Part shown: positions 1 to 64,000 of the stretch, piece by piece
How positions within the stretch are numbered: position 1 is the stretch's first letter
Layout of the letters: each line of letters starts with the position of its first letter
From: Cognatundibacterium oligocarboniphilum
GTDB lineage: Bacteria > Pseudomonadota > Gammaproteobacteria > Burkholderiales > Burkholderiaceae_D
Length of the DNA stretch: 64,000 bases
Direction of reading: 5' to 3'
Assembly (NCBI RefSeq): GCF_013377855.1
Contig: NZ_JABXYJ010000001.1
Location: forward strand, 124,001 to 188,000
Translations under genes and position numbers: made by a program
Notes under the pieces: generated by a model
The model's database searches: none
Told to the model about the DNA's origin: nothing
The model's input: only the letters and a program-made list of their open reading frames with translations

Positions 1-693
1 GCAGAACAGGTCAAGACCGCGCTCAAAGCCTTGTTACTGGAACTGCTGACGCCATTGCAAAAACCGCTGGAGCTGGGACGATACCAGCCACTGGTCATGA
101 TGATTACCGGGGTCAACGGCGCCGGAAAAACCACCACCATCGGCAAACTGGCCAAACATTTGCAGGTGCATCAGCAATCCGTCATCCTCGCTGCTGGAGA
201 CACTTTCCGTGCAGCGGCCAGAGAGCAGCTTGCAATCTGGGGCGAACGCAATGATGTGACCGTGATTGCGCAGGAATCCGGCGATCCGGCTGCAGTGGCG
301 TTTGATGCCGTCGCTTCTGCGCGCGCGCGCGGCACCGATGTCGTCATGGTGGACACGGCAGGTCGTTTGCCAACGCAGTTACACCTGATGGAAGAACTCA
401 GAAAAATCAAGCGGGTAATTGCCAAAGGCATGGATGGCGCACCACAAGAGGTCTTGCTGGTGATTGATGGGAATACCGGACAAAATGCCCTGGCTCAGGT
501 CAGAGCATTTGACGATGCCCTGCAACTCACCGGTCTGATCATCACCAAACTCGATGGCACAGCAAAAGGTGGCGTGCTGGCGGCGATTGCGAAAACCCGC
601 CCTGTACCGGTGTATTTCATTGGTGTCGGAGAACAGATTGAGGATTTACAACCTTTCAATGCACAGGAATTTGTCGACGCACTGCTGCAATAA
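1..693 (+). CDS. ftsY: Signal recognition particle receptor FtsY (5' truncated by window edge)
   Basis: This is the NG GTPase domain of FtsY, the membrane-associated SRP receptor that docks ribosome-SRP complexes to the Sec translocon. The frame is open from base 1, so the N-terminal part lies outside the window. Visible motifs are the P-loop GVNGAGKTTT, the G3 motif DTAGRLP and the G4 motif TKLDGTAKGG, and the C-terminus matches the usual FtsY end. It is followed 34 bases later by ftsE, the common proteobacterial order ftsY-ftsE-ftsX-rpoH. The SRP GTPase Ffh is the only close alternative; the neighbours and the absence of a C-terminal M domain argue for FtsY. Confidence 0.97.
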   Translation, partial: AEQVKTALKALLLELLTPLQKPLELGRYQPLVMMITGVNGAGKTTTIGKLAKHLQVHQQSVILAAGDTFRAAAREQLAIWGERNDVTVIAQESGDPAAVAFDAVASARARGTDVVMVDTAGRLPTQLHLMEELRKIKRVIAKGMDGAPQEVLLVIDGNTGQNALAQVRAFDDALQLTGLIITKLDGTAKGGVLAAIAKTRPVPVYFIGVGEQIEDLQPFNAQEFVDALLQ

Positions 694-727
694 TGCGCAA
701 TAACATTTACTGACTTCATCCATCGCC

Positions 728-1402
728 ATGATCGAATTTGATAACGTTTCCAAGCAGTATTCGCGTGACGCTTATGCTTTGCGTGATATTTTCTTATCGA
801 TTCCGGATGGTGAACTGGTGTTTCTGGCAGGCCCGTCCGGAGCCGGCAAATCCACCCTGCTCAAAATGATTGCGGGAATAGAAAAACCAAGCCATGGCCG
901 GGTAATCGTGAATGGCCAGGATATCAGCAAATTAAAATCCGGCAGCCTGCCCTACCTGCGCCGCAAACTGGGACTGATCCTGCAGGATCAGAAACTGCTG
1001 AATGACCGCAGCGTTTTGTCCAATGTGATGCTGCCCCTCATCGTTACCGGCGCAGCCAGCAGCGAAGCCGAAGCGCGGGCCCGCGTGGCGCTGGAAAAAG
1101 TCGGTCTGATCGACAAAGCATCAGCGTTGCCATTAAGCCTGTCCGGCGGAGAACAGCAGCGCGTGGCAATCGCCCGCGCGATTGTCAACCGGCCCAAAAT
1201 TATTCTGGCCGATGAACCGACTGCTTTTCTTGACCGGGACAATGCCAATAAGGTACTCAGTGCGCTGAAAGCCTTTCAGAGCGCCGGTGTTACCTGCCTG
1301 ATCTCCAGTCATGACGAGCAATTTCTCGACCAGGCCAACCGCGTTATTTATCTGAGCCATGGGCAGGTCACCGATACCTGGAATGCGGCAGTGGCCGCCT
1401 GA
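728..1402 (+). CDS. ftsE: Cell division ATP-binding protein FtsE
   Basis: FtsE is the cytoplasmic ATPase of the FtsEX complex, which sits at the divisome and activates periplasmic peptidoglycan hydrolases through FtsX. The 224-residue length is standard. Walker A is GPSGAGKST (35-43), the ABC signature LSGGEQQR (138-145), Walker B ILADEP (about 159-164), and the switch His is about residue 195. It lies 24 bases before ftsX, so the two are very probably co-transcribed and co-assembled. Confidence 0.97.
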
Positions 1403-1426
1403 CCCCGGATTTTTAAGGATACTCGT

Positions 1427-2341
1427 ATGACGATCTGGTTTCGTGAACACCTGTTTGCACTGCGCAGCGCATTCACTCATTTGCGCGCAGGCACCGGGAA
1501 TTTCCTGTTCAATGTGCTGGTGGTCGCGATTGCGCTGGCATTGCCGATCGCTGGTCTGACGCTGATTGAAAACGTGCGGCCAGTCTCTTCGCAATTGTCG
1601 ATTGAACCTGAAATCAGTATTTTCCTTAATACCGACACACCACGTGAGAGCGCAACCGCCTTGTCTGTTCCGATCAAAAAGCTGCTGAAGGAACGCAGTA
1701 TCAGCGGCAAACTGAATTTCATTCCGAAAGACAAAGCGCTGGCTGCCATGCAGGATTCTTCCAGCCTCGCTGAAGTCTTATCAACGCTCGGCGGCAACCC
1801 CTTGCCGGACGCCTATGTACTATCGCTCTCCAATAGCGATGCGGGTAAGCTCGATAGCCTGACAGAACAACTCAGGGCCTTGCCGGATGTGGATGTGGTG
1901 CAGGTGGATTCGGCCTGGGTTAAACGCCTGGCGGCACTGGTTCAGATTCTGGAAATGGGTTTACTGTTCCTTGCCGTGACACTGGGAATGGTTGTGATTG
2001 TCGTGGTGTTCAATGCCACGCGGCTGCAAGTCATTTCGCATCAGGCAGAAATTTCCGTCACCCGTTTGCTGGGCGCAACCAACAGCTTCATTCACCGCCC
2101 GTACTACTACACCGGCGCTATGCTGGGTTTGCTGGCAGGTTTACTGGCGCTGGGCGTGATCGCGGCAGCATTGCAACCCTTAAACCAGAGCATTGCCGAA
2201 TTTGCCAGACTGTATGCTTCAGAATTTCGCCTGGTTCCGCTGGGCATCATTCCCAGCCTTGCATTACTCGGGATCAGCATGCTGCTGGGACTGACGGGCG
2301 CCTATCTGTCAGTGCGCCGGCAACTGGCCCGGGCAATCTGA
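1427..2341 (+). CDS. ftsX: Cell division protein FtsX (permease-like)
   Basis: FtsX is the membrane partner of FtsE and carries the ATPase signal to murein hydrolase activators outside the membrane. The 304-residue protein has an N-terminal membrane segment (about 26-48), a roughly 120-residue periplasmic loop, then three more membrane segments (about 176-197, 224-246 and 272-293), the FtsX/MacB topology. A GGA-type ribosome site precedes the ATG. Nothing is missing relative to the family. Confidence 0.96.
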   Translation: MTIWFREHLFALRSAFTHLRAGTGNFLFNVLVVAIALALPIAGLTLIENVRPVSSQLSIEPEISIFLNTDTPRESATALSVPIKKLLKERSISGKLNFIPKDKALAAMQDSSSLAEVLSTLGGNPLPDAYVLSLSNSDAGKLDSLTEQLRALPDVDVVQVDSAWVKRLAALVQILEMGLLFLAVTLGMVVIVVVFNATRLQVISHQAEISVTRLLGATNSFIHRPYYYTGAMLGLLAGLLALGVIAAALQPLNQSIAEFARLYASEFRLVPLGIIPSLALLGISMLLGLTGAYLSVRRQLARAI

Positions 2342-2493
2342 TATTCATTGCATTTATCATACGAAACTTTCTCCGGTTTCCTGACTCTAAGATACAAGAA
2401 GCCCCTTTCATGCAGTGATGATCCAAAGCAAAAAATGGTGGGAATGTGAAATTTTCATCAATTTTTTGCAAAAAAGATCATTTTTCAGCAAAA

Positions 2494-2520
2494 TTAGCAC
2501 TCTTCTCAAGAGAGTGCTAA
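2494..2520. promoter_or_regulatory. CIRCE operator (HrcA-binding site) upstream of rpoH
   Basis: A perfect CIRCE inverted repeat, TTAGCACTC-N9-GAGTGCTAA, lies 69 bases before the rpoH start. HrcA binds this element and represses heat-shock genes until it is inactivated by stress. A -10-like TAATAT (2518-2523) overlaps the right arm and a weak -35-like TTAGCA overlaps the left arm, so bound HrcA would block RNA polymerase. The match to consensus is complete; the promoter placement is inference. Confidence 0.93.
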
Positions 2521-2589
2521 TATAGGGTTTAAGAAGCTGGGTCTGCATCTCTTTCAGCAGACCGGCAGCAATGAGGAGGAACTACCGCA

Positions 2590-3480
2590 ATGACTTCGAC
2601 ACAACTTATCCCGGCAACAGACAGCACCGCGCTGACCTTGGGTTTCAGTGGTACGCTCGGAAATATTGACGCCTATATCTCTGCTGTTAACCGGCTGCCT
2701 ATGCTGACCCACGATGAAGAAGTGGATCTTGCCACCAAGCTGCGCGATCATCATGATCTCGCAGCGGCGCAGACACTGGTACTGTCCCATCTGCGGCTGG
2801 TTGTTTCGATTGCCCGCGGTTATCTGGGTTACGGTCTGCCGCATGCCGATCTGATTCAGGAAGGCAACATCGGTCTGATGAAAGCCGTCAAACGCTTCGA
2901 CCCGGATCAGGGTGTCCGTCTGGTGTCTTATGCCATGCACTGGATCAAAGCTGAGATGCATGAATACATCCTGAAAAACTGGCGTCTGGTGAAAGTGGCG
3001 ACGACAAAAGCACAGCGCAAGCTGTTCTTTAATCTGCGCAGCCACAAAGAAGGTCTGGAAACCATGTCGCCCAAGCAGATTGATGCGCTGGCCAAGACGC
3101 TGGATGTTAAACGGGAAGAAGTCATCGAGATGGAAATGCGCCTGTCTGGACATGACATCGCTCTGGATGCATCAAACGACGATGATGACGACAAATTTGC
3201 ACCGATTGCGTATCTGAAAACCGAGTCAGAGGAACCAACCCGAGTGCTGGAAACCCGGCAGTACGATCGTCTGCAGAGCGAAGGTCTGGAATCTGCGCTG
3301 GCAAAACTGGATGCCCGTTCACGTCACATCATTGAAGCACGCTGGCTCAAAAATGATGATGGCTCCGGTGCGACCTTGCATGAACTGGCCGATGAATATG
3401 GCGTATCTGCAGAGCGCATCCGCCAGATCGAGAGTGCTGCCCTGAAAAAAATGAAAGGCGCATTGAGCGCATTTTCCTGA
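2590..3480 (+). CDS. rpoH: Heat-shock RNA polymerase sigma factor RpoH (sigma-32)
   Basis: Alternative sigma factor that directs polymerase to heat-shock promoters (chaperones, proteases). The 296-residue protein has region 2 with DLIQEGNIGLMKAVKRFDP (about 88-106), the RpoH-specific box QRKLFFNLR (142-150) that separates it from RpoD and RpoS, and a C-terminal region 4.2 helix-turn-helix (about 263-290). A strong GAGGAGGA ribosome site lies 9 bases before the ATG. A CIRCE operator upstream implies HrcA control, and a hairpin terminator follows. Confidence 0.97.
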   Translation: MTSTQLIPATDSTALTLGFSGTLGNIDAYISAVNRLPMLTHDEEVDLATKLRDHHDLAAAQTLVLSHLRLVVSIARGYLGYGLPHADLIQEGNIGLMKAVKRFDPDQGVRLVSYAMHWIKAEMHEYILKNWRLVKVATTKAQRKLFFNLRSHKEGLETMSPKQIDALAKTLDVKREEVIEMEMRLSGHDIALDASNDDDDDKFAPIAYLKTESEEPTRVLETRQYDRLQSEGLESALAKLDARSRHIIEARWLKNDDGSGATLHELADEYGVSAERIRQIESAALKKMKGALSAFS

Positions 3481-3502
3481 GTTCGGCAGACAACGATAAA
3501 AG

Positions 3503-3527
3503 GGCACTCCCTGGAGTGCCTTTTTTT
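3503..3527 (+). terminator. Rho-independent terminator after rpoH
   Basis: Stem GGCACTCC / GGAGTGCC with a 2-base nominal loop (the hairpin probably opens to 4), followed directly by seven T. It starts 23 bases after the rpoH stop codon and ends the ftsY-rpoH transcription direction ahead of the convergent oxidase cluster. Confidence 0.9.
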
Positions 3528-3557
3528 GTTTCTCAACATCTGAAAAATGCATTATCC

Positions 3558-3634
3558 GGGGAGTATCTGCCATTTTACGCTGATCGTCCGCATCAACAAA
3601 CGGGCTTTCGACATACTCCCCCTGGTATTTTTTT
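3558..3634. repeat. Dispersed intergenic element, copy 1 (GGGGAGTAT...ACATACTCCCCC)
   Basis: GGGGAGTAT (3558-3566) and ATACTCCCC form perfect 9-base inverted arms around about 46 bases that include TTTTACGCTGA (3573-3583); a run of eight T follows the right arm. The same modules recur at 60508-60579, and the ACATACTCCCC core also at 24861-24948. It sits between the converging ends of rpoH and the SCO gene. Function unknown: it could be a terminator-like hairpin or a small non-autonomous repeat. Confidence 0.6.
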
Positions 3635-3690
3635 TGGGGTTCAACGTGCATGTTTCATTCGCATCCCGATCCATGCCGTAAAACTGCTAT

Positions 3691-4275
3691 TTATTTCAGC
3701 AATAATTTCAGATCGTGCACGATTGGTTCTGCGCCCTGCCCGTGACGCAGGAACAGGCGGATTCGTCCTTCGGTGTCAAACACATAGCTCCCGGCCGTGT
3801 GATCCATCGTATAGCTGGTCGGTGTTTTACCCGGAACTTTCTGATAATACACTTTAAAATCTTTCGCTACCTTGGCCGTGGCTGCCGCATCGCCATACAG
3901 TCCGAGGAAACGGCGATCAAAATTCGGAACGTAAGAAGCCAGCAAAGCCTGCGTATCACGCTCAGGATCAAGAGTCACGAACAGTACCTGGACTTTATCA
4001 GCCTGATCGCCCATCTGCTGCATCACAGTGGCCATTTCCGCCATAGTAGTCGGGCAGACGTCGGGGCATTGGGTGTAACCAAAAAAGATCACGACCAGCT
4101 TGCCGCGAAAATCCTGCAAGGTACGCAGTTTTCCATTGTGGTCGGTGAGGGCAAAGTCTTTGGCATAATCCAGACCGGTCAGGTCGGTGTTATTCCACTT
4201 TTCAGCCGGTTTGCCACAGGCTGTCAGCATCACTGCGAGTACGGCAATCAGGAGTGTTGTGAGAAATTTCATCAT
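3691..4275 (-). CDS. SCO1/SenC family copper-binding lipoprotein (CuA centre assembly)
   Basis: Thioredoxin-fold copper chaperone that helps load the CuA site of oxidase subunit II. The 194-residue protein has a lipoprotein signal peptide with lipobox LTAC (Cys 20), the copper ligands CPDVC (Cys 70 and Cys 74) and the conserved His in TMDHT (about 159). The start overlaps the end of the heme O synthase gene by 4 bases, making it the last gene of the oxidase assembly operon. Family assignment is firm. Confidence 0.93.
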
Positions 4276-5168
4276 TTTAAATAATGGTCGACCAACAGCG
4301 CAGCAAACAGCAGCGACAGGTAAATAATCGAATAAGTAAAAGTCTTGCGGGCCAGGATATCGTTATAGTGACGGTACATCTGCCAGGCGTACCACAGGAA
4401 AATCCCTCCCAGAATCAGGGCACTGATCAGGTAAATCAGTCCACTCATATGCACCGCGTAAGGCAGCATGGTCGTCGCCACCAGGGCGATCGTATACAGC
4501 CAGATATGGAAGCGGGTGAATTCCGGACCATGCGTCACCGGCAGCATCGGCAAACCGGAACGGGCATAGTCATCGCGCCGGTACATCGCCAGCGCCCAGA
4601 AATGCGGGGGAGTCCAGACAAAAATAATCAATACCAGCAGCCAGGCCTGCATCGGCACATCATTGGCGACCGCCGCCCAACCCAGTGCCGGCGGCATTGC
4701 ACCGGACAAACCGCCAATCACGATATTTTGCGGCGTGGCCGGCTTCAGGAGCACGGTATAAATCACGGCATAGCCGACAAACGTTACAAAGGTCAGCCAC
4801 ATGGTCAGGGGATTGACCAGCGTGTACAACACCAGCATTCCCATGCCGCCAAGCACGCCGGAAAACACCAGTGTCTGCAAGGCACTGATTTCACCGGCTG
4901 CAGTGGCGCGGCGAGCCGTGCGCGCCATGCGGGAGTCGATTTCGCGCTCCACCAGGCAATTCACTGCAAAGGCGGCGCTGGCAAGCAGCCAGATGCCAAT
5001 CGTCGCCGCGATCAGAATGCGCCAGTCGGGTAAGTCGGGCGTCGCCAGAAACATGCCGATCACGGCGCAGAATACCGCCAGCTGCGTCACACGTGGCTTG
5101 GTCAGCGCCCAGTACTGCGCGAAACGGTTGGAAGGCAAACGAAGAGTAGTAGTCATAGTATCAGTCAT
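4272..5168 (-). CDS. ctaB: Protoheme IX farnesyltransferase (heme O synthase)
   Basis: Integral-membrane UbiA-family prenyltransferase that adds a farnesyl group to heme B to make heme O, the precursor of heme A. The Asp/Glu-rich substrate motif with N...[14 protein letters not shown] is visible in the first cytoplasmic loop, and there are about nine hydrophobic segments. The open frame extends to 5195, but the ATG at 5168 overlaps the ctaA stop and suggests translational coupling; another ATG lies at 5156. It directly follows heme A synthase, the next enzyme in the pathway. Confidence 0.94.
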
Positions 5169-6237
5169 CAACGGCACGGCGTGCCTGCTGGACACGGTAG
5201 TTTAACATGCTCAGCAGCAGCACCAGTGCAGCGGCTCCGCCATTGTGCAAAACCGCCAGCAACAGCGGCCACGCAAAAAAAACGGTGGAAATACCGATTG
5301 CCAGCTGAAGTCCGATCGCTATCGCCAGATAACGGGCAAGACGACTGAATTCAGCCACACGTGCGGCATTCCAGGTGGTATACAACACGGCAACCATCAC
5401 CAGTAAGGCGAAATTCCGGTGTACCCAGTGTATAGCCACGAGTGCGGCAAACGGCAAATATTCCCCACTGACCGTTTGTCCGAGTTGCCGCCAAAGACTG
5501 AAGCCATGTCCGAAATCCATGGCTGGCATCCAACTACCCTGACACAAAGGATAATCGTGACAGGCGAGTGCTGCATAGTTGGTGCTGACCCACCCGCCAA
5601 GGGCAATTTGCATGAATACCAGAATCAGCGCGATTCGTGCCGGCCAGACCAGCGACACGGCCTTCGCTGTAGTAATCATTGTTCTGGGACGTTGCTGTTC
5701 AAGCGCAGCAGCCAGCAATGCCAGCAAACCCATTGCCAACAGCAGATGAGAGGTTACGATGATGGGTTGCAATTTCATCGTGACCGTCCATTTGCCAAAT
5801 GCTCCTTGCAGGCAGACAAAAAAGAGCAGGAAAGTCGGTAGCCACGGCGAGATTCCGGTTTCACGTCTTTTTTTCCATGCCAGCACGACCTGCGCAATAA
5901 TCAGCAGCCCGACACTCATGGCCAGGTAACGATGGATCATTTCTATCCATGCTTTCTGGACAGTGACCGGCCCGGTCGGCATCGCTATTTCAGCGGCCCG
6001 GATGTCGGCATGTGATTGCAGCGGATTGGCCTGCCCGTAGCAGCCCGGCCAGTCGGGACAACCCAGTCCGGAATCGGTAAGCCGGGTAAATGCCCCGAAC
6101 ATGATTAATTCAAACGTCAGGGCGACAGTGACGGCAGCCAGCTTGCGATGTTTGCTGGGCTCACGGGAAAAATAAACCATGGACAATGGCAGCAGGGCAA
6201 CGCCGATTCCAATCAGAGCAAGTTGCAGCAGCATCAT
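5161..6237 (-). CDS. ctaA: Heme A synthase (COX15/CtaA family)
   Basis: Membrane monooxygenase that oxidises the C8 methyl of heme O to the formyl group of heme A for the aa3 oxidase. The 358-residue protein has about eight membrane segments and the paired His-containing helices of the family ([39 protein letters not shown]). An extracellular Cys pair ([13 protein letters not shown]) matches the disulfide loop seen in this family. It overlaps its neighbours by a few bases at both ends, so it is clearly in an operon. Confidence 0.95.
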
Positions 6238-6836
6238 CAGCCTATCGCAGAAGCACGGAGTAATTTGACCAGATCTTTTTTGATCTTATTCGGATCGGCA
6301 TCCTTCGGAAAACGCATCATCAGATTACCCAACGGGTCAATCAGATAAATATGATCGCTGATCTGCGTGCCGGCATCCGCTGGCAACCAGTGCTGCAATT
6401 CAGCAGGGGCAGTTTTCAGAATATGCATGCCGTCGTATTCGCGCAGCAGACTGGTGCTGACCGGCTGCTCATCCGTCACCATCCAGACGCGCTCAATGCG
6501 ATCCATTTCCTTTCCCTGCGCCAGACGTAGCTGTCGCATGTCGTACAGTCTTTTCTGACAAGCTGCCGCACAATCGCCTGTATCGACAGTCAGCATGATC
6601 CACTTGCCCTGATAGGCACTCAGCCCCTTCTCTGCCCTCGCATTACCAAGCGGCGTGGTCTGCATGACCGGCATCGGATACAGACGCGGATCCAGTATGG
6701 TGCCGTAATTGGTGCGTCCGGCAGGCTTGATAATGTAATAAGCGAGATAGGAACAAATCATGGGTGCGGCGCAAATCGCCAGCACCAGAAACAATTTCCT
6801 GCGTCCGTTAAGTTTTTGTTTGCTGTTTTCTTCCAC
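6237..6836 (-). CDS. Membrane-anchored SCO/thioredoxin-like protein of the oxidase cluster
   Basis: 199-residue protein with one N-terminal membrane anchor (about 14-36) and a periplasmic domain. The domain carries CAAAC (Cys 89 and Cys 93) and a downstream His in SDHIYLIDPLGN (His 162). That spacing of CxxxC and a late His resembles SCO copper chaperones, although overall similarity looks weak. Its position between SURF1 and heme A synthase points to a role in oxidase assembly, perhaps copper delivery or thiol reduction. The role is inferred, not established. Confidence 0.72.
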   Translation of the reverse strand: MEENSKQKLNGRRKLFLVLAICAAPMICSYLAYYIIKPAGRTNYGTILDPRLYPMPVMQTTPLGNARAEKGLSAYQGKWIMLTVDTGDCAAACQKRLYDMRQLRLAQGKEMDRIERVWMVTDEQPVSTSLLREYDGMHILKTAPAELQHWLPADAGTQISDHIYLIDPLGNLMMRFPKDADPNKIKKDLVKLLRASAIG

Positions 6837-7536
6837 GTCGGATTCCTGTCACCACAAAAAAAATCACCGTCATCACTGACAGCGCATACCACTGTAATGC
6901 ATACGCCCGATGTTTGCCGGCACCGGCATCAGGTCGCGGCCAGGCGCGCTCCAATCCGTCATCGGCCACGGATGTCTGCATCACCAGGACCGGAGATAAT
7001 GTCAGACCGGATGCGGCTGCCAGCGCTGATAAATCAAGATTCTGCAACAATACACCCGGGCGGATCGCATCAGGCTGCCCTAGCTGCATCACATGATCTG
7101 GCTGCGTCCGTATGCTGCCTTCAATTTCCACCACCCCTTCCGGGGTTCGCAACGGCAACACGCGGTTACGATCCTGCGGATCGCGCGGCTGCCAACCCCG
7201 CATCACCACGACAGCCTGCTGACTCCCTTCGGGCCGGAACGGCATCAGTACATAGCGGCCGGATACACCATTCAACGGACGGTTATCCAGATACAACGAC
7301 CATTGGGTTATAAATTGACCGCGCAACAATACCTTACTGAACTGCGGCAGCTGAGCCAGCTCCGCCCATTGCTGTACTCTGAGCGCCGGCATCTGCTGGC
7401 GCAACGTCATCTGACGGGTGATTGCTTCTTTTTCCAGTGCGCGGCCAGTTTGCCATTGTCCCAGCAAAATACCCGCCGCAGTCAGCACCAGAGTCAGAAT
7501 CAGGGGAAGCAGTCGGAAGCGTTGGAGCATGGGCAT
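6808..7536 (-). CDS. SURF1 family cytochrome oxidase assembly protein
   Basis: SURF1 proteins help insert heme A into oxidase subunit I. The 242-residue protein has the typical two-anchor layout: an N-terminal membrane segment (about 9-28), a large periplasmic domain with the LDNRPLNGVSGRYVLMPF motif, and a C-terminal segment (about 214-233). It overlaps the downstream SCO-like gene by 29 bases. The nearby 66-residue gene at 7599 is divergent. Confidence 0.94.
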   Translation of the reverse strand: MPMLQRFRLLPLILTLVLTAAGILLGQWQTGRALEKEAITRQMTLRQQMPALRVQQWAELAQLPQFSKVLLRGQFITQWSLYLDNRPLNGVSGRYVLMPFRPEGSQQAVVVMRGWQPRDPQDRNRVLPLRTPEGVVEIEGSIRTQPDHVMQLGQPDAIRPGVLLQNLDLSALAAASGLTLSPVLVMQTSVADDGLERAWPRPDAGAGKHRAYALQWYALSVMTVIFFVVTGIRRGRKQQTKT

Positions 7537-7598
7537 TCGCGGATTACCGTATTACAATGGGTCAATTATCGATCGTTTACCGGGGAGACAGGGTCAGC

Positions 7599-7799
7599 AT
7601 GAAAATTTTTGTTGCGATTGCATTTTTCCTCATTATTTTCAGCATGGGGTCAGCACTGGTCTATCTGATGAAAGATAAGGGGCGCAGTAACCGGACGGTA
7701 AAGGCGCTGGCGTTCCGGGTCGGTTTTTCCATCACTTTATTTATCCTGATACTGCTTGCCAATCACTTTGGCCTGATACAACCGACCGGTATCCGCTGA
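7599..7799 (+). CDS. Twin-transmembrane small protein (DUF2909-like)
   Basis: 66-residue protein with two hydrophobic segments, one from the N-terminus to about residue 24 and one about 40-60, separated by a short basic loop (KDKGRSNRTVKA). This matches the small DUF2909 proteins found beside betaproteobacterial oxidase genes. The frame is open from 7422, but the ATG at 7599 gives the hydrophobic N-terminus. It is the only plus-strand gene inside the oxidase cluster, divergent from SURF1. Function unknown. Confidence 0.75.
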   Translation: MKIFVAIAFFLIIFSMGSALVYLMKDKGRSNRTVKALAFRVGFSITLFILILLANHFGLIQPTGIR

Positions 7800-7948
7800 A
7801 CTCACTGAATCAACTGATATAGATACGGTACAAGCCCCATTTAACGGGCAAGTGATTGTACTAGTACTGTGAGATACCGCCCAGTCATCCAGTGACTTCC
7901 GCTACATCTGCGGCTGCCGATGCCACTACTGATTCAGGTCATAAGAAA

Positions 7949-7974
7949 AAGCCGCACTGACGTGCGGCTTTTTT
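7949..7974. terminator. Bidirectional hairpin terminator
   Basis: Stem AAGCCGCAC / GTGCGGCTT with loop TGAC, flanked by A-rich sequence on the left and T-rich sequence on the right, so it can serve both strands. It separates the 66-residue plus-strand gene from the converging subunit III gene. Confidence 0.87.
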
Positions 7975-7995
7975 ATTCGTCAGTTTAGCGAGATC

Positions 7996-8856
7996 TTACA
8001 GCCAGTAAACGACAACATACAGGCCCAGCCAAACAACGTCCACAAAGTGCCAGTACCATGCAGCACCTTCAAAAGCAAAATGATGATCCGGAGTGAAATG
8101 GCCTTTCAACACACGGAACAGCACGACTGACAGCATAATCGCCCCCATCGTGACATGAAAACCATGGAAGCCGGTCAGCATGAAGAATGTGGAACCATAA
8201 ATACCGGAAGTCAGTTTCAGATTCAGCTCATGATAAGCATGGATATACTCATAGGCCTGGAAGCCCATGAATACGGCGCCCAGGACGATCGTGGCAAACA
8301 GCCAGAATGCCGTCTTGCCGCGCTGGCCGGCACGCAGTGCATGATGCGCAATTGTCAGCGTGACGCCGGAAGTCAGCAACAATGCCGTATTGATCGTCGG
8401 AATAGGGAATGGCCCCATGGTCTTGAACGCTTCAATCGTGCCTGCCGGACCAGCATTGCCCCACTGTCCGGAAAAATCCGGCCAGAGCACTTTGTGATCC
8501 AGATCAGCCAGCCAGGGCATGGTGATACTGCGCGCATAAAACAGTGCGCCGAAAAATGCCGCGAAAAACATGACTTCAGAAAAAATAAACCAGCTCATGC
8601 TCCAGCGGTAGGACACGTCAATCCGTGCGCTGTACTTACCGCTTTCAGATTCTGCAATCGCATCACCAAACCAGTTATACAACACCACCAGCGTCAGAAA
8701 CACACCGGCCAGATTTGCGTAACTTCCCCAACTCAGACCATTCACCCAGGCAGATGCACCCAGCATAGTCAGCAATAAGGAAGAGCCTGCCAGAACCGGC
8801 CACTTAGAAGGTCCTGGTACAAAATAATACGGCGCTTTAGCGTGCGAAGAACTCAT
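7996..8856 (-). CDS. ctaE: Cytochrome c oxidase subunit III
   Basis: Core membrane subunit of the aa3-type oxidase, about 286 residues with seven hydrophobic helices and the conserved C-terminal block HHFAFEGAAWYWHFVDVVWL. The open frame starts at 8874, but a GGGAGA ribosome site fits the ATG at 8856 (MSSSHAKAPYY). It is downstream of ctaG and the DUF2970 gene in the operon. Confidence 0.96.
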   Translation of the reverse strand: MSSSHAKAPYYFVPGPSKWPVLAGSSLLLTMLGASAWVNGLSWGSYANLAGVFLTLVVLYNWFGDAIAESESGKYSARIDVSYRWSMSWFIFSEVMFFAAFFGALFYARSITMPWLADLDHKVLWPDFSGQWGNAGPAGTIEAFKTMGPFPIPTINTALLLTSGVTLTIAHHALRAGQRGKTAFWLFATIVLGAVFMGFQAYEYIHAYHELNLKLTSGIYGSTFFMLTGFHGFHVTMGAIMLSVVLFRVLKGHFTPDHHFAFEGAAWYWHFVDVVWLGLYVVVYWL

Positions 8857-8895
8857 TTCCATCTCCCGATGCATTTTAATGTACTGCTCAAATTG

Positions 8896-9111
8896 TTATT
8901 TTGCGACGACATACTTCACGATAAGCACCAGGGTTGAGACAAAAATCAACGCACCGATGATACCGGCAATAATGACATGAACCGGATTCAGCTCGGCTGC
9001 ATCCTGCTCATAGTCATTTTTCTTACGTATTCCCAGAAACGACCAGAACACGGCTTTGACTGTTGCGATAAAAGAAGCCTTGCGTTTTACCGCATTTTTC
9101 AATTCACTCAT
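8896..9111 (-). CDS. DUF2970 small membrane protein
   Basis: 71-residue protein with a basic amphipathic N-terminus (VKAVFWSFLGIRKK) and one membrane helix (about 47-68). Proteins of this type sit between the Cox11 and subunit III genes in betaproteobacterial oxidase clusters. Its start overlaps the end of ctaG by 4 bases, so the two are translationally coupled. A role in assembly or stability of the oxidase is inference from position. Confidence 0.8.
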   Translation of the reverse strand: MSELKNAVKRKASFIATVKAVFWSFLGIRKKNDYEQDAAELNPVHVIIAGIIGALIFVSTLVLIVKYVVAK

Positions 9112-9698
9112 GTTTTACCCTGCTGTCCGGACTGCGCAACCCCGGCCTTATTGCCTACTTCAAAAAATGTGTACGATAAGGTAATAGTTTTCACGTCTTT
9201 CGGTAACGCAGGATCAATATAAAACACAACCGGCATTTGCCTGGCCTCATTGGCCTCCAGCGTTTGCTGCTTGAAGCAAAAACATTCCATCTTTTTGAAG
9301 TAACTGCTGGCTTGCTGCGGTGCATAGCTTGGTATTGCCTGTGCATCCATTTTGTAAGCCTGCTTATTAACGACCTCATACACGATCTGCGTCATCTCGC
9401 CGGGATGCACTTTCATGCTGGACACCACCGGACGAAAACGCCATGGTCCCTGAGTATTGGCATCAAATTCAATGGTGACTTCACGGCTGCGGTCTATCTG
9501 CGTATTCGAAATCTCTTTCGCTGAAATGTCTTTCGGCGTCAGGATATTAATGCCTGTAATTTCACAAATCTGCTTGTACACCGGCACCAATGCGTAGCCA
9601 AAGCCGAACATCATCACAGCAATGAGTACTAATTTAGACAGCAGCCTGGCATTGAGCTTCTGAATAAAATTTCCTGTGTTCCGCTTATTTTCCGACAT
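9108..9698 (-). CDS. ctaG: Cytochrome c oxidase assembly protein CtaG (Cox11 family)
   Basis: Membrane-anchored periplasmic copper chaperone that builds the CuB site of subunit I. The 196-residue protein has one N-terminal anchor (about 19-37) and the Cox11 signature: MECFCFKQQTL with the copper-binding Cys pair, then ARQMPVVFYIDP. It lies downstream of a 37-codon gene and upstream of DUF2970 in the same transcript. Confidence 0.95.
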   Translation of the reverse strand: MSENKRNTGNFIQKLNARLLSKLVLIAVMMFGFGYALVPVYKQICEITGINILTPKDISAKEISNTQIDRSREVTIEFDANTQGPWRFRPVVSSMKVHPGEMTQIVYEVVNKQAYKMDAQAIPSYAPQQASSYFKKMECFCFKQQTLEANEARQMPVVFYIDPALPKDVKTITLSYTFFEVGNKAGVAQSGQQGKT

Positions 9699-9710
9699 CA
9701 GATTCTCAGT

Positions 9711-9824
9711 TCAACGCAGCAACGTCTGCTTGACAAACACACCAATGAAAAAAATCAGGGCAATCGATGCCAGTATCAATGCTGTTCTGGTGTTATCAGG
9801 TTTTTTATCGTTTTTCATAGTCAT
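9711..9824 (-). CDS. Cytochrome oxidase small assembly protein (37 aa)
   Basis: A 37-codon frame too short for routine gene calling: N-terminus MTMKNDKKPDNTRT, then one membrane helix (ALILASIALIFFIGVFV) and a short basic tail. It fills the gap between ctaD and ctaG, a position where betaproteobacteria carry a tiny single-helix oxidase assembly protein. A second ATG lies two codons in (9818). No good ribosome site is visible, and a 10-bp hairpin ends one base before the start codon, so expression may depend on that structure. Confidence 0.68.
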   Translation of the reverse strand: MTMKNDKKPDNTRTALILASIALIFFIGVFVKQTLLR

Positions 9825-9825
9825 G

Positions 9826-9857
9826 CGCTTGTCCGGAACAATGATTTCGGACAAGCG
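9826..9857 (-). promoter_or_regulatory. Intra-operon hairpin between ctaD and the small assembly gene
   Basis: Perfect 10-bp inverted arms CGCTTGTCCG / CGGACAAGCG around a 12-base loop, lying 9 bases after the ctaD stop and one base before the small gene's ATG. No T tract follows on the minus strand, so it is more likely an mRNA-stability, processing or translation-control element than a terminator. Confidence 0.6.
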
Positions 9858-9866
9858 TTTCCGGAT

Positions 9867-11474
9867 TTATTTAACGACAGGCGGTTCTTCAAATGTATGG
9901 AACGGCGCAGGACTTGGTACAGTCCACTCCAGACCTTCCGCTCCGTCCCATGGCTTGGCAGGCGCAGGCTTGCCGCCCTTGATAGAAGGAATGACGACGG
10001 CCAGGATGAAATACACCTGCATCAGGCCAAACCAGAAAGCGCCAATCGTCGCTACCTGATTGAAGTCTGTGAACTGTGCCGGATAATCTGCATAACGGCG
10101 TGGCATCCCTGCAAGTCCCAGGAAATGCATAGGGAAGAATGTGACGTTAAACGCGATCAGGGAACCCCAGAAGTGAATCTTGCCGCGGGTTTCGTTATAC
10201 ATAAAACCGGTCCACTTCGGACTCCAGTAGTAATAGCCGGCAAACAGGGCAAACAGGGAACCTGCCACCAGTACATAGTGGAAGTGGGCTACAACGTAAT
10301 AGGTATCCTGCAACTGGATATCAATCGGTGTCACAGCCAGAATCAGTCCGGTGAAACCACCCATGGTGAAGACGAAAATAAAGCCCACTGCAAACAGCAT
10401 CGGTGTTTCAAAGGTCATCGAACCTTTCCACATCGTTGCCACCCAGTTGAATACTTTTACGCCGGTCGGAACCGAAATCAGCATGGTGGCATACATGAAG
10501 AACAGCTGCGCAGTCACAGGCATACCGGTCGTGAACATGTGGTGCGCCCAGACGATGAACGACAGAATCGCGATGGAAGCCGTTGCGTATACCATCGATG
10601 CATAGCCGAACAAAGGCTTGCGGGCAAACGCAGGAACGATCTGCGAGACGATACCAAAAGCAGGCAGAATCATGATGTACACCTCCGGATGTCCGAAGAA
10701 CCAGAAAATGTGCTGGTACATCACCGGATCGCCGCCACCGGCTGCATTAAAGAAGGATGTACCAAAATGACGGTCAGTCAGCGTCATCGTGATCGCACCG
10801 GCCAGCACAGGCATCACGGCAATCAGCAGATAGGCAGTGATCAGCCAGGTCCAGCAGAACATCGGCATTTTCATCAGTGTCATGCCAGGTGCGCGCATGT
10901 TCAGGATGGTGGTGATGATGTTGATCGAACCCATGATGGAAGAGGCACCCATGATGTGCACAGCAAAAATCGCCATGTCCATGCCTGGACCCATTTGCGT
11001 CGATAACGGCGCATACAGCGTCCAGCCGGCAGCCGTTGCGCCGCCTGGAACCCAGAAGGAAGCAACCAGCAGAATCGCCGCTGGTGGCATCAGCCAGAAT
11101 GAAAAATTATTCATACGGGCAAACGCCATATCCGATGCACCGATCTGCAGTGGAATCATCCAGTTCGCGAAACCGACGAAGGCTGGCATGATCGCACCGA
11201 ACACCATGATCAGACCGTGCATGGTTGTCAGCTGGTTGAAGAATTCCGGCTGCACCAGTTGCAGGCCGGGCTGGAATAATTCAGCACGGATCATCAGCGC
11301 CAGCACACCGCCTGACAGCAGCATCGTGAAGGCAAACCACAAATACAAGCTGCCGATGTCTTTATGATTGGTCGCAAACAACCAGCGACGGAAACCATGC
11401 GGATGGTCATGCGCGTGGTCGTGAGAGTGATCGTGAGAGTGATCGTGAGCGTGATCAACGGTAGTAGAGCTCAT
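9867..11474 (-). CDS. ctaD: Cytochrome c oxidase subunit I (aa3 type)
   Basis: Catalytic subunit carrying heme a and the heme a3-CuB site where oxygen is reduced and protons are pumped. The 535-residue protein has twelve helices, the CuB and cross-link motif [13 protein letters not shown], the His pair in WAHHMFTTG, the heme ligand region [10 protein letters not shown], and the D-channel/K-channel surroundings of A-family oxidases. The N-terminus is unusually His/Asp-rich ([17 protein letters not shown]) before the normal [14 protein letters not shown] start. It is the second gene of the operon, 23 bases after ctaC. Confidence 0.97.
11415..11456 (-). repeat. 12-bp tandem repeat encoding the His/Asp tail of CtaD
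   Basis: About three and a half copies of GTGATCGTGAGA-type units (one degenerate copy at 11415-11426, good copies at 11427-11438 and 11439-11450, half copy to 11456). On the coding strand they encode repeated HDHS/HDHA steps. Units of 12 bases allow in-frame length change by slippage. Confidence 0.75.
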
Positions 11475-11497
11475 CTTTTCTCCTGTTCTTCCTGTTA

Positions 11498-12670
11498 TTA
11501 CTTACGCGCAGCCAGAACTTCGGCTGGTTGAACGATGTTTTCGGCCGACTTGTTGGACCAGTTGTTGCGGGTATAAGTAATCACCGCAGCAATCTCCGTA
11601 TCAGACAAAGTCGCCTTCCAGGATGGCATGCCATTCTTACCGTTCATCACAATTGCTATTTGTCCTGCCTTTCCGCCAGCGACCACGGCAGAGCCATCCA
11701 GCGCAGGGAAAGCACCGGGAACACCTTTACCGGAAGCCTGATGGCAGGCGACGCAATTTGCAGCATATACTTTTTCACCACGCTGCTTGAGTTCATCGAC
11801 AGTCCAGACCTTGTTCGGATCATCTGCCTTGGCCGCCATTTCTTTCTTTTTGGTCTCTACCCATTTTTTGTAGTCTTCGTCGGACACAACATTAACGACG
11901 ATCGGCATGAAGGCATGTTCCTTGCCGCACAGTTCCACACACTGGCCGCGGTAAGTACCAATTTTTTCTGCTTTGAACCAGGTATCGCGGACAAAGCCGG
12001 GAATCGCATCCTGCTTGACGCCGAAAGCAGGAATGGTCCAGGAGTGAATAACGTCATTTGCGGTCGTGATCATACGAACTTTTTTATTGACAGGCACGAC
12101 AACCTGATTATCCACTTCAAGCAGGTAATTATCACTGCGGGCTTCTGTCGGGGCGACGCCCGGCGCGCCAACCTGTGTGCGTGGCGTTGCCAGTGTAGAG
12201 AGGAAGGAAATACCTTCGCCTTCCCCTTTCAGATAGTCATAGCCCCATTTCCATTGCATGCCGGTGACTTTGATCGTCAGATCGGCATTCGAGGTGTCCT
12301 TCATGGCAACGACTGTTTTTGTGGCTGGCAGTGCCATACCGATCACAATCAGAAAGGGGACGACAGTCCATGCGATCTCGACGGCAGTGCTTTCATGAAA
12401 AGTAGCAGCTTCATGCCCCACTGATTTGCGGTGTTTGAGTATGGAGTAAAACATGACCCCGAATACTGCAATAAAAATCACCAGGCAGATAACCAGCATG
12501 AGGTTATGAATGGAATAAATCTGCTCGGCAATCTGTGTGACTGGCGTTTGCAAATTTAACTGACGTACAGCCGGACCACCCTGACTATCCACCACCGCCC
12601 AGGCTGGCAGGTTGGCAGCCAGGAGCGAGGCGCCCAGCATGAACGATTTGAATCGCTTTGCATATTTCAT
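11498..12670 (-). CDS. ctaC: Cytochrome c oxidase subunit II with fused cytochrome c domain
   Basis: Electron-entry subunit of the oxidase. A signal peptide (1-25, ending PAWA) is followed by two membrane helices (about 55-77 and 98-116), then the CuA cupredoxin domain with His 209 and the cluster [13 protein letters not shown] (Cys 244, Cys 248, His 252, Met 255). A C-terminal cytochrome c domain carries CVACH (Cys 306, Cys 309, His 310). The 390-residue length fits this fused form, common in Burkholderiales. It is the first gene of the oxidase operon. Confidence 0.96.
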
Positions 12671-12903
12671 GATATCCCCAAAACCCCGATTAGAATTCTT
12701 TTGAACTGTGCACCAGGACGCGGAATCATTGTTACAAAGTGCGTGCTGGCAGCTTCTACAACCTCGTGAGTATAAGGCGTAATGAAGCGGGATATCAAGC
12801 AGAATACAAATCAGAAATCAATGATCTGGCGCAAATGAAACATCGCTTATTGCGGATTTCTGTGGGTTTTCCGATATTTCTTTGATCCAGATTAAACGTG
12901 ACA

Positions 12904-13818
12904 TCATGGCGATTTTTTAGGCAGATCGAAGCGGATAATCGATTCGCCGGCAGACGTCTTTCTGCTGACAGGCCGGAATGCATGGCCGTAAATCACTTCA
13001 AAAGTCAACGCAATCCGTCCCTCTGCATTACGCTGCCGCTCCAGCGCTGCCAGCATTTTTCCATGCGCCAGCCTGCCCATCAGTCCGGGACGGCGACTCA
13101 ACAACGGATTGCCACCCAATGCCCGGACGTCGTCCAGTAATTTTTTTGTGTCGTGATAAGTCAGAGTGATTTTTTCCATATCCATGACCGGTGTTGAAAA
13201 GCCGGCATTCACCAGCATATCGCCGAAATCATGCATATCAACAAATGGCAGTGTGTGGGGGAATTGGTCTGCTGCTGCATATGCCTGACGCAATTCGATC
13301 AGCGTATCCGGCCCAAAACAGGAAAACATCAGCAAACCTTCAGTCCGTAATATGCGGCGCCATTCGGCAAAAACCTGATCCGGCTGGGGATGCCAGTGCA
13401 GCGCGAGATTCGACCAGATCATGTCCACCGCCTGTGCCGCCAGCGGTGCTCTGGAAAAGTCCCCGCCAATCAGCGGATTTCCCTGCTCCGGCTTCAACAC
13501 AGCGGGCGTCCAGCGCGCCAGCAATTTACTCACGGCATTCATGCTGCTCTGCTGTTGCTGCCGGATCATGCCGAGCATGGCAGGCGCCGCATCCAGTCCC
13601 AGCAGCAGCGCATCGGGATAACAGCGCTGCAATTCCGGCAAGTCGGCACCGCTACCGCAACCGGCATCCAGCACCCGCTGTGGTTTTATCCTGACCAGCT
13701 CCAGTTTTTCCCGCATTCGGGAAGCTACTTCCCGGCGCAAGAATTCCGCATCAGCCATTTTGGCTGGCCTTGAGAACAATCTTCTGACGAGTTGGATATC
13801 AATAGGTGCGCTGAGCAT
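12904..13818 (-). CDS. bioC: BioC-like SAM-dependent methyltransferase
   Basis: Class I methyltransferase with the glycine motif VLDAGCGSGADLPEL near residues 48-62. The length (304) and organisation, including IWSNLALHWHPQPDQVFAEW, match betaproteobacterial BioC. BioC methylates the free carboxyl of malonyl-ACP or malonyl-CoA so that fatty acid synthesis can build the pimeloyl moiety of biotin. No other biotin gene is nearby, and it is divergent from comF, so the exact substrate is an inference from similarity. An unassigned SAM methyltransferase is the alternative. Confidence 0.8.
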   Translation of the reverse strand: MLSAPIDIQLVRRLFSRPAKMADAEFLRREVASRMREKLELVRIKPQRVLDAGCGSGADLPELQRCYPDALLLGLDAAPAMLGMIRQQQQSSMNAVSKLLARWTPAVLKPEQGNPLIGGDFSRAPLAAQAVDMIWSNLALHWHPQPDQVFAEWRRILRTEGLLMFSCFGPDTLIELRQAYAAADQFPHTLPFVDMHDFGDMLVNAGFSTPVMDMEKITLTYHDTKKLLDDVRALGGNPLLSRRPGLMGRLAHGKMLAALERQRNAEGRIALTFEVIYGHAFRPVSRKTSAGESIIRFDLPKKSP

Positions 13819-13898
13819 AGAAAAAGCAGCCGGATGCCGGAGGAATGAGATAATGCCAAGAGTTTACACGCTTGCGATACTGTCCGCAGAATTCAACG

Positions 13899-14657
13899 AT
13901 GCCCGCATTCCGATCTCTGGCTGAAAAATCCCTGCAGCGTTTGCTGACACACTGGCTGCCCTGCACCTGCGCGCTGTGCCGGCAGGAAAGCGCCGGAATT
14001 TTATGCGACGCCTGCCAGCATACTTATTTTCCGCCTGGCTCATCCCATTGCCCGCAATGTGGTCTGCATTTATCCGGACAAGAGTCCGGGCAAAAACCGG
14101 CGCAGCGTTGCGGTGACTGCCTCCGGAGTCCGCCGGCATTTGATCGTACCGTTGCGGTCTGCGATTATGCGCCGCCACAGGATCAACTGGTGCTGTCGCT
14201 GAAATTTGCGCATCAGCTGGCATTGGCACCAGTGTTTGCCGGTTTGCTGCGCGATGCTATTTTGCGGCAAGCTGACCAGCATTTGCCGGACATGCTGCTG
14301 GCAGTGCCGCTGGGACGCCAGCGTTTACAAGACCGTGGTTTTAATCAGGCGCTGGAGATCACCAGACCGCTGGCGCATCAGCTCGGGATTGCACTGTATC
14401 CGCGAGGATTGCAGCGGATCCGGGAAACCTTGCCGCAAACCAGCCTGACACCGGACGCCCGGATTCGCAATATGCGCAATGCGTTCATGCTCGATGAACG
14501 GATTACCGGCAGCCTGCGGGGAAAGCATATCGGCATTGTCGACGACGTGATCACCACTGGCATGACCCTGCATGAAATCGCTACAATGCTGAAACGTTTC
14601 GGTGCAGCCACGGTCAGCAACTATGTGTTTGCACGCACCCAATATCACTCATCGTAA
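13899..14657 (+). CDS. comF: ComF family phosphoribosyltransferase-like protein
   Basis: 252 residues from the ATG at 13899; a TTG at 13872 would add nine. The N-terminal half has a zinc-ribbon-like set of Cys pairs (CALC, CDAC, CPQC, CGDC). The C-terminal half is a PRTase fold with the PRPP-binding motif GIVDDVITTGMT. ComF proteins take part in DNA uptake in naturally competent bacteria and are widespread, but their enzymatic substrate is not settled. It lies 9 bases before trmL, so it is probably co-transcribed with it. Confidence 0.9.
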   Translation: MPAFRSLAEKSLQRLLTHWLPCTCALCRQESAGILCDACQHTYFPPGSSHCPQCGLHLSGQESGQKPAQRCGDCLRSPPAFDRTVAVCDYAPPQDQLVLSLKFAHQLALAPVFAGLLRDAILRQADQHLPDMLLAVPLGRQRLQDRGFNQALEITRPLAHQLGIALYPRGLQRIRETLPQTSLTPDARIRNMRNAFMLDERITGSLRGKHIGIVDDVITTGMTLHEIATMLKRFGAATVSNYVFARTQYHSS

Positions 14658-14666
14658 GGAAATATT

Positions 14667-15137
14667 TTGTTTCATGTCGTCCTGGTGGAACCGGAAATCC
14701 CGCCGAATACCGGTAACATTATCCGTCTGTGTGCCAATACAGGCGTTCAGCTGCATCTGATCGAACCCCTGGGTTTTCCATTGGATGACAGCAAAATGAA
14801 GCGCGCCGGACTGGATTACCATGACTATGCGACCATGAAGGTGCATAAAAACTGGGAAGCATTCTGCGCCAGCGAGCAACCAGATCCGCACCGGATGTTT
14901 GCCATGACCACGCACGGATCTGCTCCATTTGCCAGCGTGTGTTTTGAGCCGGGAGATTATTTTATCTTCGGCGCAGAAACCCGCGGCCTGGCGCCGCAAC
15001 TCAGAGAATCGTTCCCGCCAGCGCAGCGTATCCGCCTGCCGATGCGACCGGATAACCGCAGCCTGAATCTCTCCAACACCGTCGCCATTGTGGTTTATGA
15101 GGCATGGCGACAACATGGCTACGCTGGCGGTGCATAA
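14667..15137 (+). CDS. trmL: tRNA (cytidine(34)-2'-O)-methyltransferase TrmL
   Basis: SPOUT-class methyltransferase that 2'-O-methylates the wobble base of certain tRNA-Leu isoacceptors. The 156-residue protein begins FHVVLVEPEIPPNTGNIIRL and ends with the knot motif RSLNLSNTVAIVVYEAWRQ, as in this family. The start is a TTG preceded by a TAAGGA ribosome site at suitable spacing; no ATG is available at the proper N-terminus. Confidence 0.93.
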   Translation: MFHVVLVEPEIPPNTGNIIRLCANTGVQLHLIEPLGFPLDDSKMKRAGLDYHDYATMKVHKNWEAFCASEQPDPHRMFAMTTHGSAPFASVCFEPGDYFIFGAETRGLAPQLRESFPPAQRIRLPMRPDNRSLNLSNTVAIVVYEAWRQHGYAGGA

Positions 15138-15329
15138 GCACAGACAAAGTAGCCCGCAGTTCTTTTCTTGTTCCGGAAATTAGTTCAGAATGAACCGCAG
15201 GATGTAAAAAATATAAAGCAGTATGACGGCTGATGACAAATGCGCAGACAGGAATTGCTGCTTGCGCTACACCATCAGATCAGCCGTAATCAATACTCTT
15301 TCCTGTGATGAGTACTGTCAATTGAGTCA

Positions 15330-18143
15330 ATGAATCAATTCGGAACATGGACCTGGTTTGAAGAAACCGGTGAATTTCACTGGTCATCGGGTTTGTGTGC
15401 TTTATTCAAGCGCGCGGATGATTCCCACCGCATCCCGCTACAGGAAGTATGCGCTTGCCTGACACCAGATTCCGCGCACAACCTGCAGACAGCCTTGCAG
15501 CAGGCCAGTCAATCCAGAGATCGGTTTGAACTGGTCTGCAGCTTGCGAAAGACGCTGCTGCCGGTACGCTGCATCCGTTTTTGCGGCGAATTTTCGGCAT
15601 CATCAACGCAGTCGCAATTACAGGGCTTTGCCGAGGAAATATCTCCTCTGTCGGGACAGGCCGCCGCCATACCAGACTCCCTGCCTGCCGTGGCTGCGGC
15701 GCTGCCGTTCGGTGTCCTGATGCTGTCTTCGCCACAACGATTGGCGTGGATTAATCCATTGTTTTGCGACTGGCTGCAACTGCCGCAGCAACCCGTCAAA
15801 ACCGCTTTGCAGACGATACATCTTTTCGATGCGCCTTTGCTGGGCATCATTGAAGATGTCTTTCAGGGAACGCCAGCTTCCCTGACTCAGGCCTTTTCGC
15901 AACCGGACGGCAGCGAGCGCTTGCTGGCACTGGAACTGACTCCGGTGCAGGACAATCAGCACACATCACCACAATCTCCCCCCCCAGTCACGGGCTGCCT
16001 GATCACTGCCACCGACGTCACCACCTATCATCAGACCATCTCGCAATTGCACGAAAATGAAAAGCGTTGGCAAATGGCGCTGGAAAGCTCCGGCGACGGC
16101 ACCTGGGACTGGTATCCACAAAGCGGCATCGAATATTTATCCGAGAACCTGAAAGCAATTTACGGTTACGCGCCGGAAGACATCAGTAATCTGCCGGAAG
16201 AACTCGACAGTCGCACCCATCCGGACGACAGATTACAAATGGAACTCGACCGGCTCGACCATTTCGAAGGCAGAACACCCGGCTACATCAACGAACACCG
16301 TGTGCAATGCAAAGATGGCAGTTGGAAATGGATACTCACGCGCGGTATGGTCATCGAGCGCGACAGCAAAGGCCAGCCGTTGCGGGTTATCGGCACCCAT
16401 ACCGATATCTCTGAACGTAAACATGCGGAAGTCGCCCTGCTCGAAAGCGAAGAGCGACTACGGATGGCGCTTTCTGCCACGCACCAGGGTCTGTTTGATC
16501 TGAATCTGCATAGCGGAATCGCGGTGGTGAATGCAGAATACGCTCACATGCTCGGTTATACCCTGCCGGATTTTCAGGAGAGTCGGGTCCGCTGGTATAA
16601 CGGCCTGCATCCGGACGATCTGGAAAGGGCAGACCGGGCCTATACCGATTATCTGAACGGAAAAACTGAAGAATACCGTGTCGAATTCCGGCAGCGGCAT
16701 GCCAATGGCTCCTGGATATGGATGCTATCAGTCGGCGCACTGGTGGAGTGGGATGAAAACGGTAATCCCTTGCGAATGTTGGGAACGGTGCTTGATATTA
16801 CCGAGCGCAAACAATCGGAAGCTCTGATCTGGATCCAGGCCAATATTGACCCCCTGACAAATCTGCCCAATCGTCGTATGTTTTACGACCGGCTAGAACA
16901 GGATATGCGACGCAGCCGGCGCAGCCATCTGCCGCTGGCAGTCTTATTCATCGATCTGGATTTTTTCAAAGAAGTCAACGACACGCTCGGGCATGCCAGT
17001 GGCGACGCCCTGCTGATGGAAGCCGCCGAGAGGCTGCGACGCTGCGTGCGCGAAAGCGATACTGTGGCGCGGCTGGGCGGTGATGAGTTCACGATCGCCA
17101 TGCCCGATCAGCACGATACCCTGCATGTGGAACAGATCGCGCGCAATATCATCAGTGCACTGTCCTCGCCATTCATGATCGCGGAGCAGGAAATTTATCT
17201 GTCGGCCAGCGTCGGCATCACGATTTATCCGCGCGATGCCAACACGCTGTCTGACCTGATCAAACATGCCGACCAGGCGATGTACGCTGCCAAGGATCAG
17301 GGACGCAACCGCTTCAGTTATTTCACTCCTAACCTGCAGATCGCCGCCCAGTCAAGGCTGCGGCTCAGCAATGATCTGCGGCTGGCGGTGAATGAGCAGC
17401 AGCTGGAAGTATTTTTTCAGCCGGTCGTCGATCTGGCCAGCGGGCGCATCCTCAAAGCGGAAGCCCTTATTCGCTGGCCGCATGCACAGCTGGGCTATAT
17501 CAGTCCGCTGGAATTCATCCCGATTGCAGAAAGCACCGGACTGATCTATCACATCGGGGAACAGGTATTCAAGGTCGCTACGTACTGGGTCAGGCGATGG
17601 CGCGATCTGGCACATCCTGATTTCCAGATCAGCATCAATCAGTCGCCGCTGGAATTTCAAAACGATCAGGGACGTTACGCAGACTGGCTCCAGCATTTGC
17701 GCCGGCATCAGTTGCCAGGACAAGCCATCACGATTGAAATTACCGAGGGACTGCTGCTGGATGCCAGCACCAAGGTCGCCACTCGACTGCTGGAATTTCG
17801 CGATGCGGGGATACAGGTCGCGATTGATGATTTCGGTACCGGCTATTCCTCGCTATCGTATCTGCAGAAATTTGATATTGATTATCTCAAGATTGATCAG
17901 TCGTTCACACGGAATCTGACACCGTCTTTGAACGATCTCGCTCTACCGGAGGCGATCATTATGATGGCGCACAAGCTGGGCTTAAGTGTGATTGCAGAAG
18001 GTGTGGAAACCACGTTACAACGCGACCTGCTGCGCCAGGCCGGTTGTGATTTCGCACAGGGCTATCTTTTTTCCAAGCCATTGCCGCCAGAGGAATTTGA
18101 AGCGCTGCTGCTGGCACAAGAAGCCAGCAGTCACACCGGCTGA
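15330..18143 (+). CDS. PAS-GGDEF-EAL cyclic-di-GMP signalling protein
   Basis: 937-residue cytoplasmic-looking protein without obvious membrane helices. It has an unclear N-terminal sensor part, two clear PAS/PAC units (about 235-365 and 370-500), a diguanylate cyclase domain with intact GGDEF (about 583-587), and an EAL phosphodiesterase domain from about 685. The GGDEF domain keeps the inhibitory RxxD site (RESD) five residues upstream. The EAL domain keeps EALIRW, EITE, DDFGTGYSS, LKID, AEGVET and QGY. Both domains therefore look catalytically competent. The signal sensed is unknown. Confidence 0.93.
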   Translation: MNQFGTWTWFEETGEFHWSSGLCALFKRADDSHRIPLQEVCACLTPDSAHNLQTALQQASQSRDRFELVCSLRKTLLPVRCIRFCGEFSASSTQSQLQGFAEEISPLSGQAAAIPDSLPAVAAALPFGVLMLSSPQRLAWINPLFCDWLQLPQQPVKTALQTIHLFDAPLLGIIEDVFQGTPASLTQAFSQPDGSERLLALELTPVQDNQHTSPQSPPPVTGCLITATDVTTYHQTISQLHENEKRWQMALESSGDGTWDWYPQSGIEYLSENLKAIYGYAPEDISNLPEELDSRTHPDDRLQMELDRLDHFEGRTPGYINEHRVQCKDGSWKWILTRGMVIERDSKGQPLRVIGTHTDISERKHAEVALLESEERLRMALSATHQGLFDLNLHSGIAVVNAEYAHMLGYTLPDFQESRVRWYNGLHPDDLERADRAYTDYLNGKTEEYRVEFRQRHANGSWIWMLSVGALVEWDENGNPLRMLGTVLDITERKQSEALIWIQANIDPLTNLPNRRMFYDRLEQDMRRSRRSHLPLAVLFIDLDFFKEVNDTLGHASGDALLMEAAERLRRCVRESDTVARLGGDEFTIAMPDQHDTLHVEQIARNIISALSSPFMIAEQEIYLSASVGITIYPRDANTLSDLIKHADQAMYAAKDQGRNRFSYFTPNLQIAAQSRLRLSNDLRLAVNEQQLEVFFQPVVDLASGRILKAEALIRWPHAQLGYISPLEFIPIAESTGLIYHIGEQVFKVATYWVRRWRDLAHPDFQISINQSPLEFQNDQGRYADWLQHLRRHQLPGQAITIEITEGLLLDASTKVATRLLEFRDAGIQVAIDDFGTGYSSLSYLQKFDIDYLKIDQSFTRNLTPSLNDLALPEAIIMMAHKLGLSVIAEGVETTLQRDLLRQAGCDFAQGYLFSKPLPPEEFEALLLAQEASSHTG

Positions 18144-18165
18144 CGCGATCCGGTTTGCAGAATTG

Positions 18166-18645
18166 TCAGCCCCGGGCTCTGACTTTCGTCAATAATTGTG
18201 TGGTGGAACGGTCGTGTTCAAATGCAATCGCCGCCACTTTGCCGCCATACGCCAGCACCGCCTGTCCTTCCGGTATGGCATGCATATCGTAATCTCCACC
18301 TTTGACATACACATCCGGCTTCGCCATCAGCACCGCCTGCAGAGCCGTATCCTCGTCAAACTCCACCACCAGACTGACCGACTCCAGCGCCGCCAATACC
18401 GCCATGCGATCAGCACAGGTATTGACGGGACGGTCGTCTCCTTTACCGAGACGTCTGACCGAAGCATCGGTATTGACCGCCACAACCAGGGAAGCACCGT
18501 GCTCCCTGGCCTGCGCCAGATAGCTCACGTGTCCGCGATGCAGAATATCAAAGACGCCATTCGTCATCACAACCGGATGGGGTAATGTAGCAACACGTTG
18601 CGCCAGTTCAGCGCGGGAACAGATTTTTTTTTCGAAGTCAGGCAT
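18166..18645 (-). CDS. rfaE2: D-glycero-beta-D-manno-heptose 1-phosphate adenylyltransferase (RfaE2/HldE C-domain)
   Basis: Cytidylyltransferase-like enzyme that transfers AMP from ATP to heptose 1-phosphate, a step toward ADP-heptose for the lipopolysaccharide inner core. The start of the fold, NGVFDILHRGHVSYLAQAR, contains the HxGH nucleotide-binding motif, and DVYVKGGDYD is the family's second motif. The start at 18645 (MPDFEKK) fits the usual length of about 159 residues better than the longer frame to 18699. The kinase half (rfaE1) is a separate gene not in this window. Confidence 0.92.
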   Translation of the reverse strand: MPDFEKKICSRAELAQRVATLPHPVVMTNGVFDILHRGHVSYLAQAREHGASLVVAVNTDASVRRLGKGDDRPVNTCADRMAVLAALESVSLVVEFDEDTALQAVLMAKPDVYVKGGDYDMHAIPEGQAVLAYGGKVAAIAFEHDRSTTQLLTKVRARG

Positions 18646-18714
18646 GGTCAACGATTGAAAATGCCGCTGATCATCGCGGCAGGCAGCCGGATTGTACAAC
18701 GGTTGGCGTTTTCC

Positions 18715-19569
18715 TCAGAGTGCCGCCTGACCAGCAGCAGACAAGCGCTGCGTGACTTCCTTACGATAACGGTTCAGATCCTGCACGGTTTCAAAGCTGC
18801 GCTCAAACAACAGGGACATATTGTGCAGAATCCGGTCCACCACTTTCTTTTCCCACACACCGTCAAACCTGATCTGCCCGTCCAGCCAGCGCTCCAGCCA
18901 GTCCGGATCAGGCAGACGGCTTTGTACTGTGTCATTCGGAAACAAAGATTGATTCACATGCAGATTGGTCGGATGCAAAGGCTTTTCAGTGCGCCTGGCC
19001 GATGCCATGAGCACGCCGATTTTAGAAAATGCCGCCCGTGCCACATCGCCGACTTCCGCCAGAGATTTTTTCATATAACGCAGATAGGCACCGCCATGAC
19101 GCGCTTCATCCTGGCTGATGATTTTATAAATATGCTTGATCACCGGCTCGGTATGCCACTCGGACGCGCAGCGGTACCAGTGATTCAGGCGGATTTCGCC
19201 GCAGAAATGCAGCATCAGGGTTTCCAGCCGCGGTGCCGGATCGAATTCAAACCGGACCTGATCAAGTTCCGCTTCGGTCGGCACCAGCTCAGGATGAAAG
19301 CGGCGCAGATATTCCATCAACACCAGCGAATGCTTTTGTTCTTCAAAAAACCAGATCGACATGAAAGCAGAAAAATCACTGTCGTCGCGGTTATCGCGCA
19401 AGAACATCTCCGTCGCCGGCAAGGCAGACCATTCGGTGATGGCATTCATTTTGATGGTCTGCGCCTGTTCCGGAGTCAGTCGGGAGGCGTCATATTGCTC
19501 CCAGGGAATATCGGTATCCATATTCCAGCGCACCTGTTCCAGAGACTTAAACAATTCAGGATAAAGCAT
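18715..19569 (-). CDS. Ferritin-like/diiron (acyl-ACP desaturase-like) protein
   Basis: 284 residues, mostly helical. Two diiron-type motifs are seen: EEQKH (76-80) and DEARH (154-158). Their spacing of about 78 residues and the extra Glu around 116-125 resemble the four-helix diiron fold of ferritins and soluble acyl-ACP desaturases (EENRH and DEKRH there). It sits alone between rfaE2 and cysB. A desaturase or oxidase activity is possible, but the substrate is not indicated by context. Confidence 0.75.
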   Translation of the reverse strand: MLYPELFKSLEQVRWNMDTDIPWEQYDASRLTPEQAQTIKMNAITEWSALPATEMFLRDNRDDSDFSAFMSIWFFEEQKHSLVLMEYLRRFHPELVPTEAELDQVRFEFDPAPRLETLMLHFCGEIRLNHWYRCASEWHTEPVIKHIYKIISQDEARHGGAYLRYMKKSLAEVGDVARAAFSKIGVLMASARRTEKPLHPTNLHVNQSLFPNDTVQSRLPDPDWLERWLDGQIRFDGVWEKKVVDRILHNMSLLFERSFETVQDLNRYRKEVTQRLSAAGQAAL

Positions 19570-19656
19570 GGCTCACCTCGGCATCAGTTCAACTCACAGA
19601 ATATGCATTGATTGTAGCAGAGGTGTATGACTCCTTCACGACAGCCCCGGCGCGGC

Positions 19657-20586
19657 TCAAGGACTGGGTTCAATGATAGCGCGCCGGATATGCTCACGAC
19701 TCAGTTCCGGTGCAAACTGACGGATAAAATCAAATGTGTAGCTGCGCAGATAAGCGCCACGTCGCACTGCCAGCCGGGTTACATTCGGGCTAAACAGATG
19801 GTCGGCAGAAAGCGCTCTTAATCCGTTGCTGCGATTCGGCTCAATCGCCATTGATGCAACAATACCAACACCCAGCCCCAGCGCCACATATTGCTGAATC
19901 ACATCTGAATCCATCGCTGTCAGAACAATATCCGTGGACAGACCGGCATCAGTAAAAGCCGCATCGATATGACTGCGTCCCGTAAAACCGACATCGTAGG
20001 TAATCAGTGGATAGTTGGATAAATCTTCCAGTGTGATCACCTTTTTATGGAGTAAAGGATGGTCTTCCGGCAACACGATCACATGATTCCATTGATAGCA
20101 GGCAAATGACACCAGATCCTTGAACTGCGACAGTCCCTCAGTGGCAATACCGATGTCCGCTTTGCCGGATAATACCCACTCGGCAATATGATCCGGCGAA
20201 CTTTGTTGCAGGGCAATCCGCACTTCCGGAAAAGTCTGACGGAATTGCTGCACAATACGCGGCAGCACATAGCGCGCCTGAGTGTGCGTGGTGGCGATGG
20301 CAAGTGTTCCCCGGGTCTGGTCGGAATAATCATTGCCGGCCTGCTGCAGATTTTCGGCTTCCAGCAACAGACGTTCAATGATCGGCAGAATGCCTTTACC
20401 GGGTTCAGTCAGGCCAGTCAGCCGCTTTCCGTTGCGCTCAAAAATATCCACGCCCAGCTCGTCTTCCAGCTCACGGATCTGGCGACTGACACCCGGTTGC
20501 GACGTGAACAGCACCTGTGCCACTTCCGTCAGATTGAAACCGCGACGGGATGCCTCGCGGATGGATCGTAATTGCTGAAAATTCAT
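19657..20586 (-). CDS. cysB: LysR-type regulator CysB
   Basis: Activator of sulfate uptake and cysteine biosynthesis genes that responds to N-acetylserine or O-acetylserine and sulfide/sulfate signals. The 309-residue protein has the CysB-type N-terminal helix-turn-helix (MNFQQLRSIREASRRGFNLT, then VAQVLFTSQPGVSRQIRELE) and a CysB-type effector domain. It lies 77 bases after cysA on the same strand, at the end of the sulfur island whose genes it is expected to control. Confidence 0.95.
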   Translation of the reverse strand: MNFQQLRSIREASRRGFNLTEVAQVLFTSQPGVSRQIRELEDELGVDIFERNGKRLTGLTEPGKGILPIIERLLLEAENLQQAGNDYSDQTRGTLAIATTHTQARYVLPRIVQQFRQTFPEVRIALQQSSPDHIAEWVLSGKADIGIATEGLSQFKDLVSFACYQWNHVIVLPEDHPLLHKKVITLEDLSNYPLITYDVGFTGRSHIDAAFTDAGLSTDIVLTAMDSDVIQQYVALGLGVGIVASMAIEPNRSNGLRALSADHLFSPNVTRLAVRRGAYLRSYTFDFIRQFAPELSREHIRRAIIEPSP

Positions 20587-20663
20587 CTCTCACTTCTTTC
20601 ACTGTCATCACGGTGGGAATCTGGTCCGGGCTGTTCCGGAGCCGGGAATCGTTTAATGGGTAT

Positions 20664-21728
20664 CTAATGGGTATCGACAAACACATGCAGCCGCCGCGGG
20701 CGCAGCACCAGCACTTCACCAACCTTCAGCTTCAGCTGCTGGTAACGTTCGCTCGGAATGATGGCTTCCAGCAGATCGCCGTTATCGTCCCGCTCCAGCT
20801 CCAGTTGCGCCAGCGGGCCGATACTGTGCGCGCGGCGCAACTGCACCAGCAGGCCTTCGGCACCGGGGGAATAACGGTCAATATCAAATTCGTGAGGACG
20901 GACATAACCGGTGCCGGTCGCATCGCGGATATCGCTGTGAGCCGGTGCGGCAAACGTCACACCGCCGGCATCCAGCACGCCCTCATGCACGCGCCCGTGA
21001 AACAGATTCACATTGCCCAGAAAACCATATACAAATGGTGTCGCCGGATGCTGGTAGATGTCGGCAGGAGCGCCGACCTGCTCGACGGTACCGTGATTCA
21101 TCAGCACGATCTGATCGGCGACTTCGAGTGCCTCTTCCTGATCATGCGTGACGAAAATACTGGTCACATGCAATTCATCATGCAGACGGCGCAACCAGCG
21201 ACGCAATTCTTTGCGCACCTTGGCATCGAGCGCTCCAAATGGTTCATCCAGCAACAGCACACGCGGCTCCACTGCCAGTGCGCGTGCCAGTGCGATGCGC
21301 TGCCGCTGACCACCGGATAACTGCGGCGGATAACGGTCGGCCAGCCAGTCGAGCTGCACCAGCTCCAGCAGACTGGTGACTTTTTCTTTGATCTGCGCCT
21401 CGGATGGACGGATATGCTTTGGCTTGACCCGCAGACCAAACGCAATGTTTTCAAAAATCGTCATGTGTTTGAACAAGGCATAGTGCTGGAACACGAAACC
21501 GACCTGACGATCGCGTACATGCTGTTGTGATGCGTCCTGACCATCCAGCAGCACCTGGCCGCTGTCGGCAAATTCCAGACCGGCGATGATGCGCAGCAAA
21601 GTTGTCTTGCCGCAGCCGGAAGGCCCTAACAATGCCGTCAGTTCGCCATCGGGAAAATCCAGCGAAACATTATTCAGCGCGGTGAACTGACCAAAACGTT
21701 TATTTAATTGATGAACGGCGATACTCAT
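20664..21728 (-). CDS. cysA: Sulfate/thiosulfate ABC transporter ATPase CysA
   Basis: Energises sulfate/thiosulfate import through CysT-CysW. The 354-residue protein has Walker [10 protein letters not shown], signature LSGGQRQR, Walker [14 protein letters not shown], and a C-terminal regulatory TOBE-like domain of about 110 residues, the CysA/MalK architecture. It is 15 bases downstream of cysW. The last codons lie in a short direct repeat (TAATGGGTATC twice), without an apparent consequence. Confidence 0.96.
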
Positions 21729-21743
21729 GTTTTTCGCTCCGGC

Positions 21744-22661
21744 TTATTCTTCAGAAATAGGGGCGCGACTCTCATCGGTGCGCCATTCGACGATGGTTTT
21801 CAATACCAGTGTCAGCAAGGCCAGCAGGGTCAGCAGCGAAGCCACCGCAAATGCCGCCACGAAGTTGTATTCGTTATATAAAATCTCGACCTGCAAAGGC
21901 ATCGTGTTGGTCTCGCCGCGAATATGGCCGGACACCACCGACACCGCGCCGAATTCCCCCATCGCCCGCGCGTTACACAGGATCACGCCATACAGCAAAC
22001 CCCATTTAATATTCGGTAAAGTCACATGCCAGAAGGTCTGCCAGCCTGATGCGCCCAGCACCAGCGCGGCCTCTTCTTCCTCGCTGCCCTGCGCCTGCAT
22101 TAAGGGAATCAGCTCGCGCGCCACAAACGGAAAGGTGACAAATATGGTTGCCAGCACGATGCCGGGAACCGCGAACAGAATCTTGATATCGTGATCGCGC
22201 AGCCATTCACCAAACCAGCCCTGCGCGCCGAACAGCAGCACGTATACCAGACCGGAAATGACAGGAGAAACCGAAAACGGCAGATCAATCAGCGTCAGCA
22301 ACACACTTTTGCCACGGAATTCAAATTTCGCAATAGCCCAGGCAGCGGCAACACCAAACACCAGATTCAGCGGCACCGCAATGCCGGCCGAAATCAGGGT
22401 TAATCGAATCGCCGACAAGGCATCCGGCTCGGTGATCGCCTCCAGATACGCCTGCCAGCCTTTTCTGAGCGCTTCGGAAAACACCGCTGCCAGCGGTACA
22501 AACAGGAATAGCGTCAGAAAAACCAGCGCGACCAGCGTCAGCGTCACACGCACCCAGAGCGGCTCTATCGTGGCAGCAGGAATGAGGGGCGGCTCAGCCC
22601 GGTTTGCCTTTACCGGAGATGCGACAGATGCCGGAGCAGGATCGATCGTAATGGTGTCCAT
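21744..22661 (-). CDS. cysW: Sulfate/thiosulfate ABC transporter permease CysW
   Basis: Inner-membrane permease with six predicted helices and the EAA-type loop ([20 protein letters not shown]). It forms the channel with CysT. The family-typical segment [19 protein letters not shown] identifies it as CysW rather than CysT. The N-terminus of about 30 residues is Ala/Pro-rich and longer than usual. Its start codon overlaps the cysT stop by one base (TAATG). Confidence 0.95.
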
Positions 22662-23518
22662 TATTTTCCTCCCTGCCGGCTGCGCATCCAGGCCTGCAAA
22701 GCATTAATCGTCAGCAGCAGGATGAATGACAGAATCAGCATGACCACGGCGATTGCAGTCGCTCCGGTGTAATCGTACTGTTCCAGTTTGGTAATCATGA
22801 ACAACGGCGTGATTTCTGAAATCATCGGCATATTGCCAGCGATAAAAATCACGGAACCATATTCACCGGTAGCGCGTGCAAAAGCCAGTGCAAAGCCGGT
22901 CAGAACAGCGGGCAGCATGGCCGGGAAAATCACCCGCGCAAACACTTGCCAGTGATTCGCCCCCAGGCTGAGTGCAGCTTCTTCAAGTTCTTTCTCCGCT
23001 TCTTCCAGTACCGGTTGCACCGTACGCACCACAAAAGGCAGCCCGATGAATGTCAGTGCAATCAGAATACCCAGCGGCGTGAACGCCACCTTGATGCCCA
23101 GCGGGGTCAGTAATTTGCCGATCCAGCCATTCGGTGCATACAAGGTCGCCAGCGTGATACCGGCAACGGCCGTCGGCAACGCGAACGGTAAATCCACCAA
23201 TGCATCAATCAGACGCTTGCCGGGAAATTGATAACGCACCAGCACCCACGCCACAATGCCGCCAAACAGCACGTTGATCAGCGCTGCCAGAAAAGATGCT
23301 CCGAAAGTCAGGCGATACGAGGCCAGTACGCGATCGGATGTCACGGTTTCCCAGAATGCCGGCCAGGTCATAGTGAAGGTTTTGAGAAAGACCGCAGAAA
23401 GTGGAATTAAGACAATCAACGCGAGGTAAAACAAGGTAAATCCCAGCGACAGATGAAAACCGGGAAGCACACGTTTACTGGTCGGTTGACCGCCTGTTGC
23501 AATTGCAGCAGATGCCAT
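22661..23518 (-). CDS. cysT: Sulfate/thiosulfate ABC transporter permease CysT (CysU)
   Basis: Partner permease of CysW: 285 residues, six helices, EAA loop ([20 protein letters not shown]) and the CysT-typical segment [14 protein letters not shown]. It is first in the cysT-cysW-cysA unit. The upstream 167 bases contain an AT-rich inverted repeat that may be its operator. The cognate binding protein is sbp, about 6.4 kb upstream beyond the ssu genes. Confidence 0.95.
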
Positions 23519-23574
23519 AGTCAGCCTTTATTACTGATTCAACTAAAGATGACAAATATTGGCAGGATTTTGAT

Positions 23575-23599
23575 ATAAGAAAAACGAATTTTTTGTTAT
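23575..23599. promoter_or_regulatory. AT-rich inverted repeat upstream of cysT (candidate CysB site)
   Basis: ATAAGAAAAA and TTTTTTGTTAT form an imperfect dyad around CGAA, about 57 bases before the cysT start. CysB sites are AT-rich dyads with ATAA/TTAT ends, so it is a reasonable candidate; the assignment is inference. Confidence 0.45.
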
Positions 23600-23685
23600 G
23601 TTCTTAGACGATAAACACATATAGTAAGGTCGCCGCTGTCGGTCAGCGTGGCGACTGCGACGACTGCAGCAACCGAAAATGCGGA

Positions 23686-24555
23686 TCAGCCCGGCAGTTC
23701 AGCCGCGGTCGCCGCAATCGTCGAGGTTGTATGGGATGCGGCGGTTGGCAGCTCCGTCGCTTGTCCGACCAGCGTTGCACTCGGCAAGTCAAACAAAAAT
23801 CCCTGCACCAGATACGGGCTCGCTGTGTCGTTTGCCTGTTGCAGCGACAGAAAGCGCGCTTCGTTTTCTATGCGCCGGAAAATGATGTGGCACTGCGCCT
23901 GATCGGCACGTTGCAACAGACTGATTTGCGCAGACGCATGATTGGCGGCGCTGATATCGAGCTTGATCGCATCAGGCCGGATACGGTCGAGCAAATCACC
24001 GGCTTGTTCCAGGCTGCTGGCATTGACGCCGATGCGAAAACCATTACGACGATAATTTTCAGCGACATGCGTCAGTACCCAGCGCTGACTTGGCGTGATC
24101 AGCGGCAGTTGCAGAATAATCTGTACATGCGGTATTTCCAGCACATCGAGTATCCGCCGGAAAGCCATGCCGTGATTGCCTTCGACCGCAGCCAGCAAAC
24201 GGCTGTGCACGCTCAGATACAAATCCAGTCCCGGCTCTTGCACCTGCCGATAAAAATTGAGCGTGTGCAGCAAACGGCACAGGCGATCCAGTTCCACCGA
24301 TTCATCATCATTTGCGACATATTCGAGCAGCTTCCAGATATTCAGCCCCTGATCACCCGGATCATAACTGCGGGCGTAGGCTTCATACGCAACAACCTGA
24401 TGATCCTCGCCCGAACGTATCGCCTGAAACGCGCTGGTCAGGCTGGCGTTGAAATAGCGCCCGCGCGCACGTCCCTGCTCGTCCAGCCACAAATGGCTGT
24501 TGGCCGTGGAGTGACGCAGGCGGCTCAGATAATTGTGTAAATTCAGATGATGCAT
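23686..24555 (-). CDS. Degenerate EAL-domain protein in the sulfur island
   Basis: 289-residue protein that can be laid out on the EAL phosphodiesterase fold but lacks its catalytic set. AYEAYARS (Glu 58) replaces EALxR, SVHS (His 117) replaces the Asn motif, IILQL (Gln 149) replaces ExxE, and GVNASS (178-179) replaces the metal-binding DDFGTG. Lys 198 (AIKLD) and QGF (251-253) remain. It cannot be a normal c-di-GMP hydrolase; a ligand-binding or protein-interaction role is more likely. It sits between ssuF and cysT on the same strand. The C-terminal 30 residues are Ala/Thr-rich. Confidence 0.72.
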   Translation of the reverse strand: MHHLNLHNYLSRLRHSTANSHLWLDEQGRARGRYFNASLTSAFQAIRSGEDHQVVAYEAYARSYDPGDQGLNIWKLLEYVANDDESVELDRLCRLLHTLNFYRQVQEPGLDLYLSVHSRLLAAVEGNHGMAFRRILDVLEIPHVQIILQLPLITPSQRWVLTHVAENYRRNGFRIGVNASSLEQAGDLLDRIRPDAIKLDISAANHASAQISLLQRADQAQCHIIFRRIENEARFLSLQQANDTASPYLVQGFLFDLPSATLVGQATELPTAASHTTSTIAATAAELPG

Positions 24556-24604
24556 ATTTCCTCCTTTCAGCCGCGACGCAGTGTAATGCGCCGGACGCCG
24601 TCAG

Positions 24605-24820
24605 TTACAGTTTCGCGATCGAGACTTCGGTCGCTTTCACCAGCGCCACCACCTCACTACCGACCACCAGATTCAAATCACGGATAGAGCGCGTCGTGAT
24701 CACCGACGTCACGATGCCGGCCGGGGTTTGAACATCGACTTCGGAGACGACATCGCCTTCGATAATCGCTTTGATTTTGCCACGGAACTGGTTACGTACA
24801 TTAATCGCCTGAATCGTCAT
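24605..24820 (-). CDS. ssuF: Mop/TOBE-domain molybdopterin-binding-like protein (SsuF type)
   Basis: 71 residues forming a single Mop (molbindin-like) domain: NVRNQFRGKIKAIIEGDVVSE at the N-terminus, then the repeat VVTSVITTRSIRDL-type core. In pseudomonads and Burkholderia such a gene (ssuF) ends the ssuEADCB cluster and is required for full sulfonate use, although its mechanism is unclear. The position after ssuB supports the assignment. Confidence 0.85.
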   Translation of the reverse strand: MTIQAINVRNQFRGKIKAIIEGDVVSEVDVQTPAGIVTSVITTRSIRDLNLVVGSEVVALVKATEVSIAKL

Positions 24821-24860
24821 TTTTCTTCCTTTGTGATACGAGAAATATCCCCAAAAAACA

Positions 24861-24948
24861 AATACTCCCCCGCTTTTTTAATAAAACACCGCTGGTGTCC
24901 TTAAATTCATTGGGCTCCCAAACATACTCCCCCAGAGTATTTTGATAC
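24861..24948. repeat. Dispersed intergenic element, copy 2 (ATACTCCCCC twice)
   Basis: AATACTCCCCCGC (24861-24873) and ACATACTCCCCCAG (24922-24935) stand 62 bases apart as direct repeats; the second is followed by AGTATTTTGATAC. The core equals that of the copies at 3558 and 60508. It occupies the ssuB-ssuF gap, so a transcript of the island would run through it. Confidence 0.55.
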
Positions 24949-24999
24949 TAATTTGATGTTGATTTGATGCCCGTTTGCCGCTTTCAGCGCGGCTGAGAC

Positions 25000-25974
25000 T
25001 TAAATCGCCCAAGTCACCTGCCCGACGCTACGCATCAGCGACACATCACCGAACGCCGCATCCGGCTGCTGCGCCGGATGCTGTAACACCCGCGCCAGTA
25101 TCTGTTCTTCCAGCGCGGCAAAGACCGGGTTGCCACGCGCCCGTGGTCGCGGCAGATCCACTATCTGATCCAGCGTGATCTGACCGTCTTCAATCAGAAT
25201 CACCCGGTCAGCCAGCGCAATCGCTTCCTGCACATCATGCGTGACCAGCAAAGCAGTGAAACCGCGCTGTTGCCAGAGTTGTTCAATCAGACGTTGCATC
25301 TCGATGCGCGTCAAGGCATCCAGTGCGCCCAGCGGCTCATCCAGCAGCAGCAAGGTCGGCTCGTGTACCAATGCTCTGGCCAGCGCAACGCGCTGACGCT
25401 GACCACCGGACAATACCGATGGCCAGTCACCGGCGCGTTCGGCCAGCGCGACCTTACTCAGCGCTGCCAGCGCATCATTGCGACGATCGCTTAAACCAAG
25501 TCCGACGTTATCAAGCACAGATTTCCACGGTAGCAAGCGTGAATCCTGAAACATCACGCGGGTTTCCGGACGCGCATTTTTCTGCCCGTTCTGCGCAAAA
25601 TTCAGGCTGCCGCTGTCGGCTTTTTCCAGACCGGCAATCAGGCGCAACAAGGTGCTTTTACCGCAGCCGCTGCGACCGATCACCGCCACAAATTCTCCAG
25701 CTTGAACATCGAGCTGCAATGACTTCAGGACACCCCGACCGTTATATGATTTTTGTAAATGCCGGGCATGAATAGCCGTACCAGCCTGCGGCCTTCGGTG
25801 CGGCAAATGCGCAGTATTCCGTTCTTGCCCGCCATCCACGCTGCTGATACCAGTGTCCGATGCCAGCGCTGCCGCATATTCACTGACCTGACTAATACCA
25901 TCGTCCAGCTCTTGTCTCAGCGCAGCGATACGTGCCACCACCGGCGAGGGTGTATATAAAATGTCCGTCATCAT
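25000..25974 (-). CDS. ssuB: Aliphatic sulfonate ABC transporter ATPase SsuB
   Basis: ATPase of the alkanesulfonate importer. Walker [10 protein letters not shown], signature LSGGQRQR and Walker [12 protein letters not shown] are all present. An N-terminal extension of about 70 residues precedes the ABC fold, as in other betaproteobacterial SsuB proteins, giving 324 residues. Its start overlaps the ssuC end by 4 bases. Confidence 0.94.
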
Positions 25975-26867
25975 GCAAGCTTTCTCTGATAACCCGGATG
26001 CCAGCGCAGCCAGTAATGTTCCAGTGCGCGTGACAAGATGTCAGCGATTTTCCCCAGCAAGGCGTACAGCAAGATGCCTACCAGCACGACATCGGTCTGC
26101 AGAAATTCACGCGCATTCATGGTCATGTAACCGATACCCGCCTGTGCTGAAATGGTTTCAGCGACGATCAGCAGGACCCACACCAGCCCAAGCGCAAAAC
26201 GCACGCCGACCAGTATCGATGGCAAAGCGCCGGGGAATATTACGTCGCGGTATAAAGCCCAGCCCGACAAGCCATAGCTGCGCGCCATTTCTATCAGGCC
26301 ATGATCGACAGCACGTATACCGTGAAACGTATTCAGGTACACCGGAAAAAACACGCCGACCGACACCAGAAACAGTTTCGCCGTTTCATCGATACCAAAC
26401 CATAAAATCACCAGCGGTATCAGCGCCAGCGCCGGGATATTGCGTATCATCTGCAGGCTGGTATCAAGCAGGGTTTCCGCGCTACGGAAAGTGCCGGTCA
26501 GCAGACCGAGCAACAAGCCCAGACCACCGCCAATCACAAAACCCGATCCTGCACGCCACAAGCTGGTTTTCGCGTGAATAAAAATTTCACCGGAGATACT
26601 CAGATTCCAGAACGCTTTGGCGACTGCCAGCGGCTCAGGCAAAATCCGGTTGGATAACCAGCCCTGTTGCGCCGATACCTGCCAGATCACCAGCAATAAC
26701 AGCGGCAACACCCACGGTGCGAACGCCTGCAAAAAGCGCACGATATGATAACGCCACGGTGTGGCTGGACGCGCCGGTTCGCGACCCGGGAAGGTCTGCG
26801 ACAAGTCGCCTGCCAGCGTAGCGAACTCATTGAACTCATTGATCTCCGTAATAAGCGACGACGCCAT
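25971..26867 (-). CDS. ssuC: Aliphatic sulfonate ABC transporter permease SsuC
   Basis: 298-residue inner-membrane permease with six helices and the EAA loop region [20 protein letters not shown]. The N-terminal cytoplasmic extension of about 40 residues is a little long. It follows ssuD by 9 bases and overlaps ssuB, consistent with one transcript. Confidence 0.95.
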
Positions 26868-26876
26868 ACTGTGCTC

Positions 26877-28028
26877 CTAGCTTTGCGAAACCTGCGGTAC
26901 GATGGAATTGGCAATCACCTCGCCAAACGGTCCCGTGAGCGAACTCGTCACACGCGGCAAGGCTTTTCCTATCAGCGGGAAAACCAGTTCAGCAAATCGA
27001 TACGATTCTTCCAGATGCGGATAGCCGGAAAAAATAAAGGTCTCGATGCCGAGCGCCGCATATTCTTTAATGCGCGCCGCTACGGTTTCCGGATCACCGA
27101 CCAACGCTGTTCCGGCACCGCCGCGCACAAGTCCGACGCCCGCCCACAGATTTGGCGAGACTTCGAGTTTGTCGCGCTTGCCGCCATGCAGCGCCGTCAT
27201 CCTTTGCTGACCGACTGAATCCATCTTCGCAAACGCTTTCTGCGCCCGCGCAATCACCTCATCATCCACATAACGGATCAGATCATTCGCCGCGGCCCAC
27301 GCTTCTTCATTGGTTTCGCGCACAATCACATGCAGGCGGATACCAAAGCGCAAAGTGCGGCCATGCTTGGCGGCGCGTGCGCGCATGTCGGCGATTTTTT
27401 CAGCGACAGCCGCAGGCGGTTCGCCCCAGGTCAGATAAACGTCAATCTGTTCTGCTGCAAGCTCGTGCGCGGGTGCAGACGAGCCGCCAAAATACAAAGG
27501 CGGATGCGGCTTTTGCACCGGTGGATACAAGGTCTTTGCGCCTTTCACGGTCAGGTGTTTTCCGCTGAAATCAAAACCGGCATCACCACCTTCACCGGCC
27601 AGCGATGCGCGCCAGATGCGTAGAAATTCTTCTGTGATTTCATAGCGTTTTTCATGATCAGCAAACACACCGTCGGCTTCGAGTTCACTCTGATCGCCAC
27701 CGGTAACGATATTGACCAGTAAGCGCCCGCTCGACAAACGATCAAAGGTGGACGCCATACGCACTGCCAGACCCGGGCTGCTCAGTCCCGGGCGAACTGC
27801 GACCAGAAATTTCAGTTTTTTGGTCGCACTGATCAGGCTGGATGCAACAACCCAGGCATCTTCGCAAGAGCGGCCTGTCGGCAGTAATACGCCGTCGTAA
27901 CCCTGCGTGTCAGCCGCCACCGCAATTTGCCGCAGATAGTCGTAATTGATGTCGCGTGCACCGTGGCTGGTGCCGAGATAACGCGTATCGCCGTGGGTAG
28001 GAATAAACCAGAAAATATTCAAGCTCAT
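26877..28028 (-). CDS. ssuD: FMNH2-dependent alkanesulfonate monooxygenase SsuD
   Basis: Two-component flavin monooxygenase that uses FMNH2 from SsuE and oxygen to split alkanesulfonates into aldehyde and sulfite. The 383-residue luciferase-fold protein shows [20 protein letters not shown] at the N-terminus and [20 protein letters not shown], typical of SsuD. It lies 13 bases after ssuA. Confidence 0.97.
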
Positions 28029-28041
28029 CGAATATCTCCCC

Positions 28042-29097
28042 TTATTTCACAGCAGCTGTTTTAGCGCCGGATGGCAGCCAGACCGCATCGCGCACATGGA
28101 TGCGTTTCGGAATCAGCTTCAGATCAGCAAAGGTATCTGCAATACTTTGCTGCTCATGAATCACAGCTTCAGACAAAGGTTTCACGCCGTAAGAAAAACG
28201 GCCGACCGACAATTCAACGATCGATGGTTCCAGCCCGATCTGCACAGAAAGAATCGCGGCATTTTCTCTGATGTTCTTGGCGCTCCAGTCGCCGGTCTTG
28301 GCAATCTCTTCCAGAATCAGGCTGATGATAGCGGGATGTTTTTGTGCATATAAACGTGAAGCGAGATAGAACTGATGGTTGCTTACAGCACCTTTGCCAT
28401 CGGCCAGCACGCGAGCGCCAAGTTGTTTTTCAGCGGCCGCCAGAAATGGGTCCCAGATCGCCCAGGCATCGACGCTGCCGCGCTCAAACGCAGCACGCGC
28501 ATCGGCCGGAGCAAGAAACACAACTTCCACATCCTTGTAGGCAAGCCCGGCTTTTTCCAGCAACTTCACCAGCAGATAATGCACGTTAGAGCCTTTGTTG
28601 AGCACAATTTTCTTGCCCTTCAGATCTGCGACCGATTTGAGTGCAGACCCTTTTGGCACAACAATCGCTTCACCCGCAGGAGCCGCAGGTTCATTACCGA
28701 CATACAGCAGATCGGCACCGGCCGCCTGCGCGAAAATCGGTGGTGCTTCGCCAGTCGTGCCGAAATCGATACTGCCGACATTCAGGCCCTCCAGCAATTG
28801 CGGCCCCGCGGGAAACTCTATCCATTTCACGTCCACGCCCAGCGGTGCCAGGCGTTTTTCGAGGCTGGCATTCCCTTTCAGCACAGTCAGCGTGCCGTAC
28901 TTCTGGTAACCGATGCGCAACACACTTTTCGCGGCGCTGTTCTGCGCATGGGCGATGTTCTGACCGCCAGCGACAACGCATGCCACCAATGTCAGTAAGC
29001 CTGTCAGCAGACGACGGCGCAACTCACTGTTTTTTTTCACCTGTTCAGCGTAACGCGTCTGGCGGCGATGTAAATTGGTGTTCGGATGTTCATTCAT
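28042..29097 (-). CDS. ssuA: Aliphatic sulfonate-binding protein SsuA
   Basis: Periplasmic binding protein that delivers sulfonates to SsuBC. 351 residues; the signal peptide is long, with a basic region ([10 protein letters not shown]) before the hydrophobic core and cleavage near [24 protein letters not shown] begins the mature binding fold. The 173-base gap to ssuE upstream may hold a separate promoter. Confidence 0.95.
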
Positions 29098-29270
29098 TTC
29101 ATTTCCTTGACTGAGAAGGCAAGACTTACCCCTGCCGGAAATCTGGCATTGCGGTAACGCTTACGGGATTGCGGATAAATATCCGGTGTTACAGCGGTTC
29201 AGAAAACCACGACTTATAGACCTGTCATTACCGGAACTGACATGGAGTTCAGGTGCCAGTCAGGCACAAT

Positions 29271-29855
29271 TCAGGCACGACAGCACAACAGTTCCGCGAC
29301 CGCCGGTTTCGATGCGTATATATGCCGTAAAGACAACAGACTCTCGGCCAGCAGCTCCACGCCAGCACCAACCCGCTGCGCTATTGCGGCATCCAACTGC
29401 AAACCTTGCTGTTCGTGCCACTGAACCTGCGCATCGGTTGCATAAACACCCGGCAGTACATGACGTGCCGACAACGATGTCAGTACAGGGCGCAGTGCAT
29501 AATCGAGCGCCAGCATATGCGACTGACTGCCTGCAGTAGCGAGTGGTAATACGATTTTTCCATCCAGACCGTCTTGCGGCAGTATGTCTAAAAATGCTTT
29601 TAACAAGCCGCTATAAGCTGCTTTGTAAATCGGCGTGGCAATCACCAGTGCATCGGCACGCTCAATCAGTAATCTGGCGACATTCAGTTCGGTATCGGAA
29701 AAATCCGCATTCATCAGCGCTTCGGCCGGCAAATCGCGCACATGCAGGCTGACGGTACGCTGGCCGAGCGCATTGAGTTTCTCACCGGCATACTGCAGCA
29801 AACGAGTGGAGCGCGACGGCAAAGACGGGCTACCTGAAAGCAAGAGAATAGTCAT
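29271..29855 (-). CDS. ssuE: NADPH-dependent FMN reductase SsuE
   Basis: Supplies FMNH2 to SsuD. The flavodoxin-like fold begins ILLLSGSPSLPSRSTRLL. The frame is open to 29981, but the ATG at 29855 has a GAAGGA ribosome site and gives the standard start (194 residues). It lies between sbp and ssuA on the same strand, 31 bases after sbp. Confidence 0.94.
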   Translation of the reverse strand: MTILLLSGSPSLPSRSTRLLQYAGEKLNALGQRTVSLHVRDLPAEALMNADFSDTELNVARLLIERADALVIATPIYKAAYSGLLKAFLDILPQDGLDGKIVLPLATAGSQSHMLALDYALRPVLTSLSARHVLPGVYATDAQVQWHEQQGLQLDAAIAQRVGAGVELLAESLLSLRHIYASKPAVAELLCCRA

Positions 29856-29886
29856 AGTGATTCCTTCAATGCGCTGTTGAATATTA

Positions 29887-30894
29887 TTATTTTTTATTCG
29901 GCTGATAAATCTGATCAAATACACCGCCATCGGCAAAATGGGTTTTCTGGGCGTCAGTCCAGCCGCCGAAGGTGTCATCAATATTGAATAGCTTGATTTG
30001 CGAGAATTGCGCTGCGTATTTTTTCGCTGCCTTTTCGCTGATAGGACGATAGAAATTTTTACCGATGATATCCTGCGCCTCGTCGGTGTAGAGATAATTC
30101 AGATACGCCTCTGCCACTTTGCGTGTGCCACGTTTATCCACCACTTTATCGACTACGGACAATGGCGGTTCAGCCAGAATGCTGACGGATGGCGTGATGA
30201 TTTCAAATTTATCCGCACCGAATTCTTTGAGTCCCAGATAGGCTTCGTTTTCCCACGACAACAGTACGTCGCCGATACCGCGCTCGGTAAATGTCACCGT
30301 TGAACCGCGCGCACCGGAATCGAGTACCGGCACATTTTTAAACAGTTTGTGCACATATTCTTTTGCCGACGCATCGCTGCCGCCCGGCAATTTCAATGCG
30401 TAGCCATAGGCTGCCAGATACGACCAGCGCGCACCACCGGAAGTTTTCGGATTGGCAGTAATCACAGACACACCGGGTTTGATCAGATCTGCCCAGTCTT
30501 TAATCCCTTTAGGATTGCCTTTGCGCACCAGAAAAACAATCGTGGAGGTATATGGCGAAGCATTGTGTGTCAGACGTTTTTGCCAGGCTTTTGAAAGTAA
30601 GCCGGCATTCGCAATCGCATCAATGTCATACGCCAGCGCCAGCGTGACCACATCAGCATCCAGGCCATCAATCACTGAGCGTGCCTGTTTGCCGGAACCA
30701 CCATGCGACTGCTTAATCGTGACCTTGTCGCCGGTTTTTGCCTGCCATTGCTTTGCAAACGCACGATTCACATCCTGATACAGTTCACGCGTCGGATCAT
30801 AAGAAACATTGAGCAGCGTGATATCCGCAGCTTGTACAACAGCATGAAATACACCGGTCAGCACTGCAAAGAGCAGGATTTTTTTTGCTTTCAT
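29887..30894 (-). CDS. sbp: Sulfate-binding protein Sbp
   Basis: Periplasmic sulfate/thiosulfate-binding protein, 335 residues. A signal peptide (1-22, ending VQA) is followed by the family start [16 protein letters not shown] and by [18 protein letters not shown], a sulfate-site segment. It is the first gene of the island; the cognate CysTWA genes lie downstream beyond the ssu block. It is preceded by an AT-rich region with a perfect inverted repeat. Confidence 0.96.
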
Positions 30895-30941
30895 CTGGAA
30901 TTCTCAGAGTCTTGTTTTATGAGGATTACAGATTAAGTCGA

Positions 30942-31000
30942 TCCTTTATATTTGAAAACTAATAAATTTTACGATCAATATTCATTTTTCATATAAAGGA
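30942..31000. promoter_or_regulatory. Inverted repeat upstream of sbp (candidate CysB control region)
   Basis: Perfect 10-base arms TCCTTTATAT (30942-30951) and ATATAAAGGA (30991-31000) enclose 39 very AT-rich bases, 48-106 bases before the sbp start. CysB protects AT-rich regions upstream of sulfur promoters, and the spacing suits a tetramer contacting two half sites. The link to CysB is inference. The glutathione peroxidase gene diverges on the other side. Confidence 0.5.
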
Positions 31001-31073
31001 GACTACGGATCGCCTGCTCTGCAGTTTTTCTGCAGCTGGGATACTATGTATTCCTTTCTTGAAGGAGCCTGCC

Positions 31074-31652
31074 ATGCTGCTACGTTCTGTCTTTATTTCT
31101 GCCATGTTTGCTGCCGTTTCTGTATTGTGCAGCGTGCCTGCTTTTGCAGAGTCACCGGAAGCCTGCCCCGCAATCCTGAATCACCAGTTCAACCGTCTGC
31201 AGGATGATGCGCCGCAAAATCTCTGCCAGTACAAAGGCAAAGTCGCGCTGGTGGTGAATACCGCAAGCTACTGCGGTTTTACCAGTCAGTACGAAGGTCT
31301 GGAAAAAATGTATGCCAAATACAGCAGCAAGGGGCTGGTCGTGCTCGGCTTTCCATCGAATGATTTCGGACAGCAGGAGCCAGGCAGCAGCAAGGAAATT
31401 GCCGATTTCTGCTTCAATACTTACGGTGTGAAATTTCCGATGTTTGCCAAATCTTCAGTGTCAGGCAAAGACATCAATCCGCTGCATGCGGAACTGGTGA
31501 AAGCCACCGGCACCACGCCGAAATGGAATTTCTACAAATACCTGATCGACCGTAAAGGCAACGTGGTTGCTGCGTATTCCAGCCTCACCACACCGGATAG
31601 TAAAAAGCTGGTGGCCGACGTCGAAAAAGCGCTGGCGGAAAAGGCTGAATAA
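31074..31652 (+). CDS. Exported glutathione peroxidase (Cys type)
   Basis: Reduces hydroperoxides with thiol electrons. 192 residues; the N-terminal 25 form a signal peptide ending PAFA, so the enzyme is probably periplasmic. Catalytic motifs are NTASYCGFTSQY (Cys in place of selenocysteine), GFPSNDFGQQEPG (Gln) and KWNFYKYLIDRKG (Trp). The ATG at 31074 has an AAGGAG ribosome site 6 bases upstream. It lies between the sulfur island and the lipid operon; peroxidised lipids are plausible substrates. Confidence 0.9.
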   Translation: MLLRSVFISAMFAAVSVLCSVPAFAESPEACPAILNHQFNRLQDDAPQNLCQYKGKVALVVNTASYCGFTSQYEGLEKMYAKYSSKGLVVLGFPSNDFGQQEPGSSKEIADFCFNTYGVKFPMFAKSSVSGKDINPLHAELVKATGTTPKWNFYKYLIDRKGNVVAAYSSLTTPDSKKLVADVEKALAEKAE

Positions 31653-31685
31653 GGACGGAATCAATGCGTCCACTACCTGAAAGTA

Positions 31686-31718
31686 GCTGGAAACCCTGAT
31701 CTGAATTGGGTTTCCAGC
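31686..31718. terminator. Perfect hairpin at the gpx/tetR convergent junction
   Basis: Arms GCTGGAAACCC and GGGTTTCCAGC (11 bp, no mismatch) with an 11-base loop, between two converging genes. No T tract follows, so intrinsic termination is uncertain; it could act by blocking readthrough or protecting 3' ends. Confidence 0.55.
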
Positions 31719-31749
31719 CTGTGACCATTCCGGCATCTGCATGAAAAAT

Positions 31750-32373
31750 TTATGCCGGGATGGGATTTGGTGCCGATAAAAAACCGCCCATGGTCGCATG
31801 CACCATCGCATCGACAATCTGCTCATGACTGAGTCGCTGATCTCTCAATAAAAATTCCATGGTGGGATCACAGGCTCGTGAATACAGCGTGTAGACCACC
31901 ACATCATCCGGCACCGATGCCGTCAGCGCCCCCTGCTCACGTGCTTTTGCCACCAGCGCATAAAACCGTTTATTGACACGCAAGGCCACCATCACATAGT
32001 CCAGGTTCAGCATCAGACTGCGCTGCAAAGTCCGGCTGGTCGACGGCAGATGCGGCACGCCGCCTTGCAAGCGCAAGCGTAACGACCAGATCAGGATATG
32101 CCGGATCTGGTCAATCGCGGGCATGTCTTGCGACAGCGTGTCCAGCTCTTCCTCGGTCGCCTTCAGCAAACGCGTCAATGCAGCGGCGGCCAGCTTGTCC
32201 TTGGACGAAAAATGCTTGTACAGGCTGCCTTTTGCAATACCGACAGCATCCGCCACATCATCCATGGTCATCAGGTCATAGCCTTTCTCGGACAGAAGGT
32301 GATTGACGGCATCGATGATCGCTTCTTCACGGGCATCAAACTGTTGCTTCTTGAAGGGGATTTTAAATTTCAT
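31750..32373 (-). CDS. TetR family transcriptional regulator
   Basis: 207 residues from the ATG at 32373. The N-terminal helix-turn-helix is typical (AIIDAVNHLLSEKGYDLMTM, then VADAVGIAKGSLYKHFSSKD), and the C-terminal domain is unique to its subgroup. It diverges from the seven-gene lipid operon starting at 32639, with a candidate operator between them, so it probably represses that operon and itself. Its ligand, perhaps a fatty acid or lipid oxidation product, is not known. Confidence 0.88.
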   Translation of the reverse strand: MKFKIPFKKQQFDAREEAIIDAVNHLLSEKGYDLMTMDDVADAVGIAKGSLYKHFSSKDKLAAAALTRLLKATEEELDTLSQDMPAIDQIRHILIWSLRLRLQGGVPHLPSTSRTLQRSLMLNLDYVMVALRVNKRFYALVAKAREQGALTASVPDDVVVYTLYSRACDPTMEFLLRDQRLSHEQIVDAMVHATMGGFLSAPNPIPA

Positions 32374-32414
32374 GATCTTTTTCTGTACAAAATCAGACTT
32401 TGTAGTATATTTCA

Positions 32415-32428
32415 TGACTGATAAGTCA
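32415..32428. promoter_or_regulatory. Candidate TetR operator (TGACTGATAAGTCA)
   Basis: Palindrome TGACT-GATA-AGTCA, 42 bases upstream of the tetR start, in the divergent tetR/oxidoreductase region. TetR-type sites are often short dyads of this size. No second copy was noticed. Assignment is inference. Confidence 0.45.
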
Positions 32429-32638
32429 CAAAATATATTTATTGGTCATTTTTTTTGTGAGGACGGCAATGTACGGGAAGCAATCGCCAGTGAATCCAAA
32501 TGCTGTCCGCCCGCGTATACACCAGAGACATCGCGGCAGTTCAGCATATTTAGGGGCATATCATGCTGTACCCATAATCCTGCGGCGCTGTGAAAACTGT
32601 TTCTGGCATCCACACTTAACCCTGATGAATCAACAATC

Positions 32639-33928
32639 ATGAAAATTGCGGTGATCGGTTCCGGCATCTCCGGTCTCTCCTGTGCTTACGAACTGTCGCG
32701 CGCCCGGCACGAAGTCACGCTGTTTGAGGCTGGCAGTTATTTCGGCGGACATACGCATACGGTGGATGTCACGCTGGAAGGACAAACTTACGGTGTCGAT
32801 ACCGGTTTTCTGGTGTTCAATCACAAAACCTATCCGAACCTGGTCAGGCTGTTTCAGGATCTGCAGATTGACACCGTTGCGACAGACATGTCGTTTTCCG
32901 TCAAAATGCCCGTCGCGGGGCGAACCCTGGAATGGGCTGGCGCCAATCTCGATACGGTCTTTACACAGCGGCGTAATCTGTTCAATCCGCGCTTTTTACG
33001 CATGTTGCGGGACATCCTGCGGTTCAATCAGCAAACCACCGCGCTGGCCCATGCGGAAACAGCGCAGGACTTTCACACCCCACTCGGTATTTTCCTGCAA
33101 CAGCACCGCTACGGCGAAGAATTCATCCACTGGTATTTACTACCGATGGCCGCCTGCATCTGGTCTTGTCCGACGCAGACCATGCTGGCATTTCCCTTGT
33201 CGTCATTTGTGCGTTTCTGTCATAACCACGGTTTACTGCAAATCAACAACCGCCCGCAATGGCACACCGTCAAGGGCGGCGCAAAACACTATGTTGAAAA
33301 ACTGCTGCCATACATTACCCACACTTTCTTAAACACTCCTGTCAGCGCCGTGCACAGCAACCCCACAGGGCGGGTCAGTGTCAGCTCCGCAAGAGGTACG
33401 GAAGAATTTGACCATGTCGTCATGGCCACGCACAGTGATCAAACGCTGAAGATGCTGAGCGATATCACCGCCTCGGAACGAGAAATTCTGACAGCCATCA
33501 ACTACCAGCCTAACCGTGCAGTATTGCACACTGATTCCAGCTTCCTTCCCGATAAACCTAAGGCCTGGTCCGCATGGAATTACCAGAGCGCCGATGGCAA
33601 AGAGCCACGAGTCTGCGTACATTATCTGATCAATCAGTTGCAGCCCCTGCCATTTAAGACGCCCGTTATCGTCAGTCTGAATCCCATCGATGAACCGGCT
33701 ACTGAAAAGATCATTGCCAGTTTTGACTATGCCCATCCTGTGTTTGACACCGCGGCAGTCAAAGCACAAACCATGTTGCATCAGATTCAGGGGAAGCGTC
33801 ATATCTGGTTTGCCGGGGCATGGACTGGATATGGCTTCCATGAAGATGGTCTGAAATCCGGTCTGCAAGCCGCCCACGGCATCATCGCCAGCACGGCACT
33901 GACTGAGCCCGCTGTTCTTGCCGCATAA
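32639..33928 (+). CDS. FAD/NAD(P)-dependent amine-oxidase-like oxidoreductase
   Basis: 429-residue flavoprotein. The N-terminus IAVIGSGISGLSCAYELSRA is a dinucleotide-binding motif (GxGxxG), followed by the FAD-contacting segment FGGHTHTVDV, and the C-terminus WFAGAWTGYGFHEDGLKSG closes the FAD site. This subgroup is regularly paired with DUF1365 and CFA-like genes, as here, and probably acts on membrane fatty acid chains. First gene of the operon; it is close to DUF1365. Confidence 0.87.
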   Translation: MKIAVIGSGISGLSCAYELSRARHEVTLFEAGSYFGGHTHTVDVTLEGQTYGVDTGFLVFNHKTYPNLVRLFQDLQIDTVATDMSFSVKMPVAGRTLEWAGANLDTVFTQRRNLFNPRFLRMLRDILRFNQQTTALAHAETAQDFHTPLGIFLQQHRYGEEFIHWYLLPMAACIWSCPTQTMLAFPLSSFVRFCHNHGLLQINNRPQWHTVKGGAKHYVEKLLPYITHTFLNTPVSAVHSNPTGRVSVSSARGTEEFDHVVMATHSDQTLKMLSDITASEREILTAINYQPNRAVLHTDSSFLPDKPKAWSAWNYQSADGKEPRVCVHYLINQLQPLPFKTPVIVSLNPIDEPATEKIIASFDYAHPVFDTAAVKAQTMLHQIQGKRHIWFAGAWTGYGFHEDGLKSGLQAAHGIIASTALTEPAVLAA

Positions 33929-33938
33929 AGCCTGCAAC

Positions 33939-34778
33939 ATGAACCCGATCAATCGGCAACCTGCCACGGAATCGACAGCAAGCCCGACAGCGGCATCAAT
34001 ACAGTTATGTACTGGCGAGGTCATGCACCGCAGAATCCGGCCAGCCAAAAATACTTTCCGCTATGGAGTGTTTTTTATACGGATCCCCATACGCTCGCTG
34101 ATGAACCGGCAACCGGTGGTATCCAGCCGCTTTTTTTCGCATAACCGTTTCAATCTGCTGTCATTTTTTGACAGCGACCATGGCGATGGCCAGCAGACTC
34201 TGACAGCCTGGCTAGACAGATTGTTGCGTAGCGAGGGGATCAATGATGCCTGCGGTGAAATCTGGCTTCAGTGTTTTCCCCGCGTATTGGGCTATGTGTT
34301 TAATCCTGTGTCTTTTTGGTTCTGCCACCGCAACGACGGCAGTCTGCGGGCTATCGTCTGCGAAGTGTGTAATACCTTCGGTGAGAAGCATCTTTATCTA
34401 CTGGAACACGGTGATACGCTGGAAAACGGACAGGAATTATATGCCCGGAAAATTTTCCATGTTTCACCGTTCTGCCAGGTCAGCGGGACTTACCGCTTCC
34501 GCTTTCTGCAGCATCAGCAAACCATCAGCACCAGCACGCACAAACGCCACATCGCCAGAATTGATTACGCGGACGAGCAGGGCATCGTACTAATGACGTC
34601 GATCTCTGGTCTGGAACAGGACATGACAGATCAACGGATATGGCAAGTGATGTTCCGTTATCCGTTGATGACCATCGCCGTTGTCTTCCGCATACATTTT
34701 CAGGCATTACGCCTGTGGCTGAAACGTGTTCCTTTTTTTTCCAAGCCCACTCCACCTTCCCAAGAGGTTAGCCGATGA
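33939..34778 (+). CDS. DUF1365 protein
   Basis: 279 residues from the ATG at 33939 (a TTG at 33918 overlaps the previous gene). The family signature is clear: CTGEVMHRRIRPAKNTFRYG at the N-terminus and FNPVSFWFCHRNDG in the middle. DUF1365 proteins accompany CFA-like methyltransferases in many bacteria; their activity is not established. The stop overlaps the start of the next gene by 4 bases (ATGA). Confidence 0.88.
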   Translation: MNPINRQPATESTASPTAASIQLCTGEVMHRRIRPAKNTFRYGVFFIRIPIRSLMNRQPVVSSRFFSHNRFNLLSFFDSDHGDGQQTLTAWLDRLLRSEGINDACGEIWLQCFPRVLGYVFNPVSFWFCHRNDGSLRAIVCEVCNTFGEKHLYLLEHGDTLENGQELYARKIFHVSPFCQVSGTYRFRFLQHQQTISTSTHKRHIARIDYADEQGIVLMTSISGLEQDMTDQRIWQVMFRYPLMTIAVVFRIHFQALRLWLKRVPFFSKPTPPSQEVSR

Positions 34779-36019
34779 GCACTTTCCACCCTACGTTGTC
34801 CACCGATAGCAGTCAGGCCAGGCAACTCGATATCAGGCATTTTCCTGCCGAAGCACGCTTTGTCATCGGTCTGCTGCATAAGCTGGAACATGGCAGTCTG
34901 ACGATACATTTCCCGGATGGACAGGTCGCGTGTTTTGGCAGGGCGGATGATGGCAATCGGCATGTGGCGCTGAACCTGAGGAACTGGCAGTTATGCCGTG
35001 CCACGCTCAAATCCGGGGACATCGGTTTTGCTGAAAGCTATATTGCCGGTCACTGGACGACAACGCATCTCGCGGGGCTGATTGAACTGATTACCCGCAA
35101 CCGGCTTCAACTGGAATCGGTGATCTATGGAACATGGTGGGGCAATCTCCTGTACCGCATCAAACATCTGCTGAACCGTAATTCCAGATCTGGCAGTAAA
35201 AAAAATATCCATGCTCACTACGATATCGGCAACGATTTTTACCGCCTGTGGCTGGATCCCTCAATGACATATTCCAGCGCACTTTTTTGCTCAGATCAGG
35301 TCGAAAACCTGCATGAGGCACAGTTAATGAAATATCGCCGGATTCTACAGCAACTCAATTTGCCAGCGGAAGCAAAAGTGCTGGAAATCGGATGTGGCTG
35401 GGGTGGTTTTGCAGAGATGGCCACACGCGATGCACAGGCGCATGTGACGGGATTGACGTTGTCATCCGAACAGCTGCATTTCGCGCGTGACCGGCTGCAG
35501 CGTGCGGGGCTGCAGACGCGCAGCAATTTTCAGATTCAGGATTATCGCGATGCGCATGGCGATTATGATGCGATCGCCTCGATAGAAATGTTCGAGGCTG
35601 TTGGTGAAGAATACTGGCCCGGCTACTTCGCCTGTCTGCAGCGCAATCTGAAGTCCGGCGGCCGCGCCTGCGTACAAAGCATCGTGATTGCAGATGCCTT
35701 GTTCGAACGTTACCGCAAAGGTACCGATTTTATCCAGCAATACATCTTCCCTGGCGGCATGCTTCCGTCAATAGAAAAATTCCATCAGCTTGCCGAAGCA
35801 CATGGTCTGCAGGTTATCGATACTTTTACCTTCGGCCTGGATTACGCACGTACCTTGCTCGAATGGCGCAAAGCATTTATGGAAAAATTACCCGAAATCA
35901 GTGCTCAGGGATTTGACGAAGAATTTTTACGCACCTGGGAATTTTATCTCGCGTACTGCGAAGCCGGGTTCCGTGCCGCTAATATCGACGTGGCGCAATT
36001 CACACTGGTCAAAAAATGA
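34775..36019 (+). CDS. Cyclopropane-fatty-acid synthase-like SAM methyltransferase
   Basis: 414 residues. The SAM site is VLEIGCGWGGFAEMA (about 205-219), preceded by the CFA-family block HYDIGNDFYRLWLDPSMTYS and followed by IASIEMFEAVGEEYWPGYF. Family members methylate the double bond of phospholipid acyl chains to form a cyclopropane or, in the UfaM-type relatives, a methyl-branched chain. Context with a flavin oxidoreductase and DUF1365 favours the second type; this is inference. Confidence 0.88.
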   Translation: MSTFHPTLSTDSSQARQLDIRHFPAEARFVIGLLHKLEHGSLTIHFPDGQVACFGRADDGNRHVALNLRNWQLCRATLKSGDIGFAESYIAGHWTTTHLAGLIELITRNRLQLESVIYGTWWGNLLYRIKHLLNRNSRSGSKKNIHAHYDIGNDFYRLWLDPSMTYSSALFCSDQVENLHEAQLMKYRRILQQLNLPAEAKVLEIGCGWGGFAEMATRDAQAHVTGLTLSSEQLHFARDRLQRAGLQTRSNFQIQDYRDAHGDYDAIASIEMFEAVGEEYWPGYFACLQRNLKSGGRACVQSIVIADALFERYRKGTDFIQQYIFPGGMLPSIEKFHQLAEAHGLQVIDTFTFGLDYARTLLEWRKAFMEKLPEISAQGFDEEFLRTWEFYLAYCEAGFRAANIDVAQFTLVKK

Positions 36020-36597
36020 AATCACGAGTCTCAGGCCCTATCCGGCGTATCGCATTAGCAGTTGCCGTGCTGCTCTGTCTGGATGGTGCATTCGCCGGCA
36101 ATGCACCGTCACCGGTAAGGGAAGAAATTCCGCAAGCCGTGCTGCGGGGCTCGGGCACCTATCGCTGGTTTGGTATGGTGATTTATGGCGCCGTTCTGTG
36201 GACCCTGCCGGATAGTGGAAGTGATTTCAACCACCCTTTTGCACTCGAACTCACGTATGCACGTGACCTGCAAGGCAGAAAAATTGCCGAAGCGAGCATA
36301 GAGGAAATCCGCAAACTGAAACTGGGAACAGCGGCAAAACAGGAGCGATGGCTGACGCAAATGAAAGCGATTTTTCCGGATGTCAAGGAAGGCAGCCGGA
36401 TTACCGGCGTTCATATCCCGGGTGAAGCAATACGCTTTTATCTGAACGACAAATTTCTCGGCGAAATACGGGATCCGGAGTTTGCGCGCTCTTTCTTTTC
36501 CATCTGGCTGGATGAAAACACATCGGCACCGGATCTGCGCAACAAGCTGATTGGCAAAACATCCTTCCTGACTTCTTCTCTGCGGACGGTATCATGA
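36016..36597 (+). CDS. Chalcone-isomerase-like exported protein
   Basis: 193 residues with a signal peptide (1-27, ending AFA) and the bacterial chalcone_3 fold signature: RGSGTYRWFGMVIYGAVLW and RDLQGRKIAEASIEEIRKL. Bacterial members are not known to act on flavonoids; related folds bind fatty acids. It overlaps the upstream and downstream genes by 4 bases, so it is tightly coupled in the operon. Confidence 0.83.
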   Translation: MKSRVSGPIRRIALAVAVLLCLDGAFAGNAPSPVREEIPQAVLRGSGTYRWFGMVIYGAVLWTLPDSGSDFNHPFALELTYARDLQGRKIAEASIEEIRKLKLGTAAKQERWLTQMKAIFPDVKEGSRITGVHIPGEAIRFYLNDKFLGEIRDPEFARSFFSIWLDENTSAPDLRNKLIGKTSFLTSSLRTVS

Positions 36598-37154
36598 AAC
36601 TACTGCCTGTTTTCAAAAAGACGATGATGCTGATCATCTGTCTGCTAATGGCTTCCTGCGCCAGTACGGATGACCCGGCGTTATATGCTCATGAAATGCC
36701 TCGGCTCGATTTACAGCGCTACTTCAACGGCACGCTGGACGCCTGGGGTATGTTTCAGGACCGTTCCGGCAAAATCGTCAAGCGCTTCACCGTTGTCATT
36801 CAGTGTCAATGGAACGGCGATGTCGGTACACTGGATGAAAATTTTACCTATGCCGATGGCAGTAAACAAAAGCGCATCTGGACATTGACCAAAGTGGCGC
36901 CGGACCATTTTACCGGCAAGGCCGGCGACGTTATCGGTGAGGCGCAGGGTATCGTCTCGGGCAATACCCTGCACTGGAAATACGTACTCGCCTTACCGGT
37001 TGACGATAGCGTGTATCACGTTGATTTTGATGACGTCATGGTACTGATGAACGGTAAAGTGATGCTGAACCGGGCGATCATGCGCAAATTTGGCGTTGAA
37101 CTTGGCAGCGTGACCCTGTCGTTCGCCAGACGCAGCGAGCAGGCGGGTGAATAG
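36594..37154 (+). CDS. DUF3833 lipoprotein
   Basis: 186 residues with a lipoprotein signal peptide (lipobox MASC, about residue 22). The family signature RYFNGTLDAWGMFQDRSGKI and FTGKAGDVIGEAQGIVSGN is present; the fold is probably lipocalin-like. DUF3833 genes recur in this lipid cluster in other proteobacteria. A role in carrying modified lipids across the periplasm is inference. Confidence 0.83.
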   Translation: MKLLPVFKKTMMLIICLLMASCASTDDPALYAHEMPRLDLQRYFNGTLDAWGMFQDRSGKIVKRFTVVIQCQWNGDVGTLDENFTYADGSKQKRIWTLTKVAPDHFTGKAGDVIGEAQGIVSGNTLHWKYVLALPVDDSVYHVDFDDVMVLMNGKVMLNRAIMRKFGVELGSVTLSFARRSEQAGE

Positions 37155-37155
37155 C

Positions 37156-37923
37156 ATGAATCCGCAAATTCGCGACTGGCATGGAAAGCGCATCTGGATT
37201 ATCGGCGCATCGACAGGCATCGGTGCTGAAGTTGCACGACAATTACTGGAGCAAGGAGCGCTCGTCGCATTGTCCGCCCGCAATCAACAGCAACTGTCTC
37301 AGATCGCACAATCCTACCCACATGCACTCACGCTGCCGCTGGACATCACCGATCACCCCAGTGTGCAAGCCGCACACGACCAGCTATTACAACACTGGGG
37401 ACAGTTTGACCTGGTTCTGGTGGTTGCCGGAACCTATAATGCGATGCGTGCCACCAGTTTTAATCTGGCCGATGCCAATCATGTGCTGGATGTCAACGTA
37501 CGCGGTGTGTATCAATGTCTGGCTGTGATTCTGCCAACTTTGCTGAGGCAAGGTGCGGGCGGGATTGGGATCGTCGGCTCGGTTGCCGGTTTTTCTGGCT
37601 TGCCAGAGGCACTGGCATACGGCCCGAGTAAAGCCGCTGTCGTCAATCTGTGCGAATCACTGTACTTAGATCTTCGTCCGCGAAATATTGCGGTGTATAT
37701 GATTAATCCCGGTTTTGTCGCCACGCCGATGACAGCAAATAATGATTTCAGGATGCCCGCTCTGATGACGGCAGCGGCTGCCGCACAGGTATTGATCAAG
37801 GGTATGGAGCAGGGACAGTTTCATATCCACTTCCCTAAACGGTTTACCAATTGGCTGCGACTGGCACGCCTTCTGCCGTATCGCAGTTATTTTTACCTGG
37901 TACATAAAATCACAGGACTATAA
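37156..37923 (+). CDS. Short-chain dehydrogenase/reductase
   Basis: 255 residues from the ATG at 37156, one base after the previous stop codon. The cofactor motif is IIGASTGIGAEVA, and the active-site segment is GSVAGFSGLPEALAYGPSKAA with catalytic Ser, Tyr and Lys. The substrate is unknown, but position implies an acyl chain or aldehyde in the same pathway. Confidence 0.88.
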   Translation: MNPQIRDWHGKRIWIIGASTGIGAEVARQLLEQGALVALSARNQQQLSQIAQSYPHALTLPLDITDHPSVQAAHDQLLQHWGQFDLVLVVAGTYNAMRATSFNLADANHVLDVNVRGVYQCLAVILPTLLRQGAGGIGIVGSVAGFSGLPEALAYGPSKAAVVNLCESLYLDLRPRNIAVYMINPGFVATPMTANNDFRMPALMTAAAAAQVLIKGMEQGQFHIHFPKRFTNWLRLARLLPYRSYFYLVHKITGL

Positions 37924-37926
37924 AGC

Positions 37927-38367
37927 ATGAGCACACTGAATCATCAGGCCAGTCTGGATAAACTGACCAGTTTTTTTGAATCCGTCAGCCTTGCCAGCGT
38001 GGAAAAAATTCATCATGTTTATACCGAGGATGCGTATTTCAAAGACCCGTTCAATGAAGTGCACGGCATTCACCATATCCGGCGTATTTTCGAGCATATG
38101 TTTGTGCAGGTCGGACAACCGCGCTTCGTGATTACCTCAACCGTGCTGCAAGGTGATACGGCGTTTCTGTGCTGGGACTTCCTGTTCACTATGAAACGCT
38201 TTCATTCGGATGAACAATGCATACGCGGCGCAACCCATATCCGTTTTGCGACGGATGGACGGGTCATGATGCATAGGGATTACTGGGATGCCGCCGAGGA
38301 GCTGTATGAAAAATTACCGCTGCTCGGCAGTCTGATGCGCTTCCTGAAACGGACTGCAAACAAGTAG
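37927..38367 (+). CDS. NTF2-like (SnoaL-type) protein, end of lipid operon
   Basis: 146 residues forming a small alpha+beta cone fold typical of NTF2-like proteins: VYTEDAYFKDPFNEVHGIHH near the N-terminus and a C-terminal HRDYWDAAEELYEKLPLLG. It starts 3 bases after the SDR stop. NTF2-like genes regularly close this gene set. Ligand or reaction unknown. Confidence 0.82.
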   Translation: MSTLNHQASLDKLTSFFESVSLASVEKIHHVYTEDAYFKDPFNEVHGIHHIRRIFEHMFVQVGQPRFVITSTVLQGDTAFLCWDFLFTMKRFHSDEQCIRGATHIRFATDGRVMMHRDYWDAAEELYEKLPLLGSLMRFLKRTANK

Positions 38368-38400
38368 AACACATTTCATCAACAGGGATGAAATGTGTTC
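38367..38400. terminator. 14-bp perfect hairpin at the end of the lipid operon
   Basis: Arms GAACACATTTCATC and GATGAAATGTGTTC with a 6-base loop AACAGG, beginning in the NTF2 stop codon. It lies between two converging genes. No T tract, so it may work with Rho or as a 3' barrier for both transcripts. Confidence 0.65.
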
Positions 38401-38409
38401 TGATCCGGG

Positions 38410-38844
38410 TCAGGCCGGGCCGGGAGTTTTATAAGCTGGCAAATACTGCGCCAGCCGCGTACCCATTTCCTGTCCCAGCGCCTGCAAGCCGCTCATCGGT
38501 CTGACCATGACTTCAAATTCGACGATTTTTCCTGTCTCATCAAAACGGATCATATCGATGCCCTTGAGTTGCTTGTCGCCAACCCGGGCGCTGAACTCCA
38601 GCACAACATTGAGTCCGTCATCACTGGCAAATTCACGATGGTAGGTGAAATCTTCAAATACATTGATCACCGTTGACAGAATCAACACGACTGCCTGCGA
38701 ACTGGCATACGGCTGATGCGCCATCGGCGAACGGAATACTGCAGCAGGATGCACTAGTCCCGGCAATTCCGTCAGATCACGGCTGGCGATCATGTTGTGC
38801 CAGTGTCCGAGCGAAGCAGCCACCTGTGGATGCAGTGTCTTCAT
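38410..38844 (-). CDS. NTF2-like (SnoaL-type) protein
   Basis: 144 residues from the ATG at 38844, which has an AAGGAA ribosome site. Core segments are WHNMIASRDLTELPGLVHP, FEDFTYHREFA and GIDMIRFDETGKIVEFEVM, typical of the NTF2-like fold. It lies downstream of fadH on the same strand and is not part of the plus-strand lipid operon. Function unknown. Confidence 0.8.
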   Translation of the reverse strand: MKTLHPQVAASLGHWHNMIASRDLTELPGLVHPAAVFRSPMAHQPYASSQAVVLILSTVINVFEDFTYHREFASDDGLNVVLEFSARVGDKQLKGIDMIRFDETGKIVEFEVMVRPMSGLQALGQEMGTRLAQYLPAYKTPGPA

Positions 38845-38884
38845 ATGATGATTCCTTTTTACGGTAAGTGCCAGAACCGCCCCA

Positions 38885-40969
<2,085 letters not shown>

Positions 40970-41016
40970 TTATCAACAGCTCAGCTGACTGAATGATGGA
41001 ATGCGACAGCTGAATT

Positions 41017-41032
41017 ATGCAACTAAGTGCAT
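41017..41032. promoter_or_regulatory. Candidate PadR operator 1
   Basis: ATGCAACTAAGTGCAT: an imperfect copy of the perfect palindrome 42 bases downstream, in the fadH/padR divergent region. PadR proteins bind short ATG...CAT dyads, so both are probable sites of the adjacent regulator. Confidence 0.6.
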
Positions 41033-41058
41033 ATCAGGATAATGAAATGCCTTTATTT

Positions 41059-41074
41059 ATGCAACCAGTTGCAT
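41059..41074. promoter_or_regulatory. Candidate PadR operator 2 (perfect palindrome)
   Basis: ATGCAACCAGTTGCAT, perfect 7-base arms around CA, 41 bases before the padR start. Centre-to-centre distance to the first site is 42 bases, or four helical turns, so two dimers would lie on the same DNA face. Confidence 0.7.
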
Positions 41075-41114
41075 ATAAAATTGAGACATATTTTTCTGAA
41101 CATCTCTTCTAGTT

Positions 41115-41660
41115 ATGTCTTTACAACATGCCCTGCTGACTTCCATCGTTGAAAAACCCTGCTCCGGTTACGATCTGGCGCGGCGTTTTGATAAATCTAT
41201 CGGTTATTTCTGGCATGCCACGCATCAGCAGATCTATCGTGAACTGGCGCGCATGGAACAACAGGGCTGGGTCAGCTCCAGCGAAGTGGAAGGTGGCCGT
41301 GCGGGGAAAAAACGTTTTGATATTTTACCTGCAGGGCGGGCGGAACTACAGCGCTGGGCAGCTGAGAGCGCCGCACCAATGCGCCTGCGCGACGACATGC
41401 TGGTGCGCCTGCGCGCCGATGCCGCCGTCGGACCATTGGGTCTGACCAGAGAACTGGAACGCCGCCTGGCACTGCACGAACAAGAACTGCAAACCTACCG
41501 CGCCATCGAACAGCGCGATTTCAACCATCGACCATTGTCGCGGGAAGCGGAAATTCATTACCTGATTCTGAAAGCAGGAATCAGCTTTGAAGAAGGCCGT
41601 GTGCAATGGACCAGAGAAGCGCTGGCGATACTGCAGAAAAATTCCCCTGCCACCGCATGA
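41115..41660 (+). CDS. PadR family transcriptional regulator
   Basis: 181 residues. The N-terminal winged helix begins LQHALLTSIVEKPCSGYDLA and continues HATHQQIYRELARMEQQGWV, the PadR signature; the C-terminal helical part forms the dimer. It probably represses fadH and itself through the palindromes upstream. The ligand could be a fatty acid or enone, which is inference from fadH. Confidence 0.9.
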   Translation: MSLQHALLTSIVEKPCSGYDLARRFDKSIGYFWHATHQQIYRELARMEQQGWVSSSEVEGGRAGKKRFDILPAGRAELQRWAAESAAPMRLRDDMLVRLRADAAVGPLGLTRELERRLALHEQELQTYRAIEQRDFNHRPLSREAEIHYLILKAGISFEEGRVQWTREALAILQKNSPATA

Positions 41661-41807
41661 TGCTTCTTATTGCAGCATATACCCTGGAATGTTGTTTTCC
41701 GATGTGTCAGAAATGGACACCATACAGTGACTGATCTGTTTTTCAGCATCCCCCTCCCTGCTCCATTAAAATACCTGCTTTTCCGGACTTATTGATAACC
41801 CCCTCCT

Positions 41808-42356
41808 ATGGATGATTTTTCCTCCTTGTGTATGCAGGCACGCGCAGGTGATGCACATGCGGCAGAGCAGCTGATGCAGAGGATTTATCCTGAATTACGC
41901 CAGATGGCACGCTCACGCCTGCGTCACAGCGGGCATCTGACCCTGCTCGACACCACCGCATTGATCAATGAAATGTGGTTGCGCCTGAATGCCGTCACGC
42001 ACATGCAGGCTGCTGATAAACATTATTTCCTCGGTTATGCGGCGCGCGCCATGCGTTCTATCGTGATCGACTATGCACGCCGTCGCAAAGCGGAACGCCA
42101 CGGCGGCGATGCCGAACATGTGGAACTCGAATCACAGCTGGATCTGTCAAATCCGGATGAGTCTGAACTGTTGCGGGTGCACGATGCGCTGAACGAACTG
42201 GAGCAGCTCGATCCGCGTCTGGCGCAAGTGGTGGAACTGCGTTACTTTGCAGGACTGAGCGAAGAACAGACTGCCGATTTTCTCGGCGTCGCCAGACGCA
42301 CGGTACAACGCGACTGGCTCAAGGCGCGGGCATTGCTGTTTGCTGCCTTGCGCTGA
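41808..42356 (+). CDS. ECF sigma factor of the kinase-associated (ECF43-like) type
   Basis: 182-residue sigma factor with region 2 (about 15-85) and region 4 (about 125-180, QVVELRYFAGLSEEQTADFL). The region 2.2 segment reads LLDTTALINEMWLRL (about 46-60). In ordinary ECF factors this stretch has acidic residues that contact polymerase; in the ECF43 group the motif is TAL(V/I)NE and activity needs phosphorylation by a partner kinase. No anti-sigma gene is adjacent; a Ser/Thr kinase is. The Thr 49/Thr 50 pair is a candidate phosphosite, by inference. Confidence 0.88.
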   Translation: MDDFSSLCMQARAGDAHAAEQLMQRIYPELRQMARSRLRHSGHLTLLDTTALINEMWLRLNAVTHMQAADKHYFLGYAARAMRSIVIDYARRRKAERHGGDAEHVELESQLDLSNPDESELLRVHDALNELEQLDPRLAQVVELRYFAGLSEEQTADFLGVARRTVQRDWLKARALLFAALR

Positions 42357-42447
42357 ACTGCAGAAAACGATGGCATGGCGCTTTCACTCCGGATTTTTCG
42401 TTCTGCATTGAATTCCCATTGAATTTTCCTCATAACGGAGATACGCT

Positions 42448-45408
42448 GTGCAATTTTCCAGTGACGACTGGCAAACCATTTCCTATTTGCTCGATGAAGC
42501 CATCGAGCTGTCACCGGCACAACAGCAGGCCTGGCTATCAGAACTGGCTCTCACCCGGCCAACGCTGCATCCCCGGCTGTCGGAACTGCTGGCAGCACAT
42601 GTCAGCGCTGATGCACACAATTTTCTGCTGACCACACCCAAGATCACGATTGATGACAGTCAACACAACCCGAACCGGCCTGCATACCTCACAGGCATGT
42701 GTGTCGGGCCGTGGGAACTGCGCAGGGAGTTAGGTAAAGGCGGTATGGCCAGCGTCTGGCTGGCAGTCCGGAAAAATGGCGAATTCAATCGTGAAATCGC
42801 ATTAAAACTGCCTTATCCGGACACGCTCAATGGCACCATCGTATCGCGCTTTATACGTGAACGAGACATCCTGTCACAACTGACCCATCCCTACATTGCA
42901 CGGCTGTATGACGCCGGCATCAGCAGCGAACAACAGGCCTGGCTGGCACTGGAGTATGTCAAAGGTCAGCACATCATCGACTGGTGTCAACACAGACAAC
43001 TTGGCCTGCGGGCAAGATTGCAACTGATGATACAAGTCTGCTCGGCGGTGCAATATGCCCATTCGCATCTGGTCGTGCACCGTGATTTAAAGCCCAGTAA
43101 TATTCTGGTCACCGAAGAAGGCGATGTGCGCCTGCTCGATTTCGGAATTGCTCAGATTCTGCAGGGCGATCACCGTCATAGCCTCCACCACGATACAGCC
43201 AGTATGGAAGGCGGCACGCATCCCGTCACCTGGCGCTATGCCTCACCTGAACAAATCCGTGGCGAGCCGCTGGGCATTACCAGCGATGTCTATTCACTCG
43301 GGGTCGTTCTGTATGAATTACTGACCGCCACTGCACCGTATCAACCTGTTGACCGTTCGCGGGCAGCACTGGAACGGGCCATTCTGAATGAGCCGGTCGC
43401 GGCTCCGTCATCACGGCTCACGGACAAAAAACAGCATCAGGTACTGCGTGGCGATCTGGATGCCATCATACAAAAAGCGCTCAAAAAAACTCCGCCAGAG
43501 CGCTATGCCACCGTCGATGCCTTTGCCGATGACCTGAAACGCTATCTGAGCGGCGACCCGGTTCGCGCAAGACCAGGCAGTCTGTGGTACCGCAGCAGCC
43601 GCCTGCTGCGCAAGCACCGCTGGATCACTGCCGGTAGTCTGCTGTTCACCCTGTCGCTGTTCATCGCCACCGCCGTGTCGCTGCATCAGGCGCGTATCGC
43701 GCAGACTGAAACCATCAAAGCCAAAGCAATGTACCAGTTTGTCGTCAGCCTGTTCAATCCGGACCAGAAACCGGATCTCGATCTGGCGCGACGCCAGATG
43801 ACCCTGAAAGAGCTGGTCAGTCACGGCGTCGATCAGCTCATGAATGAACTGTATGAGCATCCCGACGAACGCGCCAGACTGCTGCACGACCTGGGGCAGT
43901 TGTCGGTACAACTCGGACTGCAGGAAGAAGCCGCGCGCATCTATACCGTCAGTCTGCAGCAGGCAGAGCAAAATTACGGCTCCGGCAGTAACGAATATGC
44001 GTCGGTGCTGCTGGATGCCGTCGAATGGCTGAGCGGCAATAACCGCAGCCGCGAAGCCTGTCAGTATGCTGATCAGGCACTGGCTATTTATCAGCGCAAT
44101 CAGGCAGCAGCTGAAAAACTGGCAGTCGCTTACCGCAAGGCCGGCCATTGCGGCGTCAATCTGCATCCCGCCGGCTTTCCGCGGGATATTCATTATCTGG
44201 AAATGGCGGTGCAGCTGGCACGTTCTGTCGCAGATCAGGCCGAACTCTCCACCGCACTGGAAAATCTGGGACTGGCTTATCTGAACTCAGACCGGCCCGA
44301 TGCCGCTTTGCAGACTTTCAGCGAATCTCTGACGTTGCGGCAGCGCCTGTACGGTCCGCATGCCTGGCAAACGGCAGAATCACAACAAAGCGTGGCGATC
44401 AGCCTGGACAGCCTGGGAAGAACCGGAGAGTCTGAAGCAGCACGACTGCAAGCGCTGCAAAGCATGCAGGATATCTGGGGTAAAAATCACTACTTTGTGT
44501 CGGAAAGTAAAGCCTATCTGGCAGATATGCTGGTCGATGCTGCACGCCGCCCCGAAGGTCTGGCTTACGCACGTTCCGCTTATGACATCATGCTGCTGCC
44601 GGACTGGCGCCATCAGAAACTCGATTATCTGGAAAATGCCAGCGCCAGTTATCTGAAAATCCTGATCCGCAGCGGCAGCCTGGCTGAAGCGCACAAGGTC
44701 TGCGATCAGTTTCCCTGGAAAACGCCGGTCAGTTATCCGATCCTGCGCAATATCCTGCTGAATCATTGCGGTACCGCATACCTGCATTTTGGCGATATCG
44801 ACACCGCACGCCGCTTTGCAGATGACAATCTCCGGCTCTGGCAGCAACACTGGCCAAACCAGCCCAGCCGCGCCAGCGGCATTTATCTGCTGAAGGCTGA
44901 AATTGCCCGCGCCGGGCAACATTATGCGGAAGCTATCCGGGAATACCAGCAGGCACTGTACAGCGCAGGACAAAAAAATCACTATGCCCAGACCGAAGCC
45001 TGGCTTGGGCTGGCACGGCTCGCCGGAGCAGACCAGACACTGCTGCCAGTAGAACAGATGCAAAACGAACTAAAAGCCTTTCTGCTACCCGGTCAGCGTG
45101 AATACTGGGCCGGCTTTGAAGCCAACATGCGCGAAGCACTGGGCAATGTGTATCTGGCGCGCGGTGAAATGCAGACTGCGCGAACCGAGCTGGAAACCGC
45201 ACTCGCCATCCGGGAAAAAGCCGACGATACACGCTATGGCCTGTGGTATGCGCTGACGTTGGACAGCCTCGCCCGCAGTCTGGAACCTGATGATCCGCAG
45301 CGGGCCAGGCAGCTGAGACAACGGGCCGCCGGTATCTGCCGCCAGTATCCCTCTTGCCAATGGGAGGCGATGTCTCGCCCTGCCAACCATCGCATCAAGC
45401 GCCCCTGA
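42448..45408 (+). CDS. Transmembrane Ser/Thr protein kinase with TPR-rich C-terminal part
   Basis: 986 residues from a GTG start with a CGGAGA ribosome site. Kinase domain about 90-370: Gly loop LGKGGMASVW (95-104), Lys 120, catalytic HRDLKPSN (211-218), DFG (231-233). One membrane helix at about 391-411, then about 550 residues of helical TPR-like repeats, predicted outside the inner membrane. This matches PknS-type kinases found beside ECF43 sigma factors. It lies 91 bases after the sigma gene and is its likely activator. Confidence 0.9.
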   Translation: MQFSSDDWQTISYLLDEAIELSPAQQQAWLSELALTRPTLHPRLSELLAAHVSADAHNFLLTTPKITIDDSQHNPNRPAYLTGMCVGPWELRRELGKGGMASVWLAVRKNGEFNREIALKLPYPDTLNGTIVSRFIRERDILSQLTHPYIARLYDAGISSEQQAWLALEYVKGQHIIDWCQHRQLGLRARLQLMIQVCSAVQYAHSHLVVHRDLKPSNILVTEEGDVRLLDFGIAQILQGDHRHSLHHDTASMEGGTHPVTWRYASPEQIRGEPLGITSDVYSLGVVLYELLTATAPYQPVDRSRAALERAILNEPVAAPSSRLTDKKQHQVLRGDLDAIIQKALKKTPPERYATVDAFADDLKRYLSGDPVRARPGSLWYRSSRLLRKHRWITAGSLLFTLSLFIATAVSLHQARIAQTETIKAKAMYQFVVSLFNPDQKPDLDLARRQMTLKELVSHGVDQLMNELYEHPDERARLLHDLGQLSVQLGLQEEAARIYTVSLQQAEQNYGSGSNEYASVLLDAVEWLSGNNRSREACQYADQALAIYQRNQAAAEKLAVAYRKAGHCGVNLHPAGFPRDIHYLEMAVQLARSVADQAELSTALENLGLAYLNSDRPDAALQTFSESLTLRQRLYGPHAWQTAESQQSVAISLDSLGRTGESEAARLQALQSMQDIWGKNHYFVSESKAYLADMLVDAARRPEGLAYARSAYDIMLLPDWRHQKLDYLENASASYLKILIRSGSLAEAHKVCDQFPWKTPVSYPILRNILLNHCGTAYLHFGDIDTARRFADDNLRLWQQHWPNQPSRASGIYLLKAEIARAGQHYAEAIREYQQALYSAGQKNHYAQTEAWLGLARLAGADQTLLPVEQMQNELKAFLLPGQREYWAGFEANMREALGNVYLARGEMQTARTELETALAIREKADDTRYGLWYALTLDSLARSLEPDDPQRARQLRQRAAGICRQYPSCQWEAMSRPANHRIKRP

Positions 45409-45498
45409 ATACTCTGCCACGACCTGTTTTTCCTGAACCGTCAAAAAAATAATTTTACCGGTGGCGCTTTCCCGCCTCCGATTTCGTTTGAACCGGGG

Positions 45499-45514
45499 AA
45501 GCACTCCAGTGCTT
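45499..45514. promoter_or_regulatory. Palindrome upstream of the Gly-rich lipoprotein gene
   Basis: AAGCACT-CC-AGTGCTT, perfect 7-base arms, 57 bases before the lipoprotein start. Two TGAACCG motifs occur nearby (45434-45440 and 45489-45495) and resemble the AAC core of ECF-type -35 elements. Whether this is an operator, promoter or hairpin cannot be decided by eye. Confidence 0.4.
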
Positions 45515-45570
45515 ACTGCCACAACCTGGCTGGCGGTGAAATTTCTCAATTTTACGGATAAGGATTCAGT

Positions 45571-46473
45571 ATGAAAAAACATCTTCTGGCGATCAGCCTG
45601 ATCGCTGCACTCAGCGCTTGCGGTGGTGGTGGCTCAACGACAGGCAGCACAGGAAATTCAGGGAATACGGGCACCGGCGGCACGGGTGGAACCGGCGGAA
45701 CAGGCAGCACCGGAAGCAGCTCATCCGGCATGACAGAAGCGCTGAAAGTCTTTGCAGAGAGCTGGATCAACGTACAAACCGTGTTGAATCTGCATGATCT
45801 GGTCGTCATCGCGGGTAACAGCGGTAACTGTCCAAAGGGCGGCAGCGTCAGTTTTACCGGCGCCACCACCACCGCCAATAACTGCGTGCGCCGCTTTCCG
45901 GCAGATAACGCTTATCTGGGCAGCTTCAGCGGCGCGCCGGTACAAACCGGAAGCATCAAAACCCTGAATTTTCAGAGTTCCGGCAATCTGAGCGTGAATG
46001 TCGGCAATAACCCTGCAGTGACCGAATACGTGATGAGCAACACCAGTTTCAACAGTACCGACAGCGATGGCGGCAGCAGCGAAACCACCCAGATCGGCAA
46101 CGGCAGCGCCACCTTCACCATGAGTGCCGCCACCAGTTACGGCACGACCAGTATCGGTAGCACAGTCATCAATACCGGCAGCAGCCTGACCAGCAATGCC
46201 GGATTTTTCTACAGCAAAAACAAGGCAACGGCGAACCGCGTCGTCACCACCCAGAATCTGGTCTTCACCAGCGACAGCAGCGGCATGACGAACCGTCCGG
46301 CCAGCGGCACTTACAACGTCGCCGTCGGCGGCACCACCGCCTGTGTGAATGTAGGTGTGCAGATGCTGGCAAATAACCAGGTGCAGATCAGTTGCAGTGC
46401 GACGAATGAGTCGCGCACGGCGAACTGGAGTGATGCCGATGTGAAGGCTGCGCTGAGCGCCGCCAGCAATTAA
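45571..46473 (+). CDS. Gly/Thr-rich lipoprotein of unknown function
   Basis: 300 residues. A lipoprotein signal peptide ends in LSAC (Cys 17), followed by a low-complexity linker of Gly, Ser and Thr (GTGGTGGTGGTG, about 20-52) and a beta-rich domain. Two Cys pairs (NCPKGG..NNCVRRF and ACVNVG..ISCSA) could form disulfides. I do not recognise the family. It follows the ECF sigma/kinase pair in the same direction, so it may belong to that regulon. Confidence 0.75.
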   Translation: MKKHLLAISLIAALSACGGGGSTTGSTGNSGNTGTGGTGGTGGTGSTGSSSSGMTEALKVFAESWINVQTVLNLHDLVVIAGNSGNCPKGGSVSFTGATTTANNCVRRFPADNAYLGSFSGAPVQTGSIKTLNFQSSGNLSVNVGNNPAVTEYVMSNTSFNSTDSDGGSSETTQIGNGSATFTMSAATSYGTTSIGSTVINTGSSLTSNAGFFYSKNKATANRVVTTQNLVFTSDSSGMTNRPASGTYNVAVGGTTACVNVGVQMLANNQVQISCSATNESRTANWSDADVKAALSAASN

Positions 46474-46484
46474 CGCGGGGAACA

Positions 46485-46510
46485 GGGCGGCGCAAGACAG
46501 CTTGCCGCCC
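46485..46510. terminator. GC-rich hairpin after the lipoprotein gene
   Basis: GGGCGG and CAAG pair with CTTG and CCGCCC around a short loop, with a two-base bulge; a second weaker hairpin (CAGA/TCTG core) follows about 20 bases on. It lies 12 bases after the stop codon at a convergent junction with phaM. No T tract. Confidence 0.5.
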
Positions 46511-46599
46511 GTGCAGCGCGGGACAGATGCTTGTCTGCCCGGACGTGCAATCCCGACTATACCTGATACAGACAGCCTGCCCGGCTGATGTCACCGATG

Positions 46600-47421
46600 T
46601 TACCGGCTGGTTTTTTTAGGTACTGGTTTGCCGTCTCCGGCGGCTGTCTTTGTGGCGGTCTTTGCGTTTGTCTTTGCAGGCGCTTTTGCTGCGGTCTTGC
46701 GGGCGGCGCCGGCAGACGCCGGTTCAGCCGGACGGGCTGCAGTTCTGGCGGCGCCAGCCGGTTTACGGGCGGTTGTTTGGGCTGCCGGCTGATCGGTTCC
46801 GGCGGATTCCGGCTTGCTGCCAGCCATAAAGACCGGTTCATTTTCCATCGCCTTGCTGACAGCCTGCTTGAACTGATCCTGCAGCAAATTCCACCATGCA
46901 GCCGGATTGGCAAATGCGCCGCCGGTAGCTGCTTCCGGTTTCTCTGCGGAGGCGGTGCTGGCAGCAGAGGCAGACTCAGGCACCGCCTTAATGGCTTCCG
47001 GTTCAGCGGGAGAGACTTCTGGTGTTGCGGCATCTCCGGGAGCAGCCGCGCTGGCGGTCTTGCCGGTTGACGGCATCGGCCAGTCTGCGTGCTGGCTCGG
47101 TGATGGTTCCGCCGTGCTGTCCGGCGCTTTTCCGGCCTGCTGCACATGCTGGGAAAAACTCTCGCCGATCGACTGCAAAGCGGCAATGGTGGCTCGCTGG
47201 ACTTCCAGTGCCTGTATCGTACCGCGCAGCATATTCATATTCACACTCAGCCAGGATTCGACTGTTTTCAGATCCTGGATTTTTTTATCCAGTTCATCGA
47301 CCGTCATCGGTGGCGCCACCATGCCTGGCACATTCATGCTGCCCCAGAGTTTTTTGATGAACGCCAGCGGATCGCCGATGGAATTCATGCCAGGGATTTC
47401 CGTTCCGAAGGGATTACTCAT
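46600..47421 (-). CDS. phaM: PhaM-type polyhydroxyalkanoate granule regulatory protein
   Basis: 273 residues. The N-terminal part matches PhaM: DPLAFIKKLWGSMNVPGM, then TVDELDKKIQDLKTVESWLS and NMNMLRGTIQALEVQRATIA. The C-terminal third is a Lys/Ala/Pro-rich tail resembling histone H1, which in PhaM binds DNA and ties granules to the nucleoid. In Ralstonia eutropha, PhaM also activates the PHA synthase. No other pha gene is in the window. The middle is Ala/Glu/Ser-rich and probably disordered. Confidence 0.87.
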   Translation of the reverse strand: MSNPFGTEIPGMNSIGDPLAFIKKLWGSMNVPGMVAPPMTVDELDKKIQDLKTVESWLSVNMNMLRGTIQALEVQRATIAALQSIGESFSQHVQQAGKAPDSTAEPSPSQHADWPMPSTGKTASAAAPGDAATPEVSPAEPEAIKAVPESASAASTASAEKPEAATGGAFANPAAWWNLLQDQFKQAVSKAMENEPVFMAGSKPESAGTDQPAAQTTARKPAGAARTAARPAEPASAGAARKTAAKAPAKTNAKTATKTAAGDGKPVPKKTSR

Positions 47422-47484
47422 CCTTGCAACTCCTCATGAGATCAGTAGTGTGATGACTGATGCGTGCAGTCCGTGCACCAGCGG

Positions 47485-48765
47485 CTATTTGCGCTCCATC
47501 TTGCATGAGCTGGGTAATGCCGTCAATCCGCCCGCAAAAAAGCGCTCGGTACGAAAACCGTATCCGCTGCCTTCATTATCAAACTGCGTTCCAGGCTCTC
47601 CTTTTTTCTGCATCACCGAAACATACAGAGGCTGTATCAGCTGGTGATCCTGAGGTCGCATCCATGCCTCGTGAAAGCCGTTTGAAAAGCGGGCATTTTC
47701 CAATGCATGCGCCACCCGGACGGCATCCGTGGTACCGGCTTTTTCGATGGCCGTCACGAGCATCTCCAGCATCAGATGCATGCGCAGATGCACATAGTCG
47801 TCGCGCACCTGCGGATAACGCTGGCGAAACGCGCGGTAAAAAGCATCACTGGCCTCGCCGCCGACATTCGGATGCCATTCCGCCACAGCCCGGACCCTGC
47901 CGACGCCGGCGTCTCCGATTGCTGCGGGCGCGCCCAGCGCGTTGGCATAGAAAGTATAAAATTTGAGCTGCATACCGGCGTCCCGGGCGGCCTTGATCAG
48001 CAAAGTCAGGTCATTACCCCAGTTGCCGGTGATGACGGTATCGGCACCGCTGGCCTTGATCTTGGCGAGATACGGGGAAAAATCCTTGACCTTGCCGACC
48101 GGATGCAGATCATCGCCGACAATCTGGATATCCGGCCGTTTGGCCGCCAGCATCGTCCGCGCGGAATGCGCAACCTGCCGTCCGAAACTATAGTCCTGTC
48201 CGATCAGATACACTTTGCTGGCGCGGGTATCGTCACGGATCACGTCGGTCAGCACCTGCATGCGCATGTCAGCATGGGCATCGAAACGGAAATGCCAGAA
48301 ACTGCATTTCTCATTGGTCAGCGCCGGGTCAACTGCCGCATAATTCAGAAACAGGACGCGATGTTCAGGAACCCGCTGGTTATGACGGTTGATCGCTTCA
48401 GTCAGCGCCAGCGCCACGGCGGAGCTGTTACCTTGCACGACGAAAGGGATATGTTGATCGGTCACCTGTTTCAGCAGCAACAGTGACTCTTCCACACCTT
48501 GCTTATTGTCCAGTACGGTCAGACTCAGCAGATGGTTGCCATCTGGCAGATGAACGCCGCCGCGCGCATTGATATGCTCAACGGCGAATTGCAGATTGCG
48601 CTGCACCGCTTCTCCGGCATTGGTAAAGGCCGCGCTCATGCCGTCGATCATGGCAATCCTGACCGGCGCTGGCGCCGTATCCTGTGTTGCATGCGCCGCT
48701 GTTGCCAGCGTCATGCACATGACGGCAGATGCCGCCGCAAGTAATATCGGGATTCGTTGTTTCAT
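47485..48765 (-). CDS. Branched-chain amino-acid-type ABC substrate-binding protein (orphan)
   Basis: 426 residues, signal peptide 1-26 (ending AHA), then a type I periplasmic binding fold: VRIAMIDGMSAAFTNAGEAV, YLIGQDYSFGRQVAHSARTM and TVITGNWGNDLTLLIKAARD. The family covers branched-chain amino acids, amides, urea and aromatic acids, so the ligand is not determined. There are no permease or ATPase genes next to it. Confidence 0.87.
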   Translation of the reverse strand: MKQRIPILLAAASAVMCMTLATAAHATQDTAPAPVRIAMIDGMSAAFTNAGEAVQRNLQFAVEHINARGGVHLPDGNHLLSLTVLDNKQGVEESLLLLKQVTDQHIPFVVQGNSSAVALALTEAINRHNQRVPEHRVLFLNYAAVDPALTNEKCSFWHFRFDAHADMRMQVLTDVIRDDTRASKVYLIGQDYSFGRQVAHSARTMLAAKRPDIQIVGDDLHPVGKVKDFSPYLAKIKASGADTVITGNWGNDLTLLIKAARDAGMQLKFYTFYANALGAPAAIGDAGVGRVRAVAEWHPNVGGEASDAFYRAFRQRYPQVRDDYVHLRMHLMLEMLVTAIEKAGTTDAVRVAHALENARFSNGFHEAWMRPQDHQLIQPLYVSVMQKKGEPGTQFDNEGSGYGFRTERFFAGGLTALPSSCKMERK

Positions 48766-48903
48766 AAAATAAAAAATGATGTGGTCCGGCCGGCGCTACC
48801 GATGTCAGCTGTTGCCGGTGTGCGGCATTGTACGCCGGTTGCCGGTAACAGATTTTTTCTGCCTGTCAGCGCAGCCAGCCATGACTGCGTTTACACTGAT
48901 GCC

Positions 48904-50088
48904 ATGACCACACCTGCTCTCCAGATTGCGCACAGACACACCATACGGCCAGCCTCAGCCCGGATACCGGCTTACCGCTATCTGCTGTTTGCCGGTCTGG
49001 CGCTGCTGTTACACGCCGGTGTCTGGAAATGGGCCGAAGTACCGCTACTCAAAACGGTACCGGCACCGCTGACGCCGCGTGAAATGCAAGTCCGCCTGAA
49101 AACTGCGCCGCCAGCCACCTCCCCCGCAGCAGTCCGGCCAGCGCCGGCAGCTGTTTCCAAAACCACGACAAAAACCGTTGCCAGCGTAGTCCGGCGGCCA
49201 TCGCGTCCCTCGCTGGAAACCTCGGCGCTGCAAAACGGGGAGCCAGCCGCTGCTCCGGTCGCCACGCTGTTACAAGAATTACCTGCCGCAGCGATTGCTA
49301 TGCCAGATGTGACTGATAATCCCGCTGACACCAGCTCTGCCAAAGCAGCCCCTGATAGCGCCAGCACCGCGCCGGCGGCAAACGTCCCGACCCCGCTCAC
49401 TGAACTCAGCACCCTGCCACCACCTTCGGGGACAATGCAGATGAAAGTGATCCGCACCACACCTGACCGCAACCCGGTGTACGGTATCGGTGAAATCAAA
49501 TGGACAGTGCAGGATCAGCAATATCAGATGCAAGTCAGCGCTTCACTCGATTTATTGCTGACCAGCCTGAATCTGTACACCCTGCGCAGTGAGGGCAGCA
49601 TCGGTGAACACGGCATACAGCCGCGCATCATGAGCGAAACACGGCGCGGTCGCAGTGAGACCGCGACCCATTTTGACTACAACAGCCTGACCGTAATTTT
49701 TTCAGCCACCACCAAGACAGCGACGCTGGAAAATGGTGCGCAGGACAGAGCGAGTATATTCATGCAGCTGGCAGGGCTGGGACTGGCCGCAGAAAACCAG
49801 TTTCAGACGGGAAAACAACTGACCGTGCAGGTCGCCGAAGACCGGGAAGCAAATCAGTTCACCTTTGTTATTACCGGTCAGGAAGAAGTCACGACACCGC
49901 TCGGCAAGCTCATGACCTGGCATGTGATCCGTCCGCCACGACCCGGCTTTTATAATTCGATACTGGAACTCTGGTTTGCACCAGCCATGCACTGGTATCC
50001 GGTTCAGATACGCAATACAGAAACCAACGGTGCGGTCACCACCCAGACCGCGACCCGGATTCACTTCACCACCACGGAATCAAAATGA
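48904..50088 (+). CDS. DUF3108 protein with TonB-like N-terminal region
   Basis: 394 residues from the ATG at 48904; the longer frame to 48757 reads into an unlikely N-terminus. One membrane helix near 24-42 is followed by a Pro/Ala-rich linker of roughly 130 residues, then a DUF3108 beta domain (MKVIRTTPDRNPVYGIGEIK to the C-terminus) with the segment ILELWFAPAMHWYPVQIRN. The layout of anchor, extended linker and periplasmic domain recalls TonB but lacks a TonB C-domain. It overlaps the next gene by 4 bases. Confidence 0.8.
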   Translation: MTTPALQIAHRHTIRPASARIPAYRYLLFAGLALLLHAGVWKWAEVPLLKTVPAPLTPREMQVRLKTAPPATSPAAVRPAPAAVSKTTTKTVASVVRRPSRPSLETSALQNGEPAAAPVATLLQELPAAAIAMPDVTDNPADTSSAKAAPDSASTAPAANVPTPLTELSTLPPPSGTMQMKVIRTTPDRNPVYGIGEIKWTVQDQQYQMQVSASLDLLLTSLNLYTLRSEGSIGEHGIQPRIMSETRRGRSETATHFDYNSLTVIFSATTKTATLENGAQDRASIFMQLAGLGLAAENQFQTGKQLTVQVAEDREANQFTFVITGQEEVTTPLGKLMTWHVIRPPRPGFYNSILELWFAPAMHWYPVQIRNTETNGAVTTQTATRIHFTTTESK

Positions 50089-50855
50089 CATTCTCTCCTC
50101 GCATGCATTCCCTTCTGCCCGCCATCTTGGTGTCGCTGCTATCGCTGCTTTCTCAGAGCGCATTCTGTGCCGACCATGCGGCCAGCGTCACCGCCAAATC
50201 GGCCTTCAGTCTGCCGCCTCCGGTTGAACTGCAATACAGCATCCGCGCCCGGCAAAGCGGAATTCCACTCAGCGGTTCTGCCACCGTGAAATGGCAATGG
50301 CAGGACAAAAGCTACCTGATCCAGACCGAGACACGCGCCATGTTGCTGGGAAAAATCCTGGATGCCAGCAGCCAGGGCACCATCGACGAATACGGGCTGG
50401 CGCCTGAAAAATTTATCGAAAAACGGCTAGGAAAACCACCCACCACCACCAGCTTTGGACGGGACAGCAAAACCCTGCGTTTCTCGGCTTCGGAAGCCAG
50501 CTATGTGTTAAAGGGCGGAGAGCAGGACCGCACCAGCGCCACCTGGCAACTGGTCGCTCAGGCACGCGCAGCAGGCGACAAATTCCGTCCCGGTAGCGAA
50601 TGGAAAATGTTTGTCGCCGGACGACGTGATGCCGAGCCGTGGAGCTTCAAAGTGATCGCCACCGAAAATCTGACTACGGCGCTCGGCGACTTCAGCACGG
50701 TGCATATCACCAAAGCGCCGCCGCCGGATTCCAAAGACCAGCAGCTCGATATCTGGCTGGCGCCGTCGCTGGACTGGTATCCGGTCAGACTGAAATTCAG
50801 CGATGCCAACGGTGAATTTGTGGATCAGCTCATTGAGAGCCTCAAAAGATCCTGA
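50085..50855 (+). CDS. DUF3108 exported protein
   Basis: 256 residues, signal peptide 1-28 (ending AFC/A), then a single DUF3108 domain with the segment DIWLAPSLDWYPVRLKF near the end, matching its upstream paralogue. The two appear to be tandem duplicates, one anchored and one secreted. Function unknown; an envelope or outer-membrane beta fold is plausible. Confidence 0.8.
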   Translation: MTFSPRMHSLLPAILVSLLSLLSQSAFCADHAASVTAKSAFSLPPPVELQYSIRARQSGIPLSGSATVKWQWQDKSYLIQTETRAMLLGKILDASSQGTIDEYGLAPEKFIEKRLGKPPTTTSFGRDSKTLRFSASEASYVLKGGEQDRTSATWQLVAQARAAGDKFRPGSEWKMFVAGRRDAEPWSFKVIATENLTTALGDFSTVHITKAPPPDSKDQQLDIWLAPSLDWYPVRLKFSDANGEFVDQLIESLKRS

Positions 50856-50926
50856 CCATCGGTTCTGGCAAAACCGACGAAATCGACTCGTCAGAACGCA
50901 CAGTATGATGTGACACAACGTATACG

Positions 50927-52225
50927 TCACATCATCTGTCGAGCGTGTTGGCGCTGGCGCTGCAGGCGCGGCAGAATAAAACGCCAAACCACGACCATTT
51001 CGAATAACTCGACCGCAATCAGTGCCATGATGGCACCCGCCGCTGCCCAGTACGGAATCGCTGCGTAAGTAATCGCTATCACCAATACCAGCGTCACGCT
51101 GCCCAGGAAAAACATGGCGCGGAAAGCGCCGCCGCTCATCAGCCACGAGGTGCCGATAATCCGCACCGCATTGGTGGCGAAGTAAATACCCCACAGCAGG
51201 ATCAGCGGATCCAGGCCGCTGTATTTGCTGCCGATGACCTGCGCTTCCAGCCACGGCAGGGTCAGCAGCAACAGCACCACGTACGCCAGCACCACCAATT
51301 CAATTCCGGCAATCGACGCCAGCGTCAGCTTGCGCAGGCCGCTCCAGTTGTGTTCTGCCATCAGGCGGCTGGCTTCGGGTCGTGCCACCCGCGACCAGGC
51401 CGACACCGCCAGCGGAATCGGCATCAGCAGCAGGCGCGAGGCATTCAGATCGGCAATTGCCGCCAAACCCAGCCAGGCTCCGGACAGATACACATAGCTG
51501 TAATTGGACAGCCAGCCCACCACCACGCCCAGCACCGCCCACTGACCATGTCCGCGGATGGTTTCCTGATGCGCCTGCAGCACTTCGGCATCGCCTGCCT
51601 CCATCCGGGTGTCGGCGACTGTTCTTGCCAGCAGGCGCGGGCGCCCCGCCAGCGTACACAGGACGGAAGCCGCAGACAGCAGCAGAAACAGATATTCAAG
51701 CGCAATCTGCTGCCGCGAGTAAAGAGCGATCAGCCCTGCCAGCACGGTCGCCACGTAAATGGCATCCTGGCGTAACACACTGACGAGATCAGACTGGATG
51801 AAACCGACGGTACGGCCATATTCGCGCAGGCCATTACCGATCACATACGCGCCGAATGCGCCGGCTAGCAGCCAGCTGCGTTCCTGCAGATGGGTGGCTG
51901 CCGGCACCCATTTGACAACAAAGAATGCCAGTGCGCCGGACATCAGCGTCCAGAATATCTGCCGCTGCCAATAACGGCGCAGCAGGATTTTCCGCGTGTT
52001 GTCATGCACCGCGCTGGCCACCGTGGTCAGCGGCCCGGAAATCCATGAATCCACCACCAGTCCCGCCAACAGGCCGCCCGCGTACAATTGGCCATACAGG
52101 CCATAGACATCTTTGTCCACCATGCGAATCAGCAAAGCGCCGATTGCAAAATTGAGGGCGCTTAACATCGCCTGGTCAATCACCGACAGCAGGGATGAGG
52201 ACAGAAATTTTTTAGAAAAACTCAT
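50927..52225 (-). CDS. Polysaccharide flippase-like membrane protein (MOP superfamily)
   Basis: 432 residues with about twelve membrane helices. The N-terminus FLSSSLLSVIDQAMLSALNF and IRMVDKDVYGLYGQLYAGGL resemble Wzx/PST-type exporters of lipid-linked sugars. No glycosyltransferase genes adjoin it, so the substrate is unclear. It diverges from queC. Confidence 0.8.
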   Translation of the reverse strand: MSFSKKFLSSSLLSVIDQAMLSALNFAIGALLIRMVDKDVYGLYGQLYAGGLLAGLVVDSWISGPLTTVASAVHDNTRKILLRRYWQRQIFWTLMSGALAFFVVKWVPAATHLQERSWLLAGAFGAYVIGNGLREYGRTVGFIQSDLVSVLRQDAIYVATVLAGLIALYSRQQIALEYLFLLLSAASVLCTLAGRPRLLARTVADTRMEAGDAEVLQAHQETIRGHGQWAVLGVVVGWLSNYSYVYLSGAWLGLAAIADLNASRLLLMPIPLAVSAWSRVARPEASRLMAEHNWSGLRKLTLASIAGIELVVLAYVVLLLLTLPWLEAQVIGSKYSGLDPLILLWGIYFATNAVRIIGTSWLMSGGAFRAMFFLGSVTLVLVIAITYAAIPYWAAAGAIMALIAVELFEMVVVWRFILPRLQRQRQHARQMM

Positions 52226-52313
52226 GGGCTTGCGTTAACATTCATCTCAACCGAACATTACCATCCTGACCGCAGAATGCACAAAGACTTTCATCGCCTG
52301 CATTCCTGATCTT

Positions 52314-53048
52314 TTGATGACATTTTCAACTATGACCCTTTCAAATCAGCAAGACCGCGCCCTGGTACTTTTCAGCGGCGGACAAGATTCCACTACCTGC
52401 CTGGCCTGGGCGCTATCGCGCTATGCGCGGGTCGAGACCATAGGTTTTGATTATGGGCAGCGCCATGCCATCGAGCTGACGGTGCGGCCTGCGCTACTGG
52501 AAAAAATGCGCAGTTTTTTTCCTGAATGGCAGGCGCGGCTGGGCGAAGACCACATGATCGACCTGTCCCTGATTTCGCAGCTGTCCCATACCGCCATGAC
52601 GGAAAACATCGCGATTGAAATGCAGGAAAACGGCTTGCCAAATACATTTGTACCGGGCCGCAACCTGATGTTCATGATGGTGGCGGCGACGCTGGCTTAC
52701 CGGCGCGGCCTGAATGTACTGGTCGGCGGCATGTGCGAAACCGATTTTTCAGGCTATCCGGATTGCCGCGACGACACCATGAAAGCATTGCAGGTGGCGC
52801 TGAATCTGGGCATGGCAACCCGGCTAAAGCTGGAAACACCACTGATGTGGATAGACAAAACCCAGACCTGGGAGCTGGCAGCGCAACTCGGCGGCAACGT
52901 CCTGATCGACCTGATCCGTGCCGGCACGCATACCTGTTATCTGGGCGAACGCGGCCAGCTGCATGACTGGGGCTATGGCTGTGGCAGTTGCCCGGCCTGT
53001 GAATTGCGGGCGCGCGGCTATCTGCAATACCGGCAGCAGCACGGATGA
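52314..53048 (+). CDS. queC: 7-cyano-7-deazaguanine synthase QueC
   Basis: Converts 7-carboxy-7-deazaguanine to preQ0 with ATP and ammonia, in queuosine tRNA biosynthesis. The N-terminal PP-loop is [16 protein letters not shown]; the C-terminal zinc site is [14 protein letters not shown] with an earlier Cys in THTCYLG. 244 residues. Start codons at 52314, 52317 and 52332 are possible; the third ([10 protein letters not shown]) gives the usual length. Confidence 0.96.
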
Positions 53049-53142
53049 TTTTTCCGGATTTTTTAATCTGTTGCGCCCTGTAAGCCCTGTGTTAGGCTGA
53101 TGGCTTAGGATTCATGTAAACGATTTTGTTCACGGATTAACC

Positions 53143-53886
53143 ATGTTGCTTGCCCTGATGACCGATCTGCACGCCAACCGGGAGGCTGTTTCAGCCTGCC
53201 TGGCACATGCGCAGCAGCAAAATGTGTCCCGCTATGTGTTTTTGGGAGACCTGATCGGTTATGGCGCCGATCCAGGCTGGGTGCTGCAGACCGTGATGGA
53301 CCATGTTACCCAGGGCAGCTGGGCGATCATGGGCAACCACGACATCGCCGTCTTGCAGGAAGACCGGCAAAACATGAATCCGGTCGCCCGCCAGGTGGTC
53401 GAATGGACGCGCGACCAGCTCAATACCGATCAGCTCGATTTCATCCGCAAGCTGCCTTACCGCATCGAATGGCAGGACCTGCTGTTTGTTCATGCCAATG
53501 CCTGGGCGCCGGACAAATGGGAATACATCGATGGCGTGATGGAAGCCATGCGCAGTATGCACGCCACCAGGGCAGCCATCACTTTTTGCGGCCATGTGCA
53601 TCTGCCGACGCTGTACCACATGACGCTGACCGGCAAAACCGGCGAATTCCTGCCGACCCCGGAAAACAGCATTCCGCTCAGTAAGCAACGACGCTGGCTG
53701 GTCATCCCCGGCTCTGCCGGTCAGCCGCGCGACGGTAATCCGGCAGCCTGCTATGCCACGTTCGACACCGAGACACAAGACCTGACCTACTTCCGTGTAC
53801 CTTACGACCATGAAGCTGCTGCAAAAAAAATTCTGGATGCCGGTCTGCCGGCAGCACTGGCATCGCGCTTACTGACAGGGAATTAG
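53143..53886 (+). CDS. Calcineurin-like metallophosphoesterase
   Basis: 247 residues with the full metal site: DLH (8-10), GDLIGYGAD (about 35-43), GNHD (64-67), a His in VHANAW and GHVH (about 151-154). Enzymes of this type hydrolyse phosphate esters, and several act as protein phosphatases. It lies one base before a Ser/Thr kinase gene, which suggests the phosphate ester is on a protein; this is inference from context. Confidence 0.88.
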   Translation: MLLALMTDLHANREAVSACLAHAQQQNVSRYVFLGDLIGYGADPGWVLQTVMDHVTQGSWAIMGNHDIAVLQEDRQNMNPVARQVVEWTRDQLNTDQLDFIRKLPYRIEWQDLLFVHANAWAPDKWEYIDGVMEAMRSMHATRAAITFCGHVHLPTLYHMTLTGKTGEFLPTPENSIPLSKQRRWLVIPGSAGQPRDGNPAACYATFDTETQDLTYFRVPYDHEAAAKKILDAGLPAALASRLLTGN

Positions 53887-53887
53887 C

Positions 53888-55315
53888 ATGAGTCCGCACA
53901 GCCTGCAAACCGGGATGGAATTCGACGGCTACCGGCTGGAAGAAAAACTGCATACCGGCGGCATGGCTGCTCTATGGCTGGTCACCGATCTGCGCCAGCG
54001 GCATATCGGCAAGCCGGGTCTGGAAAACGGCGTCCCGCCGCTGATCATGAAAGTGCCGTTGCTGTACTCAACGGACGATCCGACCGCGATCGTGGCATTT
54101 GAAGTCGAACAGATGATCATGCCCAAGCTCAAAGGACCGCATGTGCCGCGCTACTTCGGCTCCGGCGATTTCGATGCGCAACCGTATATCGTGATGGAGC
54201 AGATTGCCGGAGAATCGCTGCGCAGCCGTTTTGAGCATGCGCCGCTGCCGGTCAGCGAAGTCGTCAGTATCGGTATCAAGGTTGCCAATGCGCTGCAGGA
54301 TCTGCACCGCCAGCATGTGATTCATCTCGATATCAAACCCAGCAATATCATGTTCCGCGACGGACTGGCCGTGTTGATTGATTTCGGTCTGTCGCGCCAC
54401 GACCGCCTGCCGGATTTACTGGATGAGGAATTCCGCCTGCCGATGGGCACTGGCCCGTATATTTCGCCGGAACAAGTGCTCGGAGTGCGCAATGAGCCGC
54501 GCAGCGATCTGTTTTCGCTCGGCGTATTGCTGTACCACCTCGCCACCGGCGAACGGCCTTTCGGTCATCCGACGTCGGTCTCCGGTCTGAAAAAACGTCT
54601 GTACCGCGACCCGGTGCCGCCACGCAGTCATCGCCCCGATCTGCCGGGCTGGCTGCAGGAAATTATCCTGCGTTGTCTGGAAGTGGAACCCGCAGCACGC
54701 TTCGATACGGCGGCTCAGCTGGCGTTTTTGTTGCAGCATCCTGATCAGCTGACATTGACCGCACGGGCTGAAAAAAGCCAGCAGGACGGCTATCTGTCCG
54801 TCATCAAAAGAAGGCTGAAGGCTTCCGGAATTGAACCTGTCGCGCAGCACAGTGTGTCAGAGCAGCTGGCGAAAGCACCGATCATCGTGGCAGCGCTGGA
54901 TCTGACGCGCGGCTCAGAATCGCTGGCGGAAAATCTGCGCAACATTACCCGCCGCATGTTGCAGACCGAGCCAGGTGCACGTCTGGCATGTCTGACCATC
55001 CGCAAGGTCAGCCGCATCGGCATGGATGAAAGTCTGATCCAGCAGGGCGAAAATATTCATGTGAAACAGCTGGTGGATCTGAAACACTGGGCACGGCCAT
55101 TGAACATGAGTTCCGACAAAATCACCTTCCATGTGCTGGAGGCGTCTGATCCGGCAACGGCCATCATCGAATACGCGCATAACAACGACGTCGATCACAT
55201 CATCATCGGTTCACGCGGCACCTCGGCGCTGCGTCGCTATCTCGGGAGTGTATCGGCGCAGGTGGTGGCAGAAGCCAGCTGCACGGTCACGGTGGTCAAG
55301 AGCAGCGATAAATAA
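53888..55315 (+). CDS. Ser/Thr protein kinase fused to a universal stress protein domain
   Basis: 475 residues and no membrane helix, so cytoplasmic. Kinase domain about 14-290: Lys 55, HLDIKPSN (146-153, with Leu in place of the usual Arg), DFG (165-167), and GTGPYISPEQ in the activation segment. A UspA domain follows (about 330-475) with the ATP-type motif G-x2-G-x9-G-S at GSRG (441-444) and GS (453-454). The Leu marks it as a non-RD kinase. It is one base after the metallophosphoesterase gene. Confidence 0.9.
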   Translation: MSPHSLQTGMEFDGYRLEEKLHTGGMAALWLVTDLRQRHIGKPGLENGVPPLIMKVPLLYSTDDPTAIVAFEVEQMIMPKLKGPHVPRYFGSGDFDAQPYIVMEQIAGESLRSRFEHAPLPVSEVVSIGIKVANALQDLHRQHVIHLDIKPSNIMFRDGLAVLIDFGLSRHDRLPDLLDEEFRLPMGTGPYISPEQVLGVRNEPRSDLFSLGVLLYHLATGERPFGHPTSVSGLKKRLYRDPVPPRSHRPDLPGWLQEIILRCLEVEPAARFDTAAQLAFLLQHPDQLTLTARAEKSQQDGYLSVIKRRLKASGIEPVAQHSVSEQLAKAPIIVAALDLTRGSESLAENLRNITRRMLQTEPGARLACLTIRKVSRIGMDESLIQQGENIHVKQLVDLKHWARPLNMSSDKITFHVLEASDPATAIIEYAHNNDVDHIIIGSRGTSALRRYLGSVSAQVVAEASCTVTVVKSSDK

Positions 55316-55340
55316 ATAACTGCTCCTGCACCGGAAACGC

Positions 55341-56561
55341 TTACTTAGTTCTGACCATCAGGCTGCTGTTGGCATCTTCGCGGTAAGCGAAAGAGACCCG
55401 GCCTTTACGGATTTCTCCGGTAAACACCATATTCTGCGCAATCGCTTCATGGTCATTTTTGGAAAATGGCTTTTTGTAGCGGGAAATCACGGTGGAAGTG
55501 GCTTCGTATTTCATATCCTCCAGCGCATCCCGGATCTTGTCCGGCTCGGTGGAGTTCGCCTGCATGATGGCGAGACTTAAGATACGCAGCGCATCGTAAG
55601 TCTGCGCCGCCGATACGGCAGACGGAATATGTTTGACATTATTGAGCCGCAGATAAGACAACGAAAAACTGCTGCTGCGGCTGGAATCATTTTCAATGAA
55701 TGTCACCGGCATGCGTGCGCCATCGACGTTAGTGCTGGCCATTTCGGCAAAGCTGCGCTGCGACAGCGTCCATGATCCCGCCAGTGGCAGGCTGACTTTG
55801 GCCTTGCTCATGCTGTTGGCCACCATTGCTGCTTCCGTGGACAGGCAATACAGCATGATGATCTGCGCACCGGACTGTTTGGCATGCATGACCTGCGTCG
55901 TCATATCCTGATCACCGACCTTGAAACTGCCGATGCTGACCGGCGTCATTTTACGTTTCTGCATTTCCGCCACCAGGCTGTCTTTGCCGAACTGACCGTA
56001 AGGGCTGTCATCATGCAGGATAGCGATCTGGGTCAGCTTACGCTTGTCAATCGCATCATTCAGCATCGCTACCGGTTGCAGGTTATCGCTGGCCGCGAGC
56101 CGGAAAATATAGCTGTCCGGCACGGCAGGCGGCATGAATTGTCTGGTAATTGCAGCGCCGGTCGCCACGCTGATAATCAACGGGATATGCGCCTCCTGAA
56201 AAACTTTGGCGGCAGGCAGCGCCACGCCGGTGTTGGCAAAGCCGACAACCGCCACAACTTTTTCTTTTTCGATCAACTCCTTCGCCATCGCCACGCCGAC
56301 TTCCGGCTTGGCCTGATCATCACGCTCGATCAATTCAATTTTCCGGCCCAGTACGCCGCCGATCTGGTTCAGATCGCTCTGGAATACCCGCGCACCGCCG
56401 CGCAGACTCTCACCCATGTCAGTGGACGACTTCCCGGTGAAAGGGCCGATCACACCGATACGGATCGTCGCCTCTTCCGCCCGCGCCGCATTCAGCGGGC
56501 TCCACAGCATAGCGGACAAGGTTGCCGCTCCCGCCACCGACATCAAAACTCGCTTGCGCAT
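55341..56561 (-). CDS. ABC transporter substrate-binding protein, branched-chain type (orphan)
   Basis: 406 residues from the ATG at 56561, which has a GAGGGAG ribosome site; the longer frame to 56636 is unlikely. Signal peptide ends near ARA. RIGVIGPFTGKSSTDMGESL begins a type I binding fold, and GRKIELIERDDQAKPEVGVA follows. No transport genes adjoin it. The ligand is unknown; it is distinct from the protein at 47485. Confidence 0.88.
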   Translation of the reverse strand: MRKRVLMSVAGAATLSAMLWSPLNAARAEEATIRIGVIGPFTGKSSTDMGESLRGGARVFQSDLNQIGGVLGRKIELIERDDQAKPEVGVAMAKELIEKEKVVAVVGFANTGVALPAAKVFQEAHIPLIISVATGAAITRQFMPPAVPDSYIFRLAASDNLQPVAMLNDAIDKRKLTQIAILHDDSPYGQFGKDSLVAEMQKRKMTPVSIGSFKVGDQDMTTQVMHAKQSGAQIIMLYCLSTEAAMVANSMSKAKVSLPLAGSWTLSQRSFAEMASTNVDGARMPVTFIENDSSRSSSFSLSYLRLNNVKHIPSAVSAAQTYDALRILSLAIMQANSTEPDKIRDALEDMKYEATSTVISRYKKPFSKNDHEAIAQNMVFTGEIRKGRVSFAYREDANSSLMVRTK

Positions 56562-56894
56562 GGGTATCTCCCTCTCAATTTGAATGAATCCTGTTTTCTG
56601 TCCGGTCAGTGGCGATATGTTTTTTTTCGATGCCATACCAGCTCAAATGCCAGAGTAAGCTAACCGCGCCCCATAGTGTTGTCAATTGGAAATGATCATT
56701 AAAAAATATTTCACCCTTTTGATTTCAGGCAAAAAATATCCTGACTGGCAAGAAAATCGTGCAATGCACCACGCGCGGGCATCATCAGGCACAAAAAACG
56801 GGCATTCCATGCAGCGCCCTGTCATCCGATTGCCAGTGGCAGGAAAGGGTAGCAAAGTGTTGTAATCACACACTACTACGAGTAAGCCGTGTCC
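56562..56894. other. 333-base gap between the binding-protein gene and the sirtuin pseudogene
   Basis: The left part holds the ribosome site and presumably the promoter of the minus-strand binding-protein gene and is AT-rich (poly-T at 56620-56627, AAAAAATAT near 56700). I see no further gene, clear palindrome or RNA. Confidence 0.4.
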
Positions 56895-57437
56895 ATGATT
56901 CCGGAAATACAGCTGCAACGGGCAGTCCGGCTGCTGCAAGCAGATACGCTGGTGATTGCTGCCGGGGCCGATATGGGCGTTGATTCAGGCTTGCCGGATT
57001 TCCGTGGCGACCCGGGTTTCTGGACCCATTATCCGGCACTCGGACGATAACAGATACCGTTTTATGCGATTGCCTCGCCACAAGCGTTACGGCAAGTGCC
57101 GGAGCTGGCCTGAGGATTTTACGGCCATCGTCGGCAACTGTACCGTAACACCAGGCCGCATGCGGGCTTCGGGATACTCAGGGAATGGGCGGCTCAGATG
57201 CCCGGTGCATGTTCGGTGTTCACCAGCAATGTCGATGGTCAGTTTCAGAAAGCAGGCTTTGAGGAACAGCAGATGCACGAACATTTCAGCCTGCAGACCA
57301 TGCAGCGGCACCATGGGCATCTGTTGCGTATTAATCTGCGCGAAGCATCCGTAGAACGGGAGTCCGATACCAGCATTGCGGCCCCGGCAGCGGCCGCATT
57401 ACAGGCGATTCACGAGGTATGGCAAGCCAGCCGGTAG
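56895..57437 (+). pseudogene. Decayed sirtuin (SIR2-family NAD-dependent deacylase) gene
   Basis: The single reading frame begins with a sirtuin NAD-binding start (LVIAAGADMGVDSGLPDFRG), continues through FYAIASPQALRQVPELA and GFYGHRRQLYR, and keeps the motif TSNVDGQFQKAGF. Two in-frame stops interrupt it: TAA at 57048 and TGA at 57111, where the surroundings suggest a lost Trp (LA-W-GFYGHR). The catalytic His, zinc Cys pairs and much of the Rossmann part are missing, as if an internal deletion joins QQMHE to the end LLRINLREASVE. No frameshift is needed, so decay looks recent. Confidence 0.85.
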
Positions 57438-57461
57438 CTGTCTGCCACACTGAAAACCTCA

Positions 57462-58625
57462 TCAGGCGATCTGACGTCCCTGTTTCCAGACACCGAGCAC
57501 TACCGGAACCTCGTCGATACAACGAACCCGCAGAAAATCTGCCCGCAGGCCAGTGGCGATTTCACCGCGATCATGCAGACCGATCTGGCGCGCCGGAGTG
57601 CGGCTGACGGCAGCTATCGCCTGTGGCAGCGTGTAGCCGTCCTGTTGCAACAGAAATGCGCCGTGCAGCAGACTCGAAGGCACATAATCGGACGACAGCA
57701 TGTCCAGCAGCCCATGTCTGGCAAGTTCGCTGGCCGAAACATTACCGGAATGCGAACCGCCGCGCACCCGGTTCGGCGCCCCCATCACGATCGCCAGTCC
57801 GTGTTCACGCGCAGAACGAGCCGCCTGCAGAGTGGTCGGAAATTCGGACATGCAGACGCCGTCCCGTACCCCTTCGAGCACATGGTCAGACGTCGTGTCG
57901 TCATGCGCGGCCAGCGGCACCGGATATGGCTGCTGGCGACACAGGCGCACCACGGCGCGGCGGTTGTGCGAAGCATGTTGCTGTTGCCGCTCATACAGCA
58001 CACCGAGCATCTGTTCGACCTTCTGCTCGCTCCAGCCACGCTTGCCGGTTACATAGGTGCGGTAATGTTCCAGGTCGGCCCATTGCCGCTGCCCCGGCGT
58101 ATGATCCATCAGCGATACCAGCCGCAGCCGGTCGTCCTGTAAAAACGGGGTAAACAGGCTGAGCAGGTCGGCCTCAGCCAGCTCCAGCCGCAGATGCAGA
58201 TAATGATCGGCGCGTAGCAATCCTGCCTGTTGTGCTGAGCGCAGTCCCTGCACGCAGGCATGCAGCGTCTGGGTGCGCACGCTTTCCGGATCGATATCAC
58301 CGACCCCGATCGCATCGAGCACCGTGGTAATGCCTGCCGCCACAATCTGCGCATCATGCGCCAGAATCGCCGGCAGTACCGGCCATTGCACTTTCGGGCG
58401 CGGCATCAGATGTTTTTCCAGATTATCGGTATGCAACTCCACCATGCCCGGCAACAGATAATCACCCTGCCAGTCATCGGCGCTGCTGCCATTTGCCGCG
58501 GACGAAAGCTCCGCAAACAGGCCGTCACGCACGCTGAGTGTGCCATGCAACACCTGATCTGCAGTGACGATACGGGCATTGCCGATGGAAAATCCGGTGG
58601 AAGCAGGTGAATGAATAGATAACAT
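57462..58625 (-). CDS. phnM: Alpha-D-ribose 1-methylphosphonate 5-triphosphate diphosphatase PhnM
   Basis: Amidohydrolase-type enzyme of the C-P lyase pathway that removes pyrophosphate from the ribose triphosphate intermediate. The family motif MVELHTDNLEKHLMPRP includes the metal-binding His and Lys-region residues. The ATG at 58625 (MLSIHSPA) gives 387 residues. No C-P lyase core gene (phnGHIJ) is in the window, so the pathway lies elsewhere or this gene is orphaned. Confidence 0.92.
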   Translation of the reverse strand: MLSIHSPASTGFSIGNARIVTADQVLHGTLSVRDGLFAELSSAANGSSADDWQGDYLLPGMVELHTDNLEKHLMPRPKVQWPVLPAILAHDAQIVAAGITTVLDAIGVGDIDPESVRTQTLHACVQGLRSAQQAGLLRADHYLHLRLELAEADLLSLFTPFLQDDRLRLVSLMDHTPGQRQWADLEHYRTYVTGKRGWSEQKVEQMLGVLYERQQQHASHNRRAVVRLCRQQPYPVPLAAHDDTTSDHVLEGVRDGVCMSEFPTTLQAARSAREHGLAIVMGAPNRVRGGSHSGNVSASELARHGLLDMLSSDYVPSSLLHGAFLLQQDGYTLPQAIAAVSRTPARQIGLHDRGEIATGLRADFLRVRCIDEVPVVLGVWKQGRQIA

Positions 58626-58980
58626 CGTGGTCGCAATACGGGAAAAAAACAATCGGTTTGCAGCATCTGCACCGACACAGGCAACAGCTTACCATCAGAT
58701 AGCGGGCAGACCGCTTATTTGTAAAATAAACAATCCTGAATCTGCCACCGGTTTGTACTGCATCAATCTTCTGAGACGCACTGTGAAGCAAATCAAACGG
58801 AATATTCTTCCGAAATATGCAGATACTCCGTCTTTTGTATTGAGTACAGACTGTTAAAGTCTTTGAATGCTGCATAATCCGTCCAATACTATTCCCGGCA
58901 TCCTGCCGCCCGCTGCCAGTCCGGTGCGGCTGCGGACGCCCCGTGTGACCGTTCCAGTCTCCAGTCCACCGACGCAGTCC
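58626..58980. other. 355-base gap between divergent phnM and DUF1045 genes
   Basis: AT-rich region that must contain both promoters. A short dyad CGGAA-TATTC-TTCCG (near 58798-58812) and an A/T dyad TTATTT-GT-AAAATAA (near 58714) are visible. An open frame from 58867 reads into DUF1045, but its first 38 codons look unlike the family. Confidence 0.4.
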
Positions 58981-59670
58981 ATGACACGTTACGCCCTGTA
59001 TTTTGCGCCTGCTGCAGACAGCCTCTGGTGGCAAGCCGGCTGCCGCTGGCTGGGACGCGATCCATCGTCCGGACAGGAACTAGAGCAGGTGCAGATCGCG
59101 GATATCGCACCGCGCGTCCTGCATACACTGACGGCAGATGCACGCCGTTACGGTTTTCATGCCACGTTGAAAGCGCCGTTCCGGTTGGCAGATGGCTGCG
59201 ATGCCGATCAGCTGGATACGGCGCTCAAAGACTTCTGCCGCCGGCAACAGGTGATTACGATTCCTGTGCCGCGCGTGGAATGGCTGGGTTCCTTTCTGGC
59301 ATTGCGCCCGGGCGGCGACAGCAGCGAGATTGACCGGCTGGCAATGCAGTGCGTGAGCGAATTTGATCATCTGCGGGCACCGCTGCGTCCCGAAGAACTG
59401 GCACGCCGCCAGCAACAGCAACTCAGTGCGCGTCAGTTGCGCCTGTTGCAGCACTGGGGCTATCCCTACACGGCGGAGGAATTCCGTTTTCACATGACGC
59501 TGACCGATGGTCTGCACAACTCCGATTCCGCGGCCGCCATTGCCGCAGCCGCACAGGCTTATTTTGCAATTGACGCGCCCTTGCTGATACAGGATCTGGC
59601 GCTGTTTGTGGAAACAACGCCCGGTGCGCCCTTTGAGCTGATCCGGCGCTACCCGTTCCTGCCGGACTGA
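58981..59670 (+). CDS. DUF1045 protein (phosphonate metabolism, 2H phosphodiesterase-like)
   Basis: 229 residues from the ATG at 58981, where the family start RYALYFAPAADSLWW begins. Two HxT-type motifs typical of 2H phosphodiesterases are present: GFHATLKAPF and FHMTLTDG. DUF1045 genes accompany C-P lyase operons, and some members hydrolyse cyclic ribose phosphates, the PhnP-type step. Position divergent from phnM supports a phosphonate role. Confidence 0.88.
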   Translation: MTRYALYFAPAADSLWWQAGCRWLGRDPSSGQELEQVQIADIAPRVLHTLTADARRYGFHATLKAPFRLADGCDADQLDTALKDFCRRQQVITIPVPRVEWLGSFLALRPGGDSSEIDRLAMQCVSEFDHLRAPLRPEELARRQQQQLSARQLRLLQHWGYPYTAEEFRFHMTLTDGLHNSDSAAAIAAAAQAYFAIDAPLLIQDLALFVETTPGAPFELIRRYPFLPD

Positions 59671-59768
59671 ACGCAGCTGGCGGTTCACTGCTTGTCGTGG
59701 CAGTCAGCGGCGCCTACAATCGGCGCTCCTGCTGCGGGAGAACCCGCGCCACCTGTGAACGCTGAACC

Positions 59769-60497
59769 ATGATTCCTGAACACCCTCCCACTGTCGCACC
59801 GGCGCCAACACATATCGTCCTGATCCCCGGGTTCATGTGCGACCACACGCTGTGGCAAGCCATACAGCCGGAACTGCAGCAATGGGGGGCGCTGCAGCTC
59901 GCCGGCATCACGCAAGACAGCGATATCAACGCCATGGCGGAACGCATCCTGCCGCAATTGCCGGCCCGTTGCGACCTGATCGGATTTTCACTGGGCGGCT
60001 ATGTGGCGCGCCGCATCGCGGTGCTGGCGCCGGAACGGGTGCGGCGGCTGGTGCTGCTGAACACGTCGGCACGCGCCAGCACGGTCGCTGAACTGGCTGC
60101 CAACCAGCAGCAAATCCGGATGCTGCAAACGTTTCCCTTCCGCGGCCAGACCCGCAGCGCGCTGATGCGGGCGATGCATCCGCAACGACCAGATGCCGCC
60201 CTGCTGCAACATTTGCAGCAAATGTCGCGGTCACTGGGAGCGGAGGTATTCATGCGCCAGCTCAGCATCGTGCGCGCCGACGGACACGACGAGCTGCGTC
60301 GCATTACCTGCCCGGTGCTGGTGATTGCCAGCCGCGACGATCAGATGCGCAGTCTGCAGGAAGCAGACAACATACTCGCAGCCTTACCCAACGGCAGGCT
60401 GCACATCATCGACGATTGCGGCCACATGTCGCCGCTGGAGCAGCCCGTACAGCTGTTGCAACTGCTGCAGGCTTTTTTACGGCCTGAATTCATCTAA
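59769..60497 (+). CDS. Alpha/beta hydrolase
   Basis: 242 residues with the nucleophile elbow GFSLGGYVARR (Ser near 79), an acid in ASRDDQMRS and the catalytic His in DCGHMSPLEQ. Fold and spacing are standard for small alpha/beta hydrolases. The substrate is not identifiable. It follows DUF1045 by about 98 bases, so co-transcription is possible. Confidence 0.87.
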   Translation: MIPEHPPTVAPAPTHIVLIPGFMCDHTLWQAIQPELQQWGALQLAGITQDSDINAMAERILPQLPARCDLIGFSLGGYVARRIAVLAPERVRRLVLLNTSARASTVAELAANQQQIRMLQTFPFRGQTRSALMRAMHPQRPDAALLQHLQQMSRSLGAEVFMRQLSIVRADGHDELRRITCPVLVIASRDDQMRSLQEADNILAALPNGRLHIIDDCGHMSPLEQPVQLLQLLQAFLRPEFI

Positions 60498-60507
60498 ATA
60501 TACTGGG

Positions 60508-60579
60508 AGGGAGTATATTTAAACGCCTTTTTTTACGCTGACAATCAGCCTCTTTTTACACATACTCCCCAGATTTTTT
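60508..60579. repeat. Dispersed intergenic element, copy 3 (AGGGAGTAT...ACATACTCCCC)
   Basis: AGGGAGTAT (60508-60516) and ATACTCCC form 8-base inverted arms; TTTTACGCTGA (60531-60541) lies between them, as in copy 1 at 3558. A T run follows ACATACTCCCC (60560-60570). It sits between the hydrolase stop and the converging TonB-dependent receptor gene. Confidence 0.6.
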
Positions 60580-60591
60580 ATTTCACTCCGA

Positions 60592-60618
60592 AAAAACCGG
60601 GTAATACAGCCGGTTTTT
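60592..60618. terminator. Bidirectional hairpin between hydrolase and TonB-dependent receptor
   Basis: AAAAACCGG and CCGGTTTTT arms around a 9-base loop, at a convergent junction. On the minus strand the hairpin ends in TTTTTT, so it can terminate the receptor transcript; the plus-strand tail is shorter. The GC part is only 4 bp, so strength is uncertain. Confidence 0.6.
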
Positions 60619-60639
60619 CCGGTTGCGCCGGTCACGCCA

Positions 60640-63081
60640 TTACCAGGCGTAGGCGGCTCTGGCATAGACATAGCGGCCATTGAAACCATAAGGTGAGAAG
60701 GTACTGTAAGGCAGCGTGCCACCGGTATTCAGATTGCCGCTGGAGGTAACCTGATCAGGGTACTGGTCGGTCAGATTATCCACACCGGCTGACAAAGTCC
60801 AGCGCCCGGTACGGTAGCTGACCGCCGCGTCAAACACTATATTCGCGCCGTAGGTCTGATCCAGTGCAGGGTTATTCTGCGGCGAAACAAAACTGCCGTA
60901 ACGCGTCGCCTGCAGATGTGTCAGCCATGAGCCGCTACTGTAATCGCTCCCCAGCGTCAGCTTGTCTTTGGGACTGGCAACGGTGGTGCGCAGAATCGTC
61001 TGACGATCAATCAGAAGCAGGTTATTCTGCGCCAGCACCACCGGATTTGCTGTTACGTGGCTGACCGACGTGTCATTGTGGTTATAGCCGAGCGTAAGAC
61101 CAAGCTTGCCGCCGCCGGACAGATTCAGCTGATAAGTGCCGACAACATCAACGCCGCGGGTGCTGGTATCAAGCGCATTGGTGAAGTAACGGGCGGCACC
61201 GACCAGCACGCCCTGCTGCGCCAGCACGCTTTGCAGGCTGGCTGGCAAAATCAGGTTACCGGAGTACAGAATCCGGTTATCGATATCGATCTGATAGGTA
61301 TCAACGCTGAATGACAGGTTCTGGCGAGGCTGCCAGACCGCGCCAATGCTATAGTTACGTGATTTTTCCGCTTCCAGCGGCTTGGCGCCCAACGCTTTGG
61401 CGGCAGCCGTGGCGACACCGAATGTACCGGTATCAACCAGTTGCGAGGTACCGTTAATGGTAATCAGATTGGTGGTGGAAATTGTATAGCCTTGCTGCGC
61501 CAGCGACGGTGCGCGGAAGCCGTTGGACGCGGCTGCACGCAGGGCGAACTGTTCCGACAGCGCATAGCGGGCGGATAATTTACCCGCCGTCACACTACCG
61601 AAATCGCTGTAGTTTTCATGCCGCAAAGCAAATGAACTGCTGAACTGGCGACTGAATTCCGCTTCCACATTGGCATACACCGATGCGCTGTGACGCTGGC
61701 TGCTGCCGGCATTCGACGGCTGAAACCCGGCAAAACCCTGTGCGCCGCTGCCGAAATAGGAATTCGGCTCACCGGCACCGATGTCATACTGATCGCGCCG
61801 GTATTCCGCCCCCAGCGCCAGCGTCAGCGGATTCGTCAGACCGGCCACGTCGAGCTCTCGCGCCAGATCCAGGTTAGCAACCGTCAAGGTGTTTTTCAGC
61901 TTGCCTGCATAAAAACGGGTCGGACTCGCAGCGCCCAGGCTCAGGTTCACGCTGTTGTTGACATCGAGACTGAATTCGCTGGAACCGTAATTCAGGCTGG
62001 CATCCCAGCGCCAGCTGTCGCTCTTTCCACGGATACCGACCACGGTGGACACATCGGTATTCATAGCAGCTTCGTTCGGTAAAAACCCTTGCGGATACAA
62101 AGGCGTGCGCAGCTTGGTACTGCTGGTATAGGCGGTGCGCCAGGTTGCCGCGGCATCAGTATTGCGGCGGCTGAACTGGGCAAAGCCATACAACTCCAGC
62201 GCACCGGAAATCGGCAGCGCCGCGTTCAATCCCAGATTGGTCTGGCGTAATTCCGGATCACCCTGCTTCTGATTCACACGACCGTACAAGGGCTCTGCCG
62301 GATTACGGAAATCCGCACCGGCGCGGTTAGTCTCACCCTGATGCTTCTGCTCTGCCGTCAAACGTACCCAGCCGCCGTTGTCCAGTACCGTGCCGGTATT
62401 GACGCTGAACGTTTCCTGCCGGCCGTCTCCCTTGCTGTACTGGCCGCCGCCCAGCTGTATCTCACTACCCTCCGCTCCTCTTTTCAGGATGATGTTAATC
62501 ACACCGGCAATCGCATCCGAACCGTATTGCGCAGCGGCACCGTCACGCAGGACTTCGATACGTTCAATCGCCGATACCGGGATCGTGTTCAGATCAGCCG
62601 GAGCAGATCCGCGGCCGGCCGTGCCATTCACGTTCACCACCGCACTGGTGTGCCAGCGTTTGCCATTCACCAGTACCAGCGTCTGATCGGGCGAGAGCCC
62701 GCGCAGCTGCGCGGGACGCGCCGATGAAGTGCCGTCGGCAATCGCCGGGCGCGGAAAATTCAGCGACGGCAGCAGGCGGCTCAGCGCCGTACCCAGTTCG
62801 CTGCTGCCGGTTGCCTGCAGGTCCTTACTGCTCAGGACATCAATCGGCGCCTCCGAATCGGATACTGTGCGGCGGGTACTGCGGGTGCCGGTCACAATCA
62901 CATTCTGTGCTTCAGGTAATGTCGTATCGGCCTGAGTCTGAGCCTGAACCGGGGTAGTTAAAGTTTCCCCGGCCAGCAGCGCCGCTACTAACATCCCCAG
63001 CAAGGGGCGGGGAAACAGCACCGCGGGCGGCGTGGAGAATGTGGCGGAAAGTGTGCTGAACGGAGTCACATGCATGGTCAT
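60640..63081 (-). CDS. TonB-dependent outer-membrane receptor
   Basis: 813 residues. A long signal peptide (about 1-47, ending VQAQ) is followed by a TonB-box region NVIVTGTRSTRRTVSDSEAP, a plug domain with RIEVLRDGAAAQYGSDAIAG, and a C-terminal beta barrel ending in the aromatic signature AAYAW. The subgroup is the VSDSEAPIDVL type, with a broad ligand range (siderophores, vitamins, sugars). No regulator or uptake genes adjoin it and no clear Fur box is seen, so the substrate is open. Confidence 0.92.
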   Translation of the reverse strand: MTMHVTPFSTLSATFSTPPAVLFPRPLLGMLVAALLAGETLTTPVQAQTQADTTLPEAQNVIVTGTRSTRRTVSDSEAPIDVLSSKDLQATGSSELGTALSRLLPSLNFPRPAIADGTSSARPAQLRGLSPDQTLVLVNGKRWHTSAVVNVNGTAGRGSAPADLNTIPVSAIERIEVLRDGAAAQYGSDAIAGVINIILKRGAEGSEIQLGGGQYSKGDGRQETFSVNTGTVLDNGGWVRLTAEQKHQGETNRAGADFRNPAEPLYGRVNQKQGDPELRQTNLGLNAALPISGALELYGFAQFSRRNTDAAATWRTAYTSSTKLRTPLYPQGFLPNEAAMNTDVSTVVGIRGKSDSWRWDASLNYGSSEFSLDVNNSVNLSLGAASPTRFYAGKLKNTLTVANLDLARELDVAGLTNPLTLALGAEYRRDQYDIGAGEPNSYFGSGAQGFAGFQPSNAGSSQRHSASVYANVEAEFSRQFSSSFALRHENYSDFGSVTAGKLSARYALSEQFALRAAASNGFRAPSLAQQGYTISTTNLITINGTSQLVDTGTFGVATAAAKALGAKPLEAEKSRNYSIGAVWQPRQNLSFSVDTYQIDIDNRILYSGNLILPASLQSVLAQQGVLVGAARYFTNALDTSTRGVDVVGTYQLNLSGGGKLGLTLGYNHNDTSVSHVTANPVVLAQNNLLLIDRQTILRTTVASPKDKLTLGSDYSSGSWLTHLQATRYGSFVSPQNNPALDQTYGANIVFDAAVSYRTGRWTLSAGVDNLTDQYPDQVTSSGNLNTGGTLPYSTFSPYGFNGRYVYARAAYAW

Positions 63082-63460
63082 AGATTTCCCTTATTGATGT
63101 CTTCAGTGTGCTGACTGTGTTGCTATCTTCTGCAAACCAGCACCCGGACAGATGCCGGCAAAGCGGATTACGCAAATTCTGCGCCAGGAACGGCTTAATG
63201 GAAAATCATCATACGTGGAGACTTCCTGCGGTAACAACGAAGTTTTTTACCTAAATACATATCAAAAATTGTATATAAAAAAAACGATCCAGCTTGTACC
63301 AGAGGAAACAACAGCGAAGCACAGAGGGAAAAATACAGAAAAAGAAGCAAAGCAAGCGGCAGGTGACAGTGCAAAAACGCAGCACCGCATGCCCATTGTC
63401 AATCTTCAGACGCCGGCATGTGTTTCTGGCATGCCACAGCAGGCGTCATTCAGCCGGAAT
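63082..63460. other. 379-base gap upstream of the TonB-dependent receptor
   Basis: Contains the receptor's promoter region and a strongly AT-rich patch (63240-63290). I find no Fur-type dyad, RNA or convincing gene; a plus-strand frame that crosses it continues antisense through the hydrolase at 63461 and has no family features. Confidence 0.4.
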
Positions 63461-64000
63461 TCATTGCAGGAAAATCCTGACCGCCGCCAGCGTGACCACC
63501 GGGCCCTCCTCTTGCGGCACGTGTCCAAGTTCATCGAACATAATCAGCTTGCTGCCGCTGATTTCCTGCTGAAATCGCAGCGCATTGTCCGGTGGAATCA
63601 GCCTGTCTTTGCCGCCCCACAGAATCAGGGTAGGGACATGAATCTGCCGGATCTGCTCCACATCACCGCCGGTATTGAGCTGACTGAGGCGCTGGCGCAA
63701 AGCCCGGCGATTGCCGGCACGCAGCAACATTGCTTCGTAACGGTCGACCAGCGCAGATGTGACTTTTTCCGGGTTGCCAAACACATCGCGCACACTGCGC
63801 TCAATGACTACGCGCGGCAGACAGTAATCCATCAGCCAGGCCAGCGCCGGTATACGGGCAATACGGAATCCCGGCGGCACCGATAGCGGGGTCAACGGAT
63901 AGCCTGCGGCATCGACCAGAATCAGTTTTTCCACCCGTTGCGGGGCAGCGGCAGCCACCTGCCAGGCAATCTCACCACCAAGCGAATTACCGCCCAGAAT
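63461..64000 (-). CDS. Alpha/beta hydrolase (5' part outside window)
   Basis: C-terminal part of an alpha/beta hydrolase reading in from the right edge. The frame is open to base 64000, beyond the GTG at 63958: the elbow GNSLGGEIAW lies in that part. HVPTLILWGGKDRLIPPDNA (acid) and DELGHVPQEEGP (His) complete the triad. Similarity suggests the epoxide hydrolase/haloalkane or lipase-like group. N-terminus not visible. Confidence 0.9.
   Translation of the reverse strand: MLGGNSLGGEIAWQVAAAAPQRVEKLILVDAAGYPLTPLSVPPGFRIARIPALAWLMDYCLPRVVIERSVRDVFGNPEKVTSALVDRYEAMLLRAGNRRALRQRLSQLNTGGDVEQIRQIHVPTLILWGGKDRLIPPDNALRFQQEISGSKLIMFDELGHVPQEEGPVVTLAAVRIFLQ

Follow-up and report, generated by a model that had tools for sequence, protein, structure and literature searches.

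A sigma factor gene and an adjoining receptor Ser/Thr kinase gene of the window (the whole stretch of 64,000 nucleotides analysed here, G000:C1:124001-188000, from an assembly of 3.67 Mb) are a further member of the described ECF43/PknS class. Judged by their families, the region 2.2 motif, the order of the genes and the resemblance to PknS, it is highly probable that they form a phospho-switched pair. The pair is followed by a lipoprotein gene, and the whole proposal, an ECF43 switch with the lipoprotein as an accessory of the pathway, is favoured on balance. No description of the module or of its lipoprotein was found in the literature searched. The features of the locus, with positions given in window coordinates, are as follows.

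41115-41660, plus strand: PadR-family regulator (profile match), left border of a variable slot, outside the module
41808-42356, plus strand: sigma factor of ECF43 type (TIGR02999), 182 aa, ATG start, from the ORF list and profiles
41949-41972, plus strand: region 2.2 codons for DTTALINE, residues 48-55 of the sigma factor, from the sequence and alignments
42448-45408, plus strand: PknS-like receptor Ser/Thr kinase, 986 aa, GTG start with AACGGAGAT upstream of it
Parts of the kinase: N-terminal extension, residues ~1-85; kinase domain, ~90-360; one membrane helix, ~392-415; presumed periplasmic TPR part, to 986
45409-45570, plus strand: kinase-lipoprotein intergenic region, a probable promoter or leader of the lipoprotein gene
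45571-46473, plus strand: lipoprotein, 300 aa, ATG start
46600-47421, minus strand: gene C4, without Pfam match, right border of the variable slot, outside the module

The three ORFs of the module run in one direction, all on the plus strand and at the positions given by the initial annotation, with 91 bp between sigma factor and kinase and 162 bp between kinase and lipoprotein; no terminator-like site was reported within the latter gap. The sigma gene is flanked by the PadR and kinase genes and the lipoprotein gene comes after the kinase. In a profile search the genes directly beside the sigma gene, as well as the lipoprotein, matched no anti-sigma family, bearing out the annotated absence of an adjoining anti-sigma gene.

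The sigma factor and its region 2.2 motif

The sigma factor scores 182.5 bits against TIGR02999 (cut-off 126.15) and 146.2 bits against PF07638 (cut-off 21.1), and it is assigned to ECF43 through this TIGR02999/PF07638 type rather than through an ECF43-specific profile. Homologs amounted to 2900 proteins at E up to 1e-10. The best named matches (P0011-P0013) are from Undibacterium, with other Burkholderiales further down the list; together with the named relatives of the lipoprotein they point to Undibacterium as the probable genus of the source. Region 2.2 reads D48-T49-T50-A51-L-I-N-E55, and in an alignment of the best 120 of the 2900 homologs Thr50 is found in all 120, Thr49 in 117 and Asp48 in 115, the motif DTTA being common in the subgroup (87/120). 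Two other PF07638-matching ECFs of the same genome read EAEDVVQE and DIDDAVQE at the position of DTTALINE, both with acidic residues where the window sigma factor has T50 and A51 (row L046 of this alignment with other ECFs, in the wrong frame, was left out).

Two features of ECF43 are thus present, namely a Thr at the third motif position, replacing the Glu of DAED, and an adjacent Hanks-type kinase with no anti-sigma gene adjacent. A third, the loss of all DAED acidic residues described for EcfP in PMC13147305, is absent from the window sigma factor, which keeps Asp48. Total acidic loss is no absolute criterion of ECF43, because in EcfK, too, an acidic residue next to the phospho-Thr is preserved (PMC13147305). 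Since Asp48 and Glu55 are both retained, the earlier reading of TTALINE as standing instead of the usual acidic residues was only partly right.

Either Thr49 or Thr50 had been proposed as the phosphorylation site. EcfP, which belongs to the ECF43 pair EcfP/PknT of Vibrio parahaemolyticus, resembles the window sigma factor in its two motif Thr (STTA in EcfP, DTTA here), the second of which is the phospho-site according to a review (PMC8999054); the ECF43 consensus is QTTA and the EcfK motif QATE (PMC13147305). On these motifs Thr50, and not Thr49, is the predicted phospho-acceptor, equivalent to the described phospho-site.

The receptor kinase and the predicted switch

The kinase scores 151.4 bits against PF00069 and matches PF13424 (TPR_12) in four stretches. 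Its kinase motifs are intact (GKGGMA at residue 96, ALKLPY at 118, HRDLKPSN at 211, LLDFGIA at 229 and SPEQ at 266), its hydrophobicity peaks at about residues 392-415, and the TPR part is taken as periplasmic because the membrane helix precedes it. A PDB search gave 94 different sequences with E no higher than 1e-20, the best being 9EED, which aligns with kinase residues 3-367 (E 2.1e-50). This entry is PknS, described with an 83-residue N-terminal extension and periplasmic TPRs in PMC13147305. The N-terminal extension, Hanks kinase domain, single membrane helix and TPRs of the PknS type all occur in the window protein, and the alignment, which takes in the extension, together with the gene order upholds the initial annotation of a PknS-like kinase next to the sigma gene.

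Elsewhere in the window a second kinase gene (53888-55315, plus strand) encodes a fusion of a Pkinase domain with a universal stress protein (Usp) domain at the C-terminus, and starts 1 base after a gene for a calcineurin-like phosphoesterase (53143-53886, plus strand). The whole genome has three PP2C-type phosphatase matches.

The pairing of sigma factor and kinase had been called a known kind, for which PknS/EcfK and PknT/EcfP are indeed precedents. As in the window, the EcfK/PknS system of Xanthomonas citri (ECF43; 9EED) combines adjacent genes for a sigma factor and a receptor kinase, TPRs on the outside and a Thr at the region 2.2 phospho-position; the window pair differs from it in its DTTA motif, against QATE (PMC13147305), and in being followed by a lipoprotein. 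The output of EcfK in X. citri is a T6SS, whereas the whole genome carrying the window gave no match to the sheath protein VipB; an output of the X. citri type was set aside as apparently absent, and the output probably differs.

Pairs with sigma factors of the TIGR02999 type in Burkholderiales, Steroidobacter and others were surveyed in the best 80 of at least 583 loci from a search with the sigma alignment. They share the sigma subfamily, DTTA-like motifs are common among them, and a same-strand kinase lies within 1.5 kb of the sigma gene in 62 of the 80 loci, with none such in 18; the downstream kinases mostly have 850-1100 aa.

That a phospho-switch operates in the window pair we infer from the papers on EcfK and EcfP, which are the source of the switch itself. 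In the proposed mechanism the sigma factor would have little activity before Thr50 in region 2.2 is phosphorylated by the receptor kinase encoded next to it, and the phosphate would restore negative charge at the beta-prime contact. The outer TPR part of the kinase would probably restrain or sense, a role carried over from the proposal for PknS. Under non-inducing conditions full-length PknS was unphosphorylated and truncated forms were phosphorylated, and its periplasmic part has been suggested to inhibit auto-activation (both PMC13147305).

With Asp48 retained, the unphosphorylated sigma factor may still be active to some degree. That it should be partly or fully active unphosphorylated through Asp48 and an acidic linker residue, Glu106, with the kinase acting on another target, is quite improbable: the frequency of Asp48 among the best 120 of the 2900 homologs (115/120), the occupancy of linker position 106, a possible counterpart of the linker phospho-site T106 of EcfK, in the same set (Thr in 87/120, Glu in 16/120, and Glu in the window sigma factor) and a functional EcfK T51A in X. 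citri (PMC13147305) support such activity, yet the invariance of Thr50 in these 120 homologs and the adjacency of the kinase point to phosphorylation at Thr50.

The lipoprotein and its genomic context

The lipoprotein carries a putative lipobox, LSAC (Cys17; MKKHLLAISLIAALSAC by eye), conserved in its relatives, and scores 18.1 bits against LPAM_1, under the cut-off of 20. A linker rich in Gly, Ser and Thr extends to about residue 53 and is followed by a globular part; the predicted fold consists of a long helix and a beta meander, and solved structures, the lipid-binding barrels of OSBP/ORP type among them, gave no clear match. Beyond Cys17, Cys 87, 105, 258 and 275 are invariant in a 10-row alignment, which suggests two disulfides. 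As annotated, the protein with its Gly-rich linker is unrecognised, no Pfam or NCBIfam family being over cut-off. Searches of ~5.8 billion proteins returned 9 relatives with the single sequence and 13 with a profile (7985 and 7989 candidates scored), of which the three carrying an organism name (P0001, P0003 and P0007) are all from Undibacterium. The lipoprotein is an undescribed family, with its named relatives so far in one genus. Weak matches outside the genus, in six of the 145 family genomes sampled (E 8e-6 to 1e-3), are confined to the signal and Gly-rich linker (query residues within 1-73) and were therefore rejected as homologs.

Unlike the window, the 80 sigma loci outside the genus had no homolog of the lipoprotein (tblastn, E 1e-3). 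Five of their 62 kinase-bearing loci lie too close to a contig end for the next gene to be judged, leaving 57 evaluable. With a relaxed filter an ORF with a lipobox was found within 400 bp behind the kinase in 4 of the 57, one of them (L127) doubtful, against 45 of 3000 random windows; a strict signal filter, which misses the window's own lipoprotein, gave 3/57. Given the lack of a tblastn match these ORFs cannot be recognised as homologs, and the occurrence of lipoproteins behind further kinases of the ECF43 type amounts to a faint hint. At three loci from other genera (L116, L129 and L176) a kinase that adjoins a sigma factor of the TIGR02999 type is followed after 115-202 bp by a different lipoprotein, which starts C-GGG; the sigma motif of L176 was read as DAPG.

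Within the genus, 43 Undibacterium genomes were searched, of which 35 have a completeness of 90% or more and a contamination no higher than 5%. Close orthologs of the sigma factor and full-length orthologs of the kinase stand side by side in five (G000, which carries the window, G032, G146, G147 and G157), and in all five the lipoprotein lies directly downstream of the kinase, with a gap of 73 bp in G146, G147 and G157. A full-length lipoprotein is present in eight genomes; in the other three (G063, G104 and G178) neither the sigma factor, at E 1e-5, nor the kinase, at E 1e-30, found a match. The profile also hit two short N-terminal fragments, one in G156 and one, additional to the full-length protein, in G178. 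The linkage of the lipoprotein to the pair that had been looked for in relatives is thus upheld where the pair occurs (5/5), whereas three of the eight lipoprotein genomes lack the pair and keep the gene at the same slot. Four other genomes (G132, G148, G149 and G158) contain less closely related sigma factors in the vicinity of a kinase match. These ECF43-like sigma factors (loci L049-L053) read SATA and not DTTA; the kinase match is on the opposite strand in four of these five loci.

All eight lipoproteins occupy one slot, between the PadR gene and C4 (by eye C4 is presumably PhaM-like). PadR was matched in 25 of the 43 genomes, of which 17 lack the lipoprotein; in the 16 examined (G160 was left out), PadR lies directly beside C4, with ~50-300 bp between the matches, in seven (G163, G119, G156, G173, G154, G177 and G171), other genes fill the slot in seven (G172, G152, G155, G151, G161, G175 and G168), and C4 had no match in the examined stretch of G180 and G179. 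Across the genus (L062-L068, L095-L110) the slot is hence variable, being empty or holding the lipoprotein alone, the three genes of the module or other genes, so that the association of the lipoprotein with the slot is no weaker than that with the pair. Its linkage is that of one syntenic slot in one genus and not of several independent events. In G146, G147 and G157 an additional gene lies between PadR and the sigma gene, on the strand opposite to the latter (L063:10989-11804, with equivalents in L064 and L065); the L063 copy has a weak match to a solute-binding protein family, SBP_bac_3 (27.5 bits, cut-off 26.4).

Possible roles of the lipoprotein

The 162-bp region before the lipoprotein gene is 91% identical between G000 and G032, compared with 60% for the region upstream of the sigma gene, which suggests that 45409-45570 is probably the lipoprotein's own control region in this clade. 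The lipoprotein upstream regions differ between clades. A search of the regions before the sigma and lipoprotein genes for a promoter element in common found none: their longest common word has 9 bases (shuffle mean 7.1, maximum 11), exact two-box matches are no more frequent than in shuffles and none is common to G000 and G032, and a conserved 22-mer of the intergenic region, TTTGAACCGGGGAAGCACTCCA, has a single occurrence genome-wide when up to 3 mismatches are allowed. A shared promoter was rejected, since the common word is within the range of the shuffles and the 22-mer matches only itself genome-wide, and the co-regulation of lipoprotein and sigma factor expected from the initial annotation was not shown. 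The conserved upstream region also contains TTTGAACC, which we take to resemble ECF -35 elements.

Constraint on the lipoprotein was compared by pairwise dN/dS (NG86, 100 bootstraps, coding columns only). In genomes with the pair the ratio is 0.092 (G000-G032), 0.081 (G146-G147) and 0.082 (G146-G157), against 0.198 without it (G063-G104), a contrast that involves one pair-lacking comparison and three pair-bearing ones of which two share G146. The bootstrap 5-95% intervals overlap slightly for the whole protein (0.054-0.142 for G000-G032, 0.132-0.283 for G063-G104) and for its globular part (0.052-0.171 and 0.145-0.305). The flanking genes of G063-G104 fall within the range of the three pair-bearing comparisons (in brackets): FadH 0.022 (0.012-0.023), PadR 0.081 (0.056-0.088), C4 0.214 (0.153-0.257), C0a 0.165 (0.154-0.232) and C0b 0.055 (0.048-0.167). 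In an untrimmed run that included non-coding columns PadR was also raised in G063-G104 (0.167), an effect gone with coding columns only. The contrast is consistent with a weaker constraint on the lipoprotein in the absence of the pair.

An eight-genome tree of the lipoprotein grouped G000/G032 with G146/G147/G157 (95/94), whereas the flanking-gene tree grouped them with G063/G104 (100/100; AU against two alternatives 3e-7 and 6e-6), as did FadH over 23 genomes (94/95); PadR alone gave no supported grouping (55/56). On the lipoprotein data the flank topology had an AU p of 0.051 with 8 rows, and with 12 rows added (20 in all) two topologies tied and the flank-like one stood unrejected (AU 0.062, KH 0.17). 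Because of this tie the conflict is not used as evidence, and a joint transfer of the three genes was dropped, the conflict being marginal and not strengthened by more rows.

Three genomes with the lipoprotein and without the pair, the lack of a shared promoter and a single dN/dS hint leave a link of the lipoprotein to the pair plausible. That it is a bystander, an independent gene of the PadR-C4 slot where the pair was inserted or lost with no shared function, has only slightly less than an even chance: it agrees with the pair-less copies at the same slot in three genomes, with PadR standing directly beside C4 in seven genomes and other genes in the slot in at least seven more, and with the gene's own conserved 162-bp upstream region in G000 and G032. 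Against it, the lipoprotein is present in all five genomes with a close pair, the gap is only 73 bp in three of these five, and the protein changes more slowly in genomes that have the pair. That lipoprotein and pair are functionally tied is held tentatively, at rather less than even chances.

Alternatively, the sigma factor could directly control the lipoprotein gene, which would then be a target and not a sensor partner, an output reading that we consider unlikely. The conserved upstream region with TTTGAACC would suit it, as would the missing VipB match, another output being needed if that of X. citri is apparently missing; but the region before the sigma gene yielded no equivalent element, the 22-mer has no second copy in the genome at up to 3 mismatches, the upstream regions differ between clades, and genomes that lack the pair keep the gene.

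Any role of the lipoprotein in the pathway is one that we infer. In the proposal of a switch with an accessory, it would most likely act on the envelope side, anchored by Cys17 and spaced by the flexible Gly/Ser linker, serving the TPR part as ligand or modulator, or else being an output gene. The suggestion in the initial annotation that it is a partner or target of the kinase draws on its place directly downstream in 5/5 genomes and on the dN/dS hint, and is weakened by the pair-less genomes and the lack of a shared promoter. In its most specific form, in which the lipoprotein is the envelope partner dedicated to an ECF43 receptor kinase (as a ligand, an inhibitor or a cargo-sensing subunit for the TPR part) and is under weaker constraint in lineages without the pair, the suggestion is a doubtful possibility.

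The sigma-kinase pair alone is one more member of a described class. The Discussion of the 2026 PknS paper (PMC13147305) names activation through the periplasmic region as a subject for later study. Here a candidate envelope partner is encoded next to an ECF43 kinase, and natural genomes with and without the pair offer a simple genetic test; if the candidate is such a partner, it would give the phospho-sigma pathway an assigned periplasmic input component.
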